A DNA stretch of 60,941 nt from Salipaludibacillus daqingensis. Its GTDB lineage: Bacteria > Bacillota > Bacilli > Bacillales > Salisediminibacteriaceae. Shown here in pieces: positions 1 to 60,941 of the stretch. The translations under genes were made by a program, and so were the position numbers. The stretch covers positions 1 through 60,941 of the forward strand of contig NZ_JARZHF010000014.1 in the NCBI RefSeq assembly GCF_029891575.1. Direction: 5' to 3'. Under the pieces are notes generated by a model. It saw only the letters and a list, made by a program, of their open reading frames with translations, did no database searches and was not told where the DNA came from. Every line of letters starts with the position of its first letter. Position 1 is the first letter of the stretch.

Positions 1-18
1 GACCTGTCAATTTCATAT

Positions 19-136
<118 letters not shown>

Positions 137-138
137 AT

Positions 139-172
139 TTAAGACATTCTCATTTATGAGGGTGTCTTTTTT
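139..172 (+). terminator. rRNA operon terminator
   Basis: A 13-bp stem (141-153 with 155-167, including G-U pairs) is followed directly by a run of T. It ends the rRNA operon a few bases after 5S. No tRNA gene follows. Confidence 0.9.
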
Positions 173-247
173 GTGTTTGGTTTTTTGAGGATGTTGATTT
201 TGGGTTTGTTGGGTTTGAAGTTTGGCGGCGAGTTATTGGATGTGTGA

Positions 248-606
248 ACAAGCAATAACAGGGCGTCTTGTGACTGATACGAGTGGATTATGATAAAAGA
301 GGGTCACAAGAGCAGCCCACTTGTGACCGAAGCGAGTAGATTCTGGTGAAAGACGGTCACAAGCGAGGTCAACTAGGGACCTATGAAGAGCTATTTTGGA
401 AAAAGAGGGTCACTAAAGCAGTCGATTAGTGCCCTATAAATGCGCCATTTACGTATTTAGGGTCACTAGAGCAAGCAACTAATGCCCCTAAAATGCAATA
501 AAAAAGAATTTAGGGTCACTAAAGCAAACGGTTAGTGCCCTATAAAAACGTCATCTACGCATTTCGGGTCACAACTGGGGCGAGCATCTAGTCTTCCCAT
601 ACATCC
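248..606. repeat. 53-bp phased degenerate tandem repeat array (7 units)
   Basis: Units begin at about 248, 301, 354, 407, 460, 513 and 566, exactly 53 bp apart. The unit opens with GGGTCACTA or GGGTCACAA, then a short AGCA-type spacer, then an inverted partner such as TTAGTGCCC or TTGTGACC, so each unit can form a small hairpin; the other half of the unit is variable AT-rich sequence. Units 407, 460 and 513 are closest to each other. No coding potential was seen. A shorter array of the same family lies after tufA at 35333-35470. The rest of 173-752 shows nothing else except the mgtC promoter region. Confidence 0.85.
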
Positions 607-680
607 ATCTGCATCTGAAAGGTATATAATAAAAAAAAACAAAATTAGCAACTTACAAAAGCTTGTTTTTTCATTGAAAA

Positions 681-716
681 GGGTATTTGATAATTAATGT
701 TGTAATAATAATAAAA
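681..716 (+). promoter_or_regulatory. candidate mgtC promoter
   Basis: TTGATA at 687-692 and TGTAAT at 711-716 are separated by 18 bp, an acceptable SigA promoter. GGGTAT at 681-686 is a perfect SigB-type -10 element, but the matching -35 region (661-667) is poor, so SigB control is only a possibility. Confidence 0.4.
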
Positions 717-752
717 CAGGACTCATAAAGGAAATTATTGGAGTTGGTTTAA

Positions 753-1481
753 ATGGAATGGTTGTTGTTTATAGAGAATGATATTTTTGTTATGACAATT
801 AGATTAATACTTGCAGCATTATTAGGTGGACTAATAGGGATTGAAAGGGAATTTCATCATCATCCAGCTGGGTTTCGAACCCATTTACTAGTTAGTGTTG
901 GAGCATGTTTAATTATGTTATTAGCCTTTTATGGATTTCAAGATTATTTAGATGCAAACAGGGATGTTGTTAATTTTGATCCGTCTCGTTTAGCAGCTTA
1001 TGTTGTTTCAGGGATCGGTTTCTTAGGTGCGGGGACGATTCTTGTTCAAGGGTATACGGTAAGAGGTCTCACTACGGCAGCGTCGATTTGGGTAGTAGCT
1101 GCCATTGGATTAACGGTCGGTGCAGGAATGTATATTGCTGCCATTATTACAACTGTCATTGTTATCTTAAGTTTAATGTTTTTAGGAAAATTATCATTAA
1201 GTTTTGGGGATCATCATAGCAAAAATGAACTTTCGATACTCGTTGATGAGGATGCCTCCCAGTTATCTGAACTGATTAACTTATTTGATGAACATGAGAT
1301 TACTCTTAAAAGTATGAAGTCAGAAAAACAAAATATATACAATCAAAATCCGATGATTGAATATCGACTTTTAGTGGAATATACAAATGAGAGCAAGATT
1401 ATTACTGTAATTGATCAGTTACATAAAATTCCTTTTGTGAAACGGGTAACGATTGATAAAGATTCGAATGAAACGTCGTAA
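753..1481 (+). CDS. mgtC: MgtC/SapB family inner membrane protein
   Basis: This is a 242-residue MgtC-family membrane protein. Hydrophobic segments lie at about 13-29, 44-62, 78-98 and 104-145, with the family signatures GGLIGIERE (25-33), FRTHLLVSVGA (41-51), GIGFLGAGTI (87-96) and VRGLTTAASIW (103-113). The soluble C-terminus (about 155-242) is the ACT-like tail of the longer family members. Family proteins are linked to growth at low magnesium and to control of ATP synthase or Mg transport; the substrate, if any, is not settled. The ATG has GGAG about 12 bases upstream. The gene stands alone between an rRNA operon and ctsR, a place where B. subtilis has no such gene, which suggests insertion. 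Confidence 0.9.
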   Translation: MEWLLFIENDIFVMTIRLILAALLGGLIGIEREFHHHPAGFRTHLLVSVGACLIMLLAFYGFQDYLDANRDVVNFDPSRLAAYVVSGIGFLGAGTILVQGYTVRGLTTAASIWVVAAIGLTVGAGMYIAAIITTVIVILSLMFLGKLSLSFGDHHSKNELSILVDEDASQLSELINLFDEHEITLKSMKSEKQNIYNQNPMIEYRLLVEYTNESKIITVIDQLHKIPFVKRVTIDKDSNETS

Positions 1482-1509
1482 AAATGACTAAAATAGAGAG
1501 GCGTATCAG

Positions 1510-1562
1510 TTGCACGATTTGTAAAAAAAGTTATAATAGAATCAAAGTCAAATATAGTCAAA
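1510..1562 (+). promoter_or_regulatory. ctsR operon promoter with overlapping CtsR operator
   Basis: A SigA promoter is visible as TTGCAC (1510-1515), 16 bp, TATAAT (1532-1537). Just downstream, at the expected transcription start, AGTCAAATATAGTCAAA (1546-1562) is a direct heptad repeat with 3-bp spacing that fits the known CtsR operator (RGTCAAA-N3-RGTCAAA). A repressor there would block initiation, giving autoregulation of ctsR-mcsA-mcsB-clpC. Confidence 0.88.
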
Positions 1563-1736
1563 GTCAGTAATGTACTTTTTCATTATGATGTTTTTGTAAA
1601 AATAGCTTATGGAAGTATTAGCTTGACTTTTATCAAAACACAGGTGAAGAAGAGGGCTCACAATCAAATATTGTAAATTGGAATGTATGACAATCCAAGG
1701 TTGCATCTACTTTGTGTATTGAAGGAGGAGGATGCG

Positions 1737-2213
1737 GTGAGAAATATATCGGATGTTATTGAGCACTACTTGAAACAAGTCATTGCAGGTAATGGTCAAG
1801 AATTAATTGAAGTAAAAAGAAGTGAATTAGCTGAACAATTTGATTGTGTTCCTTCACAAATAAATTACGTCATTCGAACACGCTTTACTGTTGAAAAAGG
1901 CTACATGGTAGAAAGTAAACGTGGTGGCGGTGGATATATTCGAATTATTAGAGTCAAAGCAGATAATCAACTCGCTTTATTTGATCAGCTTATAGATTTA
2001 GTTGGTGATGGAATCTCGCAAACGGCTGCAACAAATATCATTAAACGTCTTCTTGAAGAGGAAGCAATCACAAAGCGAGAAGCAAATATTATGGAAAGTG
2101 TTATGGATCGTGAAGTGATTCATATTAAGCTACCTTACCGAGACGAGTTGCGTGCGAAATTATTAAAAGCAATGCTTTCTACGTTAAAATATAAAGAGTG
2201 GAATGAACTATAA
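1737..2213 (+). CDS. ctsR: CtsR, class III heat-shock repressor
   Basis: The protein is a 158-residue DNA-binding repressor of clp stress genes. It has an N-terminal winged helix-turn-helix (about 1-72) with the recognition region CVPSQINYVIRTRF (37-50) and the tetraglycine wing RGGGGYIRI (62-70), which in the family contacts the operator and acts as the heat sensor. The C-terminal half is the dimerisation and McsB-recognition domain. The GTG at 1737 is chosen because AAGGAGGAGG lies 7-10 bases upstream and family proteins begin with a similar NISD sequence; an upstream in-frame ATG at 1683 lacks a binding site. Its own operator lies at 1546-1562. It is the first gene of a four-gene operon. 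Confidence 0.95.
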   Translation: MRNISDVIEHYLKQVIAGNGQELIEVKRSELAEQFDCVPSQINYVIRTRFTVEKGYMVESKRGGGGYIRIIRVKADNQLALFDQLIDLVGDGISQTAATNIIKRLLEEEAITKREANIMESVMDREVIHIKLPYRDELRAKLLKAMLSTLKYKEWNEL

Positions 2214-2231
2214 CGTGAGGAGGGGGATCTG

Positions 2232-2771
2232 ATGCTCTGTCAAGAATGCCAGCAGCGTCCTGCGAGCCTGCATTTTACTAAGATTATTAATGGTGAGAAA
2301 ACGGAATTTCACATTTGCGAGAGATGTGCGAAAGACAAAGGAGAGTATATGCCTGGTTCTAATAGCTTTTCCATCCATCAACTTCTTTCAGGTTTATTAG
2401 ATGCCGATCAACCGTTTTCCTCAACGAAAAATAAAAAAGTGAAAAAAGCTCAGCCAGAATTAAAATGCTCTCATTGTGGGATGAATTATCAGCAGTTTGC
2501 AGAGATTGGTAAATTTGGATGTGCTAACTGCTATCGAAGTTTTGAGGAAAAATTAGATCCTATCTTTCGCAGGATACATGGCGGAAATGCAACGCATTTG
2601 GGGAAAATACCGAAGCGCCAAGGAAAAGACTTACACATTCATCGTGAGATAAAAGAACTGAAAGAAAACCTCAAAAAACAGATAGAAGAAGAGGAGTTTG
2701 AAGACGCAGCAAAAACACGGGATCAAATCCGCTCCTTAGAAAATAATTTGCAAAAAGAGGAGGGAGCGTAA
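2232..2771 (+). CDS. mcsA: McsA, zinc-finger activator of McsB
   Basis: This 179-residue protein activates the arginine kinase McsB and helps relieve CtsR repression on stress. Two pairs of CxxC zinc motifs are visible: C3/C6 with C29/C32, and C79/C82 with C97/C100. The C-terminus (about 133-176) is a UVR domain of paired helices that interacts with Clp ATPase or kinase partners. The gene starts 18 bases after ctsR behind GAGGAGGGGG and ends two bases before mcsB, so translation of the operon is tightly packed. Length fits the family. Confidence 0.95.
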
Positions 2772-2773
2772 TT

Positions 2774-3871
2774 ATGTCCTTGGAATCTTTTATGAAAGAA
2801 GCCATTAGTCCGTGGATGAAAAATAAAGGACCCGATGCTGATATTGTCATTAGCAGTAGGATTAGGCTTGCAAGAAACTTGCGCGACGTCCCGTTTCCTA
2901 TGGCAGGGGATGAAAAGCAATTAGAAAAGATTACGGAGCAAGTGGATGCTAAGTTCGCAGGAAAATCACATGTTAAATTTGGAGAGTTAGAGCTACTAAA
3001 AATGAAAGACCTTAAGGAAAATGAAAAAAGAGTGTTAGTTGAAAAACATTTAATAAGCCCAAACTTATCAAATGAATCCAAGGCAGGGAGTGTTCTTCTT
3101 AGCGAGGATGAGTCATTAAGTATTATGGTAAATGAAGAAGATCATTTTCGTATCCAATGTTTATTTTCTGGATTCCAACTGGACGAAGGGTTAAAATATG
3201 CTAACGATATGGATGATTGGATGGAAGAGAAACTTGATTTTGCTTTTGATGAAAATCAAGGTTATTTAACAAGTTGTCCTACAAATGTAGGCACGGGGCT
3301 CCGGTCATCAGTGATGATGCATTTACCAGCGCTTGTCATGACGAAGAGGCTTAATCGAATTTTGCCAGCAATTAATCAACTAGGTTTAGTTGTACGAGGT
3401 ATTTATGGAGAAGGTAGTGAAGCGTTAGGGAATCTTTTTCAAATATCAAATCAAACAACTTTAGGAAAGTCTGAAAAGGATATTGTCGATGACCTTCGAA
3501 GCGTAGTGACACAACTTATACAACAAGAACGCTCAGCGAGAGAGACACTGTTGGAAGAGTCGAAAATTCAGTTAGAAGATCGAATCTATCGCTCCTACGG
3601 CATCCTTGCCTATAGTCGAAGAATAGAATCAAAAGAGGCTATGCAACGTTTATCCGATGTGAGAATGGGTATTGATTTAGGTTTAATTCAAGACGTAAAA
3701 GGAAACATCTTAAATGAATTAATGATCGTCACGCAAACAGGCTTTTTGCAACAATACGCTGGGGAAATCCTTACAGCAGAGCAACGTGATGAACGAAGAG
3801 CAACGTTAATACGAGAAAGATTTAGATTAGAATCGAGCAGGGAATTAAATGACGGAGGTGGAGATACATGA
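2774..3871 (+). CDS. mcsB: McsB, protein arginine kinase
   Basis: McsB (365 residues) phosphorylates arginines on CtsR and damaged proteins, tagging them for ClpCP. It belongs to the phosphagen kinase fold: the ATP-binding SSRIRLARN (27-35), NEEDHFRIQ (120-128) and the catalytic-loop [10 protein letters not shown] (168-177) are all present, including Cys168, the counterpart of the redox-sensitive active-site cysteine. The C-terminal RDERRA (338-343) is the phospho-arginine pocket used for allosteric activation. It follows mcsA by two bases and its stop overlaps the clpC start (ATGATG), indicating coupled translation. Confidence 0.96.
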
Positions 3872-6300
3872 TGTTTGGAAGGTTTACAGAACGCGCACAG
3901 AAAGTATTAGCATTAGCACAAGAAGAAGCAGGAAGACTAGGTCATAGTAATATTGGTACGGAGCACATTTTATTAGGATTAGTTAGTGAAGGGGAAGGCA
4001 TTGCTGCAAAAGCATTAACAGCTCTAGGATTAGGTGCCGAAAAGATCCAGTCGGAAGTAGAAAACTTGATTGGTCGAGGCGAAGAGAATTCGAAACAAAT
4101 ACATTACACGCCTAGAGCAAAAAAAGTCATTGAATTATCGATGGATGAAGCAAGAAAACTAGGACATTCCTATGTGGGCACAGAGCATATTTTACTAGGG
4201 TTGATTCGCGAAGGGGAAGGCGTCGCTGCCCGTGTATTAAATAATCTTGGCGTTAGCTTAAATAAAGCAAGACAGCAAGTTTTGCAATTATTGGGGTCGA
4301 ATGAATCGGCTAATAGCTCACAACAAGCTGCAGCTTCCGGGAGTTCGAATGCTAGCACACCAACACTTGATAGTTTAGCTAGAGATTTAACAGCTATTGC
4401 AAAAGAAGATCAAATTGATCCAGTTATTGGACGTGCGAAAGAAATTGAGCGAGTTATCCAAATCCTTAGTCGTCGCACGAAAAATAATCCAGTACTCATC
4501 GGAGAACCTGGTGTGGGTAAGACAGCCATTGCAGAAGGATTAGCACAACAAATCGTTGATAACGAAGTGCCTGAAACCCTTCGAGGAAAGCGTGTGATGA
4601 CACTCGATATGGGTACGGTTGTAGCCGGAACAAAATATCGTGGTGAGTTTGAAGACCGTTTAAAGAAAGTGATGGAAGAGATTCGCCAAGCGAATAATGT
4701 AATTTTGTTTATTGATGAGTTGCACACGTTGATTGGAGCTGGTGGCGCAGAAGGTGCGATTGATGCTTCGAATATCTTGAAGCCGTCCCTCGCTCGTGGT
4801 GAATTGCAATGTATTGGTGCGACAACGCTTGATGAGTACAGAAAATACATTGAGAAAGATTCAGCATTAGAACGTCGTTTCCAACCGATCCAAGTAGATG
4901 AACCAACAGCGGATGAATCCATTCAAATTTTATCAGGGCTTCGAGACCGTTATGAAGCTCATCACCGTGTAACGATTACCGATGAAGCTGTGGAAGCTGC
5001 GGTAAGATTATCTGATCGGTACATCTCAGATCGTTTTTTACCAGATAAAGCGATTGATTTAATAGATGAAGCTGGATCAAAAGTTCGATTGCGTTCCTAT
5101 ACGGCGCCACCGAATTTGAAAGAAAAAGAGCAAGATTTAGAGAACCTTCGTAAAGAAAAAGACGCTTCTGTACAAAGCCAAGAGTTTGAGAAAGCAGCTT
5201 CTCTTCGTGATAAAGAGCAGAAGCTTCGTGAGGAACTCGACAAAATGAAAAATGAGTGGAAAGAAAAACAAGGGCAAGAAGATTCAGAAGTGACAGTTGA
5301 AGATATCGCCTCTATTGTTGCAACATGGACTGGTATTCCGGTTAGTAAACTGGCTGAAGAAGAAACTGATCGACTTCTTCGAATGGAAGAGATTCTTCAC
5401 AATCGTGTCATCGGTCAAGATGAGGCTGTCAAAGCAGTATCTAAAGCGGTCCGTCGTGCTCGTGCAGGGTTAAAAGATCCGAAGCGTCCAATTGGTTCCT
5501 TTATCTTCTTAGGTCCAACTGGTGTCGGTAAAACGGAATTAGCTCGAGCTGTAGCAGAATCATTGTTTGGTGATGAGGATGCAATCATTCGTATCGATAT
5601 GTCTGAGTACATGGAGAAACATACAACAAGTCGATTAGTTGGTTCTCCTCCAGGTTATGTCGGGCACGAAGATGGAGGACAATTAACGGAAAAGGTACGT
5701 CGTAAGCCGTATTCAGTTATTCTTCTAGATGAAGTAGAGAAAGCTCACCCTGAAGTATTTAACATTTTACTCCAAGTTCTTGAAGACGGATTTTTAACGG
5801 ATTCAAAAGGACGTCGAGTTGACTTTAGAAATACAGCGATTATCATGACTTCAAACGTTGGTGCAAGTACGTTAAGACAAGAGAAAAGTCTTGGCTTTAC
5901 AGCGCAGAGAGATGGAGAAGATTACAAAGATATGAAAGGCAAAGTGATGGGTGAGTTGAAGAAGAGCTTCCGCCCAGAATTCCTAAATCGTATTGATGAA
6001 ATTATCGTCTTCCACTCTCTTGAAAAGTCTCATATTCAAAAAATCGTTTCATTAATGGCAAACGAACTGAAAAAACGACTTGCTCAACAAGATATCGAAT
6101 TTGATTTATCTGAAGAAGCTAAAATGAAAATTGCCGATGAAGGGTTTGATCCTGAATATGGCGCTCGACCGCTTCGCCGTGCTTTACAAAAACAAGTAGA
6201 AGATCGTTTATCAGAAGAACTTCTGCGCGGAAGAATATCTAAAGGGCAATCGGTGAAAATAGACGTAAAAGATGGCGATTACGTTGTCTCATCTGTATAA
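3868..6300 (+). CDS. clpC: ClpC, AAA+ unfoldase of the ClpCP protease
   Basis: ClpC (810 residues) unfolds substrates delivered by McsB arginine marks or adaptors and feeds them to ClpP. It has the N-terminal double Clp repeat (1-145), the first AAA+ module with Walker A GEPGVGKT (about 212-219) and [12 protein letters not shown], a UVR/middle coiled-coil segment (about 418-460), and the second AAA+ module with Walker A GPTGVGKT (549-556). The start MMFGRF matches the family and overlaps mcsB by four bases. It is the last gene of the CtsR-controlled operon and is followed by a strong terminator. Confidence 0.98.
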
Positions 6301-6338
6301 GAAAGCTAAAAAAGAATGAAGGTAACCTAAATAAGAGG

Positions 6339-6376
6339 GGGGGAGAAGGATCTTACATAGGTCTTCTCCCTTTTTA
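6339..6376 (+). terminator. ctsR-clpC operon terminator
   Basis: GGGAGAAG (6341-6348) pairs with CTTCTCCC (6363-6370) and is followed by TTTTT. It lies 40 bases after clpC and separates the stress operon from radA. Confidence 0.88.
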
Positions 6377-6473
6377 TTTGGATAAGGAGCACGATTCTGT
6401 TCAGATTTTTTCCATTATGGCTTCTTCGTGCTAAAATAAAAAAAAGGGTGAACAAGGTAGAGGAGACGATTGT

Positions 6474-7883
6474 ATGGCCAAGCGAAAAACAAAATTTGTT
6501 TGTCAAGACTGTGGGTATGAATCAACAAAATGGATGGGGAAATGTCCAGGGTGTCAAAATTGGAATACTCTTGCGGAGGAGATGGAAGCAGAGCCTTCAG
6601 GGCATCGCAAACGAAGTTTTGTCACCTCAGCTGGCACAAAGTCAGCAAAACCTCAACCTATTACTAAAATTGAGCGAACGGAAGAACAACGGATAAGTAC
6701 GCATATTAACGAATTAAATCGAGTGCTTGGTGGCGGAGTTGTTCCAGGTTCCCTTGTTTTAGTTGGGGGAGACCCGGGTATTGGAAAATCAACACTCCTT
6801 TTACAAGTATCGGCTACTTTATCAGAACATAATAAAAAGGTTCTCTATATTTCTGGAGAGGAATCGGTTAGACAAACAAAACTTCGAGCCGATCGATTAA
6901 ATATTGGCAATGATCAGCTCTATGTTTTAGCAGAAACAGATGTGGATTTGATTGAGAAAGTAATTGAAGATTTAGATCCAGATCTTGTCATTATTGATTC
7001 GATACAAACGGTTTACCTCGATGGCGTAACTAGTGCACCAGGCAGTGTATCGCAAGTGAGAGAATCTACGTCTCAATTTATGCGAATTGCTAAAACGAGA
7101 GGAATTGCTATTTTTTTAGTTGGGCACGTAACGAAACAAGGAGCCATTGCAGGCCCGAGAATCCTCGAACATATGGTAGACTGTGTGCTTTATTTTGAAG
7201 GGGAAAGGCATCATACATACCGAATATTAAGAGCGGTGAAAAACCGTTTTGGTTCTACGAATGAAATCGGTATTTTTGAAATGAAAGAATTAGGTTTAGA
7301 AGAAGTGTTAAATCCATCAGAAATTTTTCTTGAAGAACGATCTTCGGGAGCGGCTGGTTCCGCTGTTGTTGCTTCAATGGAAGGGACAAGAACGGTCCTT
7401 GTGGAGATTCAGTCACTGACCTCTCCGACAAGCTATGGAAATCCGAGGAGGATGGCGACTGGGATTGATCATAACCGAATTTCATTGATCATGGCTGTGT
7501 TGGAAAAAAGGGTAGGATTGATGTTGCAAAATCACGATGCATACGTAAAAGTCGCCGGCGGGGTTCGCTTAGATGAACCGTCTGTTGATTTAGCGATTGC
7601 TGTCTCCATTGCCTCGAGTTTCCGTGATGCACCTACAGCTCCAGCCGACGTCATTGTTGGTGAAGTTGGGCTGACTGGCGAAGTTCGCCGAGTAGCTAGA
7701 ATCGAACAACGAGTAACCGAAGCCGTTAAGTTAGGGTTTCAGCGAATGATTATACCCAAGAGGAATATCGGTGGTTGGACCGTGCCAGATGGGATTGAAA
7801 TAATTGGAGTCGAAAGTGTGAGTGAAGCAATTAAAGTCTCGTTAGGAGGAGTGTCTAGTGGATCACCAACGTTCGAACTATGA
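6474..7883 (+). CDS. radA: RadA/Sms, DNA repair branch-migration ATPase
   Basis: RadA is a RecA-like ATPase that processes recombination intermediates and, in Bacillus, interacts with DisA. Visible features are the N-terminal zinc finger C10xxC13 and C24xxC27, Walker [11 protein letters not shown] (about 98-107), the RadA-specific KNRFGST motif (about 255-262), and a C-terminal Lon-protease-like domain (about 290-460). Length 469 is slightly above the usual 450-460. The ATG follows GAGGAG by nine bases. The 3' end overlaps disA by 26 bases, so the two are co-translated. Confidence 0.96.
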
Positions 7884-8940
7884 TACGAACTTTATAAGTA
7901 ATGTATTGAAACTCGTTGCACCAGGAACCCCCCTTAGAGAAGGGATTGACAATGTTCTTCGGGCCAAGACGGGTGGGTTAATTGTCCTTGGTTATAACAA
8001 TGAAATGATGTCTTTGGTCGATGGTGGTTTTTTTATCAACAGTGATTTTTCCCCCGCTTATTTATATGAATTAGCGAAAATGGACGGTGCGATTATATTA
8101 AGTGAAGACGCAAGCAGAATTCTATACGCTAATACGCAATTAGTGCCTGAAAATACAATCGAATCGACGGAAACGGGAATTCGTCACCGAACAGCACAAC
8201 GTGTGGCTAGACAAACGGGGAATTTAGTTATTTCTATTTCCCAACGACGAAACGTTATTACTCTATATCAAGGAGAGTATCGTTACGCACTGAAAGACAT
8301 TGGCGTCATCTTAACGAAAGCAAACCAAGCCATTCAAACATTAGAGAAATACAAATCGGTATTGGATCAAAGTATTACGAACCTCGGTGCTTTAGAGTTT
8401 GAAGAATTGGTTACCTTTCAGGAAGTATCCCAAGTCATGCATCGAATTGAGATGGTGTTAAGAATTAAAAGTGAAATTTTGAACTATGTGAATGAACTTG
8501 GAAATGAAGGGCGTCTTATCTCGATGCAATTAGAGGAACTTGTATTAAATACGGAAGAAGAGGCAACACTTTTGATTAAAGATTATATGAAAGATGCAAG
8601 GTATAGTCCAAAAGAAGTATTGAAAAAACTGAAACGACTTTCCAACGATGAACTATTAGATGATCAAGTTATCGTAAAACTTCTTGGTCATGGAAAAATC
8701 ACCAATTTAGCAGAACAAGCAATTTGTCCAAGAGGATACCGAATTCTCAATAAGATTCCTCGCATCCCACCTGTCGTTGTTAAAAACTTAATGGCACAGT
8801 TCCACGAACTCCCTTTTATTATGAGAGCCACTATTGAAGAATTAGATGAGGTTGATGGTATTGGGGAAGCTAGAGCGAAAAAGATTAAGGATGGACTAAC
8901 TAGAATTCAAGAACAATTGTTTATTGATCGACATATTTGA
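7858..8940 (+). CDS. disA: DisA, DNA-integrity scanning diadenylate cyclase
   Basis: DisA (360 residues) makes cyclic di-AMP and scans DNA for branched structures, delaying sporulation when damage is met. The DAC domain has the catalytic DGA (76-78) and RHRT (109-112) motifs. A helical spine and a C-terminal helix-hairpin-helix domain (about 290-350, with the [14 protein letters not shown] motif) follow. The GTG start at 7858 is preceded by TAGGAGGA and lies within the radA 3' end. The overlap with radA fits the known functional link between the two proteins. Confidence 0.97.
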
Positions 8941-8981
8941 TTAGGTTGTTTAATTAAGTTTTTGTCGATTGGAATCAGGTA

Positions 8982-9010
8982 TTGACGATTCACCTCTATA
9001 ACGATATAAT
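8982..9010 (+). promoter_or_regulatory. SigA promoter for yacL-ispD-ispF
   Basis: TTGACG (8982-8987), 17 bp, TATAAT (9005-9010) is a near-consensus vegetative promoter in the 210-base gap between disA and yacL. The transcript would carry a leader of about 130 bases with no obvious structure. Confidence 0.75.
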
Positions 9011-9150
9011 TGAATGTTTACTTTAATTGACATTTAATAGGCGTAGTGATATTGTTTGTGTATATCTGAATATGTAACTTCTTGTGATTTGTATGTTTTA
9101 TGTTTGTAATTCGTACACTATGTCTATAATAATAAAAGGAGGTGAAGTGT

Positions 9151-10242
9151 ATGCTTCGAAAAATAATACAGTTAGTCATTTTGTTTACTGGTGGGACGAT
9201 TGGATATATTTTTATTCCTGATTTTGCCCGACTATTTATTACGACACCGGAATGGCTTGTCAACGGCTATGCTGGTGCAATCTTAGGTGCACTTATATTA
9301 TATTTATCTCTTTATTTGTTCGTGGATACGATTGTGAATTTTATTCGTTTGATCGAAGACAGATTGATCAAGTTTCCCGTTACAGATTTGATATTTGGAA
9401 CGGTAGGTCTCGTCATTGGACTAATGCTAGCGTTTTTAATTACAGTCGCCCTAAACAGTGTTGAAATCCCAATCTTAAGCACGGTTCTACCGTTAATTCT
9501 TACATTACTTTTAGGATATTTAGGATTTCAGGTTGGTTTTCAAAAAAGAGATGAAGTCATGGCGTTATTTCCAGGCACAAAAACTGGAAAGGATTCAAAA
9601 AAGAACGAAGAAGCTGAAAAGGAAAACGAACGTGGGAAGCTGAAAATTCTTGATACAAGCGTCATTATTGACGGTAGAATTGCTGATATTTGTCAGACTG
9701 GATTTTTGGAAGGTACGTTAATTATTCCTGAATTTGTTCTTGAAGAACTGCAGCATATTGCTGATTCATCAGATGTTTTAAAAAGAAATCGTGGGCGAAG
9801 AGGACTCGATATTCTAAATAAAATTCAAAAAGAGTTAGCAGTTGAGGTAGAGATTTATGAAGGTGACTTTGAAGAAATTCAAGAAGTAGATAGCAAACTT
9901 GTTAAATTAGCAAAAGTAATGAATGGGTACGTTGTTACAAATGACTTTAATTTAAACAAAGTTTGTGACTTACAAGGGGTAGCCGTTTTGAACATTAATG
10001 ATTTAGCAAATGCGGTTAAACCAGTTGTCCTTCCTGGCGAAGAGATGAATGTGCAAGTGATTAAAGATGGCAAAGAACAAAAACAAGGGATTGCCTATTT
10101 GGATGACGGTACGATGATCGTTGTTGAAGAGGGTAGAAATTATATCGGTAAAACAATTGAAGTTGTCGTTACAAGTGTTTTACAAACATCAGCAGGTCGA
10201 ATGATATTTGCTAAACCAAAACTGATGGAAAAAGCACTTTAG
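9151..10242 (+). CDS. yacL: YacL, membrane-anchored PIN/TRAM domain protein
   Basis: This 363-residue protein has four membrane segments at about 4-21, 39-62, 81-101 and 107-131, a charged linker, a PIN (PilT N-terminal) nuclease-like domain beginning at [11 protein letters not shown] (167-177) and a C-terminal TRAM domain (about 290-350) of the RNA-binding type. Family members are conserved in Firmicutes but their substrate is not established. The ATG at 9151 is chosen over an in-frame GTG at 9142 because AAAGGAGGT ends seven bases before it and homologues begin with this hydrophobic segment. It precedes ispD by 24 bases. Confidence 0.9.
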
Positions 10243-10266
10243 GACGTGAGAAGAGGAACGATTACT

Positions 10267-10962
10267 ATGCCAAAATACCATGTCGTTATACCTGCCGCAG
10301 GTCAAGGAAAGCGAATGAATGCAGGAAAAAACAAACAACTATTAATGATAAATCATGTCCCCCTCCTCATTCACACATTACGTGTGTTTGAGGAGGATCT
10401 TCTATGTTCGGAGATTATCTTAGCGGTCAACGAACACGAGAAGGAAGTTATTTGGAGTTTAATAAAAGATTATCAACTAACAAAAGTAACAAAAGTCGTT
10501 ATTGGTGGTAAAGAGCGCCAACAAAGTGTCTATGAAGGTTTGAAAGTGATACAAGGTAACCCGATTGTGTTGATCCATGATGGGGCAAGACCTTTTATTA
10601 GGAAAGAAACCATTCATCAATTGATTGCAAAAGTGGATGAAGAAGGAGCAGCCGTTGTTGCTGTCCCGGTAAAAGATACGATTAAACAAGTTAGCCAAAA
10701 TCAAATTACTGCAACGATTGATCGTTCTAGCTTGTGGTCTATTCAAACCCCACAGGCTTTTCATCTTGAAGAAATTACATACGCTCATGAAGTTGCCGTA
10801 AAAGAAGAGGTCGTTGGAACAGATGACGCTAGTTTATTAGAATATATGAATCGTCCTGTTTCGATTGTTCAAGGGGATTATGAAAATTTTAAAGTGACGA
10901 CACCAGAAGACTTGTTATTTGCTGAAGCAATCATTGAAAAAAGGAAAGGGGAAACAAACTAA
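10267..10962 (+). CDS. ispD: IspD, 2-C-methyl-D-erythritol 4-phosphate cytidylyltransferase
   Basis: IspD joins CTP to methylerythritol phosphate in the non-mevalonate isoprenoid pathway. The 231-residue protein opens with the nucleotide-binding [12 protein letters not shown] (6-17), and contains LIHDGARPF and the substrate-binding [10 protein letters not shown] segment. The ATG at 10267 follows AGAGGAA; an in-frame GTG 21 bases upstream would add seven residues before the beta strand and lacks a site. The stop overlaps the ispF ATG by one base, so the two pathway steps are co-translated. Confidence 0.95.
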
Positions 10963-11438
10963 TGCGAATTGGACAAGGATTTGATGTTCATCAGTTGGTA
11001 GAAGGGAGACCGTTGATTCTTGGTGGAATCGACATTCCCCATGATAAAGGGTTACTAGGACATTCAGATGCAGATGTCTTGCTACATACTATTGCTGATG
11101 CTTGTTTAGGTGCGATTGGAGAAGGAGATATAGGAAAGCACTTTCCTGATACGGATGCTGCATTTAAAGACGCAGATTCTGCTCTTCTTCTTACCCATGT
11201 ATGGGATCTTGTAAAAAAACGAGGGTATCGTTTAGGCAATGTAGATTGTACAATTATGGCACAAAAACCAAAGATGGCTCCCTATATTCAAGTGATGCAG
11301 GAGCGAATTGCTGATTTACTAGAATCAGACGTTTCCCAAGTGAATGTTAAAGCGACTACAACAGAAAAGTTAGGATTTACGGGGAGAGAAGAAGGGATCG
11401 CTTCTCAAGCGGTAGTTTTATTAGTTGAAAGTAAATAA
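10962..11438 (+). CDS. ispF: IspF, 2-C-methyl-D-erythritol 2,4-cyclodiphosphate synthase
   Basis: IspF cyclises the CDP-methylerythritol phosphate product with loss of CMP. The 158-residue protein carries the metal ligands in GFDVH (6-10) and [11 protein letters not shown] (about 40-50) and the C-terminal [12 protein letters not shown] signature. Family members are trimers with zinc at the active site. The start overlaps the ispD stop (TAATG). IspE, the intervening enzyme, is not in this window. Confidence 0.96.
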
Positions 11439-11539
11439 CCAAGATTAAACAGACATTTTGCATAAATCCCTGTTCAAAAAACAGGATAATGATAGAATAA
11501 AAAGAAATGAACATTAGATATAGAAATGGAAGGTGTCGT

Positions 11540-12997
11540 ATGATGAGCCAAGAAGTACGCGTAAGGTTTGCCCCAAGTCCAACTGGACATCTGCATATTG
11601 GTGGAGCTCGCTCTGCATTATTTAACTACCTTTTTGCTCGCAATCAAAAAGGGAAATTCATCGTTCGTATTGAAGATACAGATCAAGCGAGAAATGTGGA
11701 AACTGCGACGGAAAAGTTAATGGAAAGTTTGAAATGGTTAGGAATAGAGTGGGATGAGAGTGTTGACTTAGGTGGACCTCATGCACCCTACCAAAGCATG
11801 GAACGTTTAGACATTTATAATAAACACGTTGAACAATTGTTAAGCGAAGGCAAAGCTTATCATTGTTACATGACGGAAGAAGAATTAGAGAAAGAACGTG
11901 AACAACAGAGATCTCGTGGGGAAACTCCGAAATATAGTGGACGCGATCGTCATTTAACTGATGAACAAAAACGTGCCTACGAAGCAGAAGGTCGTAAGCC
12001 GGTTGTTCGTTTCCTCGTTCCGGAATCACAAGAAATCGTCGTGGATGATGCTGTACGTGGAAAAGTGACCTTCGAATCAGAAGGTATTGGCGATTTTGTC
12101 ATCGTCAGACAAGATGGCATTCCGACGTATAACTTTGCAGTCGTTATTGACGATCAGTTAATGGGAATTTCTCACGTTATAAGAGGAGAAGAACATTTAT
12201 CAAATGCGCCAAGACAAGTGTTATTATTTGAAGCGTTTGGTTGGTCTACTCCTAAATTTGCTCATGCATCGTTGATTCTAAATGAAGATCGCCAAAAAAT
12301 GAGTAAACGTGACGAGTCGATCATTCAATTTGTTGAACAGTACCGCGATTTGGGTTACCTTCCAGAGGCGATTGTTAACTTTATTTCATTATTAGGCTGG
12401 TCTCCAGGTGGAGAAGAAGAAATATTAACAAAAGATCAGCTCATTGAGCAATTTAGTTTAGACAGGGTAATCAAAGCTCCAGCTGTGTTTGATACACAAA
12501 AATTAGCCTGGATGAATAATCAATATATGAAGGAAGCGGATGAAGATCGTGTCGTTTGGCTTGCTCTTCCTCATCTAGTGAAAGCTGGCCGGTTACCTGA
12601 GTTTATGTCTGAAAAACAAAAACAGTGGGCATACGACCTCATCGTTTTACATCAGGAGAAGATGAGTTACGGCGCAGAGATTGTTGAGTTAACAGAGTTG
12701 TTCTTTAGAGATGAAATCGATTATAATGAAGAAGCAAAAGAAATTCTTGCAGAAGAACAAGTTCCAGAAGTGCTAGCTGCCTTTAAAAATAAGTTAAATG
12801 AACTGGATAGCTTTACAGCCGATGAAGTGAAAAAATCGCTTAAAGCCGTTCAAAAAGAAACAGGACATAAAGGGAAAAAACTATTTATGCCAGTTCGTGT
12901 GGCAGTTTCTGGGCAAATGCACGGACCTGATTTACCTCAAACGATCGCGTTACTCGGTAAAAGTGTCGTCACGAAGCGTTTAGAAAATTTACTGTAA
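11540..12997 (+). CDS. gltX: Glutamyl-tRNA synthetase
   Basis: GltX (485 residues) charges tRNA-Glu and, in Bacilli, usually also tRNA-Gln as the first step of the amidotransferase route. The class I signatures are HLHIGG (17-22) and KMSKR (253-257), with the anticodon-binding domain at the C-terminus. ATG at 11540 or 11543 follows GGAAGGTG; the protein begins [17 protein letters not shown], as in homologues, while an ATG 33 bases upstream would add an atypical basic extension. A Cys T-box lies directly downstream, so gltX is transcriptionally separable from cysE-cysS. Confidence 0.96.
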
Positions 12998-13012
12998 ATA
13001 GTCATATAAGTT

Positions 13013-13276
13013 CGAACGTTGATGAGGATAAGTAAAAAGAACATTCTTTTTCAAAGAGAGAGTCACCACAGGCTGGAAGTGACTTAAAAAGAACTCTTTT
13101 GAAATGCACCTCTGAGTCCATATGCTGAAAAGGATCAAAATACCTTAGTAGGAATGGCGGATGAAAGACCGTTATCTTTTAAAAGTGGAGCATGATTTAG
13201 TCAATTGCTCAAACAGAGTGGAACCGCGCCAATTAAGCGTCTCTGTGTCCTTAGGGGCACAAAGACGCTTTTTTTA
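13013..13276 (+). promoter_or_regulatory. T-box riboswitch, Cys specific, with terminator
   Basis: The leader has a Stem I region (about 13020-13135), the specifier codon TGC followed by A at 13105-13108, and the T-box sequence AGTGGAACCGCG (13217-13228). TGGA at 13219-13222 is complementary to UCCA, the acceptor end expected for tRNA-Cys. The terminator stem AAGCGTC...GACGCTT (13234-13270) ends in a T run. Uncharged tRNA-Cys should stabilise the antiterminator and permit transcription of cysE and cysS. This matches the known arrangement in B. subtilis. Confidence 0.9.
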
Positions 13277-13286
13277 ATACTTTTTA

Positions 13287-13383
13287 ATGGAATTCGAGGT
13301 TAAATATTATAAATAATAACTCTGATCTCGTTCCATAAAGATGTTGAAAGAATCACATTTGCTTGACTAAAACGCAGCGTTTT
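13287..13383. other. post-T-box hairpin and 15-bp palindrome of unknown role
   Basis: Between the T-box terminator and cysE, ATGGAA (13287-13292) pairs with TTCCAT (13331-13336) and CGAG (13295-13298) with CTCG (13327-13330), giving a bulged hairpin with an AT-rich loop. Further on, AAAACGCAGCGTTTT (13369-13383) is a near-perfect palindrome directly after TTGACT (13363-13368), but no -10 follows at the right distance. The rest of the gap to 13478 holds nothing I can name. Confidence 0.45.
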
Positions 13384-13493
13384 GCCAGTTGACGTAGCAT
13401 GATGGAGGACAAGAAGCTGAAATTCCCTCTGCTGTGTTTTTATTTTCTAGTTAGCCTAAAGTAATAATAAAAGTCGAAAGGAGGGACTTCCTT

Positions 13494-14162
13494 TTGTTTA
13501 AAACGTTGAGAAACGATGTAGATGTTGTATTAGATCAAGACCCAGCGGCAAGGAACCGATTAGAAGTAATGATTAATTATTCTGGAGTTCATGCTGTTTG
13601 GTCTCACCGTCTTAATCATTGGTTATGGAATAAGAAATTATTTTTTTTAGCGAGATTTCTATCGCAAGTTAGCCGTTTTTTTACAGGGATTGAGATTCAC
13701 CCAGGAGCAAAAATTGGTCAAAGGTTATTCATAGATCACGGTATGGGTGTGGTTATCGGGGAAACGTGTGAGATTGGTAATAATGTAACGATATTTCAAG
13801 GAGTTACATTAGGGGGCACAGGGAAAGAAAAAGGAAAACGTCACCCTACACTGGAAGACTATGTTCTCGTAGCAACAGGGGCGAAAGTTCTCGGTTCAAT
13901 GAGGATTGGAAAAAATGCAAGAATAGGTGCAGGATCTGTTGTGTTAAAAGAGGTCCCGCCTAATTCAACGGTTGTAGGGATTCCAGGGAGAATTGTTGTC
14001 CGTGATGGTGTAAAAGTCGGAAATGATTTAGACCATATTAACCTTCCTGACCCAGTATCGGATAAATTCCGTTCGTTAGAACAAGAATTGATTCGAGTGA
14101 AAAAAGAGATGAAAGAATTGAAAAAAGAGTACGAAAAGACAATAAAAGAACCAAGGAACTAA
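13494..14162 (+). CDS. cysE: Serine O-acetyltransferase
   Basis: CysE (222 residues) acetylates serine with acetyl-CoA, the first step in cysteine synthesis. An N-terminal helical domain is followed by a left-handed beta helix of hexapeptide repeats (about 68-170) with the catalytic [12 protein letters not shown] segment (79-90) and [13 protein letters not shown]. The TTG start at 13494 is supported by AAAGGAGGG eight bases upstream; the protein starts like homologues ([10 protein letters not shown]). It is controlled by the upstream Cys T-box together with cysS, coupling cysteine synthesis and charging to tRNA-Cys status. Confidence 0.95.
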
Positions 14163-14177
14163 GGAGGAAACGTCCTT

Positions 14178-15575
14178 ATGGCGATTCAGTTATATAATAC
14201 GTTAACAAGACAAAAAGAAACTTTTCAACCGATGGAAGAAGGAAAAGTGAAAATGTATGTTTGTGGTCCAACGGTCTACAATTACATTCATATCGGAAAT
14301 GCTCGTCCTGCGGTGGTTTTTGATATGGTACGACGATACTTTGAATATCGTGGATATGACGTTCATTACGTATCTAATTTCACGGATGTCGATGATAAAA
14401 TCATCAAAGCTGCGGAAGAGATGGGCGAAGATGTGACAACGATTGCGGAACGATTCATTAGTGCATACTACGAAGATACAGGCGCACTTGGTGTGAAAGT
14501 GGCAGATGATCACCCTCGTGTAACAGATACGATGCCGGAAATTATTCAGTTTATCGAACGGTTAGTCGAGAAAGACTATGCTTATGTGTCAGAAGGAGAC
14601 GTCTATTTTCGAACGAGAAAATTCGATGGTTACGGCAAACTGTCTCATCAGTCGATTGATGACCTTCAATCGGGCTCACGTATTCAAGTAGGAGAGAAGA
14701 AAGAAGACCCTTTGGACTTTGTCCTTTGGAAAGCGGCAAAACCAGGGGAGATTTCTTGGGATAGCGAATGGGGTAAAGGACGACCTGGATGGCATATTGA
14801 ATGCTCAGCAATGGTGAAAAAATATCTTGGCGATACGATTGATATTCACGCAGGTGGGCAAGACCTATCATTCCCTCACCATGAAAATGAAATTGCACAA
14901 TCAGAAGCGCTAAATGAAAAGAAAATGGCCAATTATTGGATTCACAATGGCTATATAAATATTGATAATGAAAAGATGTCGAAATCTCTCGGGAATTTTA
15001 TCCTTGTCCATGACATTATTCGACAGTTTGACCCTGAAGTTGTTCGGTTCTTTATTGTGAATGCTCATTACAGAAGTCCAATTAATTTCAGTGATGATCA
15101 GTTAACGAGTGCAGCTAGTAGTTTAGATAGAATCCAAACGACATATGCAAACGTATCACACCGATTATCAGAAACGGCTGGATTAGCAAAAGAAACGAAG
15201 AAGTGGCACAAAGAAATTACCGAACATCACGATCGATTTATCGAGGCGATGGATGACGATTTTAACAGTGCAAATGCCGTTGCAGCCATGTTTGATCTCG
15301 TGAAAGTTGCGAATCTATATTTACAAGAAAAGCATACGTGTGAGGAAGTGTTACAAGGGTTTTTAGATCAATTTGATGACATGGCCAATGTTTTAGGTAT
15401 TCGAGTAAAACAAGAATCCTTATTAGATGAAGATGTAGAGAAATTAATAGAGGAGCGGATTGAAGCAAGGAAGAATCGTGATTTTTCCAGAGCAGATGAG
15501 ATTCGTGACCAGCTTAAAGAGCAAAACATCATTTTAGAAGACACGCCTCAAGGTACACGTTGGAAAAGGAGTTAG
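14178..15575 (+). CDS. cysS: Cysteinyl-tRNA synthetase
   Basis: CysS (465 residues) charges tRNA-Cys. The zinc ligand Cys29 in [10 protein letters not shown], the HIGN class I motif (38-41), the zinc-side GWHIECSAM segment and KMSKSLGNF near residue 266 are all present, followed by a helical anticodon-binding end. It begins 15 bases after cysE behind AAGGAGG and ends three bases before mrnC. In many Bacilli this gene heads a cluster of RNA-processing genes, as here. Confidence 0.97.
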
Positions 15576-15578
15576 TGC

Positions 15579-16007
15579 ATGAAGTTAAATGAAACGATTA
15601 ATGAACCTGAACAATTAAATGCTCTTGCTCTTGCATATATGGGGGATGGTGTGTTGGATATGTACGTCCGATTTCGACTTATTTCGCAAGGGCAAGTTCG
15701 TCCGAATAAACTACACAAAGAAGCGACAAAATATGTTTCTGCTAAATCTCAGGCGCGCGTCTTGCAAAAGCTGATGGATAATGGAGATCTAACAGATGTG
15801 GAAATAAGTGTTGTCAAAAGAGGTCGAAATGCAAAATCAGGTACGATTCCAAAAAATACGGATCATGCAACTTACCGATATAGCACAGCATACGAAGCAC
15901 TTATCGGATATTTGTACTTAACAGGTAATGAACAAAGAATGGATGAAATCGTTGCAAAAAGCTTTCTAATGATAGAGCGAAAGGAGGAAGATCATGGCGG
16001 AAAATGA
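15579..16007 (+). CDS. mrnC: Mini-ribonuclease III
   Basis: MrnC (142 residues) is a ribonuclease III catalytic domain without the double-stranded RNA-binding domain; in Bacillus it trims 23S rRNA ends. The signature ALAYMGDGVLDMYVR (17-31) holds the acidic catalytic residues and a second acidic patch lies in YEALIGYLYL. It starts three bases after cysS behind AAAGGAG and overlaps rlmB by 14 bases. The pairing with an rRNA methylase fits a role in 50S maturation. Confidence 0.95.
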   Translation: MKLNETINEPEQLNALALAYMGDGVLDMYVRFRLISQGQVRPNKLHKEATKYVSAKSQARVLQKLMDNGDLTDVEISVVKRGRNAKSGTIPKNTDHATYRYSTAYEALIGYLYLTGNEQRMDEIVAKSFLMIERKEEDHGGK

Positions 16008-16749
16008 AGATTTCTTAATGGGTAAAAATCCAGTCATTGAAGCGCTAAAGGGAAGCCATACAATCAATAAAATTTGGATCGCAGAAGGTTCACAAAAAGG
16101 GCAAATGACTACAGTCATTGCCCTAGGGAAACAAAAGCAAATTCAAGTCCAATTTGTTCCGAAACAGAAACTGGATCAACTAGTATCTAGTTCCAATCAT
16201 CAAGGTGTTGTGGCATCAATCGCTGCTTATGAATACCAAGATATTTCAGTCATGCTCGAAAAAGCGGCTGAAAAAGGGGAAGCACCATTTTTATTGATGT
16301 TAGATGAATTGGAAGATCCTCATAATCTCGGTTCTATCATTAGGACAGCGGACGCTTCTGGTGTTCATGGTGTGATTATTCCGAAACGCCGTTCAGTTGG
16401 TTTAACGTCAACCGTTGCCAAAGCATCTGCTGGAGCGCTTGAGCATGTTCCGGTTGCTCGGGTGACTAACTTAGCTAGAACGATGGATGAATTAAAAAAA
16501 GAGAACCTTTGGTTTATTGGAACCGATGCTAAAGGACAAGCGGACTACCGAGAAGTAGATGTAGACATGGGTGTTTGTCTTGTGATTGGAAGTGAGGGCA
16601 AAGGTATGAGTCGACTTGTAAAAGAGAAGTGCGACTTTCTCGTGAAAATCCCACTGATGGGCAAAGTGACTTCTTTAAATGCATCGGTAGCTGCTAGTTT
16701 ACTGATGTATGAGGTGCTTCGTCGACGTCCTGATGCGGAGATGAATTAA
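15994..16749 (+). CDS. rlmB: 23S rRNA 2'-O-ribose methyltransferase (RlmB/TrmH family)
   Basis: This 251-residue SPOUT methyltransferase has an N-terminal substrate-binding domain (about 1-80) and the three knot motifs LDDPHNLGSIIRTA-like (about 103-117, here LEDPHNLGSIIRTA), VIGSEGKGM and IPLMGKVTSLNASVA. By family it methylates a guanosine ribose in 23S rRNA; the exact position in Bacilli is inferred. The ATG is preceded by AAAGGAGG inside the mrnC end. It is followed by yacP with a single base between stop and start. Confidence 0.9.
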   Translation: MAENEDFLMGKNPVIEALKGSHTINKIWIAEGSQKGQMTTVIALGKQKQIQVQFVPKQKLDQLVSSSNHQGVVASIAAYEYQDISVMLEKAAEKGEAPFLLMLDELEDPHNLGSIIRTADASGVHGVIIPKRRSVGLTSTVAKASAGALEHVPVARVTNLARTMDELKKENLWFIGTDAKGQADYREVDVDMGVCLVIGSEGKGMSRLVKEKCDFLVKIPLMGKVTSLNASVAASLLMYEVLRRRPDAEMN

Positions 16750-16750
16750 C

Positions 16751-17263
16751 ATGAGAAAGGTGTTGTTAGTGGATGGCTACAACATCATCGGTGACTGGCC
16801 TGAATTACGGGAACTTCAACTATCAGACCTTGCAGGAGCAAGAGACATTCTTATCGAAAAAATGGCTGAGTACCAAGCTTACACAGGGATTGAAGTGACC
16901 ATTATATTCGACGCTCATATGGTTCCAGGGTTAGGGAAGAAACTGCAAAACTACGACCTCAATATCATTTACACGAAGGAAAAGGAAACAGCAGATGAGA
17001 GAATCGAAAAGATGGTTATTGAATGGAAACGAATCGACACACAAATTTTTGTTGCTACCTCTGATTTTGTTGAACAAAGGGTTATTTTTGCTAGTGGCGC
17101 TTATCGAAAGTCGGCACGTGAGCTTCGGACGGAAATGAAGCAAATTGAAAAAGGCATTGAGAAAGAAGTTTCTAACACAAAAAAAGCGAAAGCAAAAACA
17201 AAATTACCGATTACAGATGAAATGGCAGAAATTTTTGAAAAATGGCGTAGAGGAAACAGATGA
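16751..17263 (+). CDS. rae1: Rae1 (YacP), ribosome-associated NYN-domain endoribonuclease
   Basis: The 170-residue protein is an NYN (PIN-like) nuclease: LLVDGYNIIGDW (5-16) carries the first catalytic aspartate, and FDAHMVPG and FVATSDFVEQ supply the further acidic residues. B. subtilis Rae1 enters the ribosomal A site and cleaves mRNA during translation. The basic C-terminal tail (about 140-170) would suit ribosome binding. It starts two bases after rlmB and ends before the sigH promoter. Confidence 0.9.
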   Translation: MRKVLLVDGYNIIGDWPELRELQLSDLAGARDILIEKMAEYQAYTGIEVTIIFDAHMVPGLGKKLQNYDLNIIYTKEKETADERIEKMVIEWKRIDTQIFVATSDFVEQRVIFASGAYRKSARELRTEMKQIEKGIEKEVSNTKKAKAKTKLPITDEMAEIFEKWRRGNR

Positions 17264-17267
17264 CTGC

Positions 17268-17297
17268 TTGACGCTTTTGAATTTTTTCCTGTATACT
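17268..17297 (+). promoter_or_regulatory. SigA promoter for sigH
   Basis: TTGACG (17268-17273), 18 bp, TATACT (17292-17297) lies just after rae1 and about 100 bases before the sigH start. In B. subtilis spo0H has a vegetative promoter in the same place that AbrB represses; the AT-rich surroundings would suit AbrB but no site is called. Confidence 0.75.
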
Positions 17298-17399
17298 ATT
17301 GTTAGAAATAGACAATTCTTTATTGTTGCGCTTTCATAATATGGACTGAAAGTAACTACCTTTTTCAAATCAAGAAAAAGATAGGTCGGAGGGATTGCG

Positions 17400-18056
17400 G
17401 TGGCTTTAAACCTCGTTGAGAATGGACTGCATGAAAAGTTTCGCCAATTACAGGATGAAAGTCTCGTAGAATACGTGCGAGAAGGTGACAGTGCAGCACT
17501 GGAGTATTTAATTACGAAATACAAGAACTTTGTTCGTGCGAAATCAAGATCCTATTTCTTAATAGGGGCAGATCATGAAGACATTTTACAAGAAGGAATG
17601 ATTGGTTTATACAAAGCCATTCGCGATTTCCAAGGGGACAAGCAGTCCTCATTCAAAGCCTTTGCAGAATTGTGTATTACGAGACAAATTATTACAGCGA
17701 TCAAAACAGCAACACGTCAAAAACATATTCCGTTAAATTCATATGTTTCATTGGATAAACCGATTTATGATGAGGAATCGGATCGAACGCTTCTTGATGT
17801 TATTTGTGGGTCGAAGGTAAGTGATCCGGAAGAACTGCTAATTAACCAAGAAGAGTTTGACGATATCGAGTTGAAAATGGGTGAAATTCTAAGTGATTTG
17901 GAGCGGAAAGTTCTGATGCATTACTTGGATGGTAGAAGTTATCAAGAAATTTCAGAGGACTTAAATCGTCACGTGAAATCTATTGATAATGCCTTGCAAC
18001 GAGTGAAACGCAAGTTAGAAAGGTATGTAGAACTTAGAGGCGTGAAATTATCATAA
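17400..18056 (+). CDS. sigH: RNA polymerase sigma-H factor
   Basis: SigH (218 residues) directs transition-phase and early sporulation genes. Region 2 includes FLIGADHEDILQEGMIGLYK (about 51-70), with the core-binding and -10-melting segments, followed by the highly conserved TRQKHIPLNSY; region 4 ends with the helix-turn-helix SYQEISEDLNRHVKSID. The GTG at 17400 is preceded by GGTCGGAGGG. The N-terminal 20 residues are the only variable part compared with B. subtilis. Its presence supports a spore former. Confidence 0.96.
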   Translation: MALNLVENGLHEKFRQLQDESLVEYVREGDSAALEYLITKYKNFVRAKSRSYFLIGADHEDILQEGMIGLYKAIRDFQGDKQSSFKAFAELCITRQIITAIKTATRQKHIPLNSYVSLDKPIYDEESDRTLLDVICGSKVSDPEELLINQEEFDDIELKMGEILSDLERKVLMHYLDGRSYQEISEDLNRHVKSIDNALQRVKRKLERYVELRGVKLS

Positions 18057-18065
18057 AAACAATGA

Positions 18066-18090
18066 AAAACAGGGGCTTCCCTGTTTTTTT
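18066..18090 (+). terminator. sigH terminator
   Basis: AACAGGG pairs with CCCTGTT around a short loop and is followed by seven T, ten bases after sigH. Confidence 0.85.
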
Positions 18091-18186
18091 ACACGTTAAG
18101 GTTATTTTTGTGAAACGAAGTCTAACGCCATAGTATTCTTTGATTATGAAAAAGGACATGGATGGCTATGCTTCATATAGGTACCA

Positions 18187-18216
18187 TTGACACGAAAGCT
18201 TCCGCTGTGATAAATT
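18187..18216 (+). promoter_or_regulatory. candidate promoter for rpmGB-secE-nusG
   Basis: TTGACA (18187-18192) is a perfect -35; the best -10 is TAAATT (18211-18216) at 18 bp or GATAAA at 16 bp. TATACA at 18228-18233 is an alternative -10 but lacks a -35. Confidence 0.5.
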
Positions 18217-18261
18217 TTACTAGTATGTATACAATTCGAACGAATTAGAGGAGAGTTGGCT

Positions 18262-18411
18262 ATGTCACAAAAAGTGATGCTTGCCTGCCAGCAATGCCAT
18301 TCAAGAAATTATCCAACGACGAAAACTGCTCAAAATCAAGCTGAGCGACTTCAGATAAATAAATATTGTCGTACTTGTGGAAAGCATACAGCACATTTGG
18401 AAACAAAGTAG
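18262..18411 (+). CDS. rpmGB: Ribosomal protein L33, zinc-binding form
   Basis: This 49-residue 50S protein near the E site carries two CxxC pairs, C9/C12 and C36/C39, so it is the zinc-containing (C+) type of L33. Bacilli often hold a zinc-free copy elsewhere, expressed under zinc starvation through Zur. The ATG follows GAGGAGAG. The sequence ends HTAHLETK as in homologues. The place before secE is standard for Firmicutes. Confidence 0.95.
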   Translation: MSQKVMLACQQCHSRNYPTTKTAQNQAERLQINKYCRTCGKHTAHLETK

Positions 18412-18434
18412 TAAACAAGTTGGGGGTGTGTACA

Positions 18435-18629
18435 TTGGCAGATGCAGTAAAAAAACCGGTTAAATTTCTTAAAGAAGTTTCCACAGAAATGAAGCGGGTC
18501 TCTTGGCCGAATCGCAAAGAATTAACAAAATATACAATCGTTGTATCAACGACAGTGATATTTATAGCGATTTTCTTTGCTATTGCAGATTTTGGAATAT
18601 CAAGTCTTATTCGTCTTATCACTGGTTAA
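18435..18629 (+). CDS. secE: Preprotein translocase subunit SecE
   Basis: SecE (64 residues) clamps SecY and is essential for Sec export. An amphipathic helix with the conserved EMKRVSWPNRKELTKYT segment (about 19-35) precedes one membrane helix (about 36-60). TTG at 18435 is preferred because GGGGGTG lies seven bases upstream; an in-frame GTG at 18426 has no room for a site. SecY is encoded 26 kb downstream in the spc cluster. The nusG leader follows. Confidence 0.92.
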   Translation: MADAVKKPVKFLKEVSTEMKRVSWPNRKELTKYTIVVSTTVIFIAIFFAIADFGISSLIRLITG

Positions 18630-18665
18630 TGTAATTGAAGGAAATTGAAAAAATGTTTCCGTTAG

Positions 18666-18697
18666 AGGAGGGAAGGACATAATAGTCCTGAACAAAC
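18666..18697 (+). promoter_or_regulatory. nusG ribosome-binding site bridged by a hairpin
   Basis: The only good Shine-Dalgarno, AGGAGGG at 18666-18672, is too far from the ATG (25 bases). The perfect 5-bp stem at 18674-18689 removes 16 bases when folded, leaving nine. This suggests translation that depends on RNA folding. Confidence 0.55.
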
Positions 18698-19231
18698 ATG
18701 GAGAATAATTGGTATGTAGTTCACACGTATTCTGGATATGAGAATAAAGTGAAAACGAACTTAGAAAAGCGTGTAGAATCGATGGGGATGACAGATAAGA
18801 TATTTCGCGTCCTTGTTCCCGTAGAAGAAGAAACAGAAATTAAAGATGGTAAAACAAAAACAGTTACGAAAAAAGTTTTCCCAGGTTACGTGCTTGTTGA
18901 AATGATGATGACAGATGATTCTTGGTATGTGGTTCGAAACACACCAGGAGTTACAGGATTTATCGGATCTTCAGGTGGTGGGGCTAAACCGACACCACTT
19001 CTTCCGGAAGAAGTAGAGTCTATCTTGCGTCAAATGGGTGTGGAAGCACCTAAGCCAGAGATAGACTTTGAATTGAAAGAGTCTGTGAAAGTGAAAGAAG
19101 GACCTTTCGCAAACTTTATTGGTTCTATTGAAAGTATTTCAGCAGAAAAACAAAAATTAAAAGTACACGTGAACATGTTCGGACGGGAAACTCCAGTCGA
19201 ACTTGAATTCAATCAAGTAGAGAAAATTTAA
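18698..19231 (+). CDS. nusG: Transcription elongation factor NusG
   Basis: NusG (177 residues) binds RNA polymerase and, in Bacillus, promotes pausing and couples to termination. It has the NGN domain (about 1-110, beginning [16 protein letters not shown]) and a C-terminal KOW domain (about 125-177). The family start at ATG 18698 is clear, yet AGGAGGG (18666-18672) is 25 bases upstream. A 5-bp hairpin, AGGAC (18674-18678) with GTCCT (18685-18689), lies between them and would shorten the spacing to about nine bases when folded. Confidence 0.96.
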
Positions 19232-19294
19232 ATTCAGTTTAGAAATTTCTTGCTATCTTATCACTGAAGTGATAAAATTTGAATGTTGTTAATC

Positions 19295-19322
19295 AACGTG
19301 GACATAATGTTCACGTTTTTTC
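19295..19322 (+). terminator. nusG terminator
   Basis: AACGTGGAC (19295-19303) pairs with GTTCACGTT (19309-19317) with one G-U pair, followed by a T run. Weaker hairpins flank it: TTATCAC/GTGATAA at 19258-19275, CCTGCA/TGCAGG at 19322-19336 and GCGAAAA/TTTTCGC at 19370-19388. Confidence 0.85.
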
Positions 19323-19475
19323 CTGCAAAAATGCAGGATACGTGCTATGAAATAAATTATTTTGATAGTGCGAAAATGGCGTTTTCGCTTAAATAGCGGA
19401 TAATGACATGTTATCAATTGAGTGGGAGAGCGATTGCTCGGTATACCACATCACGGACTTAAGGAGGTGTGTCGC

Positions 19476-19901
19476 GTGGCTAAAAAAGTCATAAAAGTAG
19501 TTAAATTACAAATTCCTGCTGGGAAAGCAAATCCAGCGCCACCAGTTGGGCCAGCATTGGGTCAAGCAGGTGTTAATATTATGGGGTTCTGTAAGGAATT
19601 TAACGCTCGTACGCAAGAAGACGCGGGCTTAATTATCCCTGTAGAAATCACGGTATTTGAAGATCGTTCATTTACATTTATCACTAAAACTCCACCAGCA
19701 GCAGTTCTTCTAAAGAAAGCAGCTGGAGTGGAAACTGCTTCAGGTGAGCCTAACCGTAACAAGGTTGCTACACTAAAGCGTGATAAAGTAAGAGAAATCG
19801 CGGAAACTAAAATGCCAGATTTAAACGCAGCTGATGTAGAAGCAGCGATGCGTATGGTAGAAGGTACTGCCCGTAGCATGGGAATTGTTATTGAAGACTA
19901 A
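19476..19901 (+). CDS. rplK: Ribosomal protein L11
   Basis: L11 (141 residues) forms the stalk base with 23S helices 43-44, where elongation factors and RelA act. The N-terminal domain has the proline-rich [19 protein letters not shown] (about 19-37), the site affected in thiostrepton resistance, and the C-terminal domain binds rRNA. GTG at 19476 is preceded by AAGGAGGTG; an in-frame ATG 54 bases upstream has no site. It is separated from nusG by a terminator and a run of hairpins, so it has its own transcription start. Confidence 0.95.
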
Positions 19902-19923
19902 TGAACCCATGCAGGAAGATGGA

Positions 19924-19993
19924 GGTTGCGATATAACTTGATTTATTCAGGTTCGCAACCTTTATTAGTGGGAGGTCTAACCGCTAAAACCAC
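19924..19993 (+). promoter_or_regulatory. L1-type autogenous leader before rplA (rRNA mimic)
   Basis: At 19968-19993 the RNA can fold as GUGG/CCAC (19968-19971 with 19990-19993) enclosing GA, then GGU/ACC (19974-19976 with 19980-19982), and an asymmetric GCUAAAA loop (19983-19989). This resembles the L1 site of 23S rRNA, where GUGG-GA-GG faces a GAAAUA-CCAC strand. The element ends four bases before the rplA Shine-Dalgarno, so L1 binding would block translation. Just upstream GGTTGCGA (19924-19931) pairs with TCGCAACC (19953-19960). Confidence 0.65.
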
Positions 19994-20011
19994 AATAAGG
20001 AGGAAACAACA

Positions 20012-20707
20012 TTGGCTAATAAAGGAAAGAAATATCAAGATGCATTAAAGCAAATTGATCGTGAGAAATTGTATAATGCAAATGAAGCGATTGAGTTAGT
20101 AAAAAAGACAGCGACAGCAAACTTTGACGAAAGTGTTGAGTTAGCAGCTCGTTTAGGTGTTGACCCTAAGAAAGCTGATCAACAAATTCGTGGAGCAGTC
20201 GTGCTTCCTAACGGAACAGGGAAAACACAAACAGTCCTTGTTTTTGCTAAGGGAGAAAAAGCGAAAGAAGCGGAAGCTGCAGGAGCAGACTTCGTTGGAG
20301 AAGAAGACATGATCAATAAAGTCACTCAAGGTTGGTTAGACTTTGACGTGGTTGTCGCAACTCCAGACATGATGGCTCAAGTTGGTAAACTTGGTCGAGT
20401 ACTAGGACCTAAAGGGTTAATGCCTAACCCTAAAACTGGAACTGTTACTTTTGAAGTAGAAAGAGCCGTTACTGAAATCAAAGCAGGTAAAGTAGAATAC
20501 CGCGTTGATAAGTCAGGGAACATTCATGTTCCAATCGGTAAAGCTTCATTTGATCAAGATAAGCTAGTAGAGAACTTCCAAACGATGATGGATACGTTGA
20601 TGAAGGTAAAACCAGCTGCAGCAAAAGGAACATATTTAAAAAATGTTTCCCTTGCGGCAACGATGGGGCCTGGCTTAAAAGTTAATGTTTCTAGTTATAA
20701 ACAATAG
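20012..20707 (+). CDS. rplA: Ribosomal protein L1
   Basis: L1 (231 residues) forms the mobile L1 stalk at the E site and is an mRNA-binding translational repressor in many bacteria. The two-domain fold is seen from the [14 protein letters not shown] segment (about 132-145) in domain II and the flanking domain I. The TTG start at 20012 follows AAGGAGG. The mRNA just upstream resembles the L1 site of 23S rRNA. A new promoter begins at the base after the stop. Confidence 0.96.
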
Positions 20708-20736
20708 TTGACTTCCCTTCTTTAGGGAGTTATACT
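20708..20736 (+). promoter_or_regulatory. SigA promoter for rplJ-rplL
   Basis: TTGACT (20708-20713), 17 bp, TATACT (20731-20736). The -35 starts at the base after the rplA stop codon. Confidence 0.85.
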
Positions 20737-20763
20737 GATTTTTGTTAAATGGAATCGATCATA

Positions 20764-20884
20764 CCGTAGACAGCAGGTGCCCTTGTGGCTTAATTACCCG
20801 CCGAGGTTTGTAGCGTCGAAGACCTATGTTTCATAGGGAATAGATTATACTACCTCCGTGTCTACGCACGGAGGTATTTTTTAT
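20764..20884 (+). promoter_or_regulatory. Ribosomal protein L10 leader with attenuator
   Basis: The leader carries the conserved CCGTAGACAGCAGGTGCC and CCGCCGAGGT segments of the Firmicute L10 leader. It ends in a strong terminator, TACCTCCGTG (20851-20860) with CACGGAGGTA (20867-20876), followed by T. CGTAGACA (20765-20772) is exactly complementary to TGTCTACG (20859-20866), so an antiterminator that destroys the terminator is available. Free L10 or L10-L12 is the expected ligand that favours termination. Confidence 0.9.
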
Positions 20885-20925
20885 AGCTTACAAACGGTAT
20901 GAATAATCTTCAGGGAGGTGTCAGA

Positions 20926-21426
20926 ATGAGCAAAGTGATTGAAAAGAAGAGTCAAGTTGTTGACGAAATTACAAACAAACTAAAGGAAAGCCAATCGACA
21001 ATCGTTGTTGATTACCGTGGTTTGAATGTTTCTGAAATAACTGAGCTTCGGAAAGAACTTCGTGAAGCAAATGTAGACTTTAAAGTTTACAAGAACTCAA
21101 TGGTTCGACGTGCTACGGCTGAAACAGAATTGACAGGAATCGACGAGCAACTCGTTGGCCCTACTGCAATTGCATTCAGTAACGATGACGTTATTGCTCC
21201 AGCGAAGATTCTTAACAACTTCGCGAAAAAGCATGAAGCATTAGAATTGAAAGCAGGAATCATTGAAGGGCGTGTAGCTTCTTTAGACGAAGTGAAAGCA
21301 CTAGCGACTTTACCATCACGCGATGGTTTATTGTCTATGCTTCTCAACGTTATGCAAGCTCCAATCCGCAACTTTGCATTGGCTACAAAAGCTGTTGCAG
21401 AACAAAAAGAAGAACAAGGTGCGTAA
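20926..21426 (+). CDS. rplJ: Ribosomal protein L10
   Basis: L10 (166 residues) is the stalk base that carries the L7/L12 dimers. The N-terminal rRNA-binding domain has [16 protein letters not shown] (about 26-41) and the [11 protein letters not shown] segment; the C-terminal helix (about 130-166) binds L12. ATG at 20926 is preceded by CAGGGAGGTG; an upstream ATG at 20899 lacks a site. Expression is governed by the attenuating leader upstream. Confidence 0.96.
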
Positions 21427-21488
21427 ACCCACCATTCAAAAAAATTGCCTAACGGCATAAAACTATCACTAATAGGAGGAATTTAATC

Positions 21489-21851
21489 ATGACAAAGCAA
21501 GAAATGGTCGACGCGATTAAAGAAATGTCAGTATTAGAATTAAATGATTTAGTAAAAGCAATCGAGGAAGAGTTTGGCGTTACAGCTGCGGCACCAGTTG
21601 CAGCAGCAGGTGGCGGAGCAGAAGAAGCTGCTGAAGAGCAAACTGAATTTGATGTAGTTCTTGAGTCTGCTGGATCTGCTAAAATCGGTGTTATCAAAGT
21701 AGTTCGTGAAATCACTGGTCTTGGTCTTAAGGACGCAAAAGCACTTGTTGATGGTGCTCCAGCTGCAGTTAAAGAAGGCGTAGATAAAGACGAAGCTGAA
21801 GAAATCAAAGGTAAACTTGAAGAAGCAGGAGCTTCTGTAGAAGTTAAGTAA
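21489..21851 (+). CDS. rplL: Ribosomal protein L7/L12
   Basis: L12 (120 residues) is the multicopy stalk protein that recruits elongation factor GTPases. It has the N-terminal dimerisation helices, an alanine-rich hinge (about 36-50) and the C-terminal domain with [20 protein letters not shown] (about 62-81), the factor contact. It lies 62 bases after rplJ with AATAGGAGGA before the ATG, the usual means of making L12 in excess. A strong terminator follows. Confidence 0.97.
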
Positions 21852-21866
21852 TTACACACTCAAACG

Positions 21867-21905
21867 AGAACTCGCTTTGGTATCCAAAGCGAGTTTTCTT
21901 TTACT
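21867..21905 (+). terminator. rplJL terminator
   Basis: AACTCGCTTTGG (21869-21880) and CCAAAGCGAGTT (21884-21895) form a perfect 12-bp stem with a three-base loop, followed by a T-rich tail. It makes ybxB and rpoBC largely independent of the L10 operon. Confidence 0.92.
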
Positions 21906-22020
21906 TTTCTTTAAGTATTGTTTACAGAAGGATAACCAAAATTTGATTACATTGATTGACTATAGTACATTTTATTCGTAGAAGAATAAAAATCAAGATA
22001 AAGAAAGGGCGTTGATCTCC

Positions 22021-22629
22021 GTGTCTGACCACTATTATTCAGAAAAGCCTTCCGCGAAAAGCGACCAAAAAACAATAAAAGAAACCATAATTGATCATAC
22101 TTTTACTTTTAAAGTAGATCATGGTGTCTTTTCCAAAGGTGGACTTGATTTTGGTTCAAAACTATTAATTGAAACCTTTCAAGAACCTGAAGTAGATGGA
22201 AAGATTGCAGATGTGGGTTGCGGTTGGGGCCCTATCGGAATTGCAGTTGCAAAAAGTTTCCCCAAAAGACACGTTCGAATGGTAGATATCAACGAACGAT
22301 CTATTTTACTTTCAAAGGAAAATGCTTCGTTAAATCATGTTACTGATAATACATTTATTTCGCAAAACGATGTGATGGAAGGATTTGAAGAAGGCGAATA
22401 TGCAGCGGTTATTACAAATCCACCGATCCGGGCTGGAAAAGAAGTTGTCTTTAAAATTTATGAACAATCTATTAAGGCACTGAAACGTGGCGGAAGTATA
22501 TGGGTTGTTATTCAAAAGAAACAAGGTGCTGCATCAACGGAAAAAAAGCTTGAAGAATTAGGTTTGGAAGTAACGACGAAAAATAAACAAAAAGGTTATT
22601 TTATTTTTCAAGGAAAAAAGATTGACTAG
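22021..22629 (+). CDS. ybxB: YbxB, class I SAM methyltransferase of the RsmC type
   Basis: The 202-residue protein has a Rossmann methyltransferase fold with motif I DVGCGWGPIG (about 65-74) and the substrate-amine motif NPPIRAG (about 128-134), both typical of 16S rRNA guanine-N2 methyltransferases (RsmC-like). It is about half the length of E. coli RsmC and lacks the pseudo-catalytic N-terminal half. GTG at 22021 is chosen since homologues begin SDHYYSEKPS and AAAGGG lies 11 bases upstream. The exact target nucleotide is inferred. The gene sits between rplL and rpoB as in B. subtilis. Confidence 0.85.
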   Translation: MSDHYYSEKPSAKSDQKTIKETIIDHTFTFKVDHGVFSKGGLDFGSKLLIETFQEPEVDGKIADVGCGWGPIGIAVAKSFPKRHVRMVDINERSILLSKENASLNHVTDNTFISQNDVMEGFEEGEYAAVITNPPIRAGKEVVFKIYEQSIKALKRGGSIWVVIQKKQGAASTEKKLEELGLEVTTKNKQKGYFIFQGKKID

Positions 22630-22772
22630 TCTTTTTGGTTGTGTTAGTGTTGTTTAATGCGTATGAACATAAAAAATTGATAATAGGGCTTTTCTGCTCT
22701 ATTTGTACTAGTGACATTTGATTACGTGCAATTTTCGGAGTGAGAAGTAGAGATGAATAAAAAGAATGGATT

Positions 22773-22850
22773 AAAAAAAGGGTGAATTGGACAAACTATG
22801 AACGTCTTTTATGTATGTAAAATAATAGAAGACACCACAACCCTTTTTTC
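22773..22850 (+). terminator. candidate terminator after ybxB
   Basis: AAAAAAAGGGT (22773-22783) pairs with ACCCTTTTTT (22840-22849) across a loop that itself forms the stem GTCTTTTAT/ATAGAAGAC (22804-22812 with 22825-22833). The 3' arm supplies the T run. Confidence 0.65.
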
Positions 22851-22870
22851 TTTGTTTATTTTTGAAAAAT

Positions 22871-23056
22871 GTAACTTTCTAGAGTAAAAGTTACGCAGTT
22901 ATTCTACTTCATTCTACAATACTTCTAAGAAATCCTTTTTGTTTAGAAAGGTTGCTCTATTTTTCTCAATAGAAAAAAAGAGTACTGGAGAAAAGAAAGA
23001 TTTTATTACGTATCTGTCAAAGGATTTCTGCATTGACTCCATGCAGCAGTCCTTTT
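22871..23056 (+). promoter_or_regulatory. structured rpoB leader (three hairpins)
   Basis: Three hairpins precede rpoB. GTAACTTT/AAAGTTAC is at 22871-22894. CTCTATTTTTCT/AGAAAAAAAGAG, with one mismatch, is at 22955-22982. AAAGGA+CTGCAT / ATGCAG+TCCTTT, with a 3x3 internal loop, is at 23019-23055, ending 36 bases before the start codon. TACAAT at 22915-22920 is the best -10, with only a weak -35. I do not recognise the leader as a known family. Confidence 0.55.
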
Positions 23057-23091
23057 GATGATAAAAACGTTAGGTTTGAGGGGTGAATGAG

Positions 23092-26000
23092 TTGACAGGT
23101 CAACTAGTTCAGTATGGACGCCACCGCCAGAGAAGAAGTTATGCACGAATTAATGAAGTTTTGGACCTTCCAAACTTGATTGAAATTCAAACAGCTTCTT
23201 ATCAATGGTTTCTTGATGAGGGTATTCGCGAGATGTTTCATGACATCTCACCAATTGAGGATTTTACAGGAAACTTAGTTCTTGAGTTTATTGACTATAG
23301 CTTAGGAGATCCAAAGTACCCTGTAGATGAATCAAAGGAACGGGATGTAACGTATTCTGCGCCGCTTCGTGTAAAGGTTCGACTTATTAACAAGGAGACA
23401 GGCGAAGTAAAAGAACAAGAAGTGTTTATGGGAGATTTCCCACTTATGACAGACACGGGTACATTTGTCATTAATGGTGCCGAGCGTGTTATTGTTTCTC
23501 AGCTTGTTCGATCACCAAGCGTGTATTTTAGTGAGAAAATGGATAAAAACGGAAAGCGAGGCTTTACAACAACGGTGATTCCTAACCGTGGTGCCTGGCT
23601 AGAACTTGAAACCGATGCGAAAGATGTTGTGTATGTTCGAATCGATCGTACGCGTAAAATCCCTGCTACGGTTTTATTACGTGCGCTTGGATTTGGCACT
23701 GATCAAGAGATCATTGACTTATTAGGAGAAGATGAGTACTTACGTAATACGCTAGAAAAAGATAATACAGATAGCTCTGAAAAAGCGCTTCTTGAAATCT
23801 ACGAGCGATTACGACCAGGAGAGCCTCCTACAGTAGAAAGTGCTAAAAGCTTATTAGAGTCACGCTTTTTTGACCCTAAACGCTATGATTTAGCTAATGT
23901 AGGTCGTTACAAGATGAATAAGAAACTTCATATTAAAAATCGCCTGTTTAATCAGATTCTAGCTGAAACATTGGTAGATCCTGAAACAGGAGAAATTTTA
24001 GCTGAAGAAGGTGCATTGATTGATCGACGGTTGCTCGATAAATTAATCCCTTATTTAGAAAATGATGTTGGCTTCCGTCATATTAACTTGCAAGGTGGGG
24101 TTATTGACGATGAAGAAGTAGAACTTCAATCTGTGTTGATTTATTCACAGAAACAGTCCGAGCAAGACCAACCAATTAAGGTTATTGCTAATGGACAAAT
24201 TGACAAAACAATCAAGAACATTACGCCGGCTGATATCATTTCGTCTGTTAGTTATTTCTTCAACTTGCTTCATGGAGTTGGAAATACAGATGACATTGAC
24301 CATTTAGGAAATCGTCGACTTCGTTCTGTTGGTGAGCTATTGCAAAACCAATTCCGTATCGGTCTTTCTCGTATGGAACGTGTTGTTCGTGAGCGTATGT
24401 CAATTCAAGATGCAAACATGATCACGCCACAAGCATTAATTAATATTCGACCAGTTATCGCGTCGATTAAAGAGTTCTTTGGAAGCTCTCAGCTTTCTCA
24501 GTTCATGGACCAAACAAATCCGCTAGCGGAATTGACGCATAAACGTCGTTTATCTGCTCTTGGACCTGGTGGTTTGACTCGTGAGCGCGCAGGTTTTGAA
24601 GTACGTGACGTTCACTATTCCCACTATGGCCGTATGTGTCCGATTGAGACACCTGAGGGACCAAACATTGGTTTGATTAACTCATTATCCAGTTTTGCGA
24701 AGGTAAATCAATTTGGTTTTATTGAAACGCCTTATCGAAAAGTGGATCATGAATCAGGCAAAGTTTCCAAACAAGTTGACTATTTAACAGCGGATGAAGA
24801 AGATAACTACGTTGTTGCACAAGCAAATGCGAAACTAGAAGAAGATGGATCATTTACAGATGACGATATTATTTGTCGTTTCCGTGGTGAGAACATCATC
24901 GTACCTAGGGATCGCGTTGACTATATGGACGTATCACCAAAGCAAGTTGTTTCTGCGGCTACGGCATGTATTCCTTTCTTGGAAAACGATGACTCTAACC
25001 GTGCATTAATGGGTGCTAACATGCAGCGTCAAGCAGTTCCACTTATTGAACCACGATCTCCTCTAGTCGGAACAGGTATGGAATATGTTTCTGCTAAAGA
25101 CTCAGGGGCTGCGATAGTTGCAGCTAAAAAAGGTCGCGTCGAACGTGTTAGTGCTAAATATATAGACATCCGCGCTATTGATGAAGTAAATGGTAAAGAT
25201 GTTGAAGGTGACGTTCAGCGATATAACTTGATGAAATTTGAGCGATCGAACCAAGGGACATGTTACAACCAACGCCCAATTGTAAGTGAAGGCATGATCG
25301 TTGAGAAAGGTGAAATCCTTGCAGACGGTTCTTCTATGGAAAAAGGCGAAATGGCTCTGGGTCAAAACGTTCTTGTTGGTTTCATGACTTGGGATGGATA
25401 TAACTATGAGGATGCGATCATTTTGAGTGAGCGCCTCGTAAAAGATGATGTCTATACGTCCATTCATATTGAAGAATATGAGTCGGAAGCTCGTGACACA
25501 AAACTTGGACCAGAAGAAATTACCCGTGATATTCCAAACGTAGGAGAAGACGCTCTAAGAAACTTAGATGAGCGTGGAATTATCCGCGTCGGGGCAGAAG
25601 TGAAGGATGGAGATATTCTCGTAGGTAAAGTTACGCCTAAAGGGGTAACGGAGCTAACAGCTGAAGAGAGACTTTTACACGCTATTTTTGGTGAGAAAGC
25701 TCGTGAAGTTCGAGATACATCGTTACGTTCTCCGCACGGAGGCGACGGAATTGTACTTGATGTAAAAGTATTTAACCGTGAAGATGGCGATGAGCTTCCT
25801 CCAGGTGTAAACCAACTCGTTCGTGTGTACATCGTACAAAAGCGTAAAATTCACGAAGGTGACAAAATGGCCGGTCGACACGGAAACAAAGGTGTTATTT
25901 CCCGGATCCTTCCTGAAGAAGATATGCCTTACTTACCAGATGGTACACCAATCGATATCATGCTTAACCCGCTAGGGGTTCCATCACGTATGAATATCGG

Positions 26001-26637
26001 GCAAGTTCTTGAGCTGCATATGGGTATGGCAGCAAAACAACTTGGTATTCACATCGCAACACCAGTTTTTGATGGAGCGCGTGAAGAAGATGTTTGGAGC
26101 ACAATTGAAGAATCAGGCATGTCAAGAGACGGAAAGACAGTCCTTTATGACGGTCGTTCTGGTGAAGCGTTTGATAACCGAGTATCTGTTGGTGTCATGT
26201 ACATGATCAAACTGGCTCACATGGTTGACGATAAACTGCATGCTCGTTCTACTGGACCTTATTCCTTGGTCACACAACAGCCGTTGGGTGGTAAAGCGCA
26301 ATTTGGTGGACAGCGTTTCGGTGAGATGGAAGTATGGGCACTTGAAGCTTATGGTGCTGCGTATACGTTGCAAGAAATCTTAACTGTGAAGTCAGATGAT
26401 ACAATCGGTCGTGTGAAAACATATGAAGCGATTGTCAAAGGTGAAAATGTACCAGAACCAGGAGTTCCTGAGTCATTTAAAGTTCTAATAAAAGAGCTTC
26501 AAAGCCTTGGTATGGACGTGAAGATGTTATCAAGCAATGATGAAGAAATCGACATGTTAGAGATGGATGACGAAGATGATCAATCGAAGGATAAATTGAA
26601 TTTAAATTTGGAGTCTAGCACTGAGTCAAACGGATAA
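23092..26637 (+). CDS. rpoB: RNA polymerase subunit beta
   Basis: RpoB (1181 residues) forms one jaw of the polymerase and the rifampicin pocket. The rifampicin region [20 protein letters not shown] (466-485) keeps Q470, D473, H483, R486 and S488, so a sensitive enzyme is expected. The C-terminal clamp motifs [13 protein letters not shown] and the [17 protein letters not shown] segment are intact, and the tail is acidic (about 1150-1181). TTG at 23092 is chosen, with GAGGGGTGA five bases upstream and the family start [10 protein letters not shown]; a GTG nine bases upstream overlaps that site. rpoC follows after 36 bases. Confidence 0.96.
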
Positions 26638-26673
26638 CGGAAGAACTTGAATGATGAAAGGGAGGTTAGCCCC

Positions 26674-29600
26674 TTGATCGATGTGAATAATTTTGAATAT
26701 ATGAAAATAGGCCTTGCATCCTCAGATAAAATTCGTTCCTGGTCTAGAGGAGAAGTGAAGAAGCCTGAAACGATAAACTACCGTACACTTAAACCAGAAA
26801 AAGATGGTTTGTTCTGCGAGCGCATTTTCGGTCCTACTAAGGACTGGGAATGTCATTGCGGAAAGTACAAACGAGTTCGATACAAAGGTGTTGTATGTGA
26901 TCGTTGTGGTGTTGAAGTAACAAGAGCGAAAGTTCGTCGTGAACGTATGGGTCACATTGAATTAGCTGCTCCTGTTTCTCACATATGGTATTTCAAAGGA
27001 ATTCCAAGTCGAATGGGTCTTGTTTTAGACATGTCCCCCCGTTCCCTAGAAGAAGTTATTTACTTTGCTTCTTATGTGGTAACAGAGACTGGTGATACTC
27101 CTCTTGAAGTAAAACAACTGCTTTCTGAAAAAGAGTATCGTAACTATCGTGATAAATATGGTCGTACATTCTCAGCACAAATGGGTGCGGAAGCGATTCG
27201 TAAGTTATTAGAAGATATCGATTTAGATAAAGAAGCAGAGCTATTAAAAGAAGAACTAGAAACAGCACAAGGGCAACGCCGTACAAGAGCGATCAAACGA
27301 TTAGAAGTTCTTGAAGCGTTCCGTCATTCTGGCAATGATCCATCCTGGATGGTTTTGGATGTTCTTCCGGTTATTCCACCGGAGCTTCGCCCAATGGTTC
27401 AGCTAGATGGAGGACGATTTGCTACTTCTGATTTAAATGACTTGTATCGTCGAGTAATTAACCGCAACAACCGCTTGAAGCGTTTGTTGGATTTAGGTGC
27501 TCCGAACATTATTGTTCAAAACGAAAAAAGAATGCTTCAAGAAGCCGTTGATGCACTTATTGATAACGGTCGCCGCGGTCGGCCTGTAACTGGTCCTGGT
27601 AACCGTCCATTGAAGTCCCTTTCTCACATGCTTAAGGGTAAACAAGGGCGTTTCCGTCAAAACTTATTAGGAAAACGTGTCGACTACTCAGGTCGTTCCG
27701 TTATCGTTGTAGGTCCGCACTTGAAGATGTACCAATGTGGTCTACCGAAAGAAATGGCTTTAGAATTATTCAAACCTTTTGTTATGAAAGAGTTGGTAAG
27801 TAAAGGCCTAGCCCACAACATCAAGAGTGCTAAACGGAAAGTAGAACGGGTTCACCCAGAAGTTTGGGACGTTCTAGAAGAAGTTATTAGAGAACATCCA
27901 GTACTGTTGAACCGTGCACCAACATTACACAGACTAGGGATTCAAGCCTTTGAGCCAACGTTGGTAGAAGGACGCGCAATTAAACTTCATCCTCTCGTAT
28001 GTACAGCGTACAACGCAGACTTTGATGGAGACCAAATGGCGGTTCACGTTCCACTATCAGCTGAAGCACAAGCGGAATCTCGTCTATTGATGCTTGCAGC
28101 ACAAAATATCTTGAACCCTAAAGATGGAAAACCGGTTGTAACACCATCTCAAGACATGGTACTAGGAAACTACTACTTAACGCTTGAAAGAAAAGGTGCC
28201 ATCGGTGAAGGAAATGTCTATAATGGTCCAAATGAAGTGTTAACTGCTTACCAAAATGGTTATGTTCACCTTCATACTCGTATTGCAGTTCCTGTTCTGT
28301 CATTAAATAAATCCAACTTCAAAGAGAAGTTTGAAGATCATATGATTTTAACTTCTGTAGGTAAAGTAATCTTTAATGAAATTTTGCCAGAATCTTTCCC
28401 TTACATGAATGAACCTTCATTAGAGAACTTGGAATTTGAAACACCTGATAAGTATTTTGTGCCAATGGGTACGGACTTAAAGAAAGAGATCAAAAGTAGA
28501 GATCTTGTTCTTCCGTTTAAAAAAGGTTTCCTTGGTGATATCATTGCACAAGTGTTTAAGAAATTTAAGATTTCCGAAACATCTGTGATGTTAGATAAGA
28601 TGAAGGACTTAGGTTTCTATCATTCCACAAAAGCTGGGATTACTATCGGTGTATCTGACATTGTCGTATTAAAAGATAAACAAGATATACTTGATGAAGG
28701 GGAAGAAAAAGTTCAGCGCATCATGAAGCAATTCCGCCGTGGTTTAATTACGGAAGAAGAGCGTTATGATAAAGTAATTGAAATTTGGAGTAAGTCCAAG
28801 GATGTTATCCAAGAGAAGCTATTAAGTACGTTGGTTAAAACTAACCCAATATTCATGATGAGTGACTCTGGAGCCCGAGGTAATGCTTCCAACTTTACAC
28901 AGCTTGCAGGTATGCGAGGACTGATGGCGAATCCGTCTGGTCGTATCATTGAACTTCCTATTAAATCAAGTTTCCGTGAAGGTTTAACGGTACTTGAGTA
29001 CTTTATCTCAACACACGGTGCCCGTAAAGGTCTTGCCGATACAGCACTTAAGACTGCTGACTCAGGTTACTTGACACGTCGTCTAGTTGACGTTGCGCAA
29101 GACGTCATCATTCGAGACGATGACTGTGGAACAGACCGTGGCCTGGAAGTTAAAGCGATTAAAGAAGGCAATGAAGTCATTGAAAGTCTTTACGACAGAC
29201 TTGTCGGTCGTGTATCTTTCCAGCGCATTTACCACCCAGAAACAAAAGAGGTACTTGCAGAACGTAACCAAGACATTACGGAAGACATGGCGAAAGTCAT
29301 TGAAGATTCTGGTGTAGAAAAGGTAATCATCCGATCTGCCTTTACTTGTGATACAAAACATGGTGTGTGTAAAAAGTGTTACGGTCGTAACCTTGCTACT
29401 GGTTCAGAAGTTGAAGTCGGTGAAGCTGTCGGAATCATTGCAGCTCAATCGATCGGTGAACCAGGAACACAATTAACAATGCGTACATTCCATACAGGTG
29501 GTGTAGCAGGAGACGATATTACACAAGGTTTACCGAGAATTCAAGAAGTATTTGAAGCTCGAAACCCTAAAGGTCTGGCTATCATCTCCGAAATTGAAGG

Positions 29601-30285
29601 TACGGTTTCAGAGATCAAAGATGTCAACGACAAGAAAGAAATTGTCGTTCAAGGTGCTATTGAAACAAGAAGTTACCCAACGTTATATGGTTCAAGACTT
29701 AAAGTGAATGTAGGAGACAACGTAAAACCTGGTGAAGAATTAACAGAAGGTTCGATTGATCCGAAAGAACTGTTGATTGTATCCGGTGTTCAAGGTGTTC
29801 AGGAATACCTTCTACGAGAAGTTCAAAAAGTTTACCGTATGCAAGGGGTAGAAATTGGAGATAAGCACGTTGAGGTTATGGTTCGTCAAATGATGAGGAA
29901 GATCCGCGTTATTGATGCTGGAGATACAAAAGTATTACCAGGATCTCTTGTGGAAATTCATCAGTTTAACGACGCTAACCGTGATATTTTGCTTAGAAAT
30001 GGACGTCCAGCTTCTGGTCGACCAGTGCTATTAGGTATTACGAAAGCATCCTTGGAAACTGATTCCTTCTTATCTGCCGCATCTTTCCAGGAAACGACAA
30101 GAGTTCTTACGGATGCAGCGATCAAAGGTAAGCGAGACGAATTGGTTGGATTGAAAGAAAATGTTATTATCGGTAAACTTGTACCAGCTGGTACAGGAAT
30201 GCAGCGTTACCGTCAAATGGAAGCTGCCGATAAAGAAAAACCACAACAAGAAGATGTTATTGAACAAGTAACGGTTCAAGAATAA
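26674..30285 (+). CDS. rpoC: RNA polymerase subunit beta'
   Basis: RpoC (1203 residues) holds the catalytic magnesium through [12 protein letters not shown] (447-458; D449, D451, D453). The N-terminal zinc ribbon [20 protein letters not shown] lies at about 60-79, a second zinc site is formed in the [13 protein letters not shown] region, and the trigger loop is in the [16 protein letters not shown] segment. TTG at 26674 follows AAAGGGAGGT and gives the family start [15 protein letters not shown]; an upstream ATG at 26647 has no site. It is transcribed with rpoB. Confidence 0.97.
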
Positions 30286-30298
30286 TAAAGAAAAAGTG

Positions 30299-30327
30299 TT
30301 GACAGGCAACAATCATGGTGATACTAT
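30299..30327 (+). promoter_or_regulatory. SigA promoter for rplGB and the str cluster
   Basis: TTGACA (30299-30304), 17 bp, TACTAT (30322-30327), starting 13 bases after the rpoC stop. GATACT at 15 bp is an alternative -10. Confidence 0.7.
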
Positions 30328-30368
30328 ATCAAAGTGTGCCAAATACCTGATGCTTTGGAGGATGACAA

Positions 30369-30617
30369 ATGTCTTATGAAAAAGTAGCCCAGGCAGCTAA
30401 TAAAGTCGTAGGCACGAAACAGACATTAAAAGCACTGGAAAACGAGCAGGTTAAAGAACTGATTGTTGCTGAAGATGCAGATCAGAAAGTTTTGGAAAAA
30501 GCTTTACAGATCGCCCAAGGAAAAGGAGTTTCCGTTCATCCGGTAGATTCCATGAAAAAACTTGGGAAAGCATGCGGAATTGACGTAAATGCAGCAATCG
30601 TAGCTATTAAAAAGTAA
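30369..30617 (+). CDS. rplGB: L7Ae-family K-turn binding protein (YbxF type)
   Basis: This 82-residue protein belongs to the L7Ae/L30e/S12e family, which binds kink-turn RNA. The core is seen in KALENEQVKELIVAEDAD (about 20-37), then CGIDVNAAIVAIKK at the C-terminus. B. subtilis YbxF binds K-turns, including riboswitch K-turns, but its main cellular partner is not clear. It has its own promoter 40 bases upstream and sits before rpsL. The SD is TTGGAGGATG, with the ATG spaced normally. Confidence 0.92.
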   Translation: MSYEKVAQAANKVVGTKQTLKALENEQVKELIVAEDADQKVLEKALQIAQGKGVSVHPVDSMKKLGKACGIDVNAAIVAIKK

Positions 30618-30620
30618 ACA

Positions 30621-30658
30621 GTTTTTGCCAACGACGACTCGTCGTTGTTGGTGAAAAC
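30621..30658 (+). promoter_or_regulatory. rpsL leader hairpin
   Basis: CCAACGACGA (30628-30637) pairs with TCGTTGTTGG (30642-30651) around a CTCG tetraloop, and GTTTT (30621-30625) pairs with AAAAC (30654-30658) across a 2x2 internal loop. The tail TTTCCTTTT is a weak T run, so this could be an attenuator between rplGB and rpsL. Confidence 0.55.
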
Positions 30659-30731
30659 TTTCCTTTTAGCCATTTATGAACCACCTGGACCAGTGGCCTT
30701 GCATATTTTATTAAAGAGAGGAGGAAAAACC

Positions 30732-31145
30732 ATGCCTACTATTAACCAGTTAGTGCGAAAGGGTCGTCAATCAAAAGGAAAGAAATCAGACTCTCCAGCT
30801 CTTAACAAAGGATATAACAGTTTCAAAAAGGTACAAACAGATGAGGATTCTCCGCAAAAACGTGGAGTATGTACTCGTGTTGGAACAATGACACCAAAGA
30901 AACCAAACTCAGCACTACGTAAATATGCTCGTGTTCGTTTGACTAATCAAATCGAAGTAACAGCATACATCCCAGGAATTGGGCACAACTTACAAGAACA
31001 CAGTGTTGTATTAATTCGTGGTGGACGTGTGAAAGACTTACCAGGTGTTCGTTATCACATCGTTCGTGGAGCACTTGACACAGCAGGTGTTGAAAAACGC
31101 ATGCAGGGTCGTTCTAAGTACGGAACGAAGCGCCCAAAGAAATAA
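30732..31145 (+). CDS. rpsL: Ribosomal protein S12
   Basis: S12 (137 residues) lies at the decoding centre. The [11 protein letters not shown] loop (54-64) keeps Lys56, the position changed in most streptomycin-resistant mutants, and the [10 protein letters not shown] segment near residue 105 is also wild type, so sensitivity is expected. The ATG at 30732 follows AGAGGAGG; an upstream in-frame codon at 30645 falls in the leader hairpin and is rejected. It is the first gene of rpsL-rpsG-fusA-tufA. Confidence 0.97.
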
Positions 31146-31211
31146 TAAAAAGGTAAAAATTACCGGTCGAGTATAGATATACTTGATTAATATTTGAAAG
31201 GAGGGACTTCA

Positions 31212-31682
31212 ATGCCACGTAAAGGACCTATTCCTCGCAGAGACGTGCTAGCAGATCCGATTTATCAATCAAAGCTAGTTACGCGCTTAATTAACCGCAT
31301 CATGGTTGATGGTAAAAGAGGTAAAGCACAAACTATACTTTATAGAGCATTTGATCTTGTTCGCGAAAAGAGTAACAATGATCCACAAGAAGTTTTCGAA
31401 CAAGCATTAAAAAATATCATGCCAGTACTTGAGGTAAAAGCACGCCGAGTTGGTGGAGCTAACTATCAAGTACCAATCGAAGTAAAACCTGAGCGTCGTA
31501 CGACTTTAGGACTTCGTTGGTTAGTAAGCTACGCTCGACTTCGTGGAGAGAAAACGATGGAAGAACGTTTAGCTTATGAAATCATGGATGCAGCAAACAA
31601 CACTGGATCAGCAGTGAAGAAGCGTGAGGATACTCACAAAATGGCAGAAGCGAACAAAGCATTCGCTCACTATCGTTGGTAG
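31212..31682 (+). CDS. rpsG: Ribosomal protein S7
   Basis: S7 (156 residues) is the primary binder of the 16S 3' major domain and shapes the E-site exit. It begins [12 protein letters not shown] and contains the conserved [16 protein letters not shown] beta hairpin (about 76-91). ATG at 31212 follows AAAGGAGGG. In E. coli S7 represses its own operon through the rpsL-rpsG intergenic RNA; here the strongest intergenic structure is instead after rpsG. Confidence 0.97.
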
Positions 31683-31712
31683 AATCACTAAAACAATATA
31701 TATCAATGTCAT

Positions 31713-31771
31713 AATAACGGGATCAGTTCAAAAGAACACTAGTCGTCTTTTGAATTGAGAACCCGATTATT
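31713..31771 (+). promoter_or_regulatory. long hairpin between rpsG and fusA
   Basis: CAGTTCAAAAGA (31724-31735) pairs with TCTTTTGAATTG (31746-31757), 12 bp with one G-U, and AATAACGGG (31713-31721) pairs with CCCGATTATT (31762-31771) with one bulge. No T run follows, so it is not a simple terminator. It ends 40 bases before fusA. Function unknown; S7 or EF-G control or mRNA processing are options. Confidence 0.6.
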
Positions 31772-31811
31772 AAAACTAAACATCTTGACAAATAGGAAGG
31801 AGAAATTACCA

Positions 31812-33890
31812 ATGGCAAGAGAGTTCTCCTTAGAAAAGACCCGTAATATTGGGATTATGGCTCATATTGACGCCGGAAAAACAACTGCGACTGAGCGAAT
31901 TCTTTTCTATACAGGCCGCATTCATAAAATTGGTGAAACTCACGATGGTGGTTCTCAGATGGACTGGATGGACCAAGAGCAAGAGCGTGGGATCACAATT
32001 ACGTCCGCAGCAACAACAGCACAATGGGAAGGTCACCGAATTAACATTATCGACACTCCAGGACACGTGGACTTCACAGTTGAAGTTGAACGTTCCCTTC
32101 GTGTACTAGATGGTGCAGTGGCTGTTCTTGATGCTCAATCAGGTGTTGAGCCTCAAACAGAAACAGTATGGCGTCAAGCGACAACATACGGTGTTCCTCG
32201 TGTCGTCTTTGTAAATAAGATGGACAAACTAGGTGCTGACTTCGTATATTCCTTAGGAACATTATCTGATCGTTTAGGTGCGAACGCAGCTGCGATTCAA
32301 TTACCAATCGGTGCAGAAGATGATTTCGAAGGTATTATCGACTTAGTAACAATGGAAGCATTTTTCTATACAGATGATTTAGGAACTCGAACAGAAGCTC
32401 GTGAAATTCCTGAAGAGTATAAAGCTCAAGCAGAAGAACATCGCGATATTCTTATTGAAAAAGTTTCTGAATTAGATGAAGATCTTACAATGAAATACTT
32501 AGAGGGAGAAGAAATCACACAAGCTGAGCTTAAAGCGGCTATCCGTAAAGCAACTTGTGATGTGGAATTCTACCCAGTCCTATGTGGATCTGCTTTCAAA
32601 AACAAAGGTGTGCAATTACTACTAGATGCAGTTATTGCTTACTTACCTGCTCCAACTGATGTTGCAGCGATTCAAGGTCATATTCCAGAATCTGAAGAAG
32701 TAGTTACACGTAAAGCTGGTGACGAAGAGCCATTTGCAGCCTTAGCATTTAAAGTTGCAACAGACCCATTCGTTGGTAAGCTAACGTTCTTCCGAGTTTA
32801 TTCTGGTAAAGTTGATGCAGGTTCATACGTTCGTAACTCCTCTAAAGGAAAACGTGAGCGTATGGGACGTATCCTTCAAATGCATGCGAACCACCGTGAA
32901 GAGATTCCAACTTGTTTCTCTGGTGATATTGCTGCAGGTGTAGGCCTTAAAGATACGTCAACAGGGGACACACTTTGTGACGAAAAGAATCTCGTTATTC
33001 TTGAATCTATGGAATTCCCTGACCCAGTTATTTCATTGTCTGTTGAGCCAAAATCCAAGGCTGACCAAGACAAAATGGGTATGGCACTTGCTAAATTAGC
33101 GGAAGAGGATCCAACATTCAAAACACACACAGACGATGAAACGGGTCAAACTATTATCGCTGGTATGGGTGAACTTCACCTTGATATCATCGTTGATCGT
33201 ATGAAGCGTGAGTTTAAAGTGGAAGCAAATGTTGGTGCACCTCAAGTATCTTATCGTGAAACCATTCGCCAAGAAGCGAAATGTGAAGGTAAGTTCGTCC
33301 GTCAATCAGGTGGACGCGGTCAGTACGGTCACGTATGGATCGAATTTACACCTAACGAAGAAGGCGCTGGATATGAGTTTATTGATAATGTTGTCGGTGG
33401 GGTTGTTCCACGCGAATATATCAATTCTGTTAACGCCGGAGTAAAAGAATCACTTGATAACGGACTTCTAGCTGGATTCCCTGTTATCGATGTGAAAGCA
33501 AGATTGTTCGATGGTTCTTACCATGACGTTGACTCTAACGAGATGGCGTTTAAGGTAGCTGCTTCGATGGCTTTTAAAGAAGCAAAGAACAAATGTAAAC
33601 CTGTTCTACTTGAACCATTGATGAAAGTAGAAGTTGTTATGCCAGAAGAATATATGGGTGACATCATGGGTGATATTACTTCTCGTCGTGGACGTGTAGA
33701 AGGAATGGAAGCTAGAGGAAACGCACAAACTGTTCGCGCAATGGTTCCTCTCGCAGAGATGTTTGGTTATGCTACGTCTCTACGTTCTAATACGCAAGGT
33801 CGTGGAACTTATTCCATGCACTTTGACCACTATGAAGAAGTACCAAAGAGTATTTCTGAAGAGATCATTAAGAAAACTTCAGGTCAGTAA
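31812..33890 (+). CDS. fusA: Elongation factor G
   Basis: EF-G (692 residues) drives translocation and, with RRF, ribosome recycling. The GTPase domain has [10 protein letters not shown] (about 15-24), the switch [10 protein letters not shown] (about 82-89) and NKMDKLG; domains II-V follow with GGRGQYGHV in domain IV. The ATG at 31812 follows AAGGAGAAA. Length equals that of B. subtilis. It lies between rpsG and tufA, each separated by a hairpin-bearing leader that may set different expression levels. Confidence 0.98.
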
Positions 33891-33931
33891 TTAACAACCA
33901 TTGTTTCAAAGGAAATTTTGTTGTAAGCTAG

Positions 33932-33962
33932 GAAAGGTGATAGAGTAATTTACTCACCTTTC
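33932..33962 (+). promoter_or_regulatory. hairpin before tufA
   Basis: GAAAGGTGA (33932-33940) pairs perfectly with TCACCTTTC (33954-33962); inside, GTAA/TTAC can extend the stem. No clear T run follows, so attenuation or mRNA stabilisation is possible. It ends 45 bases before tufA. Confidence 0.55.
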
Positions 33963-34006
33963 TTCCAAAAATAAAAATATATATAATTATAAGGAGGATT
34001 TCGATC

Positions 34007-35197
34007 ATGGCAAAAGAAAAATTTGATCGTTCCAAGACGCATGCCAATATTGGTACAATTGGGCACGTTGACCACGGGAAAACTACATTAACTGCAGCTA
34101 TCTCTCACGTACTTCACAAAAAATCAGGTAAAGGTACTGCAATGGCATATGACCAAATTGATGGTGCACCTGAAGAGCGCGAGCGTGGAATCACTATTTC
34201 CACTGCACACGTTGAGTATGAAACAGATTCTCGTCACTATGCACACGTTGACTGCCCAGGACACGCTGACTATGTTAAAAACATGATCACTGGTGCTGCG
34301 CAAATGGACGGAGCAATCCTAGTTGTATCCGCAGCTGATGGCCCAATGCCACAGACTCGTGAGCACATCCTACTTTCTCGTCAAGTTGGTGTACCATCTA
34401 TCGTGGTATTCTTAAACAAGACTGACCAAGTAGACGATGAAGAACTACTTGAATTAGTAGAAATGGAAGTTCGTGACCTTCTTTCTGAATACGACTTCCC
34501 TGGAGACGACATTCCTGTCGTTAAAGGTTCTGCACTTAAAGCTCTTGAAGGAGATGCTGATCACGAAGCTGCAATCCTTGAGCTTATGCAACAAGTTGAT
34601 GACTACATCCCAACTCCAGACCGTGACAAGGACAAGCCTTTCATGATGCCTGTTGAGGACGTATTCTCAATCACTGGTCGTGGTACTGTTGCGACTGGAC
34701 GTGTTGAGCGTGGTCAACTAAACGTTGGTGACGAAGTTGCGATCATCGGACTTTCTGAAGAAGCTAAGAAAACTACTGTAACTGGTGTTGAAATGTTCCG
34801 TAAACTACTTGACTATGCAGAAGCTGGTGACAACATTGGTGCCCTTCTACGTGGTGTATCCCGTGACGACATCAATCGTGGACAAGTACTTGCTAAGCCA
34901 GGTACAATCACTCCACACACTAAGTTCAAAGCAGAAGTTTATGTACTATCTAAAGAAGAGGGTGGACGTCATACTCCATTCTTCACAAACTATCGTCCAC
35001 AGTTCTACTTCCGTACTACGGATGTAACTGGTGTTACTCACCTTCCAGAAGGCGTTGAAATGGTTATGCCTGGTGATAACGTAGAGATGGTTGTTGAACT
35101 AATCTCTCCAATCGCTATCGAAGAAGGTACGAAGTTCTCTATCCGTGAGGGTGGACGTACTGTAGGCGCTGGTGTTGTAGCTACAATCACTGAGTAA
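34007..35197 (+). CDS. tufA: Elongation factor Tu
   Basis: EF-Tu (396 residues) delivers aminoacyl-tRNA. It has GHVDHGKT (19-26), switch [14 protein letters not shown] (about 82-93) and the guanine-specificity motif NKTD (137-140). The last is unusual in that most bacterial EF-Tu proteins read NKCD; Thr139 replaces the cysteine. Domains II and III are normal. AAGGAGG precedes the ATG. Codon use is strongly biased, as expected for one of the most abundant proteins. A strong terminator follows. Confidence 0.98.
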
Positions 35198-35226
35198 TCT
35201 TTGATTGTTAAATAAAACAATTATAA

Positions 35227-35272
35227 AAGGTTGACCTGGTGGATGTTTCATCCACTAGGGCAACCTTTTTTT
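35227..35272 (+). terminator. tufA terminator
   Basis: AAGGTTG...GTGGATG and CATCCAC...CAACCTT form a long stem with a TTT loop and one interruption, followed by seven T. Confidence 0.93.
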
Positions 35273-35332
35273 GTTGAAGTTTATTGATAAAAATAAGTAT
35301 CAGAAGTTGCCTAGAGCTAATTAGTGATGACG

Positions 35333-35470
35333 TTTTAAGGTGGAAGAGCAACTAGTGACCCAAGAACGAGGGAAAAAGGGATTAAGGGTAACTAGAGAGA
35401 GCAACTAGTGACCCAAGAACGATAAATATATTAGGATCAGTAAAGAAAACAACTAGCTGCAATATAAACT
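35333..35470. repeat. second locus of the 53-bp repeat family (3 units)
   Basis: Units start near 35333, 35386 and 35434, spaced 53 and 48 bp. The unit at 35386 reads GGGTAACTAGAGAGAGCAAC then TAGTGACCC, which aligns almost base for base with the unit at 460. AGAGCAACTAGTGACCC is present twice (35345 and 35398), 53 bp apart. As at the rRNA operon, the array follows a strong terminator. From 35470 to 35655 the DNA is very AT-rich and holds nothing else I can name. Confidence 0.8.
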
Positions 35471-35655
35471 ATATATTTAAAAACAAAAAAATTCTCTTTC
35501 TCTATATTAAGATTAGAAGAAAAAAACCAAAAGGTACAAAAAACAAATCTAACAAGTCTATCAAAAGCTGTAGCAATTAATTCTATGATAATTCCCTAAC
35601 TCACAACGTTTTAGACTCTCAAAAGAAGTTTTAAAAACCTTTTTTAAAACACTCC

Positions 35656-35684
35656 TTGATATTATGAAAACTACCTTGTATAAT
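35656..35684 (+). promoter_or_regulatory. S10 operon promoter P1
   Basis: TTGATA (35656-35661), 17 bp, TATAAT (35679-35684). Confidence 0.75.
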
Positions 35685-35722
35685 AGGCGAAGTGTGGCCA
35701 GAAGGTATATTTTAAAAAAGAC

Positions 35723-35751
35723 TTGCATACACATATTCATTCGTGTATAAT
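35723..35751 (+). promoter_or_regulatory. S10 operon promoter P2
   Basis: TTGCAT (35723-35728), 17 bp, TATAAT (35746-35751). It lies 67 bp after P1, so tandem promoters drive the S10-spc-alpha unit. Confidence 0.85.
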
Positions 35752-35757
35752 ATCTAA

Positions 35758-36196
<439 letters not shown>

Positions 36197-36232
36197 ATAA
36201 TAAAATGAAAAGAATTATAGGAGGTGTGACTC

Positions 36233-36862
36233 ATGACCAAAGGAATCTTAGGTAGAAAATTAGGTATGACCCAAATTTTCTCTCAAAATGGAGAGGCAAT
36301 TCCAGTTACTGTGATCCAAGCTGAACCAAACGTTGTTCTTCAGAAGAAGACAATCGAAGGAGAAGGCTATGAATCGATCCAGTTAGGTTTTTCTGATCAA
36401 AAAGAAAACCGACAAAACAAACCTGCAAAAGGTCATGCAGAAAAAGCGAAGACAACCCCTAAGCGCTTCGTTAAAGAACTCCGTGATGTGACTGTTGCGG
36501 ATTATGAAATTGGTCAAGAAGTCAAAGTAGACACATTCGCTGAAGGTGATTCAGTTGATGTAACAGGAATTTCAAAAGGGAAAGGTTTCCAAGGTGCTAT
36601 TAAGCGTCATAACCAATCTCGCGGACCAATGAGTCACGGTTCACGTTACCACCGTCGTCCTGGTTCAATGGGTCCTGTTGATCCAAACCACGTACGCCCT
36701 GGTAAGTTGCTCCCTGGACGAATGGGTGGAGAGCAAAAAACCGTTCAAAATCTTGAAATTGTAAAAGTAGATGCAGAACGTAATATTCTTCTAGTTAAAG
36801 GTAATGTACCTGGAGCGAAGAAAAGCTACGTATCTGTGAAATCAGCTATAAAAGCTGACTAA
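36233..36862 (+). CDS. rplC: Ribosomal protein L3
   Basis: L3 (209 residues) is an early assembly protein whose central extension reaches the peptidyl transferase centre. It begins [15 protein letters not shown] and has the long basic loop with [17 protein letters not shown] (about 125-141), the region that alters tiamulin and linezolid response when mutated; it looks wild type. AGGAGGTG precedes the ATG. It is 36 bases from rpsJ and 26 from rplD. Confidence 0.97.
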
Positions 36863-36888
36863 TATCGATAAGGAAAGGAGGAGCCCAG

Positions 36889-37512
36889 ATGCCTAAAGTT
36901 ACTTTGTTTAATCAAGCTGGCTCACAAGTAGGCGACATTGAACTTTCAGACAACGTCTTTGGCGTTGAACCAAATGAAAGTGTTCTATATGAAGCAGTTG
37001 TGATGCAACAAGCATCTCAACGACAAGGTACACACTCAACAAAAACACGCGGAGAAGTTCGCGGCGGTGGTAAAAAACCGTGGAGACAAAAAGGAACAGG
37101 TCGTGCACGTCACGGTACTATCCGATCTCCAATCTGGGTTGGTGGCGGTGTAACATTTGGACCAACACCACGCAGCTATGGCTTTAAAATGCCAAAGAAA
37201 CAACGTCGTTTAGCGTTGAAATCTGCTCTTTCTTCCAAAGTGAATGACGAAAACATTCGCGTTGTGGAAGGATTGAGTTTAGAAACACCTAAAACAAAGG
37301 AAATGAAGCAAGTATTAGCAGGCTTATCAGCAGATGCAAAAGTACTTGTTGTTACAGCAGATTACAACGATGCCGTTGCATTGTCTGTACGTAACCTTCC
37401 TGGAGTAAAATTTGTAACAGCTGATGGAGTAAATGTTCTTGATCTTCTTAACCATAAGAAGTTAATCATTACTCAAGATGCTGTGAAACAGGTAGAGGAG
37501 GTGCTTGCATAA
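36889..37512 (+). CDS. rplD: Ribosomal protein L4
   Basis: L4 (207 residues) lines the tunnel constriction with an extended loop, visible as the basic glycine-rich stretch [18 protein letters not shown] (about 62-79), where macrolide-resistance changes occur. In several bacteria L4 represses its own operon by binding the S10 leader, and the leader at 35758-35870 is a likely target. AAAGGAGG precedes the ATG and the stop overlaps rplW by one base. Confidence 0.97.
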
Positions 37513-37802
37513 TGGCAAACGTAAGAGATCTTATTAAGCGCCCTATCATTACAGAACGCTCAGCAGACTTGATGGTTGATAAAAAGTACACGTTTGAGGT
37601 TGATCCTCGTGCAAATAAATCACAAATCAAAGACGCTATCGAAGAAATCTTTGGAGTGAAAGTAATTAACGTTAATACAATGAACTACAAAGGTAAATTC
37701 AAGCGTTTTGGTCGTCATTCAGGCTATACTCGCAAGCGCAAAAAAGCCATTGTTCAACTTTCAGCGGACAGCAAAGAACTTGAATTCTTTGAAGGCGCGT
37801 AA
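37512..37802 (+). CDS. rplW: Ribosomal protein L23
   Basis: L23 (96 residues) forms the tunnel-exit dock for trigger factor and signal recognition particle. It begins [13 protein letters not shown] and has the [20 protein letters not shown] segment (about 25-44). The ATG overlaps the rplD stop (TAATG) and GAGGAGGTG lies inside the rplD end, so translation is coupled. rplB follows after 30 bases. Confidence 0.97.
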
Positions 37803-37832
37803 AAAAATAATTAGTGAAGGAGGGAAAAACTG

Positions 37833-38663
37833 ATGGCTATTAAAAAGTATAAACCAACCACAAACGGTCGCCGCCATATGACGACATTAGATTTTCAAGA
37901 TTTGACAACAGATAAGCCAGAAAAATCTTTGTTAGCACCATTACATGGAAGAGGCGGTCGTAACAACCAAGGTAGATTGACTGTACGTCATCAAGGTGGC
38001 GGACACAAACGTCAGTATCGTATGATAGATTTCAAGCGCAACAAAGATGGAATTCCAGGCCGCGTTGCTACGATTGAATACGATCCAAACCGTTCAGCTA
38101 ACATTGCATTAATTAACTATGCAGACGGTGAGAAACGTTACATCTTAGCTCCTAAAAACTTAAAAGTTGGCACAGAAATCATGTCTGGTAAAGATGCGGA
38201 TATCAAAATTGGTAACGCTCTTCAACTTAAAGACATCCCAGTTGGTACAATTGTTCATAACGTTGAACTTCGTCCTGGTAAAGGTGGACAGCTCGTACGA
38301 TCAGCTGGAGCTGAGGCTCAAGTTTTAGGTAAAGAAGGAAACTACGTTCTCGTTCGTTTACGTTCAGGTGAAACGCGTTTAATCTTAGCAACTTGTCGTG
38401 CGTCAATCGGTCAAGTTGGTAACGTAGAACATGAATTAGTGAATATCGGTAAAGCCGGTCGTTCACGCTGGTTAGGTAAACGACCAACTGTTCGTGGTTC
38501 TGTTATGAACCCTAACGATCACCCACACGGTGGTGGTGAAGGTAAAGCTCCTATCGGACGTAAGTCGCCAATGTCACCATGGGGTAAACCAACTCTTGGT
38601 TACAAAACTCGTAAAAAGAACAAAGACACGGATAAATATATTGTGCGTCGTCGTAAAAAATAA
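37833..38663 (+). CDS. rplB: Ribosomal protein L2
   Basis: L2 (276 residues) is among the most conserved 50S proteins, needed for subunit joining and peptidyl transfer. The hallmark [13 protein letters not shown] occupies 225-237, including the conserved histidines next to the catalytic centre, and the basic tail ends with RRRKK. GAAGGAGGG precedes the ATG. The 60-base gap to rpsS holds a perfect 8-bp hairpin at 38676-38696. Confidence 0.98.
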
Positions 38664-38675
38664 CGCGGTTGTGCT

Positions 38676-38696
38676 ACGGTTCTTTGAGAGAACCGT
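38676..38696 (+). other. rplB-rpsS intergenic hairpin
   Basis: ACGGTTCT (38676-38683) pairs perfectly with AGAACCGT (38689-38696) around a five-base loop. No T run follows; it may be an mRNA processing or stability element. Confidence 0.55.
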
Positions 38697-38723
38697 GGGC
38701 CAATCACGAAGGGAGGTACAATT

Positions 38724-38999
38724 ATGGGTCGCAGCTTGAAAAAAGGACCTTTTATTGATGATCATTTGATGAAGAAAGTCGAAGCGATGGATAACGACAA
38801 CCGAAGAGTTATCAAAACTTGGTCTCGTCGCTCAACAATTTTCCCACAATTCATCGGTCACACGATTGCGGTATATGACGGTCGTAAACATGTACCAGTA
38901 TTCATTTCCGAAGATATGGTTGGACATAAGCTTGGTGAATTTGCACCAACGCGTACTTACAAAGGCCATGCTTCAGACGATAAGAAAACACGACGTTAA
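38724..38999 (+). CDS. rpsS: Ribosomal protein S19
   Basis: S19 (91 residues) lies in the 30S head and contacts the 50S subunit and A-site tRNA. It has [12 protein letters not shown] at the start, [19 protein letters not shown] (about 33-51) in the core and the flexible basic C-terminus [21 protein letters not shown] precedes the ATG. rplV follows after 21 bases. Confidence 0.97.
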
Positions 39000-39020
39000 T
39001 AAAGAGGGGAGGTACTATTC

Positions 39021-39362
39021 ATGGAAGCAAAAGCAGTTGCAAAACAAGTGCGTATTGCTCCTCGCAAAGTTCGCTTAGTCGTAGACTTAATTCGTGGTAA
39101 AGCAGTCGGTGAAGCAGTTTCTATTCTTAAACTCACACCTAAAAAAGCTTCTCCAGTAGTGGAGAAACTTTTGAACTCAGCCATTGCGAACGCAGAGCAT
39201 AACTATGAAATGGAACCTGACAATTTAGTTGTCAGTAAAGTATATGTAGACGAAGGTATTACACTTAAAAGATTCAGACCACGTGCTATGGGACGTGCGA
39301 GCAGAATCAATAAACGTACGAGCCATATTACGGTCGTTCTAACAGAAAAGAAGGAGGGATAA
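39021..39362 (+). CDS. rplV: Ribosomal protein L22
   Basis: L22 (113 residues) touches all 23S domains and sends a beta hairpin ([20 protein letters not shown], about 83-102) into the exit tunnel beside L4. The hairpin looks intact, with no duplication of the type linked to macrolide resistance. GAGGGGAGGT precedes the ATG. It ends two bases before the rpsC start. Confidence 0.97.
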
Positions 39363-39364
39363 GT

Positions 39365-40654
<1,290 letters not shown>

Positions 40655-40675
40655 TCCTGAGAGGAGGTTTGCACA

Positions 40676-40939
40676 GTGGAAGAACGTAACAACCGCAAAA
40701 GCTATGTTGGTCGCGTAACATCTGACAAGATGGACAAAACCATCACAGTTGTTGTAGAAACGTATAAAATGCACTCGCTCTATGGAAAGCGTGTAAAATA
40801 TTCTAAAAAGCTTAAAGCGCACGATGAGAATAACTCTGCAAAAACAGGTGACGTTGTTAGAATCATGGAGACTCGTCCATTATCTAAAGACAAGCGTTTC
40901 CGTATTGTTGAAATTGTTGAGGAATCTGTCATCGTATAA
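40676..40939 (+). CDS. rpsQ: Ribosomal protein S17
   Basis: S17 (87 residues) is a primary 16S binder of the OB-fold type. It has [19 protein letters not shown] (about 9-27) and the [19 protein letters not shown] loop. The GTG start is preceded by GAGAGGAGGT. It follows rpmC by 21 bases and precedes rplN by 44. Confidence 0.96.
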
Positions 40940-40965
40940 CTTCAAGTATATGTTTGCTTACCTGA

Positions 40966-41352
<387 letters not shown>

Positions 41353-41400
41353 TGATTATTAATATGAAGAGAAATATACGTCTTAAGAGGAGGTGCCCTC

Positions 41401-41727
41401 ATGTCTAACCCGAAATTGCATGTCAAACAAGGCGATAACGTTAAAGTTATTACCGGCAAAGACAAAGGCAAGGAAGGTAAAATCCTTGAAGCATACCCGA
41501 ATGATTCCCGTGTGCTAGTGGAAGGCGTAAACATGGTTAAAAAACATGCGAAACCATCCCAATCTAATCCACAAGGCGGAATCCTTAATCAGGAAGCTCC
41601 AATTCACGTTTCAAACGTGATGCCAATTGATCCAAAAACGGGAGAACCAACCCGCATTAGTTATAAAGAAGAGAACGGTAAAAAAGTACGCATAGCGAAA
41701 AAATCTGGCGAATCTTTAGATAAGTAA
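41401..41727 (+). CDS. rplX: Ribosomal protein L24
   Basis: L24 (108 residues) initiates 50S assembly and lies near the tunnel exit. The KOW motif is [18 protein letters not shown] (about 8-25) and [14 protein letters not shown] follows. It is a few residues longer than the B. subtilis protein, the extra length being a loose C-terminus. AAGAGGAGGTG precedes the ATG. Confidence 0.96.
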
Positions 41728-41756
41728 TAGCCAGTGGCTGAAAGGAGGTTCACTCA

Positions 41757-42296
41757 ATGAGTCGATTGAAAGAAAAGTTTAATAAGGAGATTACTCCTGT
41801 ACTAACAGAGAAATTTAACTACTCTTCCGTTATGGAAGTGCCACATGTAGAAAAAATCGTGATTAACATGGGTGTCGGTGAAGCTGTTCAGAACTCTAAA
41901 GTTCTTGATAAAGCAGTTGAAGAACTTACGTTAATCTCAGGTCAAAAGCCATTGATTACAAAAGCGAAGAAGTCCATTGCAGGATTCAAACTTCGTGAAG
42001 GTATGCCAATTGGTGCAAAAGTTACACTACGCGGTGAGCGTATGTATGACTTCTTAGATAAGTTAATTGCTGTTTCTTTACCACGTGTTCGTGACTTCCG
42101 CGGTGTTTCTAAAAAAGCATTTGACGGACGAGGAAACTATACAATGGGGATTAAAGAACAATTAATCTTCCCTGAAATCGAGTATGACAATGTAGACAAA
42201 GTTCGCGGAATGGATATCGTTATTGTTACAACTGCTAACTCTGACGAAGAAGCACGTGAACTTCTCACTCAAATGGGCATGCCGTTTCAAAAATAA
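41757..42296 (+). CDS. rplE: Ribosomal protein L5
   Basis: L5 (179 residues) binds 5S rRNA and touches P-site tRNA and the 30S head. It has [18 protein letters not shown] (about 27-44), [20 protein letters not shown] and the [16 protein letters not shown] segment (about 130-145). AAAGGAGGT precedes the ATG. The 5S gene it partners ends the rRNA operon at the window start. Confidence 0.97.
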
Positions 42297-42512
<216 letters not shown>

Positions 42513-42540
42513 TTCCGTTTAAAGGAAGGAGGTAAATACG

Positions 42541-42939
42541 ATGACCATGACAGATCCTATTGCAGATATGCTTACGCGTATTCGTAATGCAAATACAGTG
42601 AGACACACAAGTTTGGAGCTTCCTGCTTCAAATCTTAAAAAAGAAGTAGCTGAAATTCTAAAGCGTGAAGGTTTTATTCGCGACTACGAATTCATTAAGG
42701 ATAGTAAACAAGGAATCCTTCGTATTTTCCTTAAGTACGGTGCAAATAACGAAAAAGTTATCACTGGACTTAAGAAAATTAGTAAACCAGGTTTACGCGT
42801 TTATGCGAAGGCAGATGAACTTCCACGAGTACTTGGTGGACTTGGAATCGCTGTTATTTCTTCATCAACAGGAGTAATAACTGATAAAGAAGCTCGTCAA
42901 CAACAAGTAGGCGGAGAAGTACTCGCTTATATTTGGTAA
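42541..42939 (+). CDS. rpsH: Ribosomal protein S8
   Basis: S8 (132 residues) is a key 16S central-domain binder. It starts [17 protein letters not shown] and ends with the rRNA-binding [16 protein letters not shown] and GGEVLAYIW. In E. coli S8 represses the spc operon through an rRNA-like site in the L5 start region; I see no clear equivalent here. GGAAGGAGGT precedes the ATG. Confidence 0.97.
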
Positions 42940-42969
42940 TAAGTATGTAACAGAATGGAGGTGTAAGGC

Positions 42970-43506
42970 ATGTCTCGAGTTGGTTTAAAACCAGTTGAGG
43001 TTCCTTCTGGTGTAGAAGTGAAAATCGACAATACAACCATCACAGTAAAAGGACCGAAAGGTGAGCTTCAACGTGAACTTCACCACGACATGATTGTTAA
43101 AGTAGAAGACAATCAAGTTACAGTTGCGCGTCCTTCTGATCATAAAGAACACCGTTCTCTACACGGTACTACTCGTAGCGTCATCAATAACATGATTGAG
43201 GGAGTTACGAAAGGTTTTGAAAAGAAGCTTGAACTTGTAGGTGTTGGTTACAGAGCGCAAAAGACAGGAAATAAACTTGTCCTAAACGTTGGTCTATCGC
43301 ACCCAGTTGAATTTGTTGAAGCTAATGGATTAGAAATTGAAGTACCAACAAACACTCAAATTACCATTAAAGGTATTAATAAAGAAGCTGTTGGTGCACT
43401 TGCTTCAAACATTCGTGCGACAAGACGACCAGAACCTTACAAAGGTAAAGGTGTACGTTATGAAGGCGAATATGTACGACGCAAGGAAGGTAAAACAGGG
43501 AAATAA
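42970..43506 (+). CDS. rplF: Ribosomal protein L6
   Basis: L6 (178 residues) has two similar domains and lies near the factor-binding site and sarcin-ricin loop. It begins [16 protein letters not shown], and the C-terminal [20 protein letters not shown] (about 153-172) is the strongest family signature. ATGGAGGTG precedes the ATG. rplR follows after 33 bases. Confidence 0.97.
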
Positions 43507-43539
43507 ACCCTAATAAAGGAAAGAAAGGAATGACGTTCG

Positions 43540-43902
43540 ATGATCACGAAAACTGACAAGAACGCGGTTCGTAAGAAAAGGCACGCCCACGTTCGTCGTT
43601 CGATCACAGGAACTGCTGAACGTCCTCGTTTAAATGTTTTCCGTTCTACTAAGCATATTTACGCACAGTTAATTGATGATGTTGCAGGCGTAACATTAGC
43701 AAGTGCTTCTAGCTTAGATAAAGAACTTAATGTTGATAATGGCGGGAACAAAGAAGCAGCACGTCAAGTTGGCGAACTTGTGGCAAAGCGAGCCCTTGAA
43801 AAGGGTCATGAATCCGTAGTATTTGATCGTGGCGGTTACCTCTACCACGGTCGCGTACAAGAACTAGCAGATGCTTCACGAAAAGCAGGTCTGAAGTTTT
43901 AA
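43540..43902 (+). CDS. rplR: Ribosomal protein L18
   Basis: L18 (120 residues) binds 5S rRNA with L5. It has [18 protein letters not shown] (about 30-47) and ends with the conserved [18 protein letters not shown] and REAGLKF-like ending (here RKAGLKF). The basic N-terminus binds RNA. The SD (AAAGGAA) is weaker than in its neighbours. Confidence 0.97.
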
Positions 43903-43926
43903 TCAAGGCGAAAAGGAGGGAAATAC

Positions 43927-44424
43927 ATGCGTATCGATTCAACTAAGTTAGAGATTGAAGAAAGAGTCGTAACGGTCAACCGAGTAGCGAAGGTTGTTAA
44001 AGGTGGACGTCGTTTCCGCTTTTCAGCACTCGTTGTCGTTGGAGATAAAAACGGACATGTTGGCTTTGGTATGGGTAAAGCACTAGAAGTACCTGAAGCA
44101 ATCCGTAAAGCTATTGAAGAAGGCAAGAAAAATATGATTCGCGTACCTATTCAAGGAACGACGATTCCTCATCAAATTACTGGAGAATTTGGTGCAGGAA
44201 GTGTACTGCTAAAACCAGCATCTGAAGGTACTGGAGTTATCGCAGGTGGCCCCGTCCGTGCGGTACTAGAATTAGCTGGTGTAGGCGACATCCTATCCAA
44301 ATCTTTGGGATCAAACAACCCAATTAACATGGTACGTGCAACAATCCAAGGGCTTGATAGCTTGAAGAGTCCAGAAGAGGTTGCAAAACTACGCGGCAAA
44401 TCTGTTGAAGAGTTGCTAGGTTAA
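43927..44424 (+). CDS. rpsE: Ribosomal protein S5
   Basis: S5 (165 residues) contributes to decoding accuracy and the mRNA entry site. The double-stranded RNA-binding-like N-domain has [20 protein letters not shown] (about 19-38), where spectinomycin-resistance changes map; it looks wild type. [20 protein letters not shown] follows. AAAAGGAGGG precedes the ATG, and rpmD starts 13 bases after the stop. Confidence 0.97.
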
Positions 44425-44437
44425 GGAGGGATTTGGC

Positions 44438-44626
44438 ATGGCAAAGAAATTAGAAATTACCCTCACACGAAGCCTGATTGGACGTCCGGAAGATCAGCGC
44501 GTGACTGTGAAGACTTTAGGTCTTCGTAAAGTTAATCACACTGTCGTTCAAGAAGATAACGATGCAATGCGTGGAATGGTGAACAAAGTTTCCCACCTCG
44601 TCAGTGTGAAGGAAATAGAAGCGTAA
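44438..44626 (+). CDS. rpmD: Ribosomal protein L30
   Basis: L30 (62 residues) is a small ferredoxin-like 50S protein. It contains [20 protein letters not shown] (about 5-24) and the [15 protein letters not shown] segment. AAGGAGGG precedes the ATG. rplO follows after 28 bases. Confidence 0.96.
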
Positions 44627-44654
44627 TTTGATAAACAGTTGAGGAGGTGTCAAT

Positions 44655-45094
44655 ATGGAACTTCACGAATTAAAACCTTCGGTAGGATCACGGAAAGAAG
44701 GCAAGCGTAAAGGTCGCGGGATTGGTACTGGTAATGGTAAGACTGCTGGTAGAGGTCACAAAGGTCAAAACGCTCGTTCAGGAGGCGGAGTTCGCCCAGG
44801 TTTTGAAGGTGGACAAATGCCAATATTCCGTCGTTTACCTAAACGTGGATTTAAGAACCCGAATCGCACTGAATACGCGATCGTGAACCTTGACACGTTA
44901 AACCTTTTTGAAGAAGGTACAGAAGTTACACCTGAGCTACTTTCAGAAACAGGTGCAGTGAAAAATGCTAAAAACGGAATTAAAGTTTTAGGAAACGGTT
45001 CACTTGAGCGTAAGCTTACAGTGAAAGCTCATAAATTCTCAGGATCAGCGAAGGAAGCGATTGTGGCTGCCGGCGGAACGACTGAGGTGATTTA

Positions 45095-45095
<1 letters not shown>
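44655..45095 (+). CDS. rplO: Ribosomal protein L15
   Basis: L15 (146 residues) is a late 50S assembly protein with a long glycine-rich basic N-terminus ([19 protein letters not shown], about 21-39) that threads into 23S rRNA and a compact C-terminal domain. TGAGGAGGTG precedes the ATG. The stop overlaps the secY ATG by one base, linking ribosome and translocon synthesis. Confidence 0.97.
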
Positions 45096-47845
<2,750 letters not shown>

Positions 47846-47866
47846 ACGAATGAAGGTGGTCACTAA

Positions 47867-48169
47867 ATGAAAGATCCTGAATCGAATCCGCAAGTCGGAG
47901 AACTTGTGCGTATTTTGAATGGAAGGGACAAAGATCAGTTCGCTTTTGTGATAGATGTATTGGATGAACGTTTTGTTCGTATCGCAGACGGGGATAAAAG
48001 GAAAGTAGACCGTGCAAAACGGAAAAACATTCTCCATATCGAGCGGACAGATATTATTGCTCCGGAAATCAAGAATAGCATTGTTGAAACGGGCCGTGTC
48101 ACCAATGCCAAATTGCGGTTTGCAATTTCAACATATATTGATGATAATTTACTGAAGGAAGGAGAGTAA
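47867..48169 (+). CDS. KOW/L14e-like RNA-binding protein (YbzG type)
   Basis: This 100-residue protein has an N-terminal KOW-like barrel, [20 protein letters not shown] (about 8-27), followed by [14 protein letters not shown], a basic RNA-binding loop. It belongs to a small Firmicute family related to the archaeal and eukaryal L14e fold. The position between map and infA is conserved in Bacilli, which suggests a ribosome or RNA role, but no function is established. GAAGGTGG precedes the ATG. Confidence 0.8.
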
Positions 48170-48173
48170 ATTC

Positions 48174-48553
<380 letters not shown>

Positions 48554-48574
48554 AACTATAGGAGGTGTAAAAGC

Positions 48575-48940
48575 ATGGCACGTATTGCTGGTGTCGACAT
48601 TCCTCGTGATAAGCGAGTCGTCGTCTCTCTCACGTACGTTTTCGGAATTGGCCAGTCTAAAGCTAGCACAATTCTGAAAGAAGCTGGTGTTTCTGAAAAC
48701 ACACGCGTACGCGATTTAACTGAAGATGAATTAACTAAAATCCGTGAAGTAGTAGACGGAGTTAAAGTAGAAGGAGATCTTCGCCGAGAAGTTTCTCTAA
48801 ATATCAAGCGTCTGATCGAAATTGGATCATACCGTGGCATTCGTCATCGCCGTGGGCTTCCAGTCCGTGGTCAAAAGACAAAGAACAATGCACGTACACG
48901 TAAAGGTCCTCGTCGGACTGTAGCGAATAAGAAAAAGTAA
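48575..48940 (+). CDS. rpsM: Ribosomal protein S13
   Basis: S13 (121 residues) bridges the 30S head to L5 and touches P-site tRNA with its tail. It begins [20 protein letters not shown], has the helix-two-turn-helix [15 protein letters not shown] (about 25-39) and the [20 protein letters not shown] segment, and ends with a basic tail. AGGAGGTG precedes the ATG. Confidence 0.97.
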
Positions 48941-48963
48941 AGTAAAGGAGGTCATGTTCAATT

Positions 48964-49356
48964 ATGGCTAAACCAAAAACGACCCGAGCTAAGCGTCGTC
49001 AACGGAAAAATATTGAGTCCGGAATTGCACACATTCGTTCTACTTTCAATAACACGATCGTAACGATTACAGATCCAGCAGGGAATGCAATCTCTTGGGC
49101 AAGTGCAGGAGCTCTTGGTTTCAAAGGCTCTCGTAAATCTACTCCATTCGCAGCACAAACAGCTGCTGAAACATGCGCTAAAGCGGCAATGGAACACGGA
49201 ATGAAGTCTGTTGAAGTTTCAGTTAAAGGCCCTGGTGCTGGACGTGAAGCTGCAATTCGTTCTCTTCAAGCTGCTGGCTTAGAAGTGAACATGATTAAAG
49301 ATGTCACACCGGTTCCACATAACGGTTGCCGCCCACCAAAACGTCGTAGAGTATAG
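48964..49356 (+). CDS. rpsK: Ribosomal protein S11
   Basis: S11 (130 residues) lines the mRNA exit and platform. It has [19 protein letters not shown] (about 23-41), [10 protein letters not shown]-like sequence (here [10 protein letters not shown]) and the C-terminal [27 protein letters not shown] lies eleven bases before the ATG. The next gap (49357-49536) contains two hairpins before rpoA. Confidence 0.97.
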
Positions 49357-49366
49357 TCGCATCAGA

Positions 49367-49505
49367 GGTATGAATAGTCATACCCATGTCAATAATGGTG
49401 TAAGAACCTAAGTCCATTATATGGATACAGATTTGTATTGACGGTATCGTGACAGGTCGAGGTGTGCCCAATGAGGGATTCCGGTTGTGCCTAAATCACA
49501 ACCGG
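49367..49505 (+). other. hairpins in the rpoA leader
   Basis: GGTATGA (49367-49373) pairs with TCATACC (49378-49384), and CCGGTTGTG (49481-49489) pairs perfectly with CACAACCGG (49497-49505) around a seven-base loop. The second ends about 30 bases before the rpoA ATG. No T run follows closely, so control or mRNA stability, rather than termination, is more likely. Confidence 0.55.
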
Positions 49506-49536
49506 GGTTTCGACGTTTTGAAGGAGGGTTTGTTTA

Positions 49537-50481
49537 ATGATCGAGATAGAAAAGCCGAAAATTGCAGCCGTCGAAATGAGTGACGATGCAACGTATGGAA
49601 AATTTGTCGTAGAACCTCTTGAACGCGGATATGGGACGACGTTGGGAAATTCCCTCCGCCGGATTCTACTTTCGTCTTTACCTGGTTCTGCTGTAACAAG
49701 CGTCCAGTTTAACGGAGTGCTACATGAATTTTCTACGATTGAAGGTGTGGTTGAAGATGTAACAACCATTATTCTCAATCTTAAGAGACTTGCGCTAAAA
49801 ATTTACTCAGAAGATGAAAAGACATTGGAAATTGATGCACAAGGCGAAGGAGTCGTTACTGCTGCTGATTTAATGCATGACAGTGATGTTGAGGTTTTAA
49901 ACCCAGATCTTCATATAGCTACTCTTTCTAAGGGAGCTCAATTTCAAATGAAAGTAACAGCTAATCGTGGGCGAGGGTACTTACCATCAGAAGGAAATAA
50001 TTCAGATGATTTATCAATCGGAGTTATTCCTGTAGATTCTATGTATACTCCAGTGACACGTGTTAACTTCCAAGTGGAAAACACGCGTGTTGGTCAAATT
50101 ACTAACTTTGATAAATTGACGTTGGATGTATGGACAGATGGAAGTATTCGTCCGGAAGAAGCTGTTTCACTTGGAGCTAAAATTCTTACTGAGCACTTAA
50201 ATATCTTCGTCGGTTTAACAGATCAAGCACAACATGCTGAGATCATGGTTGAAAAAGAAGAGGACCAGAAAGAAAAGGTTCTTGAGATGACGATTGAAGA
50301 GTTAGACTTGTCTGTTCGTTCCTACAATTGCTTAAAGCGTGCAGGTATTAATACAGTTCAAGAGCTAACACAAAAGTCTGAAGAAGACATGATGAAAGTT
50401 CGTAACCTCGGACGAAAGTCGCTTGAAGAGGTTCAAGAAAAACTTGAAGAACTAAGTCTTGGACTTCGGGACGAAGAATAA
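49537..50481 (+). CDS. rpoA: RNA polymerase subunit alpha
   Basis: Alpha (314 residues) nucleates polymerase assembly and binds UP elements and activators. The N-terminal domain has [20 protein letters not shown] (about 24-43); after a linker (about 225-245) the C-terminal domain carries [19 protein letters not shown] (about 253-271) with the DNA-contact residues and [18 protein letters not shown] precedes the ATG. It is co-transcribed with rplQ. Confidence 0.98.
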
Positions 50482-50553
50482 CCTATCAAAGTATCGATTT
50501 GATTATCAAATCGTTGACGGAGATATATTTTCACCCGAGAAGGAGGGACCAAC

Positions 50554-50916
50554 ATGGGATACAGAAAATTAGGTCGCGATAGCAGTGCCCGTAAAGCACT
50601 TTTCCGTGATTTAACCACTGATTTAATCATCAATGAACGAATTGAAACAACGGAGCCTAAAGCAAAAGAGCTTCGTTCAATCGTTGAAAAGATGATCACA
50701 TTAGGTAAGCGTGGTGACTTACACGCTCGTCGTCAAGTTGCTTCTTTTGTCCGCAATGAAGTTGCAGACGAAGAAACTGGACAAGACGCTATTCAAAAAC
50801 TTTTTGATGATGTAGCAAAACGCTACGATGATCGTCAAGGCGGTTATACTAGAGTTCTTAAGCTAGGACCTCGCCGTGGAGACGGTGCAGAAATGGCAAT
50901 TATCGAACTTGTATAA
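50554..50916 (+). CDS. rplQ: Ribosomal protein L17
   Basis: L17 (120 residues) is near the tunnel exit. It begins [20 protein letters not shown] and ends with [29 protein letters not shown] precedes the ATG. It is the last gene of the S10-spc-alpha unit and is followed by a strong terminator. Confidence 0.97.
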
Positions 50917-50931
50917 GTTCCTTGTTGCTCT

Positions 50932-50984
50932 AAAGGGCGAGACACAGAGTCTGGCAACAGATTCTGGTTCTGTGCCCTTTTTTT
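50932..50984 (+). terminator. S10-spc-alpha terminator
   Basis: AAAGGG (50933-50937 region) pairs with CCCTTT and CACAGA with TCTGTG, with a five-base bulge on the 5' arm and an inner CTGG-rich loop, followed by seven T. The stretch 50985-51080 to ecfA1 holds only weak promoter-like elements. Confidence 0.88.
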
Positions 50985-51093
50985 GTACCTTTTTATAAGA
51001 GTATCATTTGTTTATAGTGCGTTTTGAAATACCCCTAGTTTCACTGATTGATAATTACTTCTGCCAAACCCTTTTAATGGGAGGTTTTTTTGT

Positions 51094-51933
51094 ATGACAA
51101 ATGATATTCATGTTGACCACTTATACTTTCGTTATCATGAGCAGGCTCCTTATGTGCTTCATGATATCTCTTTAACTGTCAAGCAGGGAGAGTGGTTAAC
51201 GATCCTTGGTCATAACGGCTCCGGAAAGTCGACGTTAGCAAGGTTTTTTAATGCGCTTCATGTTCCTAAGGAGGGAAAGGTTATCTCTTGTGGGATTGAC
51301 ACGAAACACGCAAACGAGTGGGTGAATATTCGCCGGCAAGTAGCGATGGTATTTCAAAATCCGGATAATCAAATTGTCGCTCCAACCGTAGAAGATGATG
51401 TGGCTTTTGGTTTGGAGAATGCTGGAATACCATATGAAGAAATGCATGAACGAGTTTATCGTAGTATTGAAAGACTGGGGCTACGTGGTTTAGAGACACA
51501 AGAACCTCACCGTTTATCAGGTGGACAAAAGCAACGAGTAGCTTTAGCTGGTGCACTTGCCCTTCGTCCTAAAGTGATTGTATTAGATGAAGCAACGTCT
51601 ATGCTTGATCCTACTGGGAGAATAGAAGTATTATCAATGGTAGAAAAGTTGAGAAAAGAAGAGAACATTACCATCATCACAATCACGCATGATGTCACAG
51701 AAGCCATGTTAGCAGATCGTATTATTGTTTTGCATGAAGGCTCCATGGCTTATGAAGGCACTCCAGACGAGATTTTAAGTGATGAAAATGCGCTTAGGAA
51801 AGTAGGACTTAGGGCACCATTTATCGTGCAAATGGCAAATGAGTTAAAAAGACAACAAGTGCCTTTGCCAAATGGTGTGTTATCTCATGAGGAGTTGGTT
51901 ACGTCATTATGCAAATTAAAGCCAATCACTTAA
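51094..51933 (+). CDS. ecfA1: EcfA1, ATPase of the energy-coupling factor transporter
   Basis: EcfA1 (279 residues) is one of two ABC ATPases of the shared ECF module that powers vitamin and metal uptake by separate S components. Walker A GHNGSGKST (about 39-47), Q-loop FQNPDNQ (about 86-92), signature LSGGQKQR (about 141-148) and Walker B VIVLDEATSML are intact. GGGAGG precedes the ATG. It overlaps ecfA2 by 25 bases. No S component is encoded here, as expected for a group II module. Confidence 0.95.
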   Translation: MTNDIHVDHLYFRYHEQAPYVLHDISLTVKQGEWLTILGHNGSGKSTLARFFNALHVPKEGKVISCGIDTKHANEWVNIRRQVAMVFQNPDNQIVAPTVEDDVAFGLENAGIPYEEMHERVYRSIERLGLRGLETQEPHRLSGGQKQRVALAGALALRPKVIVLDEATSMLDPTGRIEVLSMVEKLRKEENITIITITHDVTEAMLADRIIVLHEGSMAYEGTPDEILSDENALRKVGLRAPFIVQMANELKRQQVPLPNGVLSHEELVTSLCKLKPIT

Positions 51934-52781
51934 CATACACCTATATGAAAAACACACCATTTGAAACAAATGCTATCGATAAATTGGATTTGATGATTCC
52001 TGGTGAGCAGTTCACATCGATTATCGGTCACACAGGTTCAGGGAAATCAACGTTGGTCCAGCATTTCAATGGCCTATTAAAACCGACAGATGGATCGATA
52101 AAAATTGGTGAATGGACCGTCAAAAGTGATACGAAACAAAAGCTCCTTTATCCTTTGCGTCGTCATGTAGGAATGGTTTTTCAGTTTCCGGAACACCAGC
52201 TTTTTCATGAAACGATTTTAGCAGACGTGGCTTATGGACCGATGAACTTTGGTTTTTCCAAGGAAGAGGCAGAGAAGGTAGCGAAGGAATGTTTAGCCAA
52301 TGTAGGTATTGATGACCAGCTATTTGACCGATCTCCTTTTGATGTGAGTGGAGGACAGATGAGACGTGTCGCTATTGCTGGTGTTCTTGCATTAGATCCT
52401 GAACTTCTCATTCTAGACGAGCCCACAGCTGGTCTAGATCCAGAAGGACAAGAAATGATGATGAAGCTCTTTCATGATTGGTATGAAGAAAGAGAAGAAC
52501 GATCGATCATTCTCGTCACACATCAGATGGAAGATGCTGCACGCTATTCTGATGAGGTCATCGTAATGGATGGGGGAAATGTGATTGATAGAGGAACCCC
52601 AAGGCAGATTTTTGCAAAGAAAGCCGAACTAGAAAAGATTGGTTTAACTGTTCCTGAATCTGTTCAACTACTTGAAGCGCTTCAAGCTCATTCAGAAAGT
52701 GAACTTAATACCTCTGCATTTACATTGGAAGATACGGTCGAAAGCATCTTATCTTTTCTGCACAAGAAGGGGCGTGACTAG
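51909..52781 (+). CDS. ecfA2: EcfA2, second ATPase of the ECF transporter
   Basis: EcfA2 (290 residues) pairs with EcfA1. It has Walker A GHTGSGKST (about 39-47), Q-loop FQFPEHQLF, signature VSGGQMRR and Walker B LLILDEPTAGLDPEGQ. The signature M in place of the usual K or Q is the normal form for this subunit. The ATG lies within the ecfA1 end, and ecfT begins two bases after the stop. Confidence 0.95.
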   Translation: MQIKANHLTYTYMKNTPFETNAIDKLDLMIPGEQFTSIIGHTGSGKSTLVQHFNGLLKPTDGSIKIGEWTVKSDTKQKLLYPLRRHVGMVFQFPEHQLFHETILADVAYGPMNFGFSKEEAEKVAKECLANVGIDDQLFDRSPFDVSGGQMRRVAIAGVLALDPELLILDEPTAGLDPEGQEMMMKLFHDWYEEREERSIILVTHQMEDAARYSDEVIVMDGGNVIDRGTPRQIFAKKAELEKIGLTVPESVQLLEALQAHSESELNTSAFTLEDTVESILSFLHKKGRD

Positions 52782-52783
52782 TC

Positions 52784-53587
52784 GTGTTTGATAACGTGAT
52801 TATAGGTCAATACGTCCCGAGGAACTCTCTCGTTCACAAGATCGATCCAAGAGCGAAACTGCTAGCTATTCTGCTATTTATTATCTTTTTATTCATAAGT
52901 CGCCATCCCGTCGTTTTATCATTGGCTATTGTCATCACAGGCACAACATTTATTCTTGCAAAAATACCGTTTCGCTACTACATAAAAGGGATGAGATTCA
53001 TTGCTATCTTAATCTTTTTTACTTTCTTATTACACCTTTTTATGACAAGAGAAGGAACGGTTATTGTGGACTGGCCTTGGTTGACCGTATATTCGGGAGG
53101 CGTAGTCGAAGGAAGTTTGATTGCTCTTAGGTTATTTTTGTTAGTGCTAATGGCCTCGCTTCTTACGCTAACGACCACACCTATCGATTTAACTGACGGC
53201 ATGGAAAGACTAATGAAACCATTGAAAAGGATCCGTGTTCCTACGCATGAATTAGCTTTAATGATGTCGATTGCCTTAAGGTTCATTCCAACCCTTTTAG
53301 GGGAGACGTCAAAAATCGTGAAAGCGCAAATGGCACGCGGAGCGAATTTTTCAGAAGGTTCGTTATGGAAGCGATTGAAATCGTTAATTCCAATTTTGAT
53401 CCCATTGTTTGTTCAATCATTTAAGCGAGCAGAAGATTTAGCGATAGCCATGGAAGCAAGAGGATACGGTGGAGGAGAAGGTCGGACGAAGTTCAGACAG
53501 TTAAGGTGGAAAAGAAACGACTCCATTGCAATTGGGGTATTCGTCATGTTTGCCTTGCTAACGATTGTATTTGGATTTATCGAATAA
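52784..53587 (+). CDS. ecfT: EcfT, transmembrane subunit of the ECF transporter
   Basis: EcfT (267 residues) connects the ATPases to interchangeable S components. It has about five membrane segments (25-60 as a pair, 72-88, 109-128, 247-265) and a long cytosolic coupling region with the ARG signatures MARGANF and MEARGYGG, which contact the ATPases. GTG at 52784 follows AAGGGGCG by twelve bases. truA follows after 15 bases. Confidence 0.94.
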   Translation: MFDNVIIGQYVPRNSLVHKIDPRAKLLAILLFIIFLFISRHPVVLSLAIVITGTTFILAKIPFRYYIKGMRFIAILIFFTFLLHLFMTREGTVIVDWPWLTVYSGGVVEGSLIALRLFLLVLMASLLTLTTTPIDLTDGMERLMKPLKRIRVPTHELALMMSIALRFIPTLLGETSKIVKAQMARGANFSEGSLWKRLKSLIPILIPLFVQSFKRAEDLAIAMEARGYGGGEGRTKFRQLRWKRNDSIAIGVFVMFALLTIVFGFIE

Positions 53588-53602
53588 AGGGAGAGAGAAC
53601 CT

Positions 53603-54379
53603 ATGCCAAGAGTATTAGCGACTTTGTCTTATGACGGAGCCCAGTTTCATGGCTACCAACGACAGTCAAATGATCGTTCTGTGCAAGGGGAACTAGAACG
53701 AGCGTTACGAAAAATTCATAAAGCAGATTCGTGGCGGTCCACTTCTTCAGGAAGAACCGACGCGGGAGTCCATGGTATGCGTCAACCCGTGCACTTCGAT
53801 ACACCTTTATCGATCTCAGAAGAACGATGGCCAATGGCATTAAACAGTGTGTTACCTGATGATATTCACGTCTTGCGCTGTGAGTTTGTCTCAGAGTCGT
53901 TTCACGCCCGTTATGATGCTATTGGGAAGGAATACGTCTACCATGTCAACACGTCGATACAAAGGAACGTGTTCAAGCGTCATTATGTCCACCATTTACC
54001 GAAAAAGTTAGAGTTAGATTCCATGCAGAAAGCCGCTTCCAATTTAGTTGGTACTCATAATTTCACTAGTTTTTCGTCTCCGAAAACGGATGTCGTCGAT
54101 AAAGTACGCACGATTTATATGATTGACATTGTCCAAAATGGACAAGACTGGACGTTTCGGTTTATTGGCAGCGGTTTTTTATATCAAATGGTTCGCGTTT
54201 TAGTAGGGACCCTTCTTGAAGTTGGACTTAGGGAACGACAGCCTAGTGAAATAGAAGAGATCTTACAAGGACAAGACCGAACTCTTGCAGGGAAAACAGC
54301 CCCGGCATGCGGATTATATTTATCTCAAGTTTTTTACGAACAACAAGAATTAGAAGCTTATCTAAAAAAATTGCAATAA
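53603..54379 (+). CDS. truA: tRNA pseudouridine synthase A
   Basis: TruA (258 residues) forms pseudouridine at tRNA positions 38-40. The catalytic aspartate is Asp53 in SSGRTDAGVHG (48-58), and YDGAQFHGYQRQ near the start and GSGFLYQMVR near residue 193 are family signatures. GGGAGAGAG precedes the ATG. It ends just before the rplM promoter, as in B. subtilis. Confidence 0.96.
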   Translation: MPRVLATLSYDGAQFHGYQRQSNDRSVQGELERALRKIHKADSWRSTSSGRTDAGVHGMRQPVHFDTPLSISEERWPMALNSVLPDDIHVLRCEFVSESFHARYDAIGKEYVYHVNTSIQRNVFKRHYVHHLPKKLELDSMQKAASNLVGTHNFTSFSSPKTDVVDKVRTIYMIDIVQNGQDWTFRFIGSGFLYQMVRVLVGTLLEVGLRERQPSEIEEILQGQDRTLAGKTAPACGLYLSQVFYEQQELEAYLKKLQ

Positions 54380-54404
54380 CAACGCATTCGGGTGTAACAT
54401 TTTG

Positions 54405-54433
54405 TTGACAGTGACCTTCAGATATTATATGAT
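54405..54433 (+). promoter_or_regulatory. SigA promoter for rplM-rpsI
   Basis: TTGACA (54405-54410), 17 bp, TATGAT (54428-54433). Confidence 0.88.
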
Positions 54434-54439
54434 GGTCTA

Positions 54440-54520
54440 TGGTATTCTTATGCCCACTAGCCCCGGGTACGGAATAGACTAGTTGAAATGTAGGAAATTC
54501 ATTGGATAGTTTTTATTAGG
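54440..54520 (+). promoter_or_regulatory. Ribosomal protein L13 leader
   Basis: The short leader contains the segments GCCCACTAGCCCCGGGTACG and GGAATAGACTAG, with ACTAG (54456-54460) pairing with CTAGT (54479-54483). This fits the L13 leader known upstream of rplM in Bacillales, where L13 is thought to repress its own operon. Confidence 0.7.
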
Positions 54521-54532
54521 AGGGAAACACAA

Positions 54533-54970
54533 ATGCGTACGACATATATGGCAAAACCAAGTGAAATTGAACGCAAATGGTTCGTAGTCGACGCAGAAGG
54601 TAAAACACTCGGTCGTCTTTCGACTGAAGTAGCTAGCCTTCTTCGCGGAAAGCACAAACCAACATTTACACCACACATGGATACAGGTGACCACGTGATC
54701 ATCATCAATGCAGAGAAAATCCACTTAACTGGAAACAAGTTAGCGGATAAGATGTACTATCGTCACAGCCAATACCCAGGTTCATTGAAAGCAACATCTG
54801 CTGGTGAAATGCGTGACCGAAAGCCAGTAAAATTACTTGAGCTTTCTATTAAAGGAATGTTGCCTAAAGGACCTTTAGGTAGCCAAATGTACCGAAAGCT
54901 AAATGTGTATGCTGGTAATGAGCACCCACATGAAGCACAAAAGCCAGAAGTATACGAATTACGCGGTTAA
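54533..54970 (+). CDS. rplM: Ribosomal protein L13
   Basis: L13 (145 residues) is an early 50S assembly protein. It begins [20 protein letters not shown] and has [20 protein letters not shown] (about 28-47) and the KMLPKGPLG-like segment (here GMLPKGPLG). TAGGAGGG precedes the ATG. The leader upstream is likely its own binding site. rpsI follows after 20 bases. Confidence 0.97.
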
Positions 54971-54990
54971 TATAGAAGGAGGGAATTTTC

Positions 54991-55383
54991 TTGGCACAAG
55001 TTCAATATTATGGAACAGGTCGTCGTAAAAACTCCGTTGCACGTGTACGTCTAGTACCTGGAGACGGCAAAATCGTGATCAACAACAGAGACATCAACGA
55101 ATACTTTGACCTTGAAACATTAAAAGTTATTGTTAAGCAACCACTAGTTGAAACACAAACAGAAGGCACTTATGACGTGCTTGTAAACGTAGATGGTGGA
55201 GGATACACAGGACAAGCTGGAGCAATCCGTCATGGTGTTGCTCGCGCTCTTCTTATTGCGGATCCAGAATTCCGTGATTCACTTAAGAAAGCAGGATACT
55301 TGACTCGTGACTCTCGTGCGAAAGAGCGTAAGAAATACGGTCTTAAAGGCGCACGTCGTGCACCTCAGTTCTCGAAGCGTTAA
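54991..55383 (+). CDS. rpsI: Ribosomal protein S9
   Basis: S9 (130 residues) lies in the 30S head, and its C-terminal tail reaches P-site tRNA. It begins [20 protein letters not shown] and ends APQFSKR with the conserved terminal arginine. The TTG start is preceded by AGAAGGAGGG. A strong terminator follows. Confidence 0.97.
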
Positions 55384-55406
55384 TATCCCTTATATACCAA
55401 GGGTTC

Positions 55407-55445
55407 AGCCCTCTTTGCTCATGTCGAGCAAGGAGGGTTTTTTCG
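55407..55445 (+). terminator. rplM-rpsI terminator
   Basis: CCCTCTTTGCTC (55409-55420) pairs with GAGCAAGGAGGG (55426-55437), followed by six T. Confidence 0.93.
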
Positions 55446-55536
55446 TGGTTTGAGAGAAGTGGCTAAAAATAAGAGTCAACAGGGGTTTATATGAATCTAT
55501 TTAACAATGTTATTATAAGGGAAAATGTCCAAATTA

Positions 55537-55594
55537 TTTACAAATTCAGAATTTTTGCTACAATGAAATGGGAATAACATTTAAGCGCTTACAA
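55537..55594 (+). promoter_or_regulatory. cstA promoter with downstream cre (CcpA) site
   Basis: TTTACA (55537-55542), 16 bp, TACAAT (55559-55564) with an extended TGC before the -10. ATTTAAGCGCTTACA (55579-55593) matches the cre consensus WTGNAANCGNWNNCW with one mismatch and lies about 10-25 bases after the start, a typical place for CcpA repression. A second TATAAT (55595-55600) has no good -35. Confidence 0.7.
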
Positions 55595-55657
55595 TATAAT
55601 TTTTGCAGGGAGGGAACTGAGACAAACAAAAAAGAGAATAGAGGGAGGTAGGAGTAA

Positions 55658-57391
55658 ATGTCAGCTATATTGGTCGCCATATTAGGTCTAGTAATATTTG
55701 CTTTAGGCTATCGTTTTTATTCGAAATTTATTGCTGAAAGGATTTTCCGTCTGGATCCTGATTACGTGACACCAGCTCACAAGTACAAAGATGGCGTCGA
55801 CTTTGTACCGACAAACAAATTTGTATTATGGGGTCACCACTTTACTTCTGTAGCAGGTGCTGCACCAATATTAGGGCCTGCAATAGCTGTTTATTGGGGA
55901 TGGCTTCCGGCTGTTCTATGGGTCGTATTTGGTACGGTTTTTGCTGCTGGTGTTCACGACTTTGGAACGCTTGTTATTTCTGTCCGGAACAAAGGTCAGT
56001 CAATAGGTACATTAGCGAACAAGCTCATTGGTCAACGTGGAAAGATTTTATTTTTATTTATTATTCTCATTCTAGTTTTGATGGTGAATGCCGTTTTTGC
56101 ATGGGTGATTGCGAACTTATTCATAACATATCCAGCTAGTGTCCTACCGGTATTTATTCAAATTCCATTAGCAATATGGATTGGATACGCCGTTTACAAA
56201 CGAAATATTAAGATGCTTGTCCCTTCGTTAATTGCGTTGGCAGTAATGTATGCAACGGCGATTTTTTCTGCGCAAAATGAATTTTTGCAAATTGACTTAG
56301 TTCGATATATGGGTGGGGAGGAAGCGGCAGGTCTATTTGGACTTGGTGCTGTAGCGACTGCTTTCTTCATATGGATTGCTATTTTACTAGCCTATGTCTA
56401 TGTGGCATCAACCCTTCCTGTATGGAAACTACTTCAACCGCGAGATTTCATTAACTCGCATCAACTAGTTGTCGGGTTAGGAATTCTTTATTTAGGATTG
56501 TTTTTGACAAATCCACAGATCACGGCACCAGCAACGAATCCTGGAGCGGATACGTCCTGGCTACCGTTATTGTTTATTACGATTGCTTGTGGTGCCATCT
56601 CAGGGTTTCACGGGCTTGTATCGTCAGGAACAACGTCGAAGCAATTAAATAAAGAAACAGATGCACGTTTTGTCGGTTATTTTGGAGCTGTCGGGGAAGG
56701 GGTTCTAGCCTTAGTATCCATTCTCGCTGTTGTCACATTATTCTCCAATGCCGATGAGTTTTTAGGTGCATATGGAAGTTTTGCAGAGGCAAATGCCATT
56801 GGACTAGGAAACTTTGTAGAAGGTGCAGCAGGCCTTGCGCAAGGCTTATTCATTCCTCAAGGAGTGGCTACAACAATCGTATCGATTATTGTTGTCAGTT
56901 TTGCTGCAACGACGCTTGATACAGCCGTTCGTCTGATGCGTTATATTATTTCTGAACTAGGTACAGAGTATAAAATTCCAGCGCTTACGAAAACACATGT
57001 AGCAACGACGGTTGCAGTAGGTTCTACGGCAGCGCTTGTTCTGATTCCAGAAGGACCACAAGGATTTGGCTCAGGAGGTTACTTACTATGGCCGCTGTTT
57101 GGTACGTCTAATCAGCTATTAGCAGGGATAAGTTTATTACTGATCTCTTTATGGCTCAAGCGATTAGGTAGAAACTATATTTATACGTTCATACCGATGA
57201 TCTTCTTGTTATTTATGACGATGTATGCCCTTTTCCAACAGGTCACTTTTACGTGGTCATGGTGGGGAACAAATTCAAATATGCTTCTATTTGTATTTGG
57301 TGCGATAAACTTTGTCTTTGCTTTATGGATTTCGATTACAGCATTTTCTGCCATGCGAGGGAAGTTTGATAATCAGATTGACAAGGATTAA
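55658..57391 (+). CDS. cstA: CstA-family carbon starvation transporter
   Basis: This 577-residue integral membrane protein belongs to the CstA/BtsT family, which imports pyruvate and, by older reports, peptides. About fifteen hydrophobic segments are seen; family signatures include LWGHHFTSVAGAAPILGPA (about 58-76), GVHDFGTLVIS and SGFHGLVSSGTTSKQL (about 319-334). It is shorter than E. coli CstA (about 700). AGAGGGAGGT lies upstream of the ATG. The cre site implies glucose repression. A terminator-like hairpin and two further genes of a possible cassette follow. Confidence 0.93.
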   Translation: MSAILVAILGLVIFALGYRFYSKFIAERIFRLDPDYVTPAHKYKDGVDFVPTNKFVLWGHHFTSVAGAAPILGPAIAVYWGWLPAVLWVVFGTVFAAGVHDFGTLVISVRNKGQSIGTLANKLIGQRGKILFLFIILILVLMVNAVFAWVIANLFITYPASVLPVFIQIPLAIWIGYAVYKRNIKMLVPSLIALAVMYATAIFSAQNEFLQIDLVRYMGGEEAAGLFGLGAVATAFFIWIAILLAYVYVASTLPVWKLLQPRDFINSHQLVVGLGILYLGLFLTNPQITAPATNPGADTSWLPLLFITIACGAISGFHGLVSSGTTSKQLNKETDARFVGYFGAVGEGVLALVSILAVVTLFSNADEFLGAYGSFAEANAIGLGNFVEGAAGLAQGLFIPQGVATTIVSIIVVSFAATTLDTAVRLMRYIISELGTEYKIPALTKTHVATTVAVGSTAALVLIPEGPQGFGSGGYLLWPLFGTSNQLLAGISLLLISLWLKRLGRNYIYTFIPMIFLLFMTMYALFQQVTFTWSWWGTNSNMLLFVFGAINFVFALWISITAFSAMRGKFDNQIDKD

Positions 57392-57404
57392 ACTAGAAGG
57401 AACC

Positions 57405-57440
57405 AAAGGGGAGGTCACAGTTGGCCTCTTCTTTTCCTTT
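57405..57440 (+). terminator. terminator-like hairpin after cstA
   Basis: AAAGGGGAGG (57405-57414) pairs with CCTCTTCTTT (57425-57434) with G-U pairs, followed by a pyrimidine-rich tail. It would reduce but perhaps not abolish readthrough into the CC-tail gene. Confidence 0.6.
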
Positions 57441-57459
57441 CTGAAAGGAGGAGTGATTA

Positions 57460-57717
57460 GTGTTAGATAGTGTGAAAAAGCTGATTAAATACTATGAAGA
57501 AGTTATTAGCCTCAATCATAAACAGGAAATTGCAAGAGAACTAAGAGACGAGGATGATCTATTTTTATTGATGCTTTATTCAGAAATGCTGGGAATTCCT
57601 AACCCTGTATACTACTATACACTTGAGCTTTATCCACATATGATTGAAGAATTTCATGACTGGCACTTACGAATGGGCATGGACAAATCACCATTAACAG
57701 GAATTCGCTGCTGCTAA
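57460..57717 (+). CDS. Small protein with C-terminal Cys-Cys (cory-CC-star type)
   Basis: This 85-residue soluble, mostly helical protein ends in IRCC followed by two stop codons. The middle segment LMLYSEMLGIPNPVYYYTLE (about 36-55) and the acidic stretch LRDEDD (28-33) are notable; no membrane helix or signal peptide is seen. I recognise it as the family named cory-CC-star from its final CC. It lies between cstA and an ArsA/GET3-type ATPase. E. coli CstA and BtsT are each followed by a small protein (YbdD or YjiX) that also ends in CC. GTG at 57460 is preceded by AAAGGAGGAG. Function is unknown. Confidence 0.75.
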   Translation: MLDSVKKLIKYYEEVISLNHKQEIARELRDEDDLFLLMLYSEMLGIPNPVYYYTLELYPHMIEEFHDWHLRMGMDKSPLTGIRCC

Positions 57718-57741
57718 TGATAGGAAGAGGGTGTTTGCCAG

Positions 57742-58668
57742 ATGGAAGTATTGGATAAAAAGATCATTTTTGTTGGAGGGAAAGGTGGGGTCGGTAAATC
57801 CACCTCAGCTGCAGGAATTGCTTGGCGTGCGGCTGAAAAAGGTTATAAAACACTGCTTATTTCCACTGATCCTGCCCACAATTTAGGGGATATCTTTGAT
57901 CAGTCGATTGGTGGAAAAACGACAAAAGTGAGCGATTATCTTTCTGCGCTAGAAATTGACCCAGATATCGAAACGGAAAAGTACATTGATAGTGTGAAAG
58001 AAAATATGAAAGGAACCGTCCATTCAGGTATGATGGAAGAAGTCCATCGACAGCTTGATACGGCAAAGGCTTCCCCAGGAGCGGATGAAGCGGCTTTATT
58101 TGATAAACTAATTTCGATCATTTTAGAAGAAAGCGAACATTTTGATAAGCTCGTTTTTGATACAGCACCAACAGGGCACACGATTCGACTACTCACTCTC
58201 CCTGAACTCATGGGTGTTTGGATTGAAGGGCTGTTAAAAAAACGCAAAAAAACGAAAGAAAACTATAGCCAACTTTTAAATGATGGGGAACCAATCGAGG
58301 ATCCGATTTACGATGTCCTTCGGGAACGACAGGAACGATTTTCGAAGGCGAGAAAGATTCTACTAGATGGAAATATAACAGGCTTTATTTTTGTATTAAA
58401 CCCAGAACGTTTACCTATTCTAGAAACGAAAAAAGCCCTTGAGCTACTAGACAACTATCACCTTCACGTGAAAACATTGATTGTGAACAAAGTGCTGCCG
58501 GAAAATGCTGATGGAACGTTTTTGCAGGAACTGAAGGAAAATGAGAAGGGGTATTTATCACAAATAAAGCAAACGTTTAAGGACCAGGAGATTGTCTATA
58601 TTCCATTGTTTTCGCATGATATTTCAAGCAAAGAAGAATTAATGGAGTTTAGTAAATATTATAGCTGA
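57742..58668 (+). CDS. ArsA/GET3-family P-loop ATPase
   Basis: The 308-residue protein has a deviant Walker A GGKGGVGKST (12-21), switch I DPAHNLGD (about 43-50) and switch II DTAPTGHTIRLL (about 140-151), all typical of the ArsA/GET3 class. Only one ATPase domain is present, so it is GET3-like and not a tandem ArsA. There is no arsB or arsR nearby, which makes arsenic export unlikely. It starts 24 bases after the CC-tail gene, so the two are probably co-expressed. Membrane-protein targeting or cofactor handling is possible but unproven. Confidence 0.85.
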   Translation: MEVLDKKIIFVGGKGGVGKSTSAAGIAWRAAEKGYKTLLISTDPAHNLGDIFDQSIGGKTTKVSDYLSALEIDPDIETEKYIDSVKENMKGTVHSGMMEEVHRQLDTAKASPGADEAALFDKLISIILEESEHFDKLVFDTAPTGHTIRLLTLPELMGVWIEGLLKKRKKTKENYSQLLNDGEPIEDPIYDVLRERQERFSKARKILLDGNITGFIFVLNPERLPILETKKALELLDNYHLHVKTLIVNKVLPENADGTFLQELKENEKGYLSQIKQTFKDQEIVYIPLFSHDISSKEELMEFSKYYS

Positions 58669-58843
58669 TTGGTTCGGAAAAATAATAGACAGATGCTAGA
58701 TTTTTTCATATGGATGGAATGAATATAGTGATGGTTACTGCACTCCGGATTATTCTTGAGTGTTTAGTGTTGAACGAGATAAAATTATCATAAGTATATA
58801 GTACATAAAACTCTCAACTTTCAGTCATACGTTTGACGTTTAT

Positions 58844-58880
58844 TAAATACCCCTTGGCAACAATGCCAAGGGGTATTTTC
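58844..58880. terminator. bidirectional terminator
   Basis: AATACCCCTTGGCA (58846-58859) pairs perfectly with TGCCAAGGGGTATT (58864-58877) around ACAA, with T on the right and A on the left. It separates the ATPase gene from the convergent small gene on the minus strand. From 58669 to 58843 I see nothing else. Confidence 0.88.
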
Positions 58881-58951
58881 GTTCTGCGTACACCACCCAA
58901 GTATTACACAGTGCTTAAAGGAGTGTGTAGACCTTTTTCTGAACGATTTTA

Positions 58952-59203
58952 TTACTCTTCGTCATCATTACCATTATTACTAGCAGTTCCTAGTGCACCT
59001 AGAATGCCAGTCAGAAGACCTAATAGTTGTTGAACTTCGTCATCCGTTAATGTTTGAGGGGATGTTAATCTTACACACGGTAACTCAAGTTGAAGTTCAA
59101 TTCCTAAAGCGACGATATCTATTGGACATGGGATGCCAATACATAGAATTTCATCACCAGTGCAACAGCTATCAGGACAACTATTATTATTGTTATTACC
59201 CAT
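58952..59203 (-). CDS. Small Cys-rich protein, possibly spore-associated
   Basis: This 83-residue protein has a polar N-terminus with five consecutive Asn (3-7), six cysteines (9, 13, 14, 21, 26, 43), a hydrophobic mid-section, a leucine/glycine-rich stretch LLGLLTGILGALG (about 60-72) and an acidic tail. The start is secured by AAAGGAGGT nine bases upstream of ATG. I do not recognise the family. The composition resembles small Bacillus coat or exosporium proteins, and the gene is divergent from a YheC/YheD protein. A bidirectional terminator lies 70 bases beyond its stop. Confidence 0.7.
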   Translation of the reverse strand: MGNNNNNSCPDSCCTGDEILCIGIPCPIDIVALGIELQLELPCVRLTSPQTLTDDEVQQLLGLLTGILGALGTASNNGNDDEE

Positions 59204-59236
59204 CTTTATCTACCTCCTTTCGGTTGAGCTAATCTC

Positions 59237-59357
59237 ATTTATATGATCACGTTCTATCAGTGATTGTTTTATAACCTATTTATTTGTTTGATTCTATAAA
59301 AAAGGGTGAAAGTAATAGGTTTCCTAACTATATCGAGTGGTTGATAGAACATATATT
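59237..59357. promoter_or_regulatory. divergent candidate sporulation promoters
   Basis: On the plus strand CATATATT (59350-59357) is close to a SigE -10 (CATACANT) and to SigK CATANNNTA, with an ATAT-containing -35 region (59330-59333) about 15 bp upstream. On the minus strand CATATAAAT (59245 down to 59237) is a similar -10 for the Cys-rich gene. No vegetative promoter is obvious on either side. Confidence 0.4.
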
Positions 59358-59434
59358 ATATAAAGTCGGAAATTTATATTTTTTACCAATTATTTCATTC
59401 ATTCATGAAGAGTTTTTGTAAAGGTGGTATTTGA

Positions 59435-60565
59435 ATGTATGTAGATATTAATCCGTCTCAAGGAAGTTTGGAAGAGAAAGTGGATCAGAATTCGTTCGTA
59501 ATTGGAGTATTGGCAGCAAAATCAAGAAGAAGGTTAAAGAAGTCCCTCCATGAATTGAGACATTTAGGAGACGGATATAAAAATGTTCGTATCATTGCTT
59601 TTTATCTTATTGGAATAGATCGAGAAAAACGACTAGTGGAAGGGTATATATATGATCCTTTTGAAAAGGGTTGGAGACCATCAATACTTCCAATACCCTA
59701 CGCAGTCATCAACCGTATCGGTTTAACAACGGACTGGCAAATCTTCTTTAGAAAAACTTTAGGAAGTAGAATGATCAATAATTTCACTTTTAATAAATGG
59801 GAAATGTACAAGTGGCTTTCCATTCATTCTGGATTAAACAGACACTTACCAAAAACTCATCTTATAACATCTCCACAAGACATCGTTGACTTCTTAGATG
59901 AATGGAAAGAAGCCTATATAAAACCGGTTAGTGGAAGTTATGGCAAAGGGATTTTTAAAGTTACTAAACAAGGAGAAAATTTCAAAGTAGTCACTAGTCG
60001 GCAAAAAAAAGAGAAGCATACGTTATTTTTTAATAAAGAAGAGTTGGTAAATTACTTTAAAAAGCGATGTAAAAAGAAGGGATATCTTGTTCAGCAAGTG
60101 ATTAATCTATATGTTCGGGATATTCCGATCGATTTCAGGGTCATTATGGTAAAAGACAATTTAGAAGAATGGAACAATCTAGGGATGATTGCTCGAAAAG
60201 GTAGAAAAGAAGGAATTGTAAGTAACACAGGTCTAGTAAAAAGAGGCAATCCATCCTTGCAAAACCTACTTTCCATGTCAAAGTATGAAGCTATCCAATT
60301 AAGACAAGAGATGAGCGATCTTTCTTTTGAAGCGGTCCACCACATGGAAAAATTCGGTGGGACGTTTGGGAATTTAGGGAATGTTGGGTTTGATTTGGCC
60401 ATAGATAGAAACCGTAATCTTTGGATTATTGAAATCAATCATCGGAATCCAAGGCATCTCATGGCAGTAGATGCTGGCGATGATCACATCTTCGTCAATG
60501 CTAATAAATTAATAATGGATTATGCCGTCCATTTAGCTAAATCTAAGATCTTGAAACGGGATTAG
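59435..60565 (+). CDS. YheC/YheD-family ATP-grasp protein
   Basis: The 376-residue protein belongs to the YheC/YheD endospore-coat-associated ATP-grasp family. An N-terminal region (1-120) precedes the ATP-grasp core: YIKPVSGSYGKGIFKV (about 165-180) is the nucleotide-binding lysine/glycine loop, DFRVIMVKD (about 233-241) and the metal-binding IIEINHRNPRHL (about 333-344) complete it. Such enzymes ligate a carboxylate to an amine or thiol; the substrate is unknown. AAAGGTGGT precedes the ATG. The divergent Cys-rich gene and the promoter type point to sporulation. Confidence 0.85.
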   Translation: MYVDINPSQGSLEEKVDQNSFVIGVLAAKSRRRLKKSLHELRHLGDGYKNVRIIAFYLIGIDREKRLVEGYIYDPFEKGWRPSILPIPYAVINRIGLTTDWQIFFRKTLGSRMINNFTFNKWEMYKWLSIHSGLNRHLPKTHLITSPQDIVDFLDEWKEAYIKPVSGSYGKGIFKVTKQGENFKVVTSRQKKEKHTLFFNKEELVNYFKKRCKKKGYLVQQVINLYVRDIPIDFRVIMVKDNLEEWNNLGMIARKGRKEGIVSNTGLVKRGNPSLQNLLSMSKYEAIQLRQEMSDLSFEAVHHMEKFGGTFGNLGNVGFDLAIDRNRNLWIIEINHRNPRHLMAVDAGDDHIFVNANKLIMDYAVHLAKSKILKRD

Positions 60566-60749
60566 CTTAATGATTAACAATAAAAAAGGTCAAACTCCTC
60601 CTCTATCATTAAAGCCAAGAGGACTCCTTCCTCAAAAATTCGATAGAAATTTAGGTGGGAGGTGAATTGGCGGTTTTGGTACTAGAATTTTTATAATTTT
60701 TTAGGTAATATAAACGTATTAGAACTTATGTTTGGGGGGTGAAAATCAA
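60566..60749 (+). other. region upstream of tnpB, possible IS left end
   Basis: CCTCT (60600-60604) pairs with AGAGG (60618-60622), and AAATT with AATTT near 60638-60653. These are weak hairpins of the kind found at IS200/IS605 ends, but no boundary or target motif can be fixed. No TnpA gene is present in this gap. Confidence 0.35.
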
Positions 60750-60941
60750 ATGGCAAACTACAAAACCATGCAAATTTGTGTCAAAAAAGGACACCGAATG
60801 CACGAATATTTTCAAGAGATGTGCCAACGTGCAAAGAACATGCATAACACAACCAACTTTTATATCCGACAAGTTTATACGTCTTTAACACAAGAAAAGG
60901 AGTTGCAACCTCTTCAAAGCGAAGTGTTGGATTCCATTCAA
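60750..60941 (+). CDS. tnpB: TnpB-type IS200/IS605 OrfB protein, N-terminal part (cut by window end)
   Basis: The first 64 codons of an open frame that runs off the window. GGGGGGTG precedes the ATG. Segments KKGHRM (12-17), CQRAKNMHNTTNFYIRQVYT (about 25-44) and LTQEKELQPLQSEV are typical of TnpB proteins of IS200/IS605-type elements, which are RNA-guided nucleases. The RuvC-like domain and zinc finger would lie outside the window, so intactness cannot be judged. Confidence 0.8.
   Translation, partial: MANYKTMQICVKKGHRMHEYFQEMCQRAKNMHNTTNFYIRQVYTSLTQEKELQPLQSEVLDSIQ

Follow-up and report, generated by a model that had tools for sequence, protein, structure and literature searches.

Organization of the cstA locus

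The window, meaning the whole stretch of DNA analysed here (60,941 nucleotides from Salipaludibacillus daqingensis), encodes a CstA-family transporter, an 85-residue protein ending in Cys-Cys and a single-domain ArsA/GET3 ATPase (Table 1), as a preliminary description had reported. That description also placed the ATPase away from arsenic genes, and a reading of the ORF list for 52000-60941 showed no evident one; five of these ORFs were searched against families and the remainder were judged by reading.

Table 1. Coordinates of the features of the cstA locus in the window
Feature	Position	Strand	Basis
Sigma-70-like promoter, TTTACA-16-TACAAT, TG before the -10	55537..55564	+	Consensus scan, 10/12 matches; consensus match only
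cre-like site TTTAAGCGCTTACA, one mismatch	55580..55593	+	Scan; enriched upstream of homologous CstA genes
CstA-family transporter, 577 aa	55658..57391	+	PF02554, E 1.9e-145
Hairpin in the gap between the CstA and small-protein genes	57405..57434	+	Terminator-like scan
cory-CC-star protein, 85 aa, GTG start	57460..57717	+	NF041419.1, 126.5 bits (cut-off 80)
Single-domain ArsA/GET3-family ATPase, 308 aa, no Cys	57742..58668	+	TIGR00345, 297 bits

The cre-like site lies 15 bp 3' of the -10-like hexamer, and it had been taken for a CcpA-type operator. Within the window itself this reading found no support, the four cre-like matches being not above chance (6.18 expected). It gained support from the homologues: a site with at most one mismatch occurred in 35 of the 96 regions upstream of homologous CstA genes (seven of them exact) versus 67 of 1920 random 330-nt pieces, a comparison with coding DNA among the random pieces and near-duplicates among the 96 loci. 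The 68-nt gap between the CstA and small-protein genes has a folding energy of -23.2 kcal/mol, and z fell below -2 in 54 of the 68 homologous gaps that measure 40-160 nt, as judged from 30 mononucleotide shuffles per gap in a set that includes near-duplicates. The hairpin in this gap is possibly an attenuator or a processing site.

CstA and BtsT are familiar importers, known from carbon starvation and pyruvate uptake. The window transporter belongs to domain family PF02554 (486 bits, Pfam cut-off 27) and falls outside the E. coli CstA equivalog NF011590, against which it scored 230 bits for a cut-off of 1188. A phmmer search gave no related solved structure at E <= 0.01.

The small protein is a member of a family that NCBI has already named cory-CC-star (NF041419), and its match extends to the last profile position. 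It ends in GIRCC-stop, and these two terminal cysteines are its sole Cys residues. All 100 cory loci collected, a set with duplicate species, end in Cys-Cys, and 92 have no further Cys within the last 85 residues. The small protein is the one CC-ending ORF among the 74 picked in the window. When loci of at least 8 kb were added, 77 of 1637 picked ORFs ended this way; 73 of these have a cory-type tail, and the others are two DWCC relatives, YbdD and a CMD-family ORF (locus L080). The CC end of the small protein is thus not a product of chance. The body of the family has the conserved motif LG[IL]PxPxxYYxLELxP. Cys-Sec versions were looked for, and no in-match stop was present at 18 cory places or at the 45 in Bacilli, all of which extend to the last profile position. 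The tested DWCC and CC-less cory relatives scored under the NF041419 cut-off, and a match in Haloferax volcanii was also below it. Glucosamine-6-phosphate deaminase, the best match among solved structures (E 0.007), was taken as noise. At loci L048, L052 and L168 an ORF of 94-121 aa lies between CstA and cory; a thioredoxin identity for the L048 ORF was too weak to keep (E 0.0046 over 22 residues, under Pfam's cut-off). No paper using the name cory-CC-star was found in the literature searched. The earlier statement that no described mechanism joins the three proteins agrees with these searches, with the correction that the small family itself already has a name.

The ATPase matched PF02374 and scored 297 bits (cut-off 135) against TIGR00345, one model that spans both GET3 and ArsA. 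Against the two-domain ArsA model TIGR04291 it aligned as one domain with 154 bits, the cut-off being 650. Its P-loop GGKGGVGKS and the stretches STDPAHN and DTAPTGHT are conserved among CC-linked relatives, and its ATP-site residues are intact. Cys is absent from the ATPase of the window and from that of 62 of 80 loci.

Linkage of the three genes across genomes

The co-occurrence of CstA, the CC-tail family and the GET3-like ATPase proposed in the preliminary description is far beyond chance. Among 378 Bacilli genomes, 43 contain 45 cory copies, and every copy has CstA upstream (at most 627 bp, match to match) and the ATPase downstream (at most 304 bp) on the same strand. The other 335 genomes contain none of the three genes at the thresholds used (cory E <= 0.001, CstA at least 52% identity, ATPase E <= 1e-45), and within the 378 every ATPase of this type (E <= 1e-45) is accompanied by the small protein. 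Since these genome counts are not phylogenetically independent, the corresponding Fisher p of 1e-57 is descriptive only. Two trio-type CstA copies (57-59% identical) have no adjoining cory or ATPase gene, and the full trio lies elsewhere in their genomes.

The best 80 of 229 relatives in genome contigs have an ATPase downstream in 80 cases, one being merely a 153-aa ORF, and CstA upstream in 79. The intact trio is also found on plasmids of Cytobacillus, Pseudochrobactrum and Paracoccus, the latter two extending it, with the gene order unchanged, to the Alphaproteobacteria. Public plasmid records label the genes carbon starvation protein A, cory-CC-star protein and ArsA family ATPase. Across the sampled cory copies, gene content, order and linkage are conserved and the tail is invariant.

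The window CstA groups with the other cory-linked CstA proteins sampled in one clade (SH-aLRT 100), separate from the CstA proteins linked to DUF466; a single joint clade was rejected by an AU test set up after the CstA tree had been seen (p 2.3e-6). In the ATPase tree, the CC-linked proteins stand apart from the sampled arsenic-operon and lone ATPases, except for two long-branch alphaproteobacterial rows, with an SH-aLRT of 88, short of the starred level. Both are quick single-gene trees with long branches, among them L064, L065 and these two alphaproteobacterial ATPases.

In seven genomes of five genera, cory relatives that lack the CC tail were found with CstA on one side and one or two ATPases on the other, and genomes G055 and G094 also contain such relatives. 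A plasmid search with a CC-less relative as query gave no match. As these relatives keep the slot between CstA and the ATPase or ATPases, the body of the putative adaptor, rather than its tail, appears to be the constant part.

Comparison with the DUF466 partners of CstA

Like the window CstA, the E. coli transporters CstA and BtsT each have a small CC-ending protein encoded after them, YbdD and YjiX respectively. The preliminary description rightly noted that the sequences differ: both end in RCC, and neither shows detectable homology to the window protein. The window protein had no Pfam match to their family, DUF466 (PF04328; nearest NCBIfam model, KCU-star NF033934), at E <= 0.1. Homology between the two families was rejected on comparing their alignments (A1 and A2 against A4, hhalign probability 1-2%), where a short GIPN/GIPD-like stretch alone aligned.

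All 46 DUF466 matches lie beside CstA of another clade, with a CstA-family match no more than 1.5 kb upstream (two such matches are fragments), but 3 of the 47 CstA matches of at least 800 bits lack DUF466 within 1.5 kb. None of 13 CstA proteins of the 600-722-bit class has DUF466 beside it, and 11 no-partner CstA loci contain no cory, no GET3-like gene and no nearby DUF466 match. The DUF466 partner is described as required for CstA transport in E. coli, deletion of YbdD lowering pyruvate uptake to 20% (PMC5847655), a dependence reported for that CstA/YbdD pair only, and some DUF466 members of some Campylobacterales are described as ending in Cys-Sec (PMC4607533).

Unlike the window, the annotated DUF466 loci read have no ArsA/GET3 gene alongside, and no ATPase gene is linked to cstA-ybdD in E. 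coli. Next after btsT-yjiX in that species comes yjiA, which encodes a G3E-type P-loop GTPase, an arrangement absent from the preliminary description. This gene follows yjiX in E. coli and Rahnella, that is in 2/7 annotated loci and one order, and no GTPase gene lies 3' of the small-protein gene in Xanthomonas, Pseudomonas, Paraburkholderia, E. coli cstA or Enterobacter cstA. A Streptomyces record was left out of this count; its YjiX, on a 10-kb plasmid, is 89.6% identical to that of E. coli and looks like contamination. In the 10 loci read of the 46 Bacilli DUF466 loci, no same-strand picked ORF with a P-loop pattern was present within about 1.5 kb on each side. On these counts, yjiA stays a suggestive parallel.

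The recurrence of CC on YbdD and YjiX, which are not detectably related to cory, the need for YbdD in pyruvate uptake and the Cys-Sec relatives make a thiol function of the CC tail likely. The preliminary description had gone further and suggested that the tail is a requirement of this transporter class. What survives from that proposal is a terminal CC common to two CstA-neighbour families without detectable homology and, backed by the literature, a thiol or redox role; the requirement does not, given the partnerless CstA clades, the CC-less relatives in the slot and the CC/ATPase pairs away from CstA.

A putative helper module for CstA

Taken together, these features tentatively point, with a little less than an even chance in our estimate, to the small protein and the ATPase as a module acting on CstA, to which the tail would add a thiol or metal function. 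A CstA-family importer of a carbon source would be made together with a dedicated helper module, in which the cory-CC-star protein may serve as an adaptor whose conserved body binds CstA on its cytoplasmic side as well as the partner ATPase. The ATPase would form a dimer of the GET3/ArsA type with an ATP-driven open/closed cycle and, through the adaptor, might activate, gate or maintain CstA on the model of ArsA with ArsB. The terminal Cys-Cys would be an added thiol element, either a disulfide switch or a metal ligand, with its counterpart in the Cys-Cys or Cys-Sec of YbdD/YjiX subunits. We infer the physical complex, the dimer, the ATP coupling and the thiol role; by analogy with E. coli CstA, the substrate is presumably pyruvate or a peptide. 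Counting against the module are the two trio-type CstA copies with neither partner next to them, the E. coli cstA-ybdD pair with its lack of a linked ATPase, and the CC/ATPase pairs located apart from CstA.

An unlikely but substantial alternative is that the small protein and ATPase form an independent two-protein module handling thiols or metals, CstA being a frequent operon companion and not the target. The CC protein and ATPase do occur away from CstA in five genomes, one of them without a detected CstA. In Salinicoccus albus the two genes come after glnA, and its 2.6 Mb draft (completeness not given) yielded no CstA-family match; in the tree its ATPase groups with the Lentibacillus ATPase (SH-aLRT 100) rather than with that of the only other Salinicoccus sampled, as though the two genes had moved together. 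A DWCC protein and ATPase apart from CstA were likewise found in four Firmicutes genomes of two genera (G021, G045, G065 and G168), with an ArsR-family regulator gene 3' of the pair in G045 and a gene for a DUF2284 'predicted metal-binding protein' upstream of it in G065. On reading, the ORF upstream of the G168 pair resembles this DUF2284 neighbour. Against such independence stand the 45/45 linkage in the sampled Bacilli, the order kept in Alphaproteobacteria and CC-less systems, and the full-length CstA present elsewhere in 3/4 of the DWCC genomes.

Targeting of the GET type, in which the ATPase would be a chaperone delivering either CstA or the small protein to the membrane with the CC tail as the tag, is improbable. 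The window ATPase resembles Get3/TRC40 in its single domain and its matching P-loop and switch stretches, it belongs to the GET3/ArsA/TRC40 model TIGR00345, and its best single-domain PDB matches are 3zq6 and 3ug6, which we take to be archaeal Get3 proteins. However, the CxxC of GET3, which binds zinc at the dimer interface, is missing: in the window ATPase, GTFL stands where 3zq6 has CEFC and 3ug6 has CDFC. Moreover, no tail-anchored client is evident, the small protein has on reading no hydrophobic C-terminal anchor, and the ATPase is retained in CC-less versions. The targeting tag of the preliminary description thus found no support.

A metal or metalloid chaperone and pump in the style of ArsD-ArsA-ArsB, with the CC protein loading the ATPase and CstA exporting, is more improbable still. 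The layouts are alike, both combining a small protein, an ArsA-family ATPase and a membrane transporter within one operon; tandem ArsA-like genes occur, and ArsD has vicinal Cys pairs. Both arsenic examples (L079 and L080) carry ArsB, and L080 also ArsD (PF06953), whereas neither ArsD, ArsB nor a two-domain ArsA was seen at the window locus. The window ATPase has no arsenic-operon context, and the two-domain ArsA of this genome lies on a different contig (G000:C5). CstA is described as an importer, the CC-linked ATPases fall outside the arsenic cluster, and those that have no Cys therefore have no ArsA-like metalloid site. Finally, it is very improbable that the Get3 zinc site is rebuilt in trans by the CC tails from a pair of small proteins and so holds the ATPase dimer together: the ATPase does lack CxxC at the aligned place while its partner ends in an invariant CC, but the nine ATPases examined from CC-less systems also lack CxxC, so that its loss does not track the tail and the idea is weakened.

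A broader reading can be put forward, speculative and on balance unlikely. CstA importers would twice have recruited unrelated small subunits that converged on a terminal dithiol (Cys-Cys/Cys-Sec) redox switch, and the cory subunit would also couple a GET3-type ATPase, giving an ATP-dependent, thiol-gated carbon importer. Enterobacterial BtsT-YjiX-YjiA would connect a P-loop NTPase to the CstA family in a third, parallel way, with a G3E GTPase in the place of the ATPase.

The cory-CC-star name was already known; the tight trio, the CC-less versions and the CstA-free copies turn the family into a testable case for a helper-driven transporter. The cassette provides a second, apparently unrelated CstA partner with the same tail, natural tail-less versions and a dedicated ATPase, contrasts that allow the role of the tail to be told apart from those of the body and the ATPase. 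Control of a symporter by ATP or redox state through such an adaptor, if it proved true, would represent a new way of regulating transporters and would assign a function to an orphan branch of the bacterial GET3/ArsA ATPases.

Gene organization and putative control elements at the CstA locus

The window carries a CstA-family transporter gene followed by two partner genes. The three-gene cassette of the preliminary description (CstA, a small protein ending in Cys-Cys and a single-domain ATPase) is borne out by open reading frames and family matches. The 85-aa product matched NCBIfam NF041419, "cory-CC-star protein" (126.5 bits, cut-off 80; hereafter cory), and gave no match in a Pfam search at E ≤ 0.1.

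Features of the CstA-cory-ATPase locus in the window
Feature	Position	Orientation or location	Basis
Promoter-like pair	starts 55537	upstream of CstA gene	consensus scan
cre-like site	55580-55593	upstream of CstA gene	one mismatch to consensus
CstA-family transporter gene	55658-57391	same direction as two partner genes	ORF and Pfam search
Hairpin	57405-57434	between CstA and cory genes	terminator-like scan
cory gene, 85-aa product ending Cys-Cys, GTG start	57460-57717	same direction as CstA gene	ORF reading
ArsA/GET3-family ATPase gene, 308 aa	57742-58668	same direction as CstA and cory genes	ORF and family search

The cassette had also been placed under a cre site. Such a site is present and, taken in the window alone, the match is no better than chance, but cre-like sites are enriched upstream of homologous CstA genes (35 of 96 upstream regions versus 67 of 1920 pieces drawn at random from those loci), which makes carbon-catabolite control plausible, as judged from sequence, in part of the family. 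The gap between CstA and cory folds more stably than shuffles (z < -2) in 54 of 68 homologous gaps. In some Bacillaceae this gap holds an extra ORF of 94-121 aa (comparison loci L048:5245-5610, L052:4503-4787 and L168:4687-4974); read by eye, these ORFs resemble one another, and that of L048 has a thioredoxin-like match that is very weak at best. Downstream of the cassette, positions 58952-59203 (minus strand) encode an 83-aa Cys-containing protein, starting MGNNNNNSCPDSCC and matching no NCBIfam or Pfam family, that is possibly spore-related; its gene adjoins a YheC/D-like ATP-grasp gene (59435-60565, PF14398). At 60750-60941 (plus strand) the end of the window truncates an ORF beginning MANYKTMQICVKKGHRMHEYFQEMCQRAKNMHN, which on reading resembles an OrfB/TnpB protein of the IS200/IS605 type.

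Linkage of the three genes and features of the ATPase

The proposed co-occurrence check was run in 378 Bacilli genomes, where cory was found in 45 copies in 43 genomes. The same 43 genomes held 45 copies of the ATPase (E ≤ 1e-45 to that of the window) and 47 of CstA (at least 52% identity), and all three genes were joined at all 45 cory genes: the gap between matches was 48-627 bp to the upstream CstA and 15-304 bp to the downstream ATPase, always on the same strand. One ATPase, in genome G298, is broken close to the end of its contig. The two CstA copies beyond these 45 lack a cory neighbour; both belong to the trio clade, and their genomes carry a full trio elsewhere. Six further genomes have CstA at about 40% identity, none with cory. 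A collection of 84,980 species yielded 229 relatives; the best 80, Bacilli by title except one labelled Roseburia, had the ATPase in 80 cases and CstA in 79. The sampled sets share species, and these linkage figures do not count independent events. Pseudochrobactrum and Paracoccus carry the trio too.

The window ATPase matches the GET3/ArsA/TRC40 family and has an intact set of P-loop and switch residues, conserved among its CC-linked relatives. Its best single-domain PDB relatives, 3zq6 and 3ug6, have a CxxC motif, whereas the window protein has none and lacks Cys altogether, as in 62 of 80 loci. CC-linked ATPases grouped apart from the sampled arsenic-operon and lone ATPases (support 88), with two long-branched alphaproteobacterial ATPases outside the group.

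Variant forms and the parallel DUF466 family

Seven genomes of five other Firmicutes genera have a remote cory relative that lacks the Cys-Cys tail, flanked by CstA on one side and by one or two GET3-like ATPases on the other. Relatives ending in DWCC stand beside an ATPase with no adjoining CstA in four genomes of two genera; three of these have a full-length CstA elsewhere and one only a short 480-aa type and a fragment. Their ATPases fall among the CC-linked ones (support 89). In Salinicoccus albus, glnA is followed by cory and the ATPase (L093:4587-7241), and a search of the draft genome gave no CstA-family match; this ATPase pairs with that of Lentibacillus in the tree, and the arrangement is a natural split of the cassette. 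Across 19 sequences of cory and remote relatives, G45, P47, P59 and R71 are invariant and the central LGxPxPxxYYxLxLLP region is the steadiest part; the tail is invariant only within the CC families. In genome group f13, a second cory-like product ends in EEHAPHIH, a His-rich tail that, replacing Cys-Cys, could be a metal ligand; its gene lies 4-5 kb from a CC-less trio (L081:4692-5687, L085:4721-5329). One locus (L184:7890-8583) has a tandem pair of CC-less cory-like genes beside a tandem pair of GET3-like ATPases, with a single CstA, and there the small protein and ATPase look to have been duplicated together.

The small CC-ending neighbours of another CstA clade belong to DUF466 (PF04328), which YbdD of E. 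coli matches and to which YjiX is annotated. Both end in RCC and, as had been remarked, are unlike the window protein in sequence; profile comparison of cory and DUF466 gave no detectable homology. DUF466 was present in 46 of 151 Bacilli genomes, with a CstA-family match just upstream in all 46. Of the 47 CstA matches of 800 bits or more, 3 had no DUF466 nearby, and none of the 13 in the 600-722-bit class had one. Cory-linked and DUF466-linked CstA form separate clades, and a tree forcing them into one was rejected (AU p 2.3e-6, in a test set after the tree was seen). Because the CstA clades are separate and the small families have no detectable homology, the CC tail looks convergent on sequence grounds; alternatively, an old partner may have been replaced in one line. 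The tail had been read as a shared requirement of this transporter class: its presence on two CstA-neighbour families agrees, while the CC-less relatives in the same slot and the 600-722-bit CstA proteins speak against it. The preliminary observation is confirmed and its interpretation holds in part.

In E. coli the gene after btsT-yjiX is yjiA, encoding a CobW/ZigA-related P-loop GTPase (L086:2910-6280), as also in Rahnella; none of five other annotated DUF466 loci had such a gene after the small-protein gene. This layout parallels the cory cassette, a CC-tail gene followed by a P-loop NTPase, with an ATPase here in place of the GTPase. Some DUF466 members, in Campylobacterales, are reported to end in Cys-Sec, with redox activity suggested (PMC4607533), and a 2026 review lists the Sec-bearing members as KCU-star (PMC13188914). 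Uptake reportedly fell to 13% in a cstA deletion and 20% in a ybdD deletion (PMC5847655).

Possible role of the cory protein

In the literature searched, most subscription journals being outside its scope, the name "cory-CC-star" appeared in no paper, and the papers listed gave no hint of one treating CstA jointly with an ArsA-family ATPase. Any three of CstA, pyruvate transporter, small protein and Get3 together returned only PMC5847655, which makes no mention of Get3, and YjiA with YjiX only a genome-reduction announcement. This agrees with the earlier statement that no mechanism joining the three is described, the small family itself being already named. A CC-tail partner of CstA was likewise known; for the dedicated ATPase, the CC-less forms and the CstA-free pairs no description was found there.

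Cory and the ATPase might form a thiol or metal module independent of CstA. The pairs of small protein and ATPase without CstA are the strongest facts for this and against an adaptor acting on CstA; we nevertheless consider it rather unlikely. Fixed gene order, an ATPase type found only with cory in the sampled Bacilli, and a protein body kept without the tail suggest that cory is an adaptor. An adaptor-ATPase module acting on CstA is our tentative preference, at a little less than even probability. Cory would join the ATPase to the transporter; we infer contact, ATP coupling and substrate alike. The CC tail would contribute a thiol function in addition, an idea drawn from the Sec-bearing tails of DUF466.
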